Shown here one piece after another: positions 1-64,000 of a DNA stretch of 64,000 bases. Each line of letters starts with the position of its first letter. Position 1 is the first letter of the stretch. The stretch lies in assembly GCA_009192285.1 (NCBI GenBank), contig WBVU01000010.1, forward strand, positions 248,001 through 312,000, given 5' to 3'. The notes under the pieces are model-generated. The model was not told the origin of the DNA. It made no database searches and was given only the letters and a program-made list of their open reading frames with translations. The stretch comes from Morchella semilibera. Its lineage: Eukaryota > Ascomycota > Pezizomycetes > Pezizales > Morchellaceae. The translations under genes were made by a program, and so were the position numbers.

Positions 1-30
1 TCCCCCCAATCCCCCAGCAGCTAACAGCAG

Positions 31-1087
31 CACAGGGCCAGCAGCGGCATCGGCATCGCCCTCTGGGGCTACACCTCGTACCTGCGCTTCGTGGAGCAGA
101 CAATGCACCACTACCCCGCGCCCGTGGCCAAGGAGCTGCGCCGCGGGCTCTACTACAGCATGTACGACCAGCCGCAGCGGGCCGTGGGGCACTTCCGCGC
201 TGCGCTCGAGCGCTGCGCAGAGCTGGGAATGGACCCGCTTGCCGACGAGGTCACGGGCATCAAGATTGAGCTGGCGGCGCTCATGGAGAAGCACGGGATG
301 CACGACAAGACCATCACCATCCTGGAGCATGTGCTTGACGAGGTGGCCGTGGGCGCGGAGGCCAGGCGCGGGGCCGAGCGCACGAGGCTGCTGAGGCGCG
401 GGGTCGCAGTGGGGTTGAAGCTCGGGGAGCTGTTTATGGTGCTGGAGAGGCCGAAGGAGGCCGAGGAGCCGCTGGTCTGGGCTGTGCAGACGATGTTGAG
501 GGAGCGGCGGCGTAGGGAGGGGCGGGGGCCGGGCGAGGACGACGAGGGCGAGTGGTTGAGTGATGATGAGGCGGGGATGGCGCTCGAGAACCTGGCCGGG
601 TACTATATGGCGCGCGAGCAGCACTTCCTGGCCACGCCGCTGTACCTCCAAGCGCTGGAGCTGCTACCACCGGGGAACTGCCACGCGGTGGTATTAAGTA
701 TCACACCCCTCCCCCCCCCCACTCCACCAGGCTGGCTGGCTGACACATTATATCGCAGTGAACAACCTCTCGACGTCTCTCGCGCAGCAGCCCATCCCGC
801 CCGGCGCCCCCATCACGCGGCAGCAACTAATCGCGGACTCGGCCGCGCCATGGGCGCGCAAGGCGCTGCAGCTGTGCGCCGAGATCGCCCCGCCGGCGCG
901 CACAGACGAGTGCGACTCGGGCTGCGTGGCGGCCACCTACAACCTTGGCGAGTTTGCGGAGATGCTGGGCGACCGCGGCGAGGCGCGTAGGCGGTATGGC
1001 GAGGCGATGAGTCTGGCGGAGGGGTTGGGCATGCGGGAGGGCGTGGAGAGGGCGCGGGGCGCGCTGGAGAGGCTGGCGGAGGTGTGA
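31..1087 (+). CDS. Mgr3-like mitochondrial TPR protein, 5' partial
   Basis: This is the 3' part of a TPR protein resembling Mgr3, the adaptor of the mitochondrial inner-membrane i-AAA protease that helps deliver substrates for turnover. An in-frame TAA at 22-24 next to CAG acceptors at 25-30 suggests an exon beginning near 31, with earlier exons outside the window. The exon opens with a hydrophobic stretch (IGIALWGYTSYLRF), fitting the end of the single membrane anchor, followed by PVAKELRRGLYY and several helical TPR units. The exon ends at 697. The intron at 698-758 (GTATCA...CAG) restores the conserved HAVVLMNNLSTSLAQQ segment, with the Met codon split across the junction. The last exon, 759-1087, ends in a further TPR (NLGEFAEMLGD) and a TGA. 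Reading through the intron instead gives low-complexity sequence. The gene is strongly GC-rich. The family assignment is by recalled motifs; a generic TPR protein is the alternative. Confidence 0.8.
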
Positions 1088-2384
1088 TGCCGGCGGGCGG
1101 CGGTCTTGTATTGTAGGTTGGGGGAATGGCGTTTTGTCTTGTTGCGTGTTTCTTTGGTTGTGGCCTGGCCGTGGTAGCTGTGGGGCGGTGTGCTTGCGTA
1201 TGTAGGGAGCATTTAAAGGCGGCCAGCAAGTACATAGCTACTTGGCATGGTCTAGGCTTTATTCCCACTCAATCACTCACTCACCGAGAAGCTGTACGGG
1301 TATATATTTGATTCGCGATTATGACATGTCAAGTGGGTCATGGATTATCACTCTTCACTCCAGCCCCACGCTGGGGTGCTGGCCCACCCATACAGCGAAT
1401 TACTGGTCTGGCACCTTATTAGCACCAGACATAATCCAGGGGTGGTTTAAATTCTGCATGTCGATCACTCACAAGCTCCTTGGAGGCAGGTAATTGATAG
1501 TTTATCAACATGCGATTATTTCCAGGCGTTGAGATACATTGTGGCCAGGAACTAGGGGAAGAGGCTGTTATCTGTGGCCTTTACCACTACCTTGGAGTGG
1601 CTTCTTCCCGTAAGGCGGACATTAGTATCCAACATTCCAGATAGTAATAGAGGGAATATATACTCGAAACTCCACCTAGGAAGTATTTTCAGTTGGTGAA
1701 TTTGGAATGTGCATCACTTTCCAGCACCCGGTACAGTGTGTGAATTATAGAGACCTGAGTATACACTCCAGAGATTCGTGGCTATGTACCCAGTGATGCA
1801 ACGACTCGATTTACCACCCACCATTTCAACCACATATGGTATACAGAGTAAACACATCAGTATAAAGAATCCACCAACCATATTTACTAAGGCCTCACCT
1901 AACAGTGCAATCCCAAGCCATTGCATCACTTTTATATAGGGACCTACATGTAGTTTAGAAACTGGTTTGTTAATCCACCCCGTGTACGTAGGTACTAGTT
2001 TTTGTAGAGGTAGCCTTTGTGGACAGACTCTACGACTGCTGACACGGGCAGGGAGTGGAGGTTGGTTGGTGCATGCTAGCTAGCAGATCTTGTTGTCTCT
2101 TTTATCTCCCACGCAGGCCTAGGCTCGTGGGGGGGGGGGGGGTACGAGACTCATACGGACACTGAGGTCCTGGTCCTGGTCCCTCTATTATAGGGGTTAG
2201 TATCGGCCGCTATAATTTGGCCGGAGATAGTGGTTCAACTGTGCACGCTGCTCATGTATGTATGTAGCTGGGATATCCGGAGAAACCTAACCCTGGATAT
2301 CTTGCAACTGCACCTCTGGGAGAAAGTAGACCTTACGTTACAGAGCACCACCTGCGGCAGTAAACGGCATTGAATTACTACTAA
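1088..2384. other. Intergenic, no gene seen
   Basis: This 1.3 kb spacer lies between the TPR gene and SOM1, whose 3' ends face each other. Open frames are short and show no coding character. It contains one TACATGTA palindrome near 1945 and a G12-type run near 2128. Confidence 0.6.
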
Positions 2385-2764
2385 CTAGCCATCCACAGCT
2401 GTACCATCTTTCCAGGGCGGCGTCTCCACCCCCGTAACCTCGATCGTGATGTTCTTCCCTGACGCCGCATCCTTACACCTATATATGTGTATACAGAATT
2501 AATGATTAACCACCATCCTGCATTACCCCCCCCTCCCCCCCCCACCCCACTTACACCGGGGCCGGGGACTTACCTCCGGAAAAGCCTGTCGATGGACCTG
2601 CACTGTATGACTTGGCCCACAATCTGGCAGTCCCACTGCTGCATCTCGAGCAGTGCGCACTGCGAGAGGTCGAGTGGCTCTTTGCGGCGGCGCCCCGTGC
2701 GGACGTCGGTGTTGAGGTGGTGGGCGAGTGCTGGCGAGGGGAAGATCGTGACGGGTATGCCCAT
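2385..2764 (-). CDS. SOM1: Mitochondrial export protein Som1
   Basis: Som1 is a small intermembrane-space subunit of the mitochondrial inner membrane peptidase (Imp1/Imp2) complex, needed for Imp1 to mature some of its substrates. Exon 1 is 2574-2764 on the minus strand and starts MGIPVTIFPSPALAHH. It carries the family core LSQCALLEMQQWDC...IQCRSIDRLFRR. A GTAAGT donor follows at 2573, and exon 2 (2385-2478) begins after a TAG acceptor and completes RRC, then KDAASGKNITIEVTGVE, ending TAG. The spliced product is 94 residues, normal for the family, with four cysteines as expected for an oxidatively folded intermembrane-space protein. An upstream in-frame ATG at 2857 would add about 31 low-complexity residues and is less likely. 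The split structure makes the gene easy to miss. The join is inferred from frame and motif continuity. Confidence 0.85.
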
Positions 2765-4331
2765 CTTGGTGGTTCGTCTTGGGTGGGGTAAATAAAATGG
2801 CCTTTCTTTGTGGGTGGGTGGGTGGGTGGGTGGAGATGTGTGGAGGTGGGATGACACTCTGGGGCGGGGGGGCGTTTATATTGGGTACATAGATATTACA
2901 TGTATTACTGCAGACACGCGTTTTACCAGGTTCACGAAAACACGGGATTTTATTGAATGGATTGTTTGCTACTACAGTGCCTTTGAATGTCTATGGTTAT
3001 GTATCCGGCGCATATCATCCTCCTCATCTCTCATCGGTGCTCGCACGTGGGTGCTGTATTATTCATAAGCTTTTTACCCCGTGCTTTCTTGGAAGCTTGT
3101 CCCAAACATAGGCTGTGACGTAGTTTGACCCGGATAAGTGGGTCGTTTGATCATTGACATTTGTCTTGCGGGCAAACACCGAAAGTATAAATTGCCAAAC
3201 AAACTTTCGAGGATCCCAGATCGGCCTGTCGCTGGAAAATCCAGATTTTTGATTATATAGATTAATATCCACGAGGACATCCGGGGGGGTATTTCCTAAT
3301 TTTTTTTTTATATTTTATTTTTCCCCTCTTCGTGTTTTCGATATTTTAAGAATATCTGGAATGTCGCCTGTCCATGCAGTCCATATTCTGGAGATCGAGG
3401 GGCTATCATATTCGATATCTCCCCTCAGCGGTCGGTAATCGGACTTATCGAGTCAGGCGCCATCTCATGGTCGAACGGTGGTTCAGCCGACCACCCAGCC
3501 ATCTCTCTCTATATATAAAGCTTCCCGTGAGCGATTCTCAAGGCTCACGTGGGGGAGAGGAAATTATTTGAATCTTGGCTGGGTCCTGCATAGGGTAGAT
3601 ACCGTATGGTAGGTTAGATCGATTTGTGACAAGGGTTGACCGATTCCGGAAACAGAGGGGGGGGGGGTCTGGTGATAACCTATCAGCGTGCTGCACGCAC
3701 GGAACTTCAACGAAACATGGAGAAGTAGCGTCTCCAGGAGGCATGATGTACGCACATATATTGAGGGGGGGAAGAGGGAAGAGATGAAGCGAGCACCTCG
3801 CGAAAGCAGGGGCGGAAAGCAGGCGTAAATAGAGATTAAAGATAGATACCAGGAACCTTTTATATGAGTGTGGGGCATATAATATGCCTATATAGCTGTT
3901 ACCAGAGGAGGAGGGGGTGGGGTAGAAATGTTGGGGCGGTGGGGTGGAGGTTTTGTGTGCGTTGCGGAGAGGAAAAAAAAAGACCAGGAAGGAGGAGGGC
4001 AGCAACGCATCATAGACTGCGAAACACCAGGTGCACGTACCATTCATCACGTCCCATCATCCACACAGTTAGACGGGTACTATCGTCTGTTTCCCTTGCC
4101 CTTCAGGACACCCCCCCCTCCCTCTGTTGCCCCATCTATTCGCCCATTCGATCAACCATCCAGCCTTCAATAAATACAAAATCACCATCGTTGCCACATA
4201 CCTATCCAGTCCTGCCACTGGCTGTCATAATTCTTCTCTGCTGCCGCCTGTACCATCAACTTCCCCTCCTCCCTCCCCCCCCCCCACCTCTCCCTCTCAA
4301 TTAACCCCTCTATCGTTTCACCCCGTCTATA
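2765..4331. other. SOM1/TOM70 divergent promoter region
   Basis: This 1.6 kb spacer between two divergently transcribed mitochondrial genes has no credible coding frame. It carries a GTGG-rich tandem tract at about 2811-2832 next to SOM1, and C/T-rich runs at about 4110-4320 just upstream of TOM70, which are typical of fungal core promoters. No TATA box is convincing. Shared regulation of the pair is possible but is only inference. Confidence 0.5.
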
Positions 4332-6668
4332 ATGTCGGCTCCTCCTATCCCTTCAAGTCCGGTTAGATCCGTCGGTATCACTCCACCAGACTCATCTCTG
4401 TGGACTCGTCTAACAACATTCGCCTCGGAAAACAAGGCTGTTGTTTACACTATCGGTGCTGTGGTGGTAATTGCCGGGGCCGGTGGTATTTACTACGTCT
4501 CGCAACAGTCGCGAGAAGCCGGAAAGTCCGGAAAGGCTAAGAAAGATAGACGAAAGGATGTCAGGGACAAAGCTTCGTCGAAGGAAAAGAAGGTTGCAGA
4601 TGGTGAGAACTCCAATTGGGGATTATTCATGCTGTCATGGAAGTTTTTTTTTTTTTTTTTTTGTGTGGGCTTTGTATGACGTATTGTGGGGCGCTCAATA
4701 TGCTGATTGTTTATATGTTTCAGAAAGCCAATCCCAACCCTCAGAACAAGAGGAAGCTTATCCTGAAGTGGATGAGGAAATTTTGAAGACTTTGACGCCC
4801 GAGGTACATGGTCCTGTGCATTTTGGTATTTTTTTTTTTTTGTTTGTGGTGCGGGTGTTTTAACATTGGTCTCTATTAGCAAAAAAAAGATTATGCCAGC
4901 AAACTCAAGGCCGCCGGTAACAAGGCATATGGTAACAAGGAGTTTGACCTAGCTATCGAGCTGTACAGCAAGGCCATTCTCTGCAGACCAGATCCGATTT
5001 TCTACTCCAACAGATCTGCCTGTTACAATTCTCTGTCACAATGGCAAAAGGTCGTTGATGATACGAGTGCAGCCATTGCGCTTGATCCAGAATATGTGAA
5101 GGCTCTCAACCGCCGAGCTCATGCTTATGAGCAGCTTGAGAACTACAGCGCAGCCTTGTTGGATTTCACGGCCAGCTGTATTATCGATGGGTTCAGGAAT
5201 GAGGGTGCCGCACAGAGTGTCGAGAGATTGCTTAAGAAGGTTGCTGAGGCAAAAGGAAAGGCTATGTTGGCGGCTAGGCCCAAGAAATTACCTTCGTGCA
5301 CCTTCGTTTCCAACTATTTGCAAAGCTTCAGGCAGAAGGACCGGCCAGCGGGTCTTGAGGACTCCGCACCTCTGCAAGAGGATACTGGAGATTACCATTT
5401 GAGAACCGGTCTCCAGGCTGTGGAGAGAAAATCCGTTGACGGATACGAGGAGGCTAGTGAAGAATTTGAAAAGGCTATGCAGCTTGGTACAAACTTTGAG
5501 GCCTACGCGTTGAACTGGAGGGGTACTTTCAAATATCTGCGGGGAGACCCTATGGAGGCGTTGGAGGATGTGAGCAGGAGTATCGAAACGGACACGACAA
5601 TGACCCAGAGCTACATCAAGCGGGCCAGCATGCTTTTGGAACTTGGTAATTCTCTGCACGCCCAGCTATGGTGGGATAAACATGGAGGTTAACGGATATT
5701 ACAGGTGATCGCGAAGGTGCTTCTATGGACTTTGCCACTGCTCTCGAGAAAAATCCAGACGACCCGGATATCTACTACCACAGGGCGCAGCTCCACTTCA
5801 TCCTCGGAGAATTCGCGGAGGCCGCCAAGGACTACCAGAAGTCAATTGACCTCGACAGGGACTTCATCTTCTCGCACATCCAACTTGGTGTTACGCAATA
5901 CAAGATGGGCTCGGTTGCGTCCTCGATGGCGACGTTCCGAAGATGCATCAAGAACTTTGAAAAGACACCTGATGTGTACAACTACTTCGGAGAACTTTTG
6001 CTTGACCAACAAAAGTATTCAGATGCCATTGAGAAATTCGATACCGCGGTCGAAATGGAGAAGACAGCCAAGCCGATGGCGATGAACGTTTTGCCATTGA
6101 TTAATAAAGCGCTAGCACTGTTTCAGTGGAAGCAGGATTTTGCTGAAGCCGAAAAGCTTTGCGAAAGAGCCCTTATTAGTATGTTTCGAGATTTTCTTTT
6201 GGATTTTTACCTTGCTGACTGGCGGGTTTAGTTGATCCGGACTGTGATATCGCTGTGGCGACAATGGCCCAGCTGCTTCTGCAGCAGGGCAGGGTAAATG
6301 AGGCGCTCAAATACTTTGAGAGGGCTGCTACACTTTCGCGGACCGAGGCAGAGATTGTAAATGCGTTGTCTTATGCTGAGGCTACCAGGACACAGCTTGA
6401 GGTAAATACTGTCCCTTTGAGATCCTAACTCCATGCATTTCATCCCATTTGTTTTTGTGGCGCACTCGATGATGATTCCGCTTTATATCATTGAAGGCCC
6501 CTTGGGCTATATGTTGATACTATGTTGATTTCTGAGTTTATGCCACAACCAAACCTACGCACTCTCTCTATGATCGAGTACTGATTCGCAAAACCCCGGG
6601 GATTTTAGGTACAAGAGAAGTATCCTCAGTTGGCAAACAGACTTCAGGGGATGGGCGGTATGAGATAG
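4332..6668 (+). CDS. TOM70: Mitochondrial import receptor Tom70
   Basis: Tom70 is the outer-membrane TOM-complex receptor that binds chaperone-delivered precursors, especially carrier proteins, through TPRs. There are six exons: 4332-4602, 4724-4803, 4880-5645, 5705-6178, 6232-6401 and 6609-6668. All have GT...AG introns and the frames close exactly, giving 606 residues against about 620 in the family. Residues of about 36-56 ([20 protein letters not shown]) form the single N-terminal anchor, followed by a basic, lysine-rich linker. The clamp-type TPR domain follows ([21 protein letters not shown], then NRSACYNSL and [14 protein letters not shown]). A C-terminal TPR block follows ([23 protein letters not shown], then [22 protein letters not shown]), and the protein ends in the typical short glycine/methionine tail. 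Intron 5 is the longest at 207 nt, and a T17-type run lies in intron 1. The call is secure; only exact junctions could shift slightly. Confidence 0.95.
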
Positions 6669-7675
6669 AAGACATGGAAGGGCTTGAGGGTTAAAGAGTA
6701 ATAAAAGTACAAACAGGCATGGGTAAAATAAAAGTGTTTTACTTTTGTTACTAATGGACACAGCACTGGTTGCTATACTGGTGAAGTAAAGGCGGTGGCA
6801 TTGGCTTGTTGACATGGAGGGAGGTCCGGATCAAAACGAGTAAAAGAAAAAAACGGAGCATAGCGAGATCCTATATTTGTTTTGCTCCTGTTAATTCCTC
6901 ATTTTTCATCTGGTTTCCTTTTGATTACATAAGTATCTCTTGGAGTTTTATTCATTTTTTTCTCTTTCTTTCGATATTCATCTACTATTCTTGTATTATG
7001 ATCTTCTGGATGGGTTTCCTCTGTCTATTTTCACTGCCGTTCATTCGTTGTTGACATGTGCATGTATTCACAAGGAGATCCCTTACCTACTTACACTGTT
7101 ACTGCTTTTCTAACTCGCATCCTCATCATCATCATCTGCATATACGTTTGCTCTGTGTATCGTTTGCTTCATATCAACACTAAATCCTCACAGCCCGCGG
7201 ATACGGCATTCGTTCGACTTTGACCTTCCGCACCGTATGGGCTGGTTTTAATCTCCGCTTCTTCTTTTTTTTACTTTACTTCACCTAGCTTCCTTTTTAC
7301 GTCTTAGTTATAACTCCACTCCTATGCTTACTTCTAGTTGGAAAAGAAAATCGCCTTCGTGTTCATAATATTATTAACATTTTTTTTTTCAACCCTCGGG
7401 ATTGGGTGCCGAGGTTGGGTGGTCATGGGGTGTCACTCGGTGTAGGCTAGGCTAGAGAGCATCGGGTGTCTTTATCCATACCACAACCCAGCGCGTTTGC
7501 ATTATCGTTGGTATTTTTGTTTTGTTTGATGGCGGAGGGATTCTACTACCGTCCCACACGTCGTAGGCCGGATCCCTACTCTATACATACATACATTTGA
7601 TGCGTTGCCAAGGAGATCGATCTTTCCACAAATGGGGGGGGCTCATAAACTACAACGGCACAAACAAAAGCATCG
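6669..7675. other. TOM70 3' flank, no gene seen
   Basis: This AT-rich spacer downstream of TOM70 has T-rich tracts and only short open frames. It includes an (ATC)n microsatellite near 7120-7138 and one copy of a 19-base dispersed motif at 7423-7441. Confidence 0.5.
7423..7441 (+). repeat. 19-bp dispersed motif, copy 1
   Basis: The sequence TCATGGGGTGTCACTCGGT occurs here. Exact copies lie at 8092-8110 and 62458-62476, and a two-mismatch copy at 28691-28709. The surrounding bases are unrelated between copies. Confidence 0.7.
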
Positions 7676-7680
7676 TGGCG

Positions 7681-7830
7681 TGGCCTAGTGGTAATACACT
7701 GGGCTTCGTCATATGACCACAACAGGTTCAAGCCCTGGTGGGAGCAGTGGTGAGAATGCCCAATATGGTAGCGACGCTCTTGAGGGATGACTACTCATAC
7801 ACATAAGTCTTTTGTTGCCGGCTTTTTTTT
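7681..7830 (+). repeat. tRNA-like SINE fragment
   Basis: An A-box sequence TGGCCTAGTGG (7681-7691) and a B-box sequence GGTTCAAGCC (7725-7734), 33 nt apart, match RNA polymerase III internal promoters. The TTC loop is flanked by a short CAGG/CCTG stem. The would-be acceptor stem does not pair, so this is not an intact tRNA. A non-tRNA tail of about 90 nt runs to a T8 tract at 7823-7830 that could act as a Pol III terminator or be the element's tail. The best reading is a tRNA-derived SINE; a decayed tRNA pseudogene is the alternative. No second full copy was seen in the window. Confidence 0.5.
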
Positions 7831-8610
7831 ATCATTTGACTGTGAGTTGTGTATATTTTAGGGAACAGTGGTAGACAAATCCTCTCTCTACGGTACGTAC
7901 ATGTAGTTGTGGATGTAATCTAGTATATAGTAGATGTAGATAGTCACTACAACAGAGACACAGCTACCTAGACACACCCAACGAACGGTTTGACAAGACG
8001 GACCGTGGCTGGCAATACCTCCGTTACATGTGTTGCTCCCCATTACTCGGGTTCTGTCCTGTGCGCAGCGCAACCAATCGGTCCGCTTCCGTCATGGGGT
8101 GTCACTCGGTTGCGTTTTTGTGGCTGTCGTGTTGGAGGCTCTCGTTTCCTTTTTAGCAAGGTACTACTTGGGGCTGGTGCAGTATGTGTGTTTGGTTTAG
8201 GGTTTTTAGTAAATTGGGGGCGATTCTAGGGCAACCATTAAGAGCGTTTGGCGCTACTGATATGGCTGGGTGTCCTTTTTTTGTTTGTTTGTTTACTTCA
8301 TTAATTGTATATGGCTGGGTGTCTGTAGCGAGATGTGTGTTACTAGAGTACATGTAGTAGTCGTGAAGGGTGCTCTACTTGGAATCTGGACGGAGGTTTA
8401 AGGTGTATAAAGTGACTTCTACGAGACAACCACGACCCGAGTGATAATCCATGTACCCGCCATCTTCCCCTTATCAGATCCGTACCCCTGTCACGTTTGC
8501 CAAGCGATAAGCAGCCGATATCTTTCCTCTCTCGATCGCTCGCGAACAACAACAAAGCTTCATTTCTCATCTCTTCAATTAAGAGCCGCAGCTCAAAAAG
8601 GACCGCAACA
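7831..8610. other. U1C upstream region
   Basis: This spacer leads into the U1C gene. It holds two TACATGTA palindromes (near 7899 and 8350) and a copy of the 19-bp dispersed motif. The last 150 bp is C/T-rich and is probably the promoter and 5' UTR. No gene is seen. Confidence 0.45.
8092..8110 (+). repeat. 19-bp dispersed motif, copy 2
   Basis: This is an exact copy of the motif at 7423, about 670 bp away in the same orientation. The two copies bracket the tRNA-like repeat. Confidence 0.7.
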
Positions 8611-9497
8611 ATGCCCAAATGTGAGTTCGCACACACACCCCTTCATTTATGGACTCTGAGTAATTGGCTAACAGACATCTTTTCGCGCTCGTAGTCTTCT
8701 GTTCGTATTCCCTTTTCTTCCGCCTTCACAGCTTATACTTAACTAACACGCTGCTGCTGCACAGGCGACTACTGCGACGTCTACCTCACCCACGACTCCA
8801 TCAGCGTCCGCAAGGCCCATAATAGCGGCAGAAACCACCTCCGCAATGTTGTCGAGTACTACCAGCGTGCGCGCCCTCTCTCTCCCTCCTCTCACATCTA
8901 GCTAACCTCTCCTTTACACAGAAATCGGCCACGAGAAGGCCCAGTCCGTGATCGACTCCATCACCTCCTCCTACGCCGCCGAAGGCCAGTCTATGCCCGG
9001 TCTTCCCAACGGCATGCCTGGTCTCCCTGGGATGCCTGGGATGCCCGGAATGCCCGGAATGCCTGGCATGCCCGGTCTCCCCGGCCAAGCCGCCTTCCCG
9101 CCACCCCCCTTTGGCTTCCCACGTACCTCCCCCCCCCCCTCTCCCTCTCCTCCTCAAACTTAACTAACACCCCACTCTAGCGCGCCCCGGACAAGCATTC
9201 CCGCCACCCTTTGGCTTCCCGATCCCCGGCCAGCCTGGCGCGCTCCCGCCGCCCCCAAGGCCCGGAATGCCCCCGTTCCCACCAGCAGGGTTCCCGCCGC
9301 CGCAGTTTCCTGGGGGACTGCCGCCGCCGCCGGGCGGTGATGCGGTCATGGGCGGTATGATCCCGCCGCAGATGATGGGCGGCATGCCGCCGTTGATGCC
9401 TGGGATGATGGTACCCCCGCCGGGGGGCGGGCCGCCGCCACCGCCGGGCGGGTTTGCGCCGCCACCTGGGTACGGGCAGCAGCCGCAGCAGAAGTAG
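8611..9497 (+). CDS. YHC1: U1 small nuclear ribonucleoprotein C
   Basis: U1-C is the U1 snRNP subunit that stabilises pairing of U1 snRNA with 5' splice sites. There are five exons: 8611-8620, 8695-8700, 8765-8866, 8922-9122 and 9181-9497, giving 211 residues. The matrin-type zinc finger reads [17 protein letters not shown], then [11 protein letters not shown], so both cysteines and both histidines are present. Correct spacing of the first cysteine needs the 6-nt exon 2 (TCTTCT): splicing exon 1 straight to exon 3 removes the two residues before it. The conserved helix [20 protein letters not shown] follows. A long low-complexity tail follows, first PGM/PGL repeats and then proline-, glycine- and methionine-rich sequence, ending GYGQQPQQK. 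The tail is typical of fungal U1-C. YHC1 is the yeast symbol. Confidence 0.93.
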
Positions 9498-12035
9498 GTG
9501 TGGTGTGGGTGTGGGGTGAGAGGGGGTTTTTTTCTTTTCTTTTTCGGGTGTCTGTGCGCGCGCCTTAATGTCTGTAGCCTAACGTTAATGAGAGACATTG
9601 CTGTATTTCTAGATTCTTTTAGTGTGTTTTTTCTTCTTTCTTTTTTAAAAAAAAATTGGCTTCTTGAATGGAATGGGAGAGGACTGTTTCCTGTTCCCTG
9701 TGCTTTGTGGGGGTGGCTGTGGTGGTCGTGGTGAATCATTTGCTATCACTCGTGTTCGTGTGCTCACTCGTATATACTTGCTCCTCGTAAATACACGCAT
9801 ATAACGCATATATACAAACACCATAGGTCTAGGGGGGATGGACTACTGTCCATATTCAACTCTACCACAAAGAGACACCTGGATACGTCGAGAGTATAGT
9901 AGTAGACTGCGGGTGCGCCCTGGGTCTTCAAGCTAGGTGGAGGCTCCAATCTACCTTGGTAACGACCCCTCCAGCCCTAGGCCCCACTAAGTCATTATTT
10001 AGCTGGAGGTATATGTACATAGTGCTTTGTCTAGATCTGTTCGCCCCGCGGCGGGTGGGTCGGGAACTGCGGTTTACATGTCCTCACCAGCCTCTGCAGC
10101 CTGCGCTGGGCTCGTGCTGGTTGCGCTTTCCCCTGGAACCCTGCCATGCGTACGGAGGTACTCTGGGGTGGGGTGGGGTGGTTCTATAGAGCGGTAAGGG
10201 CGGGGCGGGGTGGGGGTTGCTTTTCTTAGGGGGTGCTGGGGGGTGCTGGGGGGTGGGGGGGGGGGGTATGGCATGGCCTGGGTTTAGCACCTGCATGGGC
10301 TGTAGGGGCGGGTATAACATCCCGGGAATAAAAGTCTTTTGCTGTGTATATTAATCCGTAGCTGGCCTGCCTGGACAAGACAAAATGGGTTGTGTTCACG
10401 GGGGATCACTCGGTCTTGGCACTAACAGTAGTACTCTAGTGTCCCCCGACATCTGCCTGGATGTGATACTGTGGTGTTGTAATTGGTACTCGAGGCCGGA
10501 TCTTGGGGAGGGGCTGGATGTGGGGCTTCTGCAGCTGGGGATTAGTACCGCCGGTCTCTTCTGAGGGTTACAGCGTAAGCCACTGCAGATGGGTGCTAGT
10601 TTATCTCTATGGCTTACGCCGTGGAGGGCGTGATTGCCAGTCTTCCAGTGGGTATCAAGCACTTTTGACGTGGGCGGGAGCTAGGTTACGCTTGCAACTG
10701 GAGATGTGGTTCGGTTTGGTGCTGGGGACCCAATCGCGGGCTGCCTGCAACCGCGAGACGAGCAGAGAGACAGTAGGTAGCGCTACGTTCCAGTCTGATT
10801 GGGGCTGCCCTTGCAGCACAGATCTGGAGATCCGGCGGTAAACCGGCATCCTTTTTTTCTTTCTTTACTTGGGATTGAATGCCAGCGCGTGCGATGTACT
10901 GCAGCAGTGGGTGGGTAGCTGGTGCCAATCACTCACTGCTATGCCCGGGCTCATCGCAGACGGCGATTGGTCGTTGGTTCAGTAGCTGGCTGGCTGGTGT
11001 ACATGCGTTTTTCCAATAGCTCGTGTAGCGTGGATCTAGAACGCCTGTCGGCCTGAATTCCCTTCTTTCTTTCTGGTGGTCGGGTTGGTTAGCATGTGAG
11101 AGTTGAAGGGCTAATGGGTTTGGTACGGAGGAAGATGCCATACACGTGGATCACACATTTTCCTACACGAGGGTCGGTCAGTATACGTACGTCTGGAGCG
11201 TAGGTCTATAGTGAATGTTGTATTGATATTGGGCCTGGCCTGGGATGTTCTATAAACTACATACATGGTATTGACCGAATACGAGCTACTACTTACTACC
11301 CGCAAGGCGTCCGGGCGTGATGTGATCCGATCATGGATCCCCCCGCACACATATAACGCTTTGTGTGTATTCGTTGCATGGGGTGTATTATTGCCCGTGG
11401 GTCTATTCATTACCAAAGCTACTGACTCTCTCTCAACCGTTGATTGGCAGCCTGAATATTGATTGATGATACTTGGCTAAAAATATATACCCACATGTAG
11501 ATCGCAGTTTTCAGCACTTTACAACTGGGTTACGTTACGTTACGACGTTACGCCTGGTGCGTTTTGTGCGCCTTATTGGACCACACACCCAATTACGTTG
11601 CGGCATAATAATATCGTGAAGGATCGTGGGCCGGCAGAAAGAAAGAAGGAGGTTTTTTTATCACGACGAAACTACAAAGTGTCTTTTTTGGATGCATTAT
11701 ATATATATATATGAATTGGAAATCAAACAGCAGCCATGTCTGGATTCGTAGCACAGACTGGGGGGAGGGAGGGGCGTGAATCTGAGCAGTCTCAATTCAC
11801 AAGAATCAAATACGAACTGCTATATCCGCGAGGCAATTCGGTCCTTACGCGGCAAAAACTCCAACTTGTTGTTGCATTTCTGACCAGTAATCATTACCCC
11901 ACGTTCCTGACTAGCCATTGATCACGGACCAGGATCTCAGTTGAGCCTCACGCGTATCCAATCCCTCTCGCTCAACACCCAATTACAATCCCACCTCACC
12001 TCCCCCCCCCGCAATATTCACGACACCCTCCCGCC
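9498..12035. other. Intergenic, no gene seen
   Basis: This 2.5 kb spacer between U1C and MED1 is rich in G runs and imperfect GGGTGCT-type tandem units near 10225-10265. An (AT)n stretch lies at about 11697-11712. Open frames here are short and lack motifs. The last 100 bp, C-rich, is probably the MED1 leader. Confidence 0.5.
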
Positions 12036-13857
12036 ATGACGACCCCCAAGATCACAGGCATGACGCCCAACACGTTCGCCTTCTCCCCTGCGCTTCTCGG
12101 CCAGTCGCCGGCCGCCCACCAGCTCCTCAGTAAGCACCGCTCGCCAGCACCCCTCCAGGCAGGCTTCAGCACCCCCGAAGCTATCGCGAGCATGGGGATC
12201 GGCCTGACTCCCAACGCTGCCGGAAACTTGGGTATCCCGCAGATCAGCATGAGCGGTATGAACCTGCCCCCGGACGAGAGCAAGAAGCGAGAGCTGGCGG
12301 AGATATTGCGGCTGCTGGCGTCGAAGCCGGGGAGGATCTCGGAGGAGGGGGTGGAGAGACTCGCGAAGCGGATGGGGTGCGTATATACGCTTCGGTGGTG
12401 GAGCTGTTGGCTGATATTCTCAAAGGCTAGAATGCTACAAAGATACAACAGTGCCTGGCGTGACCACAATGTCGCTCGCGGCGAAGATCTTCCTCCTTGA
12501 CATTGATTTCCGTGACTCCCAGATTCCCCGTGTCGCTCTCTCCTTTGCGAATACGGTGGGCCCGTCACAGGAGCTTGCTCACCTCGCGGACGCAATCTTG
12601 CACAAGAACCTCAGTCCGAGCCCGAAGGGGCACCCGCCACTCGTACCGCCCTCGCTGTCCGCGTTCGCGGATAACCTAAACCGCCTCGCAAAGACTGACC
12701 GCCTCAGCTCGCCCCCACACCTGAACTGCTTCACGGCAATAACGGGCCTCTACTCCTCTCTTTCCAAGATCTTTGCACACGAGTCCACAACCCTCGAGGG
12801 CGGCGCAGCAGCCGCAACATGCAAGGGCACCGGCCACCCGCGCATGCACGTGCGGTCAAAGGTCGGCCTCAGTATCGACTACTGGCAGGAGAACCGCTAC
12901 ACCAGCCCCCTCCCAAGCGATAGCTCCGACGAGGAATCGGACATAGACCCGAAGACCTACCGTGTCCTGATCGAGGTCGAGGAGCTCCCCACAGACTTCA
13001 ACCACATCAACCCAATAACCCCAGTCCGCACGTCCTCCGAGTGGGTCTCCGAGGAGATCAAGAAGCCCAGCGACTCCACCGACAACCTCTTTGGCGACTC
13101 GCCCGACTCCGACGTCACGGACTGGCTGGACCCGCCGCTCGAAGAGCTCCTCGAGACACCCATACCAGCGCGCTTCGTGGCAGTGCTGGACCCACCGCTC
13201 GCAATCCCCTTCGTCGACGAGCTCCACCTCTTCAACGCCCTCATGCTCCCGGCGCCGTCCGGGATAAGCGCAGGCACCCTCGAGGCACTCCTCTTCCCCG
13301 GGACCACCACCACCACCGTAGGCACATCGCTGGAGCGCACCCGCCGCGTCTTTGTCGGCGCGGACGACGACGAGACAATCCTACACCGGTACAAGCTGCA
13401 CACGGGCCACAAACCCGTCTACTCCCGCTTCATCCACGAAGTCCCCTTCTCGCACCCAAAGGAGCTCGTCGGCGTCTTCCAGATCCTGCGCCAGTTCGCC
13501 CTCGTCGGGACCCTCCTGCGCAGCTGTTTCGACCCCCTTGCCCCTGCGCCCGCGCCCGCGCCGGCGGAGGACGGACAGGACGACGACCTGGACGCGTTCA
13601 TGGGCGATGGGCCTGCGGAGGGGGATGCGCCGCTGAAGGTTGATGTCTCGCTTGTCAGTAACCAGGAGGGGGGCTTCTGCGTGGGCGTGATTTATCCGTC
13701 TGGGGGCGGGCTGACGAGCTTTGGGGTCGAGGTGGGCAGGAATGCGGAGGTGAGGGTGGTGGGGGATGTGGATGCGGGGGGTGCGGAGAAGGCTGTGGTG
13801 GTCAGTGAGGACTTGGGTATCGTGGTGGAGTGGATCAGGAGGGCTGCGGGTAGGTAG
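12036..13857 (+). CDS. MED1: Mediator subunit 1 (fungal Med1)
   Basis: Med1 belongs to the middle module of Mediator, which links gene-specific activators to RNA polymerase II. Exon 1 is 12036-12376. A 49-nt intron (GTGCGT...AAAG, with a CTGAT-type branch site) ends at 12425. Exon 2 is 12426-13857, giving 590 residues. The join restores the family segment KPGRISEEGVERLAKRMGLECYKDTT, followed by MSLAAKIFLLDIDF and SQIPRVALSFA, the start of the Med1 domain. The N-terminal 80 residues are proline-, serine- and alanine-rich. The C-terminal part keeps the pattern of a beta-rich fold (YKLHTGHKPVYSRFIHEVPFSHPKEL) with an acidic loop near residue 515. The gene is very GC-rich with strong C/G third-position bias, unlike TOM70. 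The assignment rests on the N-terminal signature and is fairly secure. Confidence 0.85.
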
Positions 13858-16677
13858 GCTTTTCTTTGAAGAGGGGGTTAATGTAGCTAGTGGCGTTAAG
13901 TAGTCTTTTTTGCTTGTGTAATGAGAAACGGTTCCTAACAAGTGATATTGGGATTTCGTGGGTGAGTGATAGTTCGTGATTGGAATTCAAGTTGGCCATG
14001 ACCTGAGACAATGGAATCCGAAACCCAATCCGCACTGTCACACTAGACCCTATCATCGCGAAATGAAATGTGAGAACGGCTTTACAGTACTCTATATGCT
14101 TAAAACCATCCATCTATCCCCACAACCGTTCCAGCCTAGCACCCACGATCGTATCAATAAATGCCGACCATGTACAGCCCCGCTCGATCGAAAAGTCCCC
14201 GGGTCAAAAGTACGAGGGTGTTTCTTCTACTTCCCAATTCTCCCATTACTGTGAAGCTTCATTACGGCCATACCAATCAACCCTTGGGTATGCACAGGAG
14301 AAATGGTTGTTGGTGGGTCGAATCAATAAACAGATGCAATGTAGTAAGGACTTTCCGGACATGGCTGCATCTACATATACCTACTACGTACATAGCCTGA
14401 TTGTATCCGAGCACGCCCGCCGTAGCTAAGTTGGTGTAGGGTGTAGGGTGTAAGGCGGGGTATCGGGGTATCAGGTTCTAACCGTAAGGTATACCCTGAA
14501 TTTTGCACCTGTGGATTTTCTGCTTGGGTTGTGGTTGGCAAATCATATTTGTGGAGGCCCTAGCTAGCCAACGCCACCACTTGTGTTGCGGAGTGGCTGG
14601 GCCTGGGGGGATATGGGGCAGTGCTGGTAGCTCTGGATTATGTCAGATACTACGTGAATTCCGGATTCTGCCTGACATACTGTGTCGAAATCATTGGGCA
14701 TTCCGGTGCTTACTCAACACGTACGGGTTGGTGCCCGAGTGATATTGTATGATTCAAATGTTTGACAAATGGATTTGTTTCTCAAGTACGAAAGGTGTCT
14801 CTGACTTTTTTTGCATGGGTTATGTTTTCTCTAACAATGGCTGGGATCCTGCTATGAGGGTGTTTTCACACTGGTTGGATCTTTGGAATCGGGTCCCAGT
14901 ATTGTACTCCCCTACACGCATTTCCCATACCACATACTGGCTGGGCTTCTGAGACACTATACTATCAGGGAAGATCATGGGCTGGGTCTAATTTCGCTGA
15001 TTGTGACTATGGGGTGTGTGGCTGTGGCCTGTGTGGCGGGTCACAGGGGGATCTAAAAGGAGGGGACGTAAAGAGAGAGCTAGACTTGAAGTAGAGAAAG
15101 CTTAAATGCCTTTTTTGGGAGGATACTCGCATAGATGACCAGCTGTTCAGATCACCCATAGGCACAATCCAATTCCATTAGATGGAACCAGCACGTGCAC
15201 TCCCTGTATGTCTCTTGGCTAGTACCAATCAGTACACAGCATACGGCACATGTCATAGTTGCATGCATACAAAATTGACCGAGTGATCACCCCTGATCGA
15301 GAACACGATACTTGAAATGTTGACAGATGCTCGGACCTACGTCATTTCGAGTGTTACTCTGAGTACAGTATCATGTATAGTGATAATGCCCATGTGCTCT
15401 CTCGTATATTGCGGGTATATATCATGTCATGCGGGACCCCGCATGGACTCACGCATGCTGGGACATCAAACAGAGTAAATTGCGGGGAAGGTACGGAGAC
15501 CTTCCTATCGTCACAACTGAACAACCCTCGATAGCCGCCGATGAAGTTGCTTTGGAGCCCCACTACGCAGTCCTAATGGGTTTCATATGTCTGGAGAGCC
15601 TCTGTAAGGTTTATGCGGCCTTGTGTATCAACGGTATTGTGTGCGGGGAGTAGATTACTCTGCTCCTTTCTCGTGGTCCCTTGGTTGCCAACGGATTCCC
15701 CTTGAGAACGATTGCACGATGTGTCTTCTATGCTTTGTGCTGGCTGCATCCCAGACAATTGACTAGTGACTCGGTTTCAAGATATGCAATTTGCCGATAT
15801 GCGAATGCCCATGGCTTCGCGATAACAAACTACCGTCCCTAAATGCGTGACATTTACATCCAACACGTCAGTTGGTGCAGCCGATTTGGACAGACATCGA
15901 TTGCAGCTACTTCAATTGGAAGGGCCAGGAACCAGGGTTAAACAGCAAAAAAAGAAAGGGTCCGGCGATGAATCTGAATTGTGAGCGTCGATCGTAGATG
16001 TAGGTACATGTAGGTACCTAGATAGTTATGTAGATAAGAAGTTGGTGTGGTGGTGGTGCTGCTGCTGATAAAGGTAAACCCAACGTTAGAGCTTGTACCC
16101 AGAAGAGGGGGAAATGTGGGGTAATTGATGTTTGAGCCTCATAGTGGCCCGTTTACTAGTCGGGGATGTTTAAAATACATCCGTGCGGGCTGCCACCTGC
16201 AGGCTGCTCCGCTCTGACAGGTTTTTGTTCTGCCATCCGCTCCTCCTTTTCGGGAGTTTCCGGAAGCTTCCATCAACGGTACCCTAGCAACGGTATCTCC
16301 CTTGATAAGTAGAGCAAGATCCCGATAGGCGAATGCAATCTTGCATCGGAAAATAACCGAGACCTTATTTTATTTATAACGCTGCCGCTAACATTGTCAC
16401 TGTCTACTGCTTGGATCACATATTGGGAGAAGATGAAGACAAAATCTAATAGGAATCTAACCGCATGATTCATTTATCAATGCACCCCCAAGGGTTGGGA
16501 AGGTTAAAACCGTCTAATCGAACATTGGATCGACAAAACAGGAAAGGTACAGTTGTGCCCACCTTTACCCAAGTGTAAAAGTCAAAAAAAAGAGACGTAA
16601 AAAAGAAACCTAAAAAAGAAACCCGAACCAATTCCACCCATCCCACCAACGTAAAAAGAGACTAAAAAATTAATACC
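13858..16677. other. Intergenic, no gene seen
   Basis: This 2.8 kb spacer lies between MED1 and the 3' end of the glutamine synthetase gene. It includes a short tandem GTGTAGG array near 14436-14450 and one TACATGTA near 16006. Open frames up to 119 codons show no recognisable motifs and no splice-consistent extension. Confidence 0.5.
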
Positions 16678-18122
16678 TTACTCCGAGTCGAGACCACCGC
16701 AGATGGTCTCGATCATAATACCAGTGATCTGGTAAGGGCAAGCGTTGGAGGCAGGGCGGCGATCCTCGAAGTATCCGTAACCCTCCTTGGCACAAGACCT
16801 GGGAATACGGATTGAGGAACCACGATCAGCAACACCATATGAGAAGCTGTCGATTGAGCCAGTCTCGTGTCTGCCAGTAAGACGGAGGGTGTTGTCGTCT
16901 CCGTAGACAGCAATGTGCTCCTTGTGACGCTTGGCGAGCTTCTGGATGGCCTCCTCGATGTACTTCATTCCTCCCTCTTTCCTCATCGCCTCAGTAGAAA
17001 CGTTGGTGTGAAGACCAGAGCCGTTCCAGTCACCACTATACAATATTAGACACAAGCTATAACCATGTGATGAACCCGAGATACTTACGGGATGGGCTTA
17101 GGGTGGAAAGAGATCTTAACACCGAACTCCTCAGCAACGCGCTGAAGGAGGTAACGGGACAACCACAAATGGTCACCCACTATGCGAAGTCAGTAGAGGT
17201 TCTTGGTAGTAAAGGAATTTTTGATATACTGACTTTCAATACCCTCGCAAGGTCCAACCTGGAACTCCCACTGGGATGGGAGGACCTCGGCGTTGATACC
17301 AGAGATCTTAATTCCAGCGTACAAGCAGGCACGGTAGTGGGCCTCGACAATGTCACGGCAGTAGACCTTTCCAGTACCAACACCACAGTAGTAAGGACCC
17401 TGAGGACCGGGGAAACCACCCTTGGGCCACCCGTAAGGTTGACCGTACTCGTCAAAGAGGGTGTACTCCTGCTCAAGACCGAACCAGGGCTTCTGGTCCT
17501 TGTGGGCCTCCATGAGCTTGGCGCACTCGTGGCGGTAGTTGAACTTGTTTGGTGCACCGTCGGCGTTCCAGCACTCAGCCAAGACGAGGATGTTGTCGCC
17601 ACCACGGAACGGATCGGGGAAGATGGCGACAGGGCGGAGGTAGACATCAGAGTCTTCACCAGGAGCCTGGCCGGTGGAAGATCCATCGAAGTTCCATTCT
17701 GGGAGGTCTTCGAGAGAGGTAACCTTCTTGGTGACAGTCTAAAGAAAGTTAATAATATGAAAATATAGTTTGTGTTTTGAAGGCGGAATTTGGTGTTGTT
17801 GAGGAATTGATGTCGCGTGTAGTGGGGGCGGGGTATTGCTATTTCGATAAGGAAGGATTACAAACCTTGGTTTTGCTCCTCACTCCGTTAGATCCGTCAA
17901 TCCAGATATACTCGGCTTGTATGCTGCCCTTCTGGTCGAGATTGAGGTATTTGAGAAGCTGCAGATAAAAAAGTTTAGTTTTTGTTTTAATTTAAGTAGT
18001 TTAAACATGAAATTACTGACGTTGGCGGTGTTAGAGATAACCGTTGATTCAGCCTACCAAGAGAAAAAAATGTTAGCGATTTGCTTTAAAGGCTTCGGGT
18101 GATATGGAAGGGCGCTGACCAT
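16678..18122 (-). CDS. Glutamine synthetase
   Basis: Eukaryotic type II glutamine synthetase makes glutamine from glutamate, ammonia and ATP in the cytosol and is central to nitrogen assimilation. There are six exons in transcript order: 18120-18122 (ATG only), 18021-18053, 17866-17958, 17234-17738, 17089-17179 and 16678-17035. They sum to 360 residues, the normal length. Signature parts include [122 protein letters not shown], the nucleotide-binding RLTGRHET, and RGSSIRIPR. All expected active-site segments are present. The 3-nt first exon is supported by a following intron with GCTAAC branch site and TAG acceptor, and gives the start [14 protein letters not shown]-rich sequence with a TATATAA element lies upstream at about 18250-18260. 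Confidence 0.96.
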
Positions 18123-21100
18123 TTTGAGAATGTGTTGAGGGTATCTGAGAACGAAACGAAGAAAAGATATGAAGGAGAAAGATGTAGAGGTTGGAAGCTA
18201 TGAGCTTGGAGTGAATGATGAAGTAGGAAGAAGAAGGAGCGGGGGAGCGGAATATATAAAGCAGAAAATGGATGGGTGGAGAGAGAATAGAGGAAAGGTT
18301 TGGTGGCAGGGGACCGAGATGCCGTGGAAGTTTACACCCACACTGAAGCAGGGGCACGGTTTGTTGGTTGCGTGTGTGCGGGAAAAAAAGCAACTTTCTT
18401 TTTTTGAGAGAACCCTCGTGCTAACTGTGAGTGGGGGATAGAACACCACACTACGATAAGATTGAAAGACACAGGGGTTTTGAGGCTTGCTGAAGAGCCT
18501 GCATGAAGCATCTCTGATACAAATTTATCCGAATGCAGTTTTTTTGGAAAGAAGAGTACATTATTGGGCATAATTATAGCTGAACTCTTCAAAGGTCGTA
18601 TTTACAGTTCGTGTCTATCAATCCAACATACCTCGTCCCACGGCAGTTAGAACACCTAGCAGTTACGCGTATTACTCCATGTATCTCCTGCCTGCTTCAC
18701 TACTATCCTCGCCTTCGAACCTAGAGCCCTGCCTGATGTTGTCCCACGTGAGTTATTATTTTTTTCTCCCCTGCAACACTTCACATAAAAGTAATCGCTA
18801 GATGGCGATCAAGACCTCTCTACAGCGTATTCGATTATTATCGATCACTTTAGGAGACCGTTATGTAGCCTCGAAGAAAAAGGAAAATTTTACGTTTCAT
18901 GAAGAAAAAATCGTGGGTGAAAAACTTTCAAATGGAATTGGTTCTCCATGTCATAAACTTGACGTCCTTGTTTAAACCCAGGTTCATGATTTTAAGATCT
19001 AGCCGAATAAGGATCTTGCCTGTAGCCTTCGTGGCGGGCGTGGAGGTGGTACCCTCCTTCATCAACCATTCCAGACCTCCCCATCACACTTTTACAAAAC
19101 CCCTCTCTCTTTCTGCAGCCCCGCCATGCAGGGAGTGTTTGGCACAGTCAGGCCGATAGCGAGACGAGGTGTCCCCCATTCTGCCAGAAGGTCGTCTTAT
19201 CAGTTGCAACCTCTTCGGTGTCTGTGTGTAACCGATAAGCCATCTGTAAGTTCATACCTGGAAAAGACGATAAATAACATAAAATACAAACGTAAAAAAT
19301 GGTTTGCGGTTGTCATGTAGACCTTTAAAGGGTCAATAGTTCATCCAGACTCCCTAAAAATACCTAGTGGGGGGGGGGGTATTTCTGGACAAACATTTGA
19401 CATAGGAACCCTTTATGCCTAGCTTCCTCAAGTCTCGTGGCCAGCCTCACAACTTCCCTAGGGCCTTCCAGAAGCTTGAGTTTTGCCGGTGCGGCCACCG
19501 TCCTATGATAGCTACCACCGCTCTCCGTTACCCCTGAACGAGACCCATTTGTTGGGGGCCGAATGGCCAATAGAAACGAATCTATTACGGCATCATTTCT
19601 GGGCAGTCTGGGAGCTCGTACCTGCGCCGTAGCTGTTCGGCAAAGAGCATAGAGAACATAGAGGTTCGTTTTCTTACCGGGTAAAACCTTTTGAAAGGTA
19701 AATTTACGAGGTCCAAAGAGCCATGACTCATGGGATCAATGGAATTTACATATCAAGGTACCTAACTAACATGTTTCAAAGCTTCACGATATCATGGACA
19801 AAATACAGAGGGGCTGGAAATTGGAATGCTGACAACCAGCCAGCGACCACCGCGCATAATCAGACAGAAGCCAATCTTCTCCTTAATCGTGCAGTCAGCC
19901 ATTTCGGATCTCGGGGGATCTCTCCGCTACGACCTCGAGCTCAGCTCCTGACGATAGGTATCTTTACTTAGAACACACACGAGGGTTTTTTTTGCCAACA
20001 CTTCGCCGGCTTGTGCTGTACACAGAAATAGATCGATTATCCGGCCCGTGTCTCGTCTACACATGCTGAGGCAGGAAGCATTTATTTGTTCTTTGACGTA
20101 CGGTGGGTTTACACGTTCGTTAGCGGTGCAAAGCGTCTATAGCCGGACGCGGATATGACGTAAAGAAGTCCTAAACTGAGACGTGGCCCTAAATCTATCG
20201 GACTTCGAGAACAAAGCTGCACAAAGAACACAAATTGTGCCCTTTCCAATGTGTAGTTCTGTGAAACTTTTTCAAAACGTTGTTTCCCATGATCCAACGT
20301 TTGAACTGCGCCTCGTACCTGCATGTGGCCAAGGAAGGCGGGATCTGATAAGAAAGCTGATAAGAAGCCGCACCTGACAGCTGAGGCAGTGAAACACTAA
20401 CTTTTGTTTTTCAATCCTTTGCTGCGATAGGTCCTGATCATGATATGAGCTCGGGGGGCATCGGGTCGGGATGGTGTGGCGCATCTCTCTCTGGGGTGGT
20501 AATGATTCTTCGAAAGCGAACCTACCCCGGGTGTTGCCTTTCGAACCACAGACTCAGACGATGGTTGCATAGATCGTATCTATTGGACGATTAGGACACA
20601 TGCACATGCAGCTTCTGGTGCCTAGCTCCCTCGCGCTTATGTATCCGATCAGAAGCTTATGTTGAGTTACTAATGGTGTTTTGTTTACTCTAGAGCTCAA
20701 AATAAAGTACTGTCACTGTTATTGAAAATCCGGTTCCTACACCTCAGTAACAGATCTCTTGCATGTGAGACTATCGGTACCGTAATAGCAAGTACTTGGT
20801 AGAGTGTCCATACACACATAATTTGGGTAGTGGATGATCATCGTTGCACAAGAGTTTCCATAATCCGGGCGCTCCCGATCACGATTCGGCTCCCCCACGC
20901 TGCAACTCTCCACATAATGAACCAGTCAGCTGGGAAACCACTATGACGGTGGCTACGTTCTCAACCAGCCCTATGCTATGCATTCTATTTTTTCAAAATC
21001 TGTTTACATACACACCGTCAACTAACTCCGATTGTTTTGATCGATTAGGTACGTACCTAGTCTAGGGTACGTCCTGCAGTGATGTGAAAATTTATTTCCA

Positions 21101-24100
21101 CGTTTTTTCCCATCCAAGACTTGCGGGGAATACTTTGTGGCCTTTTCATCATGGCAGAACGATTCTAATCATATCAGGTATTTTGCTTTTGTTTTCCTGG
21201 GATCCGTGGAATCTTTTGTTTTTTCTTGACGATCTTACGTACTTCGGGTTGTATTCCCCGAAAACTCAAAAGAAATACTAATTTAAACTACGAGATCTTT
21301 TCATGTGTGTTCGATCTTGATCGTTGATCACGAAGGTAAAGTTTTTTCGTTGAGAAATCCCAACTACCTACTAGATGTTTCGTATTACTCTTGTTTATAC
21401 GTGATGAAGGAGCTCTCCGACGGTTCGATCTGAAGGTTGGAGTAACACCAGATAGTTACATACACAAGGCAGCTACGGCTGGCGATTAATGGACAAAGCG
21501 AGTTTAAAAGCAACGATACTCTGCGCCACCGGCCGGCAGTGTGTTTTGCGTATTTCCACCACATCATTCAGGAACGGACGTTCGTCCTTCCAATAGGAAA
21601 GCTACCATCAAAGACGATTAAGGGTTAGCTCCGCCTGGATGGGGGCTCGTGTGGGGATGCAAGGGTCCAGCTTTGTCACATCAGAATTGTTGACTACTAA
21701 TTAAACCACTGTTTATCATGAGTTACTTTCGCTTTAGACATGACGGTATTCCTTCCGGGAGCAAATGTCTTACAGGCCTCTCATACAAACAGCTAGACCC
21801 CTCTCACGTGCCGGGGGATGGGGGTAACGTCGGGACTCTCTTTTTCTCTCGGGGAAAGAGATATGTTTAGCAACGAAGTACAAGCGATACTATAATACCT
21901 CTTTGCACTATTGATTTTTTTTGTTTCGTTTTCGCCGTTCAGATCTCTTTTGGAGGAGATCACTAATAAGACGTGTATTGTAAACTCCGTGCCCCTTGAA
22001 TAAGTTAAGCCCCGAGTAAATTATACCTTGAACTTAAACGCTGACACTTTCTAAACTTAGGTCTCGGGGGCGCGCTTTATAGTTCCCGTAGATCATCCTT
22101 CAGACGTTTTTGGCGGGCACGCTAGCCCGCCAGCGAGAGGCGTTCGAAGTGTATTTTTTTTTGGCGTTGTTTAGTCCTAGAATCTTGAACGTCCGCATCG
22201 GCTTGAAGAAACCTTAAGACTTGGCCCCCTCTCCCCTTGGGTAGCTATATATGGGGGAAGCATATGATTATAAACCCCGAACGAGTGACTGGGCGTGCAC
22301 ATGCGCGCATGTCTTGCTTACTTGCTTAAGCGACGTTGGAATAACGTATGGAGTAGTTACCCGCACCCTGGCCGAGTTTCCGGGTTTCCGGGTGATATCA
22401 TCGCCAGAAGATATGTGATTTCCTTAGTCTACCCCGGGTATGGCGTCAAAAGAAGTTGTTGGGCCTCTTTGATATTGGTAATGTATTTTTTCTTCTTCTT
22501 CCTCGGTCCGAAATGGGACTTTGTCGTGGGCCGGGTTCAGTCGGCGGTTGGACTAGGCTTACATACAGACATACGGACGAGGTAATGATGCGCGTGTCCA
22601 GGAAGTGAATTGCACAATGTGCGGTGCATAAGCGCGCACTAGGTATTTACTCGAGTTTTTGAGGCCTCAAACCTCCACGGATATTACTGTGGATGCAGTT
22701 TTACAGGAAATCGGTGCCTACAAATTGTACCTACCTACTCTGGAGCAGTCAGAACCTTTGCAGACAGACACTGTGGTCCTGTTCTCCCAATTGGCAAGGG
22801 AAGGGATCGAAGGGGGAATGGAGGCACCAATGACCGGCCGGTAAATCAAAGAAGACATAGAGAGGGGTATGTGTGTATGTGTGTGTGCGGTGGCTTGTGT
22901 TATGCACTGTCACTGACACTTGCCACTAACTAACTACATACATAAAGAATCCTTCCTGGCGAGTTTTTTTTTTCCACGAGCTAACGGTTGCGGCTGCTAT
23001 GGCCGAGGACAGGATAGCTAACATGTACTCTAAGTAGTTAGGCATGGAGTGCGATCCTCCTTTCGATAAAACCTCCACCTCTTCAGCTTCAGGTGAGTCA
23101 CGGGCTCGCGAGGTATTTAGCTATTACCCGTGCTCTGCTGGGTATATACCTGGTTGTAGATAAATGTAGAACATCCAGTCACTCTACTCTACATGTGGTA
23201 CTCATGGGCGGCCTCCAAACCAGCTAACATTGAGGTCATGATCACTACCCAGGGCGTCCAGTCCTACTTAGTCGGCCTGTCTACTATCAACATACTCTGG
23301 TTCAACCCGAGTTATATACTTGATCTGCCGGGTATTTAGATAATCATTGATAACTACAAGTATCGTCAGTGCGCATACTGAGATCAAAAAGTGCAAAACC
23401 GGCTCCCCCCCCTGCAAGCCACCCACCCACTCTAACCCCGGTGGGAAACACCACACACGCACATAGCGCATCCGCCAGACCCCCTGCATGGTGGGGTCGG
23501 GGGATCGGGGGTCAGATCGCCGCCGGACACACACACCACAGGTCGCCGCCGCGGGTCTAATTTTTAGTTATGGCCCGTAGGTGGTGTTTAATTATAGTCC
23601 TCGGGCGGCGATGAGAAACATATCTGTTTAAACCCCATGCATTGCTGCGGTGGTATGTATTCAGCGGCGAGTGGGGGTGCTGATTAATTTGTGACGTTGC
23701 GCTCGTTGAGACCGCGCGCGCTATTTCGTTTGCGGTACTTTTTTTTTTCTTTTTTTGTCGATGGAAAGGATCGCTTCGACAGGTTTTTTTTTTGGTTGCT
23801 GCTGGTGGATTGGTAGAGTATGTAATCTTAGATAACTGACGTATAATACCAACTCTCTCCCTCTCTCCCTCCCTCTCTCACTTCTCTCGTGATGGGGGCG
23901 TGTGTGTATGTAGCGGTACCGCTGGTCTATATATAGTTGTGGAAAGGGGAGTTGGTTTATATATGTATTTAGTACAGAAGTTGCGCACCTTGCTTGTTTA
24001 TTGGTAATAATAGCTATATAAATACATAAAATACAAACGAATAGGATATGACAATTCAAACTTAAGAGAGATTGCCATCTTGATATGAAGAATATACATG

Positions 24101-24229
24101 CAAATGACCAATATATATATATATAATAAACAAAATAACAAAATATACAGAGCAATATAAGGGGAAACCCTAGATCCAATCTTGAGATTATAAAATAAAC
24201 CCCTACTCCCCCAAGTCCTCAAGCAGCTC
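18123..24229. other. 6 kb gene-free region
   Basis: The first 400 bp is the glutamine synthetase promoter and leader. The rest of this long stretch shows only short open frames in all six frames, none with recognisable domains or good splice partners. Decayed repeats are likely, but I could not identify a family. C/T-rich microsatellite sequence occurs near 23858-23888, and AT repeats near 24108-24124. Confidence 0.5.
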
Positions 24230-24916
24230 TCACATCGGCCTACCATACTCCCCGTCGCCATCATCCCCGCCCGTCTCCTCATCTCCACCACCGCCGCCCT
24301 CAACCTCCATCATCTCCCTCGCCTCCTCCATCTCTTCACAGACCCTCGTCTCTGCAACTACTACATCCCACCCCCAGTGCCTCCTCTCCACCCCCACCAC
24401 AGCCTGCACCCACCGCCTCTCCACCACGGGCTGCTCCCACCCCCTCCCAATCCTACACCTCCTACCCACGGCCGCCACCGGCAGTGTCAACACCCACCCC
24501 TCGCGCTCCCACCCCCCCGCCACACCCTGCCCATGCGTGGACCCCACGTGCGCCAGCACTTCGCTGATCCCGCATGCGGGGAGACCGCGGCATAAGCGGC
24601 AGCGGAAGCGCGCCGGCCGCCGTCCGGAGAAGTACCGCGAGAGACCGTCGCCGCCGATGGTGCACAGGCGTGCGGCGGTGCCCAGCGTCAGTGTTGGGGG
24701 GCCGCGGATACGAGCGTACGTGAGTGCTTGCAGGGTGAAGGAGGCTTCGGTGCCGGATGTGCAGCTGGCGCCGTGCACGGTGATGAAGTTACTGATGTGG
24801 CGTGAGAGGAGGGCGAGGGTGAGGGTGTTGATGGGGGCTGGGGGGGCGGCGGGGGCGGGGGCGGGGGCGGGGATAGGGCTGGCCGGGGGGGTGGGGGGGA
24901 CGGTTATGGTCGGCAT
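24230..24916 (-). CDS. Orphan protein with C2H2-like motif
   Basis: This is an uninterrupted 228-codon frame, starting MPTITVPPTPPAS. A more upstream in-frame ATG at 24970 would add 18 residues. The N-terminus is a proline/alanine tract. The middle is compositionally normal and includes RHISNFITVHGASCTSGTEASFTLQALTYARIRGP in consecutive stretches. It also holds a C-X2-C-X13-H-X4-H arrangement within CRLCRGLPACGISEVLAHVG and the following residues, which could bind zinc. The C-terminus is acidic and glycine-rich, ending EYGRPM. Strong GC content sets it apart from the AT-rich sequence on both sides, which supports it being a gene. I do not recognise a family. A chance GC-rich frame cannot be excluded, because the opposite strand is also open over part of this span. 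Confidence 0.5.
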   Translation of the reverse strand: MPTITVPPTPPASPIPAPAPAPAAPPAPINTLTLALLSRHISNFITVHGASCTSGTEASFTLQALTYARIRGPPTLTLGTAARLCTIGGDGLSRYFSGRRPARFRCRLCRGLPACGISEVLAHVGSTHGQGVAGGWEREGWVLTLPVAAVGRRCRIGRGWEQPVVERRWVQAVVGVERRHWGWDVVVAETRVCEEMEEAREMMEVEGGGGGDEETGGDDGDGEYGRPM

Positions 24917-24970
24917 TTTGTGTGGTGTTTTTGGTGTGTATGACTTGATCTCTCGGAGAGGGAGATCCAA

Positions 24971-26730
24971 GGCGTGGATGTAATTAATTGTATAGCTAGC
25001 TATAGCTCAATTAATCAATAGACGTAGACTAGCTATATATATATTTCCCCTCTCGCTACGAGGAGATTGTGGTTCTGAAAATAGCTTGAATTGGCTATTT
25101 TGTGGTGTTTTCAATATTTCTTGTAGTAAAATTAGATCTCGTGACGTATATTTAGGTATAGTTGCTCAATGAGTAGACTTACATGTATGTGTATATTCTC
25201 GGGCAGTGGTGGTTCTGACGTATGAGGAGGAAGATTTCCTGCTCTTCTGGCGGTCTGCGTAAAAATGATAAGAAGACAAAAAAGGTTGTGGTGAATTCTG
25301 ACGTAAGGGGACGAGGCCGGGTGGTTGTGGTTGTGGTGGATTGGTTCTCCGTGGACAGAAAGACAGACAGACAGACAGGCGAGTATACTCTTTTTCTGTC
25401 TCGCCGAGCGTCTAGATCCTTCGTTTTCGCTTTTGGAAAAGAGAGTTCGTGGCTTTTTTTTCCCTTTTTTTTCTCTTCCTGCCTGCTTGATCGTGGCCTC
25501 TCGTCTCCTGCCCTTGCTGTGACTGTGTCTAGCTGTGTGTGTGGCTACGCGTGGGGCACGTATACAGTCTCTCGGGTAGGTTTATAAAAAAAGATTGGCT
25601 TATAGATATGATTTACGCAGCAGGAGGGTTTTAGAGAAAAGAAGTTTGTGTGTGCGCGCGCGCATATGTGATATACACGAGCAGAAGAAGAAGAAAATGT
25701 TTATGTTACTCCCTCCAACAGCGGCAGCACCCACTCCCATTTATACCCCTCCCCCCCAGATCTGGACGCTAGCCTTCTAGATCTGGCGTCCGCGATGGGT
25801 GAGATCATAGGTCCTCGTTGTCGCTTGATGTGGCTAGGTGGCGTGGCGAGTGAGATCCTGTGACGGGGATCCGGGGGGGGGTTATCTCCGTGGTGGTTGG
25901 GGGATTGTTAGGATACGAGTGCGAGTGTACTGACAGGAAAAGGGTTGGTTGGGGCTGGATTGGGAAGGGGGGGGGAGTGAGGAGGTGTACGTACGGGCGT
26001 ATGATTGTTGGTCACTGGTGCGAGGGTGGGTTTTGGGGGGGGAAAGGTACTGTGCTGGGGGTGCATGGGATCGGGAAGAGGGTCGTTTAATTGACTGCTG
26101 GCCTGGCGTCGTGTGTTTAATAATTAGAGGTGCATGTATAGAGTATGTGTGTTCTGATCATCAATACTGACTGCATGTTTGGCAATGCACGGTTGTTGAG
26201 GGTCAAATTAATACATCTACATTTTGTAGCTGTTGCAATTGTATTGTGTGCTCGCTTAGAGAGACCAAATGTCTCTTATAAAAACACATATATCCATACC
26301 GTAGTCTCGTTCCCAGACTGTTGTTTTGTTGTCGCGCAGTAGCGCTGTGTGCAGAGGATCACCACAGGCTGGGCACGAGACTACAATGTACCTATAACGT
26401 AATATACACTTGCATGTCTACTGTTCTGGATATAAACACTGCTCATGTGTACATGTAGTCATTAACTTGTATTATTAGATCTCAGAGTACACATCCCCAC
26501 TAATCTAAACTACACACACAACCACTTCATACATGTATCCTTAACGTATCTTCGTCCTCATCTTCACCCCCCATCTCCAAATTCATGAAGGTGGCCCATA
26601 CTTAGTGGTCAACCTACTCTTGAAACCATCACGTACCTTTAAAATCACTACATTCATCCTCCCCCAGGTATCTATAGTATACTCATAATCAAAAGAGAAA
26701 GAAAGGAAAAAAATCACGAGCCACCACAAG
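24971..26730. other. Divergent intergenic region
   Basis: This spacer lies between the orphan gene (-) and the ankyrin gene (+). It contains AGACAG tandem units near 25361-25378, T-rich runs and (CG)n near 25656-25664. TACATGTA occurs three times, near 25181, 26453 and 26530. No gene is seen. Confidence 0.5.
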
Positions 26731-28026
26731 ATGACTTCTGCTTCATCCCCCCTCCGAGATCTCACTCTCGACTCCAAATCATCATCTCCCCTATCAACCA
26801 CCTCCGAAAAGTTGCAAGAAAACTCCCCACCACTCTCTCCACCCTCTCCAGATAACTCCACAAAACCCGCCTCTCCGTCCGCTGAGAGCGCCATCTCCAT
26901 GAAGTCTGCCACTCCCGATAGCATTAGCGCCCCCGTCAAAACTCCTACATCCACCTCAATCTCCCCAATCTCCCCGCTCTCCCCTACCAAGCGGTCGCCA
27001 AGATCAGAACCCACTAACCAAAATGCCGACCCCATCACCAAGTTCCTACTCGGAAAATTCCCGTTCATCCGCTCAGACTACGAGCACCGCCCTCTGTTCT
27101 CATCTGCTATCCTCTGGACATCCCGCTTCGGCCACTATCACCCAGCCCGTTGGCTCATTGAGCACGGGGTCGATCTCACACAGCCCAACACCAGTCCCAT
27201 GGGAAAGCTTCGCACCCCACTCCACTACGCCGCTCTCTACGGGCACAAAGAGCTTCTTGCCTATCTTATCATTAAATACACCTCCGCCTCATGCCCGCTC
27301 GACACCCCCCGGGATCTCTACGGCTTCACGCCCCTCCACCTTGCATGTATCGAGCCCCAGACACAAGTCATCGATACCCTTATTCAGCACGGCGCCTCTC
27401 CCACAGTGCGCACCTCCGCTAGTGATACTGCGCTCCATATCGCCGCCAAGACGGCCGGTGAGGCCGTAGTCGAGCTCCTCGTCGAGGCCGGGGCCGACCC
27501 TAATGCGCGCAACATCGGCGGCTATACACCGCTCATGGTCGCTGCAGAGCTCGGCAATGAAGAGGCGATCCTCAAGCTAGCCGAGTATGAGCTTGATCTT
27601 AACGTGCGGGCCGAGTGGAGCGGTGACACGGCACTGCATATGGCGGTACGGGGGGCGCACTTGATGGCGGTGGTGTATCTGCTGCGTATGGGCGCGCAGT
27701 ATGGTATTCGCAACTTTTGCGGACGGAGAGTGCTGGATTATGGGTGGGAGGATATGCCGAGGTTGAGGCGGAGGGAGGCAATCGGCGTGGTGCGTATTCT
27801 ACGAAGTTTACTAGAGGGGAGGGAGAGGTTTGAGGCTGTGGCGGAGGAGGAGACGGGGCGGGGGAGAGGAAGGGAGAGGGGAGGGAAAGGAAAGGTTGTG
27901 GGCGCGTTTTCGGCAGAGGGGGTGAAAAGGGGCGGTAGTGGGAGGAAAAGTGTGTATGACGAGGAGGAGGAGGAGGAGGAGGAGGAGGAGAGTTGGGAGA
28001 GCGCGATGGGGAAGAAGGGAGAGTAG
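26731..28026 (+). CDS. Ankyrin-repeat protein
   Basis: This is a single-exon 431-residue protein. Residues 1-95 are serine/threonine/proline-rich and probably disordered. From about residue 125 an ankyrin array begins. Clear repeat hallmarks are TPLHYAALYGHKELLAYLI (about 161), TPLHLACIEPQTQVIDTLI (about 199), TALHIAAKTAGEAVVELLV (about 232), TPLMVAAELGNEEAILKLA (about 266) and TALHMAVRGAHLMAVVYLL (about 299), with conserved GADPN-type turns between them. The C-terminal 80 residues are charged and end in a run of about ten glutamates encoded by a GAG repeat (27961-27989). Ankyrin arrays bind proteins, and no catalytic domain is seen, so the specific role is unknown. Coding quality is even along the whole frame, so no intron is needed. 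Confidence 0.85.
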   Translation: MTSASSPLRDLTLDSKSSSPLSTTSEKLQENSPPLSPPSPDNSTKPASPSAESAISMKSATPDSISAPVKTPTSTSISPISPLSPTKRSPRSEPTNQNADPITKFLLGKFPFIRSDYEHRPLFSSAILWTSRFGHYHPARWLIEHGVDLTQPNTSPMGKLRTPLHYAALYGHKELLAYLIIKYTSASCPLDTPRDLYGFTPLHLACIEPQTQVIDTLIQHGASPTVRTSASDTALHIAAKTAGEAVVELLVEAGADPNARNIGGYTPLMVAAELGNEEAILKLAEYELDLNVRAEWSGDTALHMAVRGAHLMAVVYLLRMGAQYGIRNFCGRRVLDYGWEDMPRLRRREAIGVVRILRSLLEGRERFEAVAEEETGRGRGRERGGKGKVVGAFSAEGVKRGGSGRKSVYDEEEEEEEEEESWESAMGKKGE

Positions 28027-29483
28027 TCATAAGGTTAGGTAGGCTATAGATTTTTCTTCTTCTTCTTGCTAATAGCATCATTTTATATGCTTTATGTTTC
28101 TTGTTGGTACCTTCCTGTTCCTTTTATAGGGTTGAAGGGTCCTGTACTTGTTGTCACGCTGCTCTAGGCGGCTTAGTTTTCCTGTTGTCCCTATCATTTC
28201 CACCCTGCCAAGCGCGCGGATAGCGTAGCGTAGCAACCCTTATCATCCAACAATGTATTGTTATAACTACATGTAAGTACATGTAAACTCCTCCGCGCCC
28301 CCATCATCAGCGGCCGTATCCTGTGTTTTGTTAGGCAATACATGACTGCACATGTATAGTATAGTATAGACACGGTTTACTCGTCAATGCCAGCAGATAT
28401 TAACGAGCCTGGCCCCACATCCATCCATTCATCTCGTTCACCCCATTCATCCCACCCATCCACCCTATCCACCATCCATACCCCATCCGGATCCACCCAT
28501 CCATCCCATCCTTGCCCTGTACGGTGGGATACATGCATTGAACGTCTCGAACTAGGTACATGTATCTACACAGTATACTACTAGCCAGAGGCACGGGTTT
28601 AGGCAGGGCAGCAGTACCCGGCTGTGTGTACGGGGTTGGGAGGTTGGGGGGTTGGGTGGGTGATTACTACACTATACCATGCGGAAAGAGTCATGGCGTG
28701 TCACTCGGCGCGGCTGGTGGTGGGGGTTAGGGTTGGGCGCGGTTGGTTGGGGTTAGGTGTGGTATGGTGGTGAGGCACGTCTTGGCGAGAGTCGAGAGAT
28801 GCGTCTCTGGCCGGTCTATATGTGTGTGGTTCTCTATATGGTACAAGGGCTTTGGTGTAGATGGGGTTTTTCTTTTTAGGGGTGGGAGGTATGATTAAGA
28901 TGTAGGTACCTGCACAGGTGGGTGTGGTGTTGAGATATCTCGAAAAAAAGTTATACTGAAGTATTGGGATGTGGGATAATTAAGATTTTCGGATTCCTCC
29001 CCCGTGCGCCGGTCACATCAAGTCGGTAGCATCACCTGTCCCATCAACTCAGTGGAGTTGAACCCAAAGTACATGTATGCACATAGATCTGGCAAGTACA
29101 GGAATGTGTCCGCATCTAGGTTTACGGAATATTCTCCTGAAAAAGATGGCGGTGATGGTGATGGTGAACAGTCATATTACCATTGCAATATTGGCCCTTA
29201 AAAAAAAGAGGGAAGCAAAAAAAAAAAAGTTAGTCCAGCCTCCTGTGACTTATCCTTCCCCAGCAATTAGGGCCCAGTTCACCGGCACAAATTTTAGATA
29301 ACTAAGGTGGTTTAAAGGATATCTTAATAAGGACGACTTACTTTTAAGTCCTTCGCACATTTTGGCAAAGTTATCTTTTTCCAATTGTACCGTAGGGGTG
29401 GGTAGCTGCGTGAGCAACCCATAACTACATGTATGTAGACACATGAACGAACTAGTTCACTACATGTACATATAACACCTCAC
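28027..29483. other. Intergenic with tandem ATCC-rich tract
   Basis: No gene is seen. The span carries a long CATC/ATCC-rich simple tract (about 28418-28512), a diverged copy of the 19-bp dispersed motif (28691-28709), and six TACATGTA palindromes, a local cluster. Confidence 0.5.
28691..28709 (+). repeat. 19-bp dispersed motif, diverged copy
   Basis: TCATGGCGTGTCACTCGGC differs at two positions from the three exact copies elsewhere in the window. Confidence 0.55.
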
Positions 29484-29655
29484 TAGGCCTCGTTATCAAA
29501 GAGTTCGTAGACGTCCCTTTTTTCAGACTCATCATCCACCACCGCCTTCTGATCAGCTTCAGTTTCTTTGGCGGCCTTGGTGGTTGTGGTTGTTCTTCCC
29601 GCTACTATCTTCCTAGAATCGCCAGTGCCAGTGCCAGTACCTTCAGCCCATTCTC
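29484..29655 (-). CDS. Possible terminal exon of unknown gene
   Basis: On the minus strand a frame of about 55 codons runs into a TAG at 29484-29486. It reads WAEGTGTGTGDSRK, then IVAGRTTTTTKAAKETEADQ, then KAVVDDESEKRDVYELFDNEA. The charged, balanced composition and acidic C-terminus look protein-like. An AG acceptor (GTGAG) lies just before the frame opens, near 29656. I could not find a convincing upstream exon in the GC-rich sequence to about 29870, so this may be a chance frame. Low confidence. Confidence 0.25.
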
Positions 29656-29659
29656 ACTC

Positions 29660-32600
29660 TCATGGCTCTAGGTGTATCCCCACGGTTTTTCCCTTTATCT
29701 TCTCCTTCCCATCATCCATGGCCCCACCATCCTACGCGTCCCTCTCCCGCTTCACCCTCACCACCAGCGCTCGGGTTGGGGGGCGGGGCAGGGGAAGGGG
29801 ATAGTCTGTTGGCTGGAGCCTGGCGTCTGTTTCTCGGCGGTGGTGTACAGATGGAGGGTTAAAATGGGAAATGGTTCGGACGAAGTGTATATAGGTTGGG
29901 GAGTATGCCAATGGTGTCCTGGCTGGAACACTACCGCGGTGCCGTAATCGGGTGATATCGGCCCTTCATGATGGGGGAATTACTCGGTTTTTCTTCCTTT
30001 CGTAGGTCGGGCGGTATTGCGACATGATCTCATGTCTTGAGCTCTTCACTGCTCTATTGGCCGTTGTCCAGGCTCTGGCGCATGTAAGACTTGTATAGGA
30101 GAATCTCAACTAGATATAATCTAGCTGCATGTCCATATATATATAGCGTTAGCTCTAGCTCTAGTCACCAATACCTGTTAGAGAAGGTGCCTGAGGTTGC
30201 AAAAGAACTGGCGCCAACAAATTTCTCTTCCTTTTTCTAGGACACAAATAGAAGTAGTGGAAACAAAGTAACAAAAATCAATTAACAGATGCTTGGAACA
30301 AAAGAACAAACAAAACAAGATAGTTCCTCGGATGCAGATCAGCTCTAGCTCTAAAAGGGGAAAGAAAACAAAAAGTTAAGGAGGAACTTCCAGCTCCAGA
30401 TCGAATTGAGTTATCTAACGACGACATATAAACACCGGATTGGACCCCGGATCGAGGGCCGGGTTCTACCTTAAATTTACTTACCGGGCTATAGTAAGTT
30501 AGCTAGCTAGTAAGGGGCGGCCTAGCCATAGGGGAGAAATGTACCAATCTTTGAAACCTCATCGTAGGGGCAAGGGGGGTAGAGGGTTGGTGGGTTACGT
30601 ATCTGATAGATCTAGGTGAGATTATGTTGATGAATTCTGACGACGACGACGAGGCAATATCCCCCCCAAACACCACATGTACTCAATCAGCTAGCCACAC
30701 TCAAATACCTCACGACGCTTCCTGATCATAATACGTTTCCTTGGTCATCTATAATACGTTACACATTTCTATACGTAGCTAGGAGCAGCCCCCTCCTTCC
30801 CCTACAAGTAAGGAGCTGGAGTTGACAATTTTATGTCCGTTTTTGTTTTCTCTTCTTAAAAAAGAACTGGTACAAGATGTTAGGTACTCCTATCAAGACC
30901 TTTTACGCCCTTTAACCCCAAATCTACATGTATTTACCATGTGTGGTGTGCGTGGTTCACCTGGTGGCGGCCCCCGAGTGTGGTTACCTTATCTCCGATC
31001 ATTGACCATAAGCATCGGCCGCGGCCGCCAGAGCCCTAGAGACCAGTTGGGCCGTTTTAGGCTGTTTGGATATATATTTTTCCCGGTAGATCAATTTTCC
31101 TTAATGCATCTGGTTGTTAAAGTAGATGTTTTTTTAGACTCCAACTCTAACCCTGAAGCGTCACGTCAACCTAGATCAAGAATATAGTTGGCCTGGACTG
31201 GACTTGAAATGTATGTAGCGATAGGTTGCGGGACTAGCTAGAAAGGCGTTTTCCCGGTCTGGTGCCTTGCCGGCTCTTCTAGGCATATATGCCTTGCTCC
31301 GCGCCGAGATAAAATGGTGTCTCGCACTGTATCAATAGGTGAGGTAAATTATATAAATCATGGCCGTGAAAGTTACATGTAGTACGCCAGGGTTTCTCAA
31401 AGTGATATATCCCCGCAATATACATAGCTAACATATATTAGCACAGGACCTCCCAGCCAACGAATGCCGCCGTGCTGGCCTCTCTCGATATCCCGTAATA
31501 TGTTCCATTAGGACCATTATAATACATGTAGTTAGCCACAGCCTCTCATATGCATAGATAACGGTCTACATGTAGTTGTGGATCAAGAGCCAATATTCTT
31601 ACCCTGACGCGTATCAATTTTTCCAGGTACTTGATTTTATGAATCTTTTCTAGATTGCTTAAAGAATGAAGTCATGAAATTAAAGCCCTTGCCGCTCAGA
31701 TCCATGGATCCTATATAGCAGCACCCACGGTAGGAGCAACAGACTCATCTACCGAGGGGCTTCCAGTGGATCCGTTGGTTCCACGGCTTAATTAAACCAG
31801 TCCCAAGAGCCATTTATGGAGGAGCACGGCCCAGTCCGCACTGGTGCCATCTGTGCATAGAATTTTTACTGCTGTAGAGGGGAAAATGCCTTCACGCATT
31901 TTATGCAATTTGCAAATTGCCCATGGGGTAACTACCGAAATTTGCACCGACCGGGGGGGGGGGGGGGGGGGGCGGTCCTGGTGTTGGCTCGAGCTCGACA
32001 ACGAAAAAAAACGACTAAACCCGCGAGAAACACTCTGCTAGCGGCGCGGCCGCTTCTACCGGGCCTGAAGAGTTACTTTTCGGGCACTCTTCATCGCTAG
32101 ACTAGCTAGTACGGTAGGCCTCAGCCAGGGGTGCTTGGGTCCGGGAGCATTGTCTCATGCACATGTACGGGTACGGGTACCAGGTGGTTGATTAGTAGCT
32201 AGTCTTCCCGTATGCGACTGCAAACTTCTATTGACCAGGGTTTACATCGCTTCTGCTGTAGTTGAGATCTAGATTTCTAGTAGATCAAATTGCAAAGCAT
32301 ACGAGTCTTTGGAATCTGTGAATGCGGTTGGGCGGGTGGAGAGCATATGCCAGATACAGGAATCGAGCTGTGGGCTAGACCATGTGTCGACGAGCAGTGC
32401 CTTCCAATACCCCCAAGCCAGGCCGACATCGATCCCTATCCGTATCAGTCAGAAATACCGAAGGGCAATTCTTCGCCTGCGTTTCTCCCCCCCCACTATT
32501 TTCACGCCATCTTCCGAGTGAAAATCGTCGGGCTTTAAAGAATCCTGATCCAACCAATAGCCTACTTATGCCCGGAGGTGGTAAATAGCACTTTTTATCA

Positions 32601-35469
32601 TATTAGTTTTATTTGAAATTTTTGCTATAACGAGGAATCAATTGATTTTACTCAAAATTATAAAATCACCAGCAATTGCGTCACAAATTGTCACTCGTCT
32701 AGTCCTTCCAGGTTTTGGGCCGATAATCAAGATGTCCAAGTTTATAGTAAGAAGTGATACTAATAGCTTATAGTAGCTACCATACTAAAAATTCCCAATT
32801 GTACGACGAATGCGCACCGCGACGCACATTGATGGACCTGGTTGGTTGATTCAGTGTGGTGTGATGGGCGGTGGTGACGGCGGATCGGAGACTCTTAGAT
32901 CCAGTGCCCCTGTATCCAATAAGCTCACCCCCTTCTGGAGAATTGATAGAAGCCTGTCTCCCGAGACTCGGCGGGGCGTAACACCCTGTTAGAAGCCTAC
33001 GTACCAGTGAGCTACAGTTCCTATTGACCGACAAAAATACCGGGTATACCCGGCGACGTCTGGGTCCTCAAATTGTCATAAGCTAACTGTATTGGCATTT
33101 AAATCGACAATCTGCCCCGCCTAATACCATGAGCTATAAGAGAGGCTATATGGAATTTGTCTCAACTTTCAAATGTTTCACTATATTTAATTACGTACTG
33201 TTCTGATAGCCTGACGGGCTGCTGTATCGGAAGCCGCATGCAATACCCCTTACTGCGCTACGTGCATCGACGGATGTCAGCGCAATAAGGATCTCCCTGC
33301 CCCGCAATGTCATGTCGATAAACCTTCTTTCGACCACTGGCTAATATAACATCTGCCGCCAGAGCCTACAGGTCGTCCCCTGCGTGCACGCATGCATATT
33401 TGAAACACATTTCATATAGACAAGGCGGAGGGGGTAAGGAGGTTGGGAAACACTGGGCGAGTTGCCTCGTGATAAGTAAACATGAATGCTCGGCCAGAGA
33501 ACAGGTTAGTGCTGGGAAAGATTTGTATGTACCAGCCAGTGATGGTGTGTTGGGTTGTGATCTACATGCAGTGGTGTGTGGTGCTAATTAGGACGAAATC
33601 GAATCCACTGCTCACTCTCCTACCTATATCGTTGCGATTTATTGAAACCGCCTGCAGGAACCTAGCTGCGAGATTTCCCCGCAGTTGTTAGTGTATTTGC
33701 TTATTTGAATAATGACTTGAACAGTAAGCCTACATACAGCTCTAGGTACGATATCACCCAGCACATGGGTAAGCTCAAATGCAAACATAGTGGCACTCCA
33801 TGGCGAGAAAAAGTAAGAAAAAATATAATAAGCCTTTGATATAACTCCATGCCAACGGCTGGAGGCCGCACAAAGAGATTCTGGATGTGCCTAGCAAGGC
33901 GGCTGAAGTTTTTTTTTTTTTTGAATTAATTCCTGGGGGGGGGGGGGGGGGTAATGCTTGATAACTACTAGTACCATCAGTTCTCAAAAGAACATCCCGG
34001 GCCCAAATGTCAGATCTAAGCCGCCTGATTGGTTGTTTTATCTCTGGCCACCACCTATTGCTCTGTCCTTTTGCAATTAAACCCGGGCTCTTATTTCGAG
34101 ACTTAACGGTATGTAGTCGGTGGTTATGTTAAAAAGTTCCCGGCGCACAGCGATTCTAATTAATTCTTGGCTGCGGTGGTATAGACGTGGTCATCAGTTG
34201 GGCACGGAGGCGAGGTTGAGTATATGTGGATGAACCCCTACGGTGAGCAGCAAGTTGCTCGTAGGGGATGGGTACGAGACTAGATGAACCCTAGACTGTT
34301 TTGTATCCTTGAGTTGTTAGCTAGTAAATGCTGACCCCGGAAAAGCAAAGGTTGGTGGCTAACAGATCTAGATCTTACTATCTCTCTTATTAAATAACTG
34401 ATCTCCTGACCCTCTATTATCTCTTTCACTGGTGATTAAATGCTGCCAACTTTTGAGGGGCTACCTCCGCTACCGTGACAACCATGAAATAGTTCTTAGA
34501 AGTATAGACGGCGTATTTCTGGGGGGATTTTTCGGGTGCACGGTGCACTATGCGGCCTCCTTAAATGTTGGCAGCTTCACCAGCAAAGGAGATAGGGAGT
34601 CAGCATCGACAGCTTAAGGGTCGATATTTCTCTCAGCCTTGGTTTTAGCTGGCCGGTTGCGATTATTGACTGAGCACGTCGTTCACGGTACACATAACAA
34701 TTATTTGTGCGCGGGTCGACAGAAGCTCAAAAGTCTAGAGCCTATCGAATAGCTTCCGAGGACAAATCCTGAAACCCGGGGGTGAAGCTAATTCTAATAA
34801 TATAATTGAACCTAGGTAAAAGTTATTAAATGTCTGGGTTGCGTTTAAGAAGCTTAACCAAGCGTTTCATCTAGTGGTCGAGTAACCAGATACCTTACAT
34901 ATACATACCTAGCTAGTTCCCTGGAGATCAGTAAGGCACATGGGGGTATAAATTCTGAGACCCGGTGTATTCGTACTCTTTAATCGACAAGAGAATGTGT
35001 CATATAATAACTCCTATTCAGCCTTAAGAAGGCGGGCAAAATTCAAATTTCGATAGCCTGTACTCAGTCGTTAATTAAAAAGTCGGAATTTTTGATAAGC
35101 GTTTGGTTGCAACGATATATATCCGACGACTTAGTTAACGCGCGAGTAGATGATGTAAATAATCCTATTCTGGTTATGTAAGCTGGGACGAGGGTTAGGC
35201 ATACATGCATGTTTCATTGCATTGGACTAGCTGTTAAAAAGCGTAAACTGCCACACCAGGGTTGAACATCATATATTTCGCGACTCCGTCGTATATATAT
35301 ATGTACGGCACTTTAAGCAAAACAGAACGCGAAAATTTGAACTCGCCCTGCATATATGTACGTACCAAAAGCCTAGCCGAGTTGCACAGAGCCTTATCAG
35401 GTTCCTACCAGCAGAACGCACTACCTATAATGCTTAGGCCTAAGGGCTATTACATGTAGGTTATGTAGG
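29660..35469. other. Gene-free AT-richer region
   Basis: No credible gene is seen over 5.8 kb. Frames are short and motif-free on both strands. The span contains several TACATGTA copies (30925, 31374, 31525, 31570), a G22-type run at about 31951-31972 and a G18 run near 33936. It is probably decayed repeat sequence, but no family could be named. Confidence 0.45.
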
Positions 35470-35471
35470 TA

Positions 35472-35648
35472 CAGTCGCACCTCGCTATGCCGGAATGTGA
35501 AGATTCGCCGGGTCTCGTATGGGATAGCAAATATTCCCAAGAAATCCGGGATAGCGGGTTAGTCTTAAATTAAATCCCCCAGAATTTCGTACGGGACAGT
35601 AAAAGATCCGGCGTGTTGAGATCGAGATCCGGCATAGAGTTGGAACTG
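35472..35648. mobile_element. Small MITE, pogo/Fot1 (Tc1-mariner) type
   Basis: A 177-bp non-coding element is flanked by TA dinucleotides (35470-35471 and 35649-35650), the target duplication of Tc1/mariner elements. The left end reads CAGTCGCACCTCGCTATGCC. The reverse complement of the right end reads CAGTTCCAACTCTATGCCGG, so the ends are imperfect inverted repeats. CAGTCGxACCTCGxTAT termini are typical of pogo/Fot1-like DNA transposons. Internally, TCGTAYGGGAYAG occurs twice in direct orientation (about 35515 and 35588). There is no transposase, so this is a deletion derivative or a MITE, and an old one judging by end divergence. Confidence 0.7.
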
Positions 35649-35650
35649 TA

Positions 35651-38600
35651 GCTACTTATATGTATATGGCTAAATCGGTTAGAATATATGAGTTAAAGCT
35701 TCTTTTACTAAAACGGGCCAATTGAGATTTATAATGGGCAAATGTTATCAAACAGAAGGATTCTCTGAAGATTTATACCTTATAATAATATATTTGAGTG
35801 ACTGCTCATGCCCGGTTCCGAATTTACCTCTGAGGTACATCATGAAGCCTTGTCTATAAGACCGGCGATATAGATAGTAAGGTAAAAGAAATTGAAAACA
35901 CAGGCTGCGCTGTAGGTAGGGGATTAGGTAATTGCTGAGTCTCGAATAAGGAGCGACCAAAAAGGTCGTATTTGAGTACTACTTTGTGGCTGTTTGTAGA
36001 ATGATAGTTCCGACTCAACCCTCGACTCCCAAGGGACGGCCGGACTCAGACATCGGTTGCATAATATCCTTCTGATTGGTAGTTAGAGAATTCCTGTTTC
36101 CCTAATGATGTGAGTAGAGCTTTGACGTAAAGGCCTAACAATTTTGATATGTCGTGCAATGAAACTTGATAGTTTTATCGGTGCCGACCCTTTCTTGCAT
36201 AAAGGGTCCCGAGGGAAAGAAAACCTTGTTAATTAGATAGAGCCTTTGCTACTTCGGCCCTATAATATAATTCTATGTAATTGATTGCATGTAATTATTA
36301 TAATTATGTGATGTATGGACGGATACTGATATAATGACGGAAATAAATTCACACATACCTGAACATAATCCAGCACACCACTACATACCTACTGTACTTA
36401 TCCCAATGCTGCATATGGCTCACTTGGTTCATAAGTTGCGATATATATTAGATCTAGTAGTACCTATTTTAATTTCATGGCTAACAGTGTGTGCCAGCAG
36501 GCTCCCGTGAAATTCTGTTGTACCAATCAGCCTGACGATACCGATATTGAGGAGGTAATCTTGTCCCCATACTTTGGGCCCAGCTTGTCTGCATATACTA
36601 ATTGAAGACAGCCCAGGAATACGATTTTGTTTGGGTTTGGGGGTACGCAAAGCTAGACAGGCGCGCGCGCTTGGGAACGTCTCGTAAATTCTTATTCTGA
36701 GCCTTTCTTCTATTGATGACTATCTGTGCTAATAACCACTGGCATTGTTACGCCCATGCCTATCACCTATACTCAACCTTATATAATCTCATGATATAAT
36801 TATAAGAGAACTCATACGCACTGCCTAATCTATAACGCTAGGATATACTAGAATCTCGAAATCAAAAATCCGATGACCTATAAGGATGGATGGGCATGGT
36901 GTTGGCATGCGCCTTGTGAGATTTGGAGTGTATTAGACCTAATTTTTGACCCACAGCTGTTCCCCGTAGGACGGCGGAAACTTAAGTTGATTGCATAACA
37001 TAAGACTTAATGAGTAAGTCGTACTGCTAGAGTCCTCTAACAACAATGCCTGAATTTATATTACGACTTTTTTTCTCAGGCTGCCCAGCTTATCTACGGG
37101 ACGAGCCTGCAGTGTTCGCTGAGAATATACTCTAGAGCCTATGAGGCACAGTAAGAAACCTCACAATCCTACAAATAGCCTCTATTAAATGACGGAAATT
37201 ACCATGGGAGTGGACTGTGGGCACATACGAGTGAACACGTTCTCCACCGCCCGCGTAGCAGCATGCGGCATGCATGTATATTCAAAATACTTATCGTGTA
37301 TCCATTGATACATGTAGTCAATGGGACTCTTTGTTTCACGCCGTACCAGTGGGAGTCCAAGGGTCCCTGCAGGGATACCAAATTTGCCAAAGCGTTATCT
37401 TAGAGACAGCACGTGCTATCGTGTACCAAGCCCCTTACCCCTTAGTTTAGGGCGCTGGACCTAAAATACAGGGCAGCAAACCAGTTGGCATGTTGATTTA
37501 GAACTCCAGGCGTGTAAACAGTTATTAGAGCCTCCCCGAACCCCCCGGGATGCCATGTTTGTAGGTACATAGCAGGTTAGGCCCGGGCCTTGTGACCAGC
37601 CTCAAAAGTTATGCGCTCCAAACACCTAATTGAGCTATTTCGTAAGGGCGTCGACGCGTCTTTCATTATTTCGCCGCATTGATAGCCATATTGATAGCCA
37701 TGTATTACATCGAGTAACGAATCTTTCGTCCTTATAGGTTACGGCAAATTTTTGGGAGTCGGACCTTACGGGACCTTGTGCACAGCGACCAGAATCCCGG
37801 ACCGGATTTCTCGGTGAATTTACCCCATATTGTTCTGTACGCTCCGGAATATTGACCAGGCCTGTGAGCTAAAAAAATGTTGAAGCTAGCCCTGGGAGAG
37901 CAAAACAATTTTTACTCGGATTTTCCTGAATCGATTTCCGCACCGGAGCCTTAAACCTAATAGTCTTGAAATAGTGAGATCCAGTCTAAGAGGCTAGAAG
38001 AGTGACGTTTTTAGCATCATACATAGATCTTGGTGAACGTATGTATTCCCGACTAAATAACGAACGCTAGAGAAAAGTGTTGAATTCAGCGCGGCCGAGA
38101 CCGACCCGCCTTGATGTTAATATCCGAACGTCGGGTTAAGAGTTTTCCTAATCGCGACGTGTATCTACCTACTATTTAGGCTTTCCTTCCTCAACAGTGG
38201 ATTAGGGTTTCCAAGCAGTATTGGAATTAGGGTTACCTCAGGAAACAACCGACAACACAACCAACCATCGCCTGTGTTAAATCATGCATGTCATGGGAAC
38301 CCCAGGCAAAAGCCTACAGAATCCTATCTTTGAGTTCCGCAACTTACAAATTTGCGACGCGCTAGAGCACCAAGTATTTTTCTTTTGCGTACTGATAGTT
38401 AGGCGGCTGCACTAGGGTTTTATGCAGTTGAATACATACATGCTCCACTGGTTCGGCTAGTGTTACGTCAGATGTTGAAGGACATTGGACGAAAGCTATC
38501 ATTGACCTCCTAGGGTCTTATTCGCCTGGAGATAATCGCTGCAGCCTCTATCTCTCGGTAATCGGTGAGGAAGGAATAGGTAGAGAATATAGTAGAGCAT

Positions 38601-40474
38601 ACCTGGTAAGGAAAGCCTGTTCCTAGAGTATGTTCGCAAATCTTTACTCGTGTTTTAGATACCATTACATGTACTCAAGCGGCGGCAGAGGCGATTTTCA
38701 TTATGACCCCGATAACTTGTGCGTACATGCAGCAAGAGGCACCAGCTCGGCATTTTAGAAAAAGAAAACCCCGAATCCTAAAGGATCGAGACCACTGATA
38801 TTAAATTCCACCAGTTCGGATACCTAACCAGATGGTCTCAGAGGGCTCAAGGACAGAAGCCCGCATTTTCAGGGCTTCTAGCGTATCTGCAGGGATATGG
38901 GTTCGAGAAACTACGCCCTCTGTCTCTCACAAAGCCAGTAAACTTGTAGCAGGTAACCTGTAGTTCACTTTTCGATTTTATATCGCTACAGGGCCTGGAA
39001 GAATAACATTCCTGAGCACATAGATAATGCTCGGTTTGGTACCACGTACTCTGGATGGAAGTCATACTTTGTACTAAGCTGCCACACAACACAACTATAG
39101 TTTAAGCAGACACAGCCGTAAAATCGGAACCCTTAGGATATGCGTACTTTTTTAAAGCAGGGTATGGACCATCATCGATGAGGCGAGGAAGGCGTAAAGG
39201 AAATACAAATCGGCGCATTCATTGGCCAATCGACTCCGGATTAACTTCCACTTGAGTGGCTATGCGATGAGCAAGATACATATCGTCTTGTTTAAACTCA
39301 TAACTGCAATTGGTTATTCGTCCCCTGAAACCGATGCCACCATATGTACCATAAAACAGTCGCCAATGGTTTTCCTGATGCTTTAAACAGTCTCGGATAT
39401 GGCGCGAAGACTGGGTGGCGGGGCTATCAGCCTTAAGAAAAATCGTCATCGAGAGGCCTATTTAGAGTAAACACCCCACACGGATATTTTAAGAGGAATG
39501 CCTGTGCGATATCATGATCAGTGTTGAGATCAATGCTGTCATCCCTAACCTAAATGCACCCACTATATCTCACTGAGTGCGATCAGATACGAACAGCCTT
39601 GTGTAACGGCCAGCCACATGACTATAGACTGAGGTAGTAATAATGGGGCACCGAAGTTATATTATCCTAGCCAGAGGCAGCTGTTGCTGGCCGCTGTGGA
39701 TAGATGCTCAATGAAGTGCGGTCTTATAAATTGCCGCACAGAGGGTATTGATTTAGGATCTATCGTGGCTATGGGTAGGACACAAACGTAACCGGCATAG
39801 TTAAGGAAAACGCGGATTTATGCTGGTAGGCATTAATTAATAAGATAGGTTGAGTGCTGCTGAAAGATAGGCGCCTACAATACCCTCGAGAGTAAACAGC
39901 CGGATGACAGCGTCACACTATCGAGCCTCATTCCCCATTCACAAACAAAACATGGCGTTCTATCTTATGTCTACCAGATATATGAAGCTCTCTCCGCAGT
40001 TTCCGCACGGTCTCATCCGCTTGTTGGGTATTTGAGGAAATACTGCGTGAAGAAGGTTCGTTACACATGTATACCAGTTCGAATGATAAACCCAACTGAA
40101 AACGAGTGGGAACCAACAAGGACCCATGCATCAGATTCTCTGGAACTATTTCGTGGGGAGCTGAGCGGCGGCGACCTGCGTTTTTTGTTGTCAAAGCACC
40201 GCCATAGATTTTCGATTGCCGGCCCCCGAGCAGAAATGATCAACGCGGAAAGTCAGATGAGGTGGTCGGTGATTGGACCACTAATTTAGCGAGGGATCCT
40301 CTTTGGTAGTATGGTATAGAAAGTCAAGCTCAAGAAGGGACAACAAAACAGCCTATCATGACTTTTGTTTGTGAGATGGAAATTAGCTGGCCAAGATAAT
40401 CCCCGCAATTCTGTTATCCTAAACTTTCAAATAGTTTGGATCATGGTTCGTTTGATTCCTGTGTGAATCAATGA
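35651..40474. other. Gene-free AT-rich region
   Basis: This 4.8 kb stretch has stop-rich frames in all six readings. The few frames of 60-90 codons (for example near 39219-39449 and 39928-40194, minus) show no recognised domain. Long-term decay of inserted elements is the likely origin, but I could not name one. Confidence 0.45.
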
Positions 40475-41192
40475 TTATTGCTTGATGTCTCCTTTTTTTA
40501 CGCCAGGCACATGCCGTACCTGGCAACCGCACTTTCCCTGCAGGAGAAGAAAAAAGGAAAAAGAAAAAAGAAAAAGAAAAGAAAAAAAGAAAGAAAAAGA
40601 AAAAGAAAAGAAAAAGAAAAGAGGGAAGGTGATGAGCGGTGCATCAAAGAAGTGAAGTAGAACCGACATCCACCTAAGGTATCCAGGACTGGTAGGTACG
40701 GCACTTGTTTTGTCCGCACACCACCAAATCGGGATTCCCATGCACGAAACGAATAACCAGAGAGAAGGGTTTAATTCTTCTAGCTGGTTGAGGTAGATGG
40801 CCGAGTCCTGAACTGCTGCAATGCGAGAATCATCACCTCCAGGCTCCAGGGTGCCTGGTACTGTGGTACATAAGTCTATCCTATCAGCATGGGTTATTTT
40901 AGAGTCGACTTCGGTAATCCAGTAGAGAAGCCAGCCAGGGAAGATTTTTGCAGGGGTCAAGAAATATGAGCTTCTTCTGTGCTTCTTTTCATGCATTATA
41001 CCTACCCGGGTTGATGGGCATGTGGAAGGTCGTGTTGTGTGGAGTGTGAGATACAGCAGCTTGTCTACTGGAAACATTATGTAACTAAGCGGATCACGTA
41101 CTTCTGTCAAATTTGAACTAAGTACAAAGTTTGATTCATCTCTTTCTCTCTCACTCGTTATAGTTATGGTGGCTGTATGTAGGTACATCATA
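40475..41192 (-). CDS. Unsupported long frame of unknown nature
   Basis: This 238-codon frame begins MMYLHTATITITSERERDES (start near 41192). It has an ordinary composition for about 170 residues (for example EVDSKITHADRIDLCTTVPG) and then runs through a purine/pyrimidine simple tract that reads as alternating Phe/Ser. It has no recognised domain, no signal peptide and no splice partner. It is unusually long for a chance frame in this AT-richer sequence, so it is recorded as a weak candidate or as a remnant of an older gene. Confidence 0.2.
40548..40628. repeat. Polypurine GA/AAAG tract
   Basis: About 80 bp is almost pure A and G on the plus strand, made of irregular AAAAAG and AAAG units. 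It is simple-sequence DNA that could adopt triplex structure; no function is implied by the sequence alone. Confidence 0.8.
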
Positions 41193-42084
41193 CTTGTATG
41201 ATTCCAACATTCGAGCGCAGCGACTATCACCACTTGTCGTTCACGTATCCCCTGAATATCATATCACGACATATCACCCACTGCAGTAGTAAGAATATTT
41301 CCAAAGAAGCAACGAGAAGATATAGAGACGAAATTCCCAATATACGAATTAATACACGACGGTCCCAAACCCTCTTCTTCCCCCAGAGTCACATACATTT
41401 CCGACTGTTTCCTTATTAGAACAGTGGCTTTCAAAGCAACATCGCGCGTTTGACGGCGAACACAGTGTTTGGTTGTGTTTCTCTGCCTCACACAACGCTT
41501 TGACAGTACGCCATTCTCAAAGCTCGAAAGCACCAACGCCCCACTCCCGGACCCGTACTCTACTCATTGACTGACGGATTGACGGTTTGACGGCCGCGAC
41601 CCTTTTTTTCCCACCGAGTCAACCTTCAAAACGGTCCTCGCAGACCACTCTACATACTTAAACAGACCATAGTTCCATTAATATTACCGGGGATCCAATT
41701 TGTGTGTGGTTGATAGTGGGTTCTTGTAAGCGGCCAGAGCCCAATCCCGCCGCCTTTACAGTAAGACTCGCCGGATTCTCTCAAAAAGGGCCTTCTCCCT
41801 AGTCTTACAACTGTTTGCACCTTCCTGAAGCTCTCAGCAGATTTATTATCAATACCATTAATGCCCTTCGGCTGGTAACCGCCCTGTCGTTTCCCGACGC
41901 GAGTCGCTGCACTGCTGTTGTACTACTCCTTTAATCTTTTTTAGCGGAAGCGAACTCTCGGTTTTGTTTTTTTATTTTTTATTTTTTTGTTTGGTTTTTT
42001 TTTCTGGGGATAATTCGTTATTACTTTCCTTTCGGCCATTTTTTGCTACTCCCGTGAACCAACCACCCTTCATAACCGACAAAG
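41193..42084. other. Upstream region of the 42 kb gene
   Basis: No coding signal is seen. T-rich tracts at about 41960-42010 lie just upstream of the next start codon and probably belong to its 5' UTR and promoter. Confidence 0.5.
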
Positions 42085-45000
42085 ATGAATCGATCATCAA
42101 GGCCAGAGGATTTACAGATACAGAGGTCATCTACTTCGACGCGGGCGCGAAGTCGAAGCATTGGATCAGTGGATAAACCATTAAGCTCCAATGGCTCTTC
42201 TATTTACTCACTCGCCAATCCTTTGACAAATGTCGCCCCAGAGCCAGCTTATATTGCAGCTTCAGCAGCCACAGGGATTGTGACAGGTAACCATGAAGGG
42301 TTTTTACATGACGAGGAAAACGCTGGTCATGCAACATCAACTATACCAGTTACACCAGCTTCATTAAAACTTATCAATCAATTCCTAGATTTTCTTCTAT
42401 ATTCATTTCTTTCAGCATCAAAATCGACTTCATTGAAGGCTCTCCGGCCAGCAGTATCAGAAGTTCTCCGAAACCGGTTGGCAAAGGAGGCTGTTGCTGG
42501 AGCTGATCACGAGCTAAGCTCGTACCTTGGTGGAGGAGATGACGGGGATGATTTTGATGGGCTGAATGAAGCCCCGGAAATTAGTGCGGAATGGGACTTG
42601 GAGACCGCATGGAAGAAGACCAGATTGCGGTGTATGGTTTACTCGTCACTTGGAGATATTGAGGAAGAGGATGAAGAGATTTACTCGGGATATGGAAATC
42701 TCGAAGGAATCGTTGGTTCTCAGCAATACGAACAGAACAGCATCGTGCCCGGCGTTGTTTCTCCAGCAGTAGCAATATGGCTCACAGCTGTTTTGGAGTT
42801 TATGGGTGAACAAACATTGCTCCTGGCTGGTCACGCAGCTATCAATCGCTACATTCAACGGGATATAACTGAGAGAGAAAGGCCCATGGTTGAAGAGCTG
42901 GATACAGAGAAAGTTGCGTTAAATTCCTCATTGGGCCGACTATGGAGGCAGTGGCGTAAACGCTTGCGCGCTAGAGGGTCTTCATTTTCCTCGCCTGGTC
43001 CTCACGGGGGAATTCTGCAACGACTTGAGCGTACTGCTAGCAGAATGAGCAGCAGAAGTACACTAACGGACCCAAAAAATGTGCAACCCGAACCACCAGA
43101 AATCAGAGAAGAGATGGTTGGTACCGCAGACAAAGAACCTGAAACAAATACCGAGAACCAATCGAAGAAGGTTTGTAATAACGCCTGATATCTAGCTAAG
43201 GGGTGGTAGTAGTGACTTGCTGACATTTCGAAGACCCCCATCCCTGCAGAAAAGGGAGCCTTGGAGTCAATAACCACTACTTCTAACCTGAACTCTGGCC
43301 ATGATTACTTAGTATGTCACCTACTCTACCATTTTCATTGGCTATTATCCACGAAAACTATATCTAACACCCCAAAAAAGTATTTCGAAGATAGTCCAAG
43401 AAGGCGCCCACAAAGTTTGGTATTGTTGCCTTCAACAACAACAGAAGCACCGTTTGTGCTTTCCCGATCCATTAAACGGCATAACTCCTTACCTGTAATT
43501 ATTCGTTCGGAGTTTCCTGATCCGGTTGTTGAGGGTGCTCCAGAAACCGAAGATACAGAAACAGATTTTGAGGATATCGATGGTGAATTTTATACACCTG
43601 CGGAAGAGGAGCTCAACTCGGATATATCTGTTCAGGTTGTGAGACCTGCGTCCGAGCAGCTAGGCCCGTTAGGGAAATCTTACTTTCCTCCTCAAGAGCA
43701 GCCCGAGAGATCGACTGTTCAGGGAATTGACAAATCTAAAGTCACTGAATCCAAACCTTTGAATGAAAAGACCGAGGCTTTGAAAAAAGCTCCGGCCCCT
43801 GATGATGGAGTTTCGGAACTTACTTTCTTCTCGCAGGCTACCGATGACGAGGATGATGGAGAAGATGATCGTCGTAGTGTTATCGGATCAGCTCAAACGT
43901 CAGATATTCGTGTCCAGCCTTCTGCAGCCCAGGCACCATTGCCCTTACATAAGTCTGGTGACTGTTCTGGGCATGATCATGCTGAAAATGTTGTCCCGAA
44001 GTTCGAGCGTTTTACGCCAACATCATCAAGGCGACCAGCTGAGCTTGTAGAAATACGCACAAACGGCCGTGTCTCAACTTTCCAGGAACAGCGTGCTGCA
44101 GATCGACGACCGTCGGCAACAACACTGGCAGAATTGGCCGATTCAGACGATGAATCACCAACGTCTACAACAACTCATAGATATTTTGTCGAAGGAGGCA
44201 GGCTGACACCTGGTGGTACTAATCAAATTACGGGTGATTACTTTGCGCATGCAAAAAAGGCTTCCTCGGCCAGCAGCAAGTACTCCCAGCATTCGCAGCT
44301 TTCGGACAGGAAGCTTGGGCAGCTCACGCTAATCCAGCCTCCCGGAAGCACCGTATCACTGCCCTCTGAACGGGGGAACGTACGGGCATGGACACCCCCT
44401 CAGACACCAAATAAATCACGGCGCTCATCAAGTTCTGGAAAAGTGCAACGTCCGGTTACATCACATTCAGGTACATCGCAAAACTCCACAAAGCTTAAGA
44501 GCCTCATTGCATGGCCTATGGATTGTGGAAAGCAGTCGAGAGAGTCAGACGATGAAAGCAGGAGTAGCTTACATAGTGAAAGGCCATCTACAAAGCTTGC
44601 TAGCTTGGATGATAAGGAACGTAGCTTTGAGGAATTGATTTCTAGTGGTGATACTATTCACTGTACAATAACGCCGGACCCCCTAAGACGGATGGAGGTT
44701 TGTAAAATGTCGCCTATTATCAGAGTTTGATAAAGCTAATAGTTCAATAGTCAAAAGAAAACCAAACACCACGCACTGCAACATCGGCACTTGCGGACTT
44801 CTTACGAAATACTGGACCGGACGGCAAGGAGGTGCGTGCTACACCACCAAGCAGATCTGGCAATTCTTCAAGGCCTTCTACCGCCCGCGCAATCCCAATA
44901 ATTCCTAAAGATCCTAGTCTTGAGGACGTAGCCTCGCTTACTCAGCTACTTCGATCCACTTCGGCTTCTCCCTCCGAAACAAGGCCTCAAACACCCACAA

Positions 45001-46205
45001 CCTCTATTCCATCTCCTCATAACCCTACTTACAGCCCAGCTTCACGACGTATGTATGGGCCTAGTTCAGTAGCTGCCTCTCCGAAGGCCGGCAGCGAATC
45101 CACACCACTAAATCCGGGTGGAATTACCGGAATTCCAGCTGTAATCAGGCAATATCGATCCGACTCACTCGGGTCTCGCCCAAAGAACCGTCTTGTGGCT
45201 CGTCATGCAAGTGGCTTTACGACAAGCGACTCTACCTCTGCACTTGCCGATTTCTTTCGCAATACTACACCTCCTGTCGACGTAGATGGACAAGTCACTC
45301 AGCGCCGTATTTCCCGAAGCGTCGCGCCATTTCGAAATACTATGGACTCCGACCAGTTTGAGCTCCCAGAAGCTGAAGCTGAGCCTGTGATAAACAATGC
45401 AACACTACCTAACGAGCTTACATTCTTAACTAGTGCTGCTGCGCCACCCGATTCCTACCAGTCGTCGTTCTCGTCTTCGACAGCTCTTCTACGGAATAAC
45501 TCAAAGAAGCAACATGACTACGGAGCAGTCAGTTCTATGCCAGAGACTAAGCGGAAACAGACACGAGTCAAAGATCCGTATGCGATTGACATGGACGACG
45601 AGGATGAGGATGAAGACATGGAGGCGTTAAATCTGATAATCCCAAAGAAAAAAAAGGAAGATGAAAGTCTTATGGACTTCCTTCGCAATGTACCGCCACC
45701 TCCTCAGCCACCTACGCCGCCTCAAGAGAACGAAGAAAAGACAATACAGAAGAAAAATAGCTCTGTCAGTTTGATCGGTCGTTTCGGCAGAAGTGGACGA
45801 AAGAACTCGATCGCTTCAAACGCCGATAAATTCCCCTTCCCACCCGTTCCGCAAATACCTGGAGGATACAAGCATACTCCTCTAGCTCAAGAAGACGATT
45901 CCTCCTCCTCCTCCTCACGGTATATGCAAGGAGGGGAGCAGCGACGCACTCCTTATGACCCCCGAGTAGATATAGACCCCATGGCGAATCCTGCCCGTTT
46001 CGGCAACAGAACTCAAATCAGGGGTGGCGCTCAAGCCAGGGGTGGCCGGACTGATAGGGAGGAAACAGATAGACTTGCAGATTTCTTGAAGTTCAGCGAA
46101 CCACCAACACAACATGCCCCCGCTCCAAAGGAGGACACCAGCGCGATGGCCAAGTTCAAGAACTTCACCTTTTTGAGAAAATCGAAGAGGAATGAGGTCT
46201 TTTGA
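42085..46205 (+). CDS. Conserved fungal protein with LADFL repeats
   Basis: This is a large, mostly disordered protein of about 1285-1304 residues. The exons are 42085-43170, an optional 43255-43311, 43381-44697 and 44751-46205, all in phase 0. Residues of about 90-265 form a helical, well-conserved-looking block (TPASLKLINQFLDFLLYSFL, then LRPAVSEVLRNRLAKEAVAG, then LETAWKKTRLRCMVYSSLGD, and a C-terminal VSPAVAIWLTAVLEFMGEQ). I recall similar segments in uncharacterised Pezizomycotina proteins but cannot name a family with certainty. The rest is Ser/Pro/Glu-rich and carries four copies of an LADFLRN-like motif, at about 44790, 45241, 45669 and 46074. The protein ends in a basic tail. No enzyme signature is visible. 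The short second exon is in frame either way, so it may be a cassette exon. The role is unknown; a scaffold is one possibility. Confidence 0.8.
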
Positions 46206-47718
46206 ACAAACTCCTTTTTCTATTTTGACCACTCTTTCTTTCTTTTTGGCGATAGGGTTTCTTTTTTTAAATTTTTCTCCTGCCGGTTCGGTTTTCTAGA
46301 GCATTTAGAGCACGGAAACTGAATAGTCAAAACTGTCAAGTTTTTCCATGCTTTGTTACATTGCCCCCTTTTTTTTGCCCCCGAGAAAAAGTGTTATTTT
46401 AGGAGGGATGAAGTTATTGATAAATATCAAGGCTTTTCTCGTGGGCCTTTCTATCAGTTCGACCTTTTCTTTCTTCTTTTGTGGTTTGGCGGATAGGCAT
46501 GTGTGACGATAATCACTTCTCATTTGGAGTTCGAAGCATCTGTACGTGTGAATATACATGTGATGGGGTTTTTAGGTTTATTTTCCCTCTATTTATTATA
46601 GGTGGACAGGCTCTTAAAGCGGTTTTCTGTCTGGGGTTATGTGGGCTTTGATTCTTATAAATATTCTTGCCTTTCTCTTTCTTTGCATGAGTGTCTTCTG
46701 TTGAAGTTCTATGGCGTAATTTCATGTAATTGGCACATTATAACCTATGAAGGGTTACATACCGCTGCGTTGCTAAGGTGTTTCAAGGCCCATCCCTGTT
46801 TGTTGTTATTGTTATTCGCTGGGACTCTTTTCTGCTACACCGTAGTGTCATTTTTCAAAGCACATCCCTCCAGGCTGGGGGATATTTTAAACTGAAAAGT
46901 GGTCTCTCTCTCTCTCTCTCTCTCTCCCTTTTCCTTGCTTATTTCCCTTGCTTTTTTCCCCTCCCCCTCCCTTTTTTTAATTTCACTATGTTTATGGAAG
47001 TGGATAAATTTCCCTGTGTTTTTTAGAATTGATTTGGGTTTGAGTATGGGTTTTGGGGAGTTATATTGCATCTTCTACGTTTTTATTTCCTACATTTGTT
47101 GAGTCGACCTGGTGTGTGGGATTATTTTATAACTACATAAACAGCAGACGCAATCTATCTCTTTTTTTTATTTATAAAGCGCTCATCGCAACATTAATGC
47201 TGATTTTTTATTTGTGGGTGAGGAAATCTATGTTTATGTGCTTAATCTTACTAGATAAGAGATTGTTAGCTATTGAGAAATTTTTAAATGTGTAACCTTG
47301 AAGGGAATTACTTAAAACTACATGTAGTAGATCTTTTTAGAATGGCACGATTGTGTATCTAAGCCCAAGTTTGCCCGAGACACTCATCTAGTTCATGCCA
47401 TAGTAAAGATTGTTCTCCAAAGAACGTGCATCCAAGATGAGGAATTGAAGTCCAGGCAATTTCAGGTGTATACCCCCTTTGCTCCCTTAATTCGAGTGAT
47501 CAGCATATGATGCAAGGAATATAAACAAACTCCTCGCCCCATAAAATGTCCTCCTCGCCTCCTCCCACTTCCAAATCGTCATCCACTCGTTCTCTCGATC
47601 TTGTAAGCACAAACCTCCACGCACTCATTTGACCACTGTTATTTATTTTATTTATTTATTATTACTTTTTTTCCACTTCCAATTATCCCGCCTCTTAAAA
47701 ATTCTCCACACCCCAATA
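46206..47718. other. Intergenic, hydrophobin upstream region
   Basis: T-rich 3' flank of the preceding gene is followed by an AT-rich spacer with a (CT)n microsatellite at about 46902-46927 and a TACATGTA near 47320. A TATA-like element (GAATATAAAC, about 47518-47527) lies roughly 200 bp before the hydrophobin start. No gene is seen. Confidence 0.5.
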
Positions 47719-48379
47719 ATGCACGCCCCCACTGTCCTCTCATTCTTCCTCTTGGCTCTCACCGCCACTGCATCCCCCCTTCTAGGTGCCCTAGGCTCGA
47801 AGCCAGGTCCTGCTCCTGCCCCCGCTCCTGCCCCCGCTCCTGCTTATCCCGGCCCCGCCCCTGCCTCCTCGGTCACTGCCGCTGGAAATGACGGCTCCGG
47901 AGATCAAGATGTCGGTAACGCTGGCCAGAACGCTGGAAACAGCGCAGCAAACAAGGGGACCGTTAGAGGTGACTACACGGTCGAGCAGGGAGTGCAGACT
48001 TGCGGTAATGCCCAGCTGAACTGCTGCAACAAGATCGAGAAGCAGGGCGATACCAACAATGCGGGAGTTTTGGGATCTTTGCTCGGAAGTGGCGATATCG
48101 GCTTGCAGTGCACCCCGATTAACTTGCCGATTGCTGCTAGTGAGTCTTCCTTTGAGGGAGGGGTCTGATCAAGTAGAGGGTTGGAGTCGTGCTGACAGGT
48201 TGTGCGAATGTAGTCCAGGTGCCTGTTAACAAGGCTTGTGACGCGAAGGCTGCTTGCTGCCAGGGAGACACAACTCAGGTAGTCTCCATTCTCCTGTTTT
48301 TACTCTATATAAACTAATTAATCTCTTCAAGAACGGTTTGATAAACCTTGGATGTATCGCTCTTGCGTCGCTCATCTGA
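47719..48379 (+). CDS. Class I hydrophobin
   Basis: Hydrophobins are small secreted proteins that self-assemble into amphipathic films on aerial hyphae and spores. There are three exons: 47719-48139, 48199-48278 and 48332-48379, giving 182 residues. A signal peptide (MHAPTVLSFFLLALTATASP) is followed by a proline/alanine repeat (PAPAPAPAPAPAYPGPAPA) and a glycine/asparagine-rich linker. The hydrophobin domain has TCGNAQLNCCN, GLQCTPINLPIAA, KACDAKAACCQGDTT and NGLINLGCIALASLI. The CX5CC spacing and the GLINLGCIALASLI-type end fit class I. It has nine cysteines instead of eight: the extra one is in SCANVVQVP, right after the first intron. An odd number leaves one unpaired unless it forms an intermolecular bond. 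The domain is at the C-terminus and complete. Confidence 0.9.
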
Positions 48380-48396
48380 GCATTGGTGGCAGATGT

Positions 48397-48482
48397 TTTT
48401 AGGACTTGGCGTCGGATGTCATTTAGGACTTGGCACCAGTGGCTGTTATTCAGGACTTGGCAGTGGTTGTTATTTAGTACTG
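48397..48482 (+). repeat. Degenerate minisatellite
   Basis: Three to four diverged tandem units of about 24-28 bp share the core TTTAGGACTTGGC followed by GTGG(C/T)TGTTAT. They lie immediately after the hydrophobin stop codon, within the probable 3' UTR. Confidence 0.6.
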
Positions 48483-49975
48483 TAGTGGGTAGCGTTTCCC
48501 TTCCAAAGTACAAATAGATCTTGGTAATTTCGAGGTTATCCTTCATCAGGAGTACATTTGATTCTTTTCTGGTCTTTTGGAGCGAGAAAAGTTCAGTATA
48601 TAATCATTAATTTAATGTTTGGCAGAAATTGCGGGCACTACATGATTGGTCGAGTGATGTTTGGTGACGCAATGTGGATCCGCCGCAGCGAGTGATTCCT
48701 TGTGAAAACATAGAAAAACGTGAATTGAGTAGATACACCCTTTTAGCTTCGGGAACTTGGATTCAGGTAAGTGGATTTATATATACACCAGTCATTGGTG
48801 ACACCCTCATCAAGTGTTCGGGATTTTGAGTCTAACCGGTCAGGGTTGATTAAGCACCCCACTTTCAAGCTACATTTATATTTAGTCTAATAATACTCAA
48901 GACAACTCTTATTTTTACAAAGGTTCCTAAGCCGTGGTCCCACATTTCTTTTCTTAGCACACAGATTTTCAAGAGCTAGGTAAGTTCCCGGCTTGAATCT
49001 CAGTGATCTCATAATGTTTGGTGAGAGAAATTTCGCGGCGCGCCTGGAGGGTGGGGGGAGACAGATTCTTATGTGCCCGCCGTTAGCGAGTGATAAACCA
49101 TGAACCTTGGCGTTATCACCAACGCAAATCTATAGAGCATTAGAAAATAATATTTACGTGAGTGGGCGTTGGGGGTTAAGGTCATTGTCTTGGCAGTTCA
49201 GTAATCAATATATGTTGAGTGGTCCGCGCGCAGTGCGCACTCTTATGCTTTATTGTGTGTTGCTATTCAGGGAGCTTGCCCCCTTGGTGTCAACAGCGGC
49301 GATAAACCCGAGGCCCTGTTCACCAGCGCTTTATACCCCCCTGAACTGGCGACAGATTTAACCATAGGTGATAGAAGCTAACTACAAGTATATGCACTTT
49401 AATAGATGATGCATACCCAGAGCAGCATCGAGCTACGATATTTAAACGATTCGAACGCACGTGAGAGTACTACACATAAGATGAAGGGTGGTACTGCATT
49501 TGCCGATGATAGCAGGCCCCCATCCCATCTTCTGGGCTAATATAGGGGTGTTCCCGAGCGCTACCGCTCGGGTTTGCGTCTGAAAGTGTATGGGTTTGTA
49601 TACATGTATGAGTTGTAGATAAATGAATAGGTTTGTGGGACTATATCCTATGACGAGTGATATACTATGATTCTACTCCAGAAATAAAAGAAATACTATG
49701 TAATGAGAAGTCCTAAACACGAAGTAACCAAGTAATGCTCCGCTCCTCTCAAAGTACAAAAAAAAGGTAAGGTTGGGTCGGGAATACAAAGGCTTTTCTT
49801 TTTGCTGAAGCAAAAGTAACAATAACTAAAATACATGTATAGTTTGACCCCCTAAATCGATCCAATCCAAGTTATTCCCAGGGCCCGTAAGAAATATTAA
49901 GAAATTACAGTATTTGATTTTCCAAAAAAAAAAGGAAAGAAAAAAAACACCAAACCATTTTCCCATACCCATAGC
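48483..49975. other. Intergenic, no gene seen
   Basis: This 1.5 kb AT-rich spacer lies between the 3' ends of the hydrophobin and the fusion gene. It has two TACATGTA copies (near 49604 and 49833). Frames are short and unsupported. Confidence 0.5.
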
Positions 49976-52894
49976 TTATGCCTCCTTCGCCTCTGGCTGC
50001 AACTTGAGGTTTGCCATAATGTTTTCTAGCCCCTCTGTTCCAGACACCTTATCCTTATCCACCTCTTCCGACAAAACCTTAACACTCTCGCAATCCTTAA
50101 CAAGGAAGTGCCACAGGCCTAGTTCTTCAAACTTATCTAGGCGCTTTAAACCGGCTTGTTTAATATAGTTCTCCAGAACCGGCCATACCGTAATATCGGC
50201 AAGACTAATCTCAGGCCCCGATAGATACCGCTTTGTCCTAAACAAATACGCATCCCAAATTGCCAATTCAGCATCAATTGCGGTCTGGTTATCACTTTGT
50301 AATACTTTGTGTAGTCTTTCACTTTCCTGCATCTGCTGTAGAACCTTCGCAAAAGCGGCCCTTTCATCAACAAGAGACGGTAGCAGAAACTTTTCAGGGT
50401 CCTTGGAGGGGTGGAACATTTCAATGTACTGAAGAATTGAGAGTGCCTCACAAACTATTGTTTTTTCGCGGTCAACATCCACAAATACTGGAGTGGTGCC
50501 TCGAGGGCTCAAAGCACGGAAGGAGGGCGAATCAATTTCACCGGGCTCGAGCTCATGAGGAGAAAATTGAATCCCTTTCTCCAGTAGGCACATGCGGGCT
50601 TGCATGCTGCCAATATCACCTTTTGTAAAAAAGAGTTTTGGTAGCTGCGGGACAAAATGCAGGACATCAAAGCCCCCACCGTATGCTGCATCCCAGTCAA
50701 AGTCGCTTTGGTGGTTTTCGGAGCCAAAGGCTTCGATCAGCTTTTGGGTTTCCGGATCGTCACCATTGACAACAGGCCGTGGATCTTCCTCGGACTTGGA
50801 GACGGCACCTTGACCCCATATTTCTTTTTCGTCGGCTGAAAGGAAGGTCCCGATATGGCGGAATGTTAAGGAGATTCTTTCGCCGTTGTGAGACATCTCC
50901 TGGGCGTTCTTGAGGCTCTTCTCACGACGGTCCTGTCGGATTCCGTGAAGCCACTTTTTGTTTGTTTCAAGACCTAGGACAAACATCGAGTTATGGGGAA
51001 GTGGTATACGCTGGGTTGTTCGTTCTGGGCCAGAGCCTTCTGGCCGGTTTGAACTCCTCTTGGGTGACGCTTCGGCAGCTTTCTTTGCGGCATCCTTTTT
51101 TGTTCGGAGAACCATGGTTCGCTGAGCACCCAGACTGACATTGACGATTTTGGACCCTCGCACGATGTCGAGGGTCTTATCAGAGTGTTCGGATATGTAA
51201 TCATTGCCATCGCGGTAGTGTTGAATTAGAACATGGTTCACAGGATGTTTCAGGACCCTTTGGACGCATCCCACTATAAGCTGTACCGTTGGAGAGAATG
51301 GGAGAAGAGGAGGCGACTCGTCAGCTGGATGGCGATATATCGGGAAGCTTTGATATGATGTTAGTCGCGAAGAAGAAACCGATTACTGATCTCAAGCATA
51401 CCTTCCGTCATCATTAATTACCCCCTCCACTGCGACCATTCTCGGGACCTCGCCACCTCGATGGTACATAGTCCTCCAGGCCACCTCTCTCTTTAGGTTC
51501 TCGAATGCCAGTCTAGCCAGGGGTTGAGGCAGGATATTATTGACCAGATTTGAATCGCCTTCACCAAGGAAATCACCTTCTCCCATGATTGGGGATTTTG
51601 AATCGAACTTGTGGCTCCCGGGAGGACTGCTACCTTGGGAGACTGTATTCGACTTGTCGCGTCTCGAACTGCCTGCGTGTGATTTCTTCTTTCTATGTTC
51701 CCTATATACCTTTTCGTCTTTTTTCTTCCCCTCATTGCCAATATTATTGCCCGCGCCTGATCCGGATGCCTCAGCTGCCTCATTTCTGGATATTGACCCC
51801 TTTGAAGCCCTTTGAGCACTTCTTACTGACTTCAAAACCACATTACTCTCTTCACTAATCGGCGCCAGATCAGTTGGGATTAGGTGGACATCGTCAACCG
51901 GCGGGGAAGCCGAACTTTCCGCCGTAACTCCCTTGATAGGCCCTGCAGATGAGTTCTTAGTGCTCTCACCATTACCACCATCACCTGCCACCTTTAGCCC
52001 CTCCACCATTGCAACCAACTGCTCTTTCGAAAGATTGGTGGCCCCCAATTGAATACTGGCTGATCCGTTATCGCTATTACTATTGCCCCCAGCCTTCAAC
52101 CTCTTTCTCTCCCAACTCCTCACCAATAACCCACTCCTAACTTCTTCCACCCCATAATCTTCAGCCATGACCCTTAATGACTGCTGGTGTGCCGTTAAAT
52201 TCCTGTATCCTAGACAGTCCTGCAACACAAAAATCCTCAAACCATGGGTGCTTGCATCGGCTGCCGTTGCAAGAACACATATATTGGTGAGAACTCCACA
52301 TATATACAACTCCGAGACGAACCGCCCTCTTAGCGTCTCAATAAGACCTGTCTCTTTGAAAGCTGAGAACCATGTCTTTACCAAGACCTTATCAGGCGGT
52401 GAGATCGACGAAACGATTGATGGGTGAAACTCGCACGCGGGAGTCCCCGGCTTACACGGTGGATGACTGCTCTCAATCGCCAGGAACGCGTCGGAGCGTA
52501 GCGGGGGTCTTGCGCCATTCGCAAGCTTCGGCTTAGGGCTAGGGAGCCTTCTACTTCCCGGCGTTGTTCCTGCCCCTACTGCTCCTCCGCCGGCCTCATT
52601 GCCGTTGGCCTTGTGGTTGTTGTGCTCTGTCTCTGAGTCGGACGAATCGTCGTCGTCTCTAATTATGAGTACAGTCTGTTGGTTGAGAGGGTCGTTAAGG
52701 TCACGTGGTTTTTGGTGCTCGCTCCGCACCCAGATGACGTCGCCACCGTTTGCGCGGAAGTGCGGGACGAAGGCTTTGATATTCTCGACAAAGGACGGCT
52801 TCCCTTGAGGGGGGCCGGCCATGATGCAACGGCCAATATCAGGATCAAGAAACTCATTCTGGATTCCTAGGACGAGGAGGGCGCTACGAGCCAT
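49976..52894 (-). CDS. Isochorismatase-like/AlkB/GST fusion protein
   Basis: Exon 1 is 51402-52894 and exon 2 is 49976-51347. The 54-nt intron (GTATGC...AAAG) joins them in frame, giving 954 residues. Residues of about 5-270 are isochorismatase-like (ALLVLGIQNEFL, VLVKTWFSAFKETGL, YICGVLTNICVLATAADAST), with an acidic, Ser-rich insertion near 85-125. Residues of about 300-490 are disordered and basic. Residues of about 498-680 are AlkB-like, an Fe(II)/2-oxoglutarate dioxygenase of the nucleic-acid-demethylase type. The metal ligands are H552 and D554 (HSD) and H632 (WLHGI), and the arginine pair is in RISLTFR. Residues of about 733-920 are a GST N- and C-domain (PVFVDVDREKTIVCEALSILQYIE, YLSGPEISLADITVWPVLENYI). 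The conserved AlkB lead-in YRHPADESPPLLPFSPTVQLI sits exactly at the exon junction. An upstream in-frame ATG at 53029 is less likely. The cellular role is not known to me. Confidence 0.88.
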
Positions 52895-54476
52895 GTTTAT
52901 AAGGATCTTCTTTTCGCTACCAGTACTTATGGGGCTGGCATATACTGATATAACTGGGCAAGATGAGAGTAAGGTTACTTGTATGCACTGCAGCTGAGGA
53001 AGGGGGGGGGGGGTAACAAAAGAGACCACCAGAGTTAATATAACAGAGTGTCAAGGACAGGATGAAGAGTGAAAAGGCGTGAGAGAACAAGAAACGAAGA
53101 AAGAGGGATTTTTGCCTCCTTTATTCTAATACCTCCACATAAAAGAATGCCAGAGAATGCCAGGAAAAGAGCAGGGAGAGCTGTGCGACTTGCTGCCGCC
53201 GCGGTTTTCTGGGCGATTGTCCCGAGAGTCTGGAAAGACTGAGTCACTAGTGTCTGTCCACTTTCACATTACTTGCACTTTCCTCTCAACTCACCCTCAC
53301 CCACACGGGAAGAGACATTGTGGTCACATCGTTTGGTTTGGGGCTCTGGGGCTCTGGGGGGGTTTGCGGTGAGTGGGATACCTGGCTGAGAAAGAAAGCA
53401 GACCCTGCAAATTACAATATGCTACCGGAAAAACTACATGTATGTACATGTATGTACCTAGCATTACCACGTATGGGTTTTTGGGCTTTCTGCAGGACTA
53501 CCCACATGAGGTGCTCTAGCTACCCTCTGTACCAACTCTGGAAAGGTCAACCCGCCAGTCAGTAGAGTTATTAGAGACTTTGCGCAAATGGAGTCAGTTC
53601 TATATTATATTTCAATTATCTAATTGATAGGCTATGGGATCGGCATCAATCAGGTTACCGGAAAATAGAGCTGGCTCCATTTACACAGAGTGTCTATTGG
53701 GAAAACCTGTGTGGGTTGAATTTTTTTTTATTTCATTTGGTGCCTAGTTGATTAAGGGAAGGGGGATAGGCCATGGAGAGATGATCACCAGCCACTCAGG
53801 CGCTTTTTTTTTTTTGTTTGATCCGTTACATGCTTGGTTGCTGCAAACCGCCGCCGCAGGCCGACAACGAACGCTGCTTAGTAGTCTGGAAAATCAATCT
53901 CGGATATCCGCATCACAGACCATCACCAACACTCGCAAAACTACTAACCCAGAGCAAACCAAGCTAGCTAGGCTTCAGGCCGTTCAGCAACTAATTAATG
54001 TGTACCTACATGTACATAATTTTACATAAATAAACACTCCTATTCTCAGGATCTAAACCATTATAGAACTAATTCCACCCGAATACGGCCAAGGCAGCTA
54101 GGCACCAAGCATAAATCCTACAATTATTGGGCCTTAGATCTCTCAGTAGATTTTTCTCTAGCCGGGTATTTTTACTAATACTACATACTATTACTTACTC
54201 AAATTCTTTGTGCAGTAGTCAGAATTACCCTAGTATCTTAACGATATTACTTGCCTGAACGATTCAAAAGCAAACAGAGATGGGGATTATTTCTTGAGGA
54301 CTTATCTTCTTATATGTGCGTGCCTTTTCTCGAAGAGTATCTTCCCACGACTACCACTCAAATTCTCAACACCTTAGTGCCGCTAAAATATTTATCTTAG
54401 TGAGGCTTTGAGAATATTTCGATATACAATTACAACTCATCCCCACGGACAAGTCAGCGTCGATTAATATCCAACA
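52895..54476. other. Divergent promoter region
   Basis: This region of about 1.6 kb lies between the fusion gene (-) and the CCCH gene (+). It contains three TACATGTA copies (two at about 53436-53452, one near 54006), a G10 run at about 53004 in the antisense leader and a T9 run. No gene is seen. Confidence 0.5.
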
Positions 54477-55833
54477 ATGGCCCCCAATCCCTCACAACCA
54501 CCCCCAAACAATACCGAAAGTATCCCAATACTCCATTACAACTATCTTCTTCTCCGCCAAAACGGGACAGTACTCCCTCTCGTTTCAGCAGCTGATCTCC
54601 CATTGACATTCACCGTGCTTCCACCAACCAGTCCAGGAATAATATCTCTTCTTCAGGAAATCTCTCACCCAAGAGCTTCGCCAGAGGTATTGGGAACTAC
54701 GTCGGTGCCAGCGGCAGCATTTACACCGCAAAATTCCAGTGGATTGGTTCAGTACCATGGCCAAGGCAAAGAAACCCAATCCTTGGGTCGTGAGAAATCT
54801 GCCACTACCCCTGCAGAGTCGGGGTGTTCTCGTGACGACGCAGAAATTCAGTCGAGGGCTACTCCGTCTTCCTCTGCTTTCTCTTCCGCTTCTTCTACAG
54901 AGGAATATTCAAAGAATGGTACACTTTACACCCATTCACATTCACACAAGAAACTATCCTCCCAACAAATAGTACCTTTGGAGGAGGGAGAAGGTGTTGG
55001 GCGACGTAAGGCCCGGCCTTGCGCTTATTTCCACAGAAGGATTGGTTGCAGGCGTGGGAAAGACTGTTTCTACATTCACACCCCTCCCACGGAGAAAGTG
55101 CACAAAGACACTAGAGACGGCTCAACCAGTTTACCGGGACGAGCTACTGACACCTCTTCCCCCGAGTCAATTTCTGAGAGAGAAAGGGATGCACACAGAT
55201 ACAGGAGTATTGGTGGCAAATGGAGAAGAGAAGAATATGAGGAGGTCGTAGCTCAAAAAGAAGAGGGGGATGGGGAGGAAGAGTGTAGTAGTGAAGTCAG
55301 AGGTAAAGAGGTGAATATTTACCAGCTAAAATTTATTTATTCTCATTATATGCCCGATCTTAGCACACTCTCATAGGCTTCTAGTTCATCCTTCTTTCCT
55401 TTTCTTTTTCTTTCTCTGAGCTGTACCTATCCCACCTGCAGCACAACCCCCCCCCCCCCCCCCCACTAGAGCGTTTAGCTTTGCTACAAGTCAACCCAAT
55501 AATAGTTATTTTCTGTGATTTGAGCTCACAAATACAATCACTTCCTCCCACCCTTTACCCTTCTCCTACTTTCTAACCCTACGCATCTCGCAGGACTCGC
55601 CGACACCACCACAACACATCAAAACGCACTGTACCTTCTTTTTGCGATTCGGCGAATGTGACTACTGGCCTACCTGCAAGTTCTCGCACGAGCGGCCTGA
55701 AGGAAGTTGGAAAGCCAGCAGTAGAAAGCTTACGACTACACTTCCCCCGAGAAGCTCGGGAAGTAGTAATTCTATTTCTAGCTTTGAGCTGTACGAAGAG
55801 AAGCCGAGAGTGGGGAAATTGATCTCATATTAA
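54477..55833 (+). CDS. CCCH zinc-finger protein
   Basis: The gene has two exons, 54477-55310 and 55594-55833, giving 357 residues. The N-terminal segment IPILHYNYLLLRQNGTVLPLVSAADLP resembles a small conserved fold near the start, then a Ser-rich linker. Two zinc fingers both have CX8CX5CX3H spacing. The first, near residue 181, is CAYFHRRIGCRRGKDCFYIH. The second, at the start of exon 2, is CTFFLRFGECDYWPTCKFSH. CCCH fingers usually bind RNA, so a role in mRNA processing or turnover is likely. The 283-nt intron is long for this window and contains a C18 run at about 55447-55464. Donor GTGAAT at 55311 was preferred over GTAAAG at 55303 because only it keeps the second finger in frame. No named orthologue is claimed. 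Confidence 0.82.
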
Positions 55834-58616
55834 CTGGTTGTGTTGACTCTCTAATTTTTGTCTCTTTTTTTTTTTTTTTCCTTGCGTACGGTATTGATGC
55901 AGAACCCAGTTTAACTTGCCCAGGCGCTGACTGGCACGTGAGGCCTGGCAGCTCCAATTTCAAATGCTTAGGCAAGATAAGGTCAGCCTTTTTTTTTTTT
56001 TTGGTGAGGTTCGTAGGGTGGTTTTTCCGGTGCCTTTCCTTCCTTTCCTTTCTAAGATCCTTGCGAATTTTGGGTTTCATATCAATAACATTTTCAAAAC
56101 CCATCTTTGATTCACTCCTACGAGTAGCTAGTATTCAAAAAAAATAAAAATATGACCTTCACCCATGGATTTATATTTTCTGCCTACTTCTTCTACCTAT
56201 TAAAGAACTCGCCGGCCTATTTTACTGTTTACTCATCGTTAATCATGCTCTCATAGCTCACCTCACCGAAATTAACGAGAAAAACCGGGATCCAATCTCC
56301 CCATCCTAGCTAGCAGGACAAACCTTTGACTTCGAACTAGATGACGCTCATAGACGCTTTGGCCAAGTTTCAACTTTTAGTCCGTGCGTTGTCCAGAACG
56401 GGTTAACCGTGTCCGGCCAGTACATGTAGTTTTGTATGTACATGTATTTAGTGTGATTCTTTAACTCTAAATTCAACCCACTCAGAAAAGTAGTTCACAT
56501 ATAAATTCTTATCAAGAGAGAGAGAAAAAGGTACATAGGGTTGATGACCAAATACCTACCGCCAACATGGAACCAACTGCATAAGATGGTAATGTTTTCA
56601 CGTCACGAGGCGATAGGTAACGAGTGAGATGTCGTGAATCCAATTGAAAGAACAAAGTCGCTTGGAGTATCGATTGATAGTAGTAGTTAGTGGTAGTAGC
56701 TACCTCGTTATAGAGTCGACTGCCGGTACTAAAACAATTTTGCGTTAGTGTTGTGACGGAAATACGGGGGGTGTGCCCCACATCTCAATATTCCATATCA
56801 TCGTGAACCATAACCAATAGAACTCTCGGCGAGACCAAAGTTATCACTGAGAGTACCAACTCAAAACTAGGCAGTAATCGACGATTTTTCCAGCTGGAAG
56901 ACCAACACGCAGTCCTGGTGTCGGGGCCAGGGGTTGTATGCCGGGCAAGCAAAAAAAAATGGCTCTTTTCCTGCGGGCACTCAAATGAACGCCGGCGTAG
57001 TGTACCAGCGTGTAGATATGCTAGGCCTGTGGATATCGATCCAATTAGCTGTGGAGGAGGATTAATCGATGAGACATGAAAGTACTCACAACAATGTATC
57101 GGTATGAGAAAACAAGCCCTAGTCCGAATTACGAGAGATCGAAAATGAACAGGCCAATATTCGGCTTTTTCATGACGCGTGCCCGATCCGGGCCACTTTA
57201 TCTCTCGTATTGCGTACGTGGTCTCATGGTGCTAGATGTTACTTGTGTGTAAGTGCCTGTACTCGTTCATGGGTTGTCACGGTTGAGAAGAAAACATGTA
57301 AAAATGATACCGTACTGCTGGGACCCTACCCGTCACCGAATTCAAATGATAGGCTTTAGCAGCGGATATCAGCTGTTAGACATGCTCTGATCGGACGAGA
57401 GTACGTGATGATCATTCTTGAGCTCCTACCTCATTGTACAACCTCTTAATACTATCAGCTTCATCAACTGCGCATGACACCTAGAAGCATGTGATCGGCC
57501 TGTGAAGGTACAGGCAGCTTCGACTAGGCAATTGTGGATAAAGAGTAAGGCTCCTTTTGTGAATTATGCTATCTGAGAGCTAATCGACGCACATTTATCC
57601 AAGTAACTTATGCAAAAGAGAACAGAAGTATAGCGGTAAGACCACCTCTTCTCTTGAGCAATAGACGTCAATTTGATGCAGACGGGTATGCTATGCAGGT
57701 ACAGTACGCACATATTTCCAGAAGCTATAGCCGTCACCATTGAGGTACACATTGCCCAGGTTCAGAGATCCGGCTAACACAAAGATTGCCCTATCCAACG
57801 GGGAAGTGAGTTTTCCTACTTTAGTTGATTGTCCGACGTAAGGTTTTTCCTAGGGTTTTAGACCCTATGTATTATCGAAACCTTTATTCCTGACAAGATT
57901 GTAACGCCGTCCGGCTTGACACCTGTCAGGACCAACTTGAGCCTGCCATCCGACCTTAGCATCTGAAACTATCATCCCGTCAAACAGCGGGTTATCAGGG
58001 GCGGGGGGTTCCGGGGCTGCTGTCTTAGGCCTGTGCAGTATACCATTATGTTCTACATGATATTGCCGTCGAGCAGTTTAGAAAGATTGATGTGTCTCTC
58101 AGGAGAACCCTTTTGGATCAATTCCGTCAGGCTTGAGAGATATTCACCGGGGAAATTCACCCCGTCATATTACAACTCGTATTATTGCTGACAAGGAAGG
58201 CCAGAGTTGTGGAAGGCCAAGGATGGGGGAGACCTGACACACCGCCCCCACCGCCAGAAAGGGTCCCGAAGGAGCTACAATAAATACCAAACCGCATCAT
58301 ACCATTATTATAACTACATGCATCGATACATTATTCACTTATTCGTCGTTACCACAAAACAGTAAAAAAAAAAACGATAACTACGCTCAGAATAATTTGA
58401 ATTCACACCGCTCATGAAATACACAAACAGCAATAACAAACAGCAACGCTTTCCTCCCTCCTTCAAAAGTAATACTAGTAGCATGATAGCGCAAATAAAC
58501 AAAAGAAAAAATTCCGGGATAAAAAACGCAACCAGAGATAATAGTGAAACGAAAAGGAAAGGCGAGAAAGGCACACGTTTGATAAAATTCAAAGGGTAAA
58601 GAGAACATTCCCTTTT
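55834..58616. other. Intergenic, no gene seen
   Basis: T-rich 3' flank is followed by a 2.5 kb AT-richer spacer with stop-rich frames. Two TACATGTA copies lie about 17 bp apart near 56422-56446. No gene or named repeat is recognised. Confidence 0.5.
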
Positions 58617-59983
58617 CTACAACTTTGAAAAGGTAGGCTTCTTCCTCTGCATGGTGGCCTTGATCGCATTCGGCACATCCTGAGTCTGCAATGCCGCGGC
58701 ATTCCACGATTGTGTGTATAGCAAACCTGCACGTGAGTTAATAAATAAAGGTCTTAAAACACGGCTTCAATCTTGAATACTAACCTTCCTGAACACTCCT
58801 CCCAACACTATAGTTCACCAAGGCTTTGGTGCTCTGCACCGCCACAGGGCTCTTACCCGCCAACGTGACACCCAATCTCATAGCCGCCTCCAAAGCCTCC
58901 TTCTTACTACCATATACCGCGCTAACCAACCCCACACGCAGGGCCTCCTCCGCGCCAAAGAAACGTGCAGTCATGGTGACATCCTTGACCCACGACAGCG
59001 ACCCCACAACCTTCGGAAGACGCGACAACGTGCCGATATCAGCAGCGAGCCCAATGTCAACTTCTTTAACTGCAAAGGTTGTCGAGCTCGCACAAATACG
59101 AATATCAGTTGCACAGGCGATGTCGATGGCGAGACCCAGTGAGAATCCATGAAGCACGGAGATGACCGCTGAAACAACACGAGGCGGTTAACACACGAAT
59201 CCAATTGGTCCATTCATCACCCCACAAAAAACAAACAAACGCGGGAAAACAACAACAAACATACGTTTATCACATCGTTCAGCCGCCGATATCGCATCTT
59301 GAAACTCTTGAATATGTTTCCTGAGCGCCCACGCTTTCCTCGCCGGATCAATCGGAGCCTCCTCGTCACCCTTTGCGCGCCCCCCCACCATTTCCATGTT
59401 CATCTCTAAGTCCAGCCCTGCTGTAAAGGCCTTCTCACCGGCACCCGAAAGCACGATGCAGCGTACCGATGAATCGCTCGAAAGACGGTCAAAGATCGAG
59501 CCATACTCATCCCACATCCTAGCCCCAAATTAGCCTAGGAGTAGAGTTTCAAAATAACGAAACAACCTACAGCTTATAAAACGCATTAAGTTTCTCGGGC
59601 CTATTAATCTCAACATGGGCGACCCCCGGGGCTGGAATAGTAACATTGAAATGCCTATAACTAGCATATGCCTCCGGGGGTGTCATAACGGGCTTACTAG
59701 TCTTGTGGTGCAAACTCGGGGCCTCCTCCATCGTGACGCTCTTTGGCTTTGGAGGTGGGGGCGGCGGCATCGCGAGAGATGCAGGGCTCATGGAGCGTGT
59801 GTTCTTCTGGGGTGACATCTTTTCGTGATCGTGATCGTGATCGTGATCGTGATCGTGGAGGTTGGTGGTTCTCGAAGATGGGGGTGCTGGGGGATGGGGT
59901 GAGTTTACCTGTTGCTGTTGCTGCTGGTGGTGGTGGTGACGGGGTGGGGATTGTACTCCGAGGGTTCGGGGGTAGCGCCACAT
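58617..59983 (-). CDS. Delta(3,5)-Delta(2,4)-dienoyl-CoA isomerase, peroxisomal
   Basis: This is a crotonase-fold isomerase that moves double bonds during beta-oxidation of unsaturated fatty acids. There are four exons in transcript order: 59571-59983, 59265-59518, 58785-59168 and 58617-58726, giving 386 residues. Core motifs are VEINRPEKLNAFYKLMWDEY, SGAGEKAFTAGLDL, PVISVLHGFSLGLAIDIACA and TFAVKEVDIGLAADIGTLSR. The two catalytic acids of the ECH1 subfamily, the Glu of KEVD and the second Asp of LAAD, are present, as is the Asp of AIDIACA. The protein ends SKL, a canonical PTS1 peroxisome signal. The N-terminus is unusual, with His/Gln runs and a His-Asp alternating repeat encoded by a GATCGT-type hexamer (59822-59857). 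A second ATG at 59818 (MSPQKN) would give about 331 residues, nearer the family length, and may be the main start. Confidence 0.92.
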
Positions 59984-60904
59984 GTTAAAGTATGGGGAAA
60001 TATATGGGAGAGGGTGGGTGAGAAACGTGAGACCGAGGGGATGGGGAAGGGGGGGGGACGTTAGCTAATATACAGCAAGCAGATAGCTAGGTAGACAGCC
60101 CCAACCCAAGAGACTTGATAGTAGACTGTAGACACGAAGCCGAGTACTGCTACCGAGGTAAATAACAGTTGGCTAGGCTGTCTGTTGGCGCTCTTTCGGC
60201 AGGGATGAGCAGAGCCGCGCACGATGTTCATTCGCGGAGTGTGAGACACACGTGAAGACGTGAAGGTTGGGATCGAATCTCGCGATCCCACCAAATACGA
60301 GGGTACAACCGTACAAGTACCGGATGCATAAGTACATGTATTCAGACGAAGGTCATCATCGTGGATACCAGACTCGAGATTGAAACGAAGCAACACCATC
60401 ACTAACTACTATTGCTTGTCGGTATTAATTTTTTTACAGTAGGTTACAGTACCCATGCTATATTAAGTACCGTTCATCACCTTCATCATTAAGCGCTTTC
60501 ATAAAACAAACAGAAACAGAGAGAGAGAGAGAGAAGGAACACATGATCTCAGGAAATCGGTCCCATGCCGTGCCGAACCATACCGTGCCATTCCATGCCA
60601 TGCAAAATTAGCCAACCTTTTTGTATGTAGAGGAGGACGAGGAGGGGAGGAAGAGTATATGAAACAAGAGCCAGAAACGAGCACTCTCTCGGCTTCAAAA
60701 TTTCAGAGGTCGCAATCTTCTTTCCCTCCGGACCCATGATAGATAATGAAAGTGGGAAATCGAAACAAAAACCAACCCAACCAGAGCCCAACCCAACCCA
60801 AAGCCCAACCCAACACCAATTAATAAAATAATGAAAAAAGGAAAGGAAATGAAATGAAATGAAAAAAAAAAAAAAGAAGAAGGAATGCCTTGTATGATTA
60901 ATCT
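59984..60904. other. Spacer between two minus-strand genes
   Basis: No gene is seen. The spacer contains the upstream region of the isomerase gene, a TACATGTA near 60333, (GA)n at about 60519-60535, and CCCAA and GAAAT short tandem units near 60777-60860 in the 3' flank of the membrane-protein gene. Confidence 0.5.
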
Positions 60905-61583
60905 CTAAATAGGCGTTGGGGCGGAGGTAGAGACGGCACGCTCTGTCTCCGTCCCCCCACGATCCCCAGGAACCAACCCACCACCACCACCACCCCCAGT
61001 CCGCTCCCGGACCGTCTCATCTTCACCTTCAGCTGCGCCCTGTTGCTGTTGCTGTTGCTGTCGCTCCTGCCCCTCCCCCTCCCCCTCCACACCCGTCGTC
61101 GTCCCCCTCTCCACGCTCCTCCTCACCCTCTCCACCTCCTCCTCCGTCGCGCCCCCCTCCACAACCTCCTCATACTTTGGCAGGCCCCCCCTCGCCCTCT
61201 CGGGCCTCTGCACATATGGAGGTGGCGCCTCCCCCATCCCCATCCCCATCCCCATCCCCTCCCCCAATCCCCATCCCACCCCCATCCCCACCACCACCAC
61301 CACCGCGATTATCCCGCCGCCGTCGTAGCTCCAGATCAGCCACAAGCGCGGTCCGCCTCACCCCCAGCGAGGCAAGCGCCTTACTGCGCTTGTTGCGCCG
61401 CCAGTACCAGAAGCTGCACATCACCAGGATGACGAATGCCCCGAGGATCAGGAAGTACATGTTGACGAGGTTGTCGGCGGTGGGGTCGTCGGCGTCGGGG
61501 TCGGGGTCGACGTTGGTGCGTGTGCGGAGAGCGGGCATTGGCATTGGCATTGGCATTGGTTGGGGAGTTAGTGGTGGGGGCAT
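60905..61583 (-). CDS. Single-pass membrane protein with PPxY-type motifs
   Basis: Exon 1 is 61362-61583 and starts MPPPLTPQPM, with a (MP)n run encoded by a hexamer repeat. An acidic stretch follows, then one transmembrane helix NMYFLILGAFVILVMCSFWYW and a basic stop-transfer RRNKRSKALASLG. Exon 2 is in another frame and reads APPPYVQRPERARGGLPKYEEVVEG, followed by a charged tail with a polyglutamine run, ending STSAPTPI. A GTGAGG donor at 61361 and an AG at 61229 or 61259 give a 133- or 103-nt intron, and both restore the frame. With the 133-nt form the product is 181 residues. PPPY and LPKYEEV are typical of fungal plasma-membrane or vacuolar adaptors that recruit Rsp5-type WW-domain ubiquitin ligases; that role is inference. 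The intron lies in G-rich tandem sequence, so the exact acceptor is uncertain. Confidence 0.7.
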
Positions 61584-64000
61584 TGCGGCATGTATGTATA
61601 TAGATAGGTAGAATTGAAGAATGGGGGTGGGGGAAGGGGTTCGAGTGCGAGGTGGTATGTGGTGGGAGTGTAACAACTTTTTTTTTTTTTTTTTGGTTGT
61701 TTGATTGTCGTGTGGTCTGGCTTAGATCTCGTGATTTGATTCACGGATCGGGGAGAGACAGAGCTAGAGCCACAAAGCTTAACTATCCGCGGGATGGGCT
61801 TGGTTGTCCGTGTCTGTCTGCGTCTGTGTCTGGCCAGGAATGGACAGGCACCGAGTGTAGTAGTAAGTAGTAGTAATAGTAGTAGTAGAATGTATCTATG
61901 TATCGTATTTTAGTATGTAGTTGAGAGTAAACAGGGCAGATTGTAGAATACAGCAGCAGAAGCAGCAGCAGCAGAGTATGTACAAAACATCCCCTTCCAC
62001 GTACCTTCTTTTTCCTTGCCGCCTACCAGCAACACACAGCGCGCACGACGAAACTGGGACGGGGAGGCCGACGGCCCAGAGACTAAAATCGCCCAGCAAA
62101 AGCTTGGGTGTGCGCTAGACAGGGACCCCTTGCTGTGGGGTTGATGTTGGTTTTGACCTATTTTTTCTTTCTTTTTTTTCTTTTTTTTTTCTCTGCAGGG
62201 TTTGGGGGCATGTTGGTGGATATATGGAGAGAGGATTAGTATGTAATAAAGCAGTAATCAGCTGCATGACTGCAAGAGATACTGGTAATATGTATGGAGA
62301 TACATATGTAGTTAGATTCAATTGGTACATACATGTAACGTATGTATGCATTGTGTGGCAGGAGTTATGGTAAACAGAGACAGAGGGGATGCCAGGAATG
62401 TGGTCAGTAAAGCAATGCAAGTTAGCAAAACGTGCGGCGTTAATAGGGCGCTAAGCATCATGGGGTGTCACTCGGTCGTGATGTTCGGTCCGGCCGCGGG
62501 ATGTGTTGAGTCACACTTAATATTCATAATTGATAAGTCGGTATGCACGAACTTTCAACGGCTTCGATGCTGCCAGATGGCTTTTCTTGATGGATGTGCG
62601 GGCCTATTGGATGCACTTCTCCCCAACCTGTGGTCACCTATGGTGAGTGAAGCCGTTGTAGCCGAGTTGCGTGCGTATGTATGGTTGACTGGTGGTGATG
62701 AGACGGGGTTTTCTTTAATGAGGCACCTATGACGTATCCTAATGATGGGGTCTAGGGCTTTGGCGGTCCCCATTGTTCCAGAGTGTGGATTTTTAATACA
62801 CACTCAGTCGTTATCTAACTTATTGGCAAAAGACCTCAAGGTCGTATCGCGCTTAACGGTTGTCGTTCTAATATACGTGTTTAATACTTGCTATATAGAA
62901 CCATGTAGTGTTTGTGTCGTAGTAAATACTTATGGGGCGGGCACGTATATACATTGGTTTGTTTTAAACCCAAGTCCCGGCGGTCATGCGGAATACGGGA
63001 AGTTGTTAGCCTTGTACCTGGGCTATATCAACCGCGGGGGTGCAGTAAGTCTCTTATTTAATAATAACACTTTTTATAAAAGTATTCGTGCCCATTCTCA
63101 GTCAATTTTTGGCTTTACGAGCTCAGGACTCGAGATAGAAGCATGATATCTTTATAGAGTTGAGGGATATAGCCGTGCTTTAATCTCGATTATGAGATAT
63201 AATCCGGTGCTTGAAATGGTCCTAATGTGGCCTGTCTCGTAGTGCAACGGTGCCACCGCTTAGTCTATGCTTGACTTTGGAGGCTCTTGCACTTTGTATA
63301 GATCCGCGGGATTCCGCCACCTTCACCTCTAGTAAATCCCGAACTATAAGGCTGACTGCGGAAGTCCCAAGGCAGGTAGCCCTTCGACGCGGGGTGAGCT
63401 CCGTTGTAGAAATAATACGTAGCCACTAAGTAGCCCCGATTGTTTATGGGGGACTCCCCATGATAGCTGTTTTAATATCCTGACTGCAAGCTCAACAGCT
63501 GTTGGATCATTATTGTAGGACGGGTAGCGTAGCTAAATTTATTCTAGACCTAGCCTACACAGAGTAGCCTTTTAATGTCCGGGGGTAGCTAGGTACTGGG
63601 TGGGCGGCCTTCACATGATGATATAGTTATGGAGCCCCTTCTTGATTGCGATAGTGCCTAACGACTTTATATTCCTCTGCTTCCCTCATAGCTTTTGGAT
63701 TGGGCCTAATACAGGTTTCTGGGCCAGACACATAATCTGTCCAGAATCCTGATACTGAACGAATGCCGCAATAAGCACACCATCTCGGAGGGACTCAATA
63801 CAGAACCGGTTTAATGAGCCAGCGATTCTTCTACGGTTCTCTTCGTCTCGATCACGCCATTAGGCCGCTCTAGAGAGCTCTATATTCCACTCTATTTCCG
63901 AAAAAAAAACCATTGGGATCGGGGGGAGGGCTTATAATTAGCTTAGCCTAAGGGCTGTAGTTCTCCGGTTCCGTGGGCTTTCTAGTGTACCGAAAATGGG
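61584..64000. other. Terminal gene-free region
   Basis: Upstream sequence of the membrane-protein gene includes a T14 run and AGTAGT and CAGCAG short tandem tracts (about 61857-61975). Beyond 62.4 kb, base composition becomes more even and two plus-strand frames of 136 and 134 codons appear (62322-62732 and 62742-63146). Neither has recognisable motifs. The stretch may be an old decayed element, but no family can be named. Confidence 0.45.
62458..62476 (+). repeat. 19-bp dispersed motif, copy 3
   Basis: This is an exact copy of TCATGGGGTGTCACTCGGT, 54 kb from the other two exact copies. It lies where the sequence character changes near the end of the window. Confidence 0.7.

Follow-up and report, generated by a model that had tools for sequence, protein, structure and literature searches.

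The fusion gene at the locus

The window analysed here, a 64,000-base stretch of a Morchella semilibera contig, carries on its minus strand a gene that runs from an ATG at 52894 to a stop codon ending at 49976, and whose spliced translation, with one intron removed, is a protein of 954 amino acids. The coordinates, strand, intron and domain order proposed for 49976-52894 in a preliminary description of this DNA are reproduced by the spliced translation and by Pfam (Table 1). Reading from its N-terminus, the protein comprises: 1) an isochorismatase-like domain (PF00857, 103.9 bits on the whole protein, cut-off 27), which is matched in two stretches that alone score 26.6 bits (amino acids 4-65, against the same cut-off of 27) and 86.1 bits (the C-terminal piece); 2) a linker (amino acids 251-449) without any Pfam match; 3) an AlkB-type dioxygenase domain (PF13532, 111.6 bits, cut-off 31.2); and, 4) a GST-like part with both an N-terminal domain (GST_N_3, 38.8 bits on the whole protein and 42.1 on the part alone, cut-off 22) and a C-terminal domain (GST_C_3, 21.1 bits on the whole protein, just below the cut-off of 21.6, and 24.2 on the C-terminal part alone). 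The profile search that had been proposed as a check on the isochorismatase, AlkB and GST assignments recognises every one of these parts. When the NCBIfam functional families and equivalogs were compared with the fusion protein none reached its cut-off, the best scoring 34 bits against a required 300.

Table 1. Features of the fusion gene, in coordinates of the 64,000-base window
Feature	Position	Strand	Details
Exon 1	51402..52894	-	1493 nt; isochorismatase-like domain, linker, first part of AlkB domain; within 552-codon open frame
Predicted intron	51348..51401	-	54 nt; GTATGC donor, GACTAAC, AAAG acceptor
Exon 2	49976..51347	-	1372 nt including stop; AlkB core and GST-like part; within 468-codon open frame
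Isochorismatase-like domain	52157..52885	-	aa 4-246; PF00857 in two stretches
Low-complexity insert in isochorismatase-like domain	52475..52696	-	about aa 67-140; gap between the two PF00857 stretches
Ser/Gly-rich linker before AlkB	51548..52144	-	aa 251-449, ~200 residues; three short basic clusters
AlkB-type 2OG-Fe(II) dioxygenase domain	50858..51547	-	aa 450-661, intron-interrupted; PF13532
GST N-terminal (thioredoxin-like) part	50405..50641	-	aa 734-812; GST_N_3, PF24470 31.7 bits
GST C-terminal part	50084..50353	-	aa 830-919; GST_C_3
Gly10 codon	52865..52867	-	isochorismatase catalytic Asp position
Thr556 codon	51173..51175	-	E. coli AlkB D135 / ALKBH2 E175 position
Asp742 codon	50615..50617	-	GST N-terminal Ser/Cys position
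Ala799 codon	50444..50446	-	position of Ser in GST E/D-S motif

Without splicing, the frame of the fusion gene ends after 500 residues. All eight AG dinucleotides within 151 nt after the donor were tried as acceptors and with two of them the frame stays open as far as the stop, one with the 54-nt intron (954 amino acids) and the other with a 144-nt intron (924 amino acids). The second was rejected because it would delete 30 residues of the AlkB domain, which stays whole only with the 54-nt acceptor among the eight. The joint between the isochorismatase-like domain and the AlkB lead-in lies inside the open frame of exon 1, that between the AlkB core and the GST-like part lies inside the open frame of exon 2, and the PF13532 match crosses the splice, with the junction falling in codon 498. 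Since each domain joint sits in a single open frame and the AlkB profile extends over the splice, a merger of neighbouring genes was rejected, as far as sequence alone allows, and the earlier claim that the fusion is no artefact and that the AlkB lead-in spans the intron holds. On these grounds the gene model is confirmed as predicting one true three-part fusion protein, isochorismatase-like, AlkB-type and GST-like.

A search of the genome assembly (56.8 Mb in 23 contigs) with the whole protein finds only the fusion gene and an identical copy on a second contig, C10. As the entire window is 100% identical there, C10 was treated as an assembly duplicate. The genome is matched by PF13532 at six places, two of them being the copies of the fusion gene. 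Of the other four, as judged by reading their frames, L003 looks ALKBH1-like, L004 ALKBH2/3-like and standalone, L005 Cys-rich in type and L006 perhaps ALKBH6-like.

A complete Fe(II)/2OG site with a changed base-selecting residue

The AlkB-type domain retains the full set of Fe(II)/2OG residues, H552, D554 and H632 in an HxD...H arrangement and R655 and R661 in an RxxxxxR motif, so that the HSD...H and RISLTFR residues pointed out earlier are all present. For comparison we used the best 80 of 137 relatives recovered by a scan of genome contigs with an AlkB alignment, all 80 of which have bacterial titles. None of these loci departs from the two His, the Asp or the first Arg, and 79 of them share the last Arg, where the remaining one has a gap; a Pro-Arg motif present in all 80 is likewise retained in the fusion protein. 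Human ALKBH2 and ALKBH3, which have the same HxD...H...R...R set and the Pro-Arg motif, are its best solved relatives by both sequence and fold. Specifically, the closest PDB match by sequence is ALKBH2 (E 4.8e-13), with ALKBH3 at 9.2e-5, and a predicted structure of exon 2 shows the AlkB-type double-stranded beta-helix, its AlkB core mostly at pLDDT 80-94, with human ABH2 at rank 1 in Foldseek (E 6.1e-11) and ALKBH3 first appearing at rank 12. The alignment behind this model has 46 rows, including 37 of the 80 AlkB loci and eight GST-like frames, and no claim made here depends on the GST half of the model, where confidence is low. A model of the isochorismatase domain made without an alignment reached a pLDDT of 36 and was discarded.

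The fusion protein departs from these relatives in the residue four positions after the first His of the motif (H+4). This is Thr556 in the fusion, compared with Glu in 79 and Asn in one of the 80 bacterial loci, and the position can be regarded as unselected in that set because the retrieval patterns end at H+3. ALKBH2, a standalone enzyme, has Glu175 here, and the separate ALKBH2/3-like gene of the same genome also keeps Glu, whereas the fused domain lacks the acidic residue. There may be further changes in the pocket, as Pro505 is aligned with a Ser that all 80 bacterial loci share, and Val489 with a Trp found in 73 of them, in a gapped region; the gaps against the bacterial loci fall in the pocket region at residues 498-505.

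Published mutants indicate what a change at H+4 can do. The E175A substitution in ABH2 is reported to abolish activity on m1A and m3C (PMC12295762), and AlkB D135A retains <5% of activity on 1-meA and gains repair of 1-meG (PMC2800194). AlkB D135T, which has Thr at the same position as the fusion, is more active on m1G than D135S and has been described as an engineered m1G demethylase (PMC7968990). At a high enzyme excess D135T still removes >90% of m1A from yeast tRNA (PMC7968990), and Thr therefore need not exclude m1A. Nor does a non-acidic residue at H+4 alone mean m1G, since FTO has Asn at the D135 position (PMC2800194) and the ALKBH1-like gene of this genome has Ser. D135T was made in the laboratory from a bacterial enzyme that stands alone, and apart from the Thr its pocket is unlike that of the fusion. 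As the acidic base-selecting residue is replaced by Thr556, it is doubtful, judging from the pocket residues, that the fusion AlkB would carry out ordinary 1mA/3mC repair.

The isochorismatase-like and GST-like modules

The catalytic triad of the isochorismatase family is Asp-Lys-Cys. We compared the fusion with 30 bacterial isochorismatase domains, taken from the 24 genomes with a match among 30 searched; 28 of these domains have Asp and two have Glu at the first position of the triad. The fusion has Gly10 at this position and keeps Lys173 and Cys206, each of which is conserved in 25 of the 30, so that its triad is incomplete through the replacement of Asp. Moreover, the genome has five other places with isochorismatase homologues, and Asp is present in all four with a readable motif. 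One of them, the nicotinamidase-like L012, contains a DWHP..H stretch that we take to be the nicotinamidase motif; this stretch is not seen by eye in the fusion protein and a nicotinamidase identity was rejected.

The GST-like module shows a comparable pattern when set against 28 bacterial GST N-terminal domains. Its cis-Pro784 is kept, as in all 28. The glutathione-binding E/D-S motif has become Glu798-Ala799, where 27 of the bacterial domains have Ser and one has Ala, and alignments of the GST part to PDB entries display the same change of 'ES' to 'EA'. The N-terminal position that would hold Ser, Cys or Tyr is occupied by Asp742, the bacterial domains having Ser (18), Cys (5), Ala (3), Asp (1) and Gln (1). 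In some GST subfamilies catalysis relies on other residues.

The simplest reading of these residues is that the isochorismatase-like and GST-like parts are probably folded and non-catalytic. Some caution over degeneracy is appropriate because degenerate-looking members also occur among the bacterial comparison sets, five of the 30 isochorismatase homologues being without the Cys and five without the Lys. The suggestion in the preliminary description that the dioxygenase is coupled to the processing of a small molecule, or to glutathione chemistry, is not borne out by Gly10, Ala799 and Asp742, nor by the NCBIfam comparison, in which no family reached its cut-off.

Relatives and possible function

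The same region as the GST N-terminal domain of the fusion (amino acids 734-812) is matched by the Pfam profile PF24470, 'Isochorismatase, thioredoxin-like', over profile positions 4-86 of 87, at 31.7 bits at best and thus below its cut-off of 35. Matches to PF24470 in the genome are limited to the two copies of the fusion gene, whereas seven of the nine GST_N_3 places lie elsewhere, and PF24470 matches none of 14 control genomes. The name of the profile implies that Pfam has a thioredoxin-like domain joined to isochorismatase proteins, and the architecture of the fusion is, judging from the name and match of the profile, probably registered in databases already. A search of the literature, with most subscription journals outside its scope, found no description of an isochorismatase/AlkB/GST fusion; among papers containing both 'isochorismatase' and 'AlkB' none is, by its title, on a fungal fusion, and the available portions of PMC3475032 and PMC13297926 do not mention one.

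A possible to likely relative is FGRRES_09872 of Fusarium graminearum, named 'ALKBH2', a PF13532 protein of 933 amino acids that has been placed near human ALKBH3 and Arabidopsis ALKBH2, the expression of which rises strongly at ascospore formation (PMC10826363), and which is listed elsewhere as 'Similar to DNA repair dioxygenase AlkB' (PMC6094484). The likeness is judged by length (933 compared with 954 amino acids) and description, and any isochorismatase and GST parts would be deduced from its length alone, neither appearing in the available text of the paper. The F. graminearum factors studied were also knocked out, and the mutants as a group reportedly grew and developed sexually as normal (PMC10826363). 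ALKBH11, ALKBH12 and ALKBH13, which are almost entirely fungal and cluster with ALKBH2/3 (PMC3265494), resemble the fusion in these two respects, again as judged by description. The related fusions in filamentous ascomycetes mentioned in the preliminary description find indirect backing only, in PF24470 and in the 933-residue F. graminearum protein.

Outside the fungi the relatives that we retrieved encode AlkB alone: the 80 bacterial loci contain 81 AlkB-matching frames of 192-394 codons, and no isochorismatase-like frame was found in them with three queries at E 0.01. Eight of the 80, all titled SAR86, have a GST-like frame about 2 kb upstream of AlkB. These frames resemble general glutathione transferases while falling below every NCBIfam cut-off, and in one such locus (L067) two reverse-strand frames lie between the GST-like frame and AlkB. 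No claim made here is built on the SAR86 adjacency. Viral contigs scanned with the whole protein, the isochorismatase piece, an alignment and a 27-base degenerate motif gave no relative.

We propose, at about an even chance, that the protein is a working AlkB dioxygenase that belongs to the ALKBH2/3 group, has a base preference other than the classical one, and is set between two probably non-catalytic modules derived from enzymes. The dioxygenase would take a modified DNA or RNA base into its pocket and oxidise it, and without an acidic residue to grip the exocyclic amine of adenine or cytosine it may prefer a base that presents a carbonyl on this edge, with N1-methylguanine as the first candidate and N2,N2-dimethylguanine or N3-methyl-uracil/thymine after it. 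The two outer modules could act in oligomerisation, binding or sensing. The substrate and the roles of the modules are the least certain steps of this explanation.

A serious, if less probable, alternative is a classical ALKBH2/3-type enzyme for 1mA/3mC repair that tolerates Thr and carries non-catalytic accessory domains. That ALKBH2 is nearest by sequence and by fold is consistent with this, as are the m1A activity that D135T keeps on tRNA (PMC7968990) and the grouping of FGRRES_09872, as a possible relative, with repair-type ALKBH3 and ALKBH2 (PMC10826363); set against it are the inactivity of ABH2 E175A on both lesions (PMC12295762), the Glu of all but one of the bacterial relatives, and the presence in the same genome of a separate ALKBH2/3-like gene in which Glu is kept. 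We consider it improbable that all three sites are active and form a channel joining base repair, small-molecule hydrolysis and a glutathione step, as Gly10, Asp742 and Ala799 argue otherwise and no NCBIfam equivalog comes near its cut-off, even though Lys173, Cys206, Glu798 and the GST cis-Pro are kept and both folds are clearly recognised.

That the whole protein is non-catalytic or protein-modifying, with a dioxygenase not acting on nucleic acids, seems to us quite improbable. Pro505 and Val489 in place of the pocket Ser and Trp, within the gapped region, and the normal F. graminearum knockouts as a group (PMC10826363), would be compatible with such a protein, but all Fe/2OG residues and the Pro-Arg motif of the 80 bacterial loci are kept. 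We regard it as very improbable that two or three adjacent genes have been read as one. The model was predicted from the DNA sequence and the contig is duplicated in the assembly, but a long open frame runs through each joint, PF13532 spans the splice, and PF24470 ties the thioredoxin-like part to isochorismatase proteins.

Returning to the dioxygenase with a non-classical base preference, its new point would be the combination of apparently intact catalysis, an altered base pocket and seemingly degenerate partners. A bolder and rather unlikely extension is that the fusion is a natural, lineage-wide fungal counterpart of AlkB D135T, a specialist for m1G (or N2,N2-dimethylguanine) in RNA/DNA on a scaffold of two dead enzymes; the induction of the probable F. 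graminearum relative at ascospore formation would then hint at a role in development.

The Gly10, Ala799, Asp742 and Thr556 changes that support the favoured explanation all come from one fungal sequence. The decisive point is how general these residue changes are among fungi. Should they not be conserved, the gene would encode a fungal AlkB fusion that is unusual but only modestly interesting. If the proposal is true, a dioxygenase acting on nucleic acids is flanked by two common enzyme folds that have been put to non-catalytic use, and conservation of the Thr556 pocket would mean that a natural fungal enzyme has the base preference that was reached by engineering AlkB for tRNA sequencing.

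Surroundings of the fusion gene and the probably doubled contig

Directly upstream of the fusion gene lies a divergent frame, for which no Pfam match was found at E 0.001; it includes a CCCH-like stretch, CAYFHRRIGCRRGKDCFYIH. Further frames of the window with domain matches are listed in the table.

Features of the window and other AlkB-family places in the M. semilibera genome
Feature	Location	Strand	Remark
TPR repeats match	window 4880-5689	+	frame
Mediator subunit 1 match	window 12415-13854	+	PF10744, 240.1 bits
Glutamine synthetase beta-grasp domain match	window 17193-17738	-	frame
Ankyrin repeats match	window 26689-28023	+	frame
Divergent frame	window 54468-55376	+	
L004, ALKBH2/3-like	C23:1719795-1722947		intron-split
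L005, AlkB-family	C19:521557-524895		

The whole window (C9:248001-312000) is 100% identical to C10:248049-312048, and the two contigs are near-equal in size (2,071,371 vs 2,071,177), thus the chromosome bearing the window is probably present twice in the assembly, as C9 and C10. Given this probable doubling, copy counts taken from the M. semilibera assembly are probably inflated.

GST-like frames near bacterial AlkB

Among the best 80 of 137 relatives, a GST-like frame is found roughly 2 kb upstream of AlkB in eight bacterial loci (L031, L037, L049, L061, L064, L067, L069 and L082), all of which carry the title SAR86; in L067 two reverse-strand frames separate it from AlkB.

Other AlkB-family genes of the genome

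Upstream of its dioxygenase part, L005 has a Cys-rich CPKC...C-x2-C stretch, and, judged by sequence, this place may encode a zinc-binding AlkB variant. L004 retains Glu at the base-selecting position (Thr556 in the fusion protein). Since L004 is a separate ALKBH2/3-like gene, the fusion gene is not the sole AlkB of the ALKBH2/3 group in this genome.
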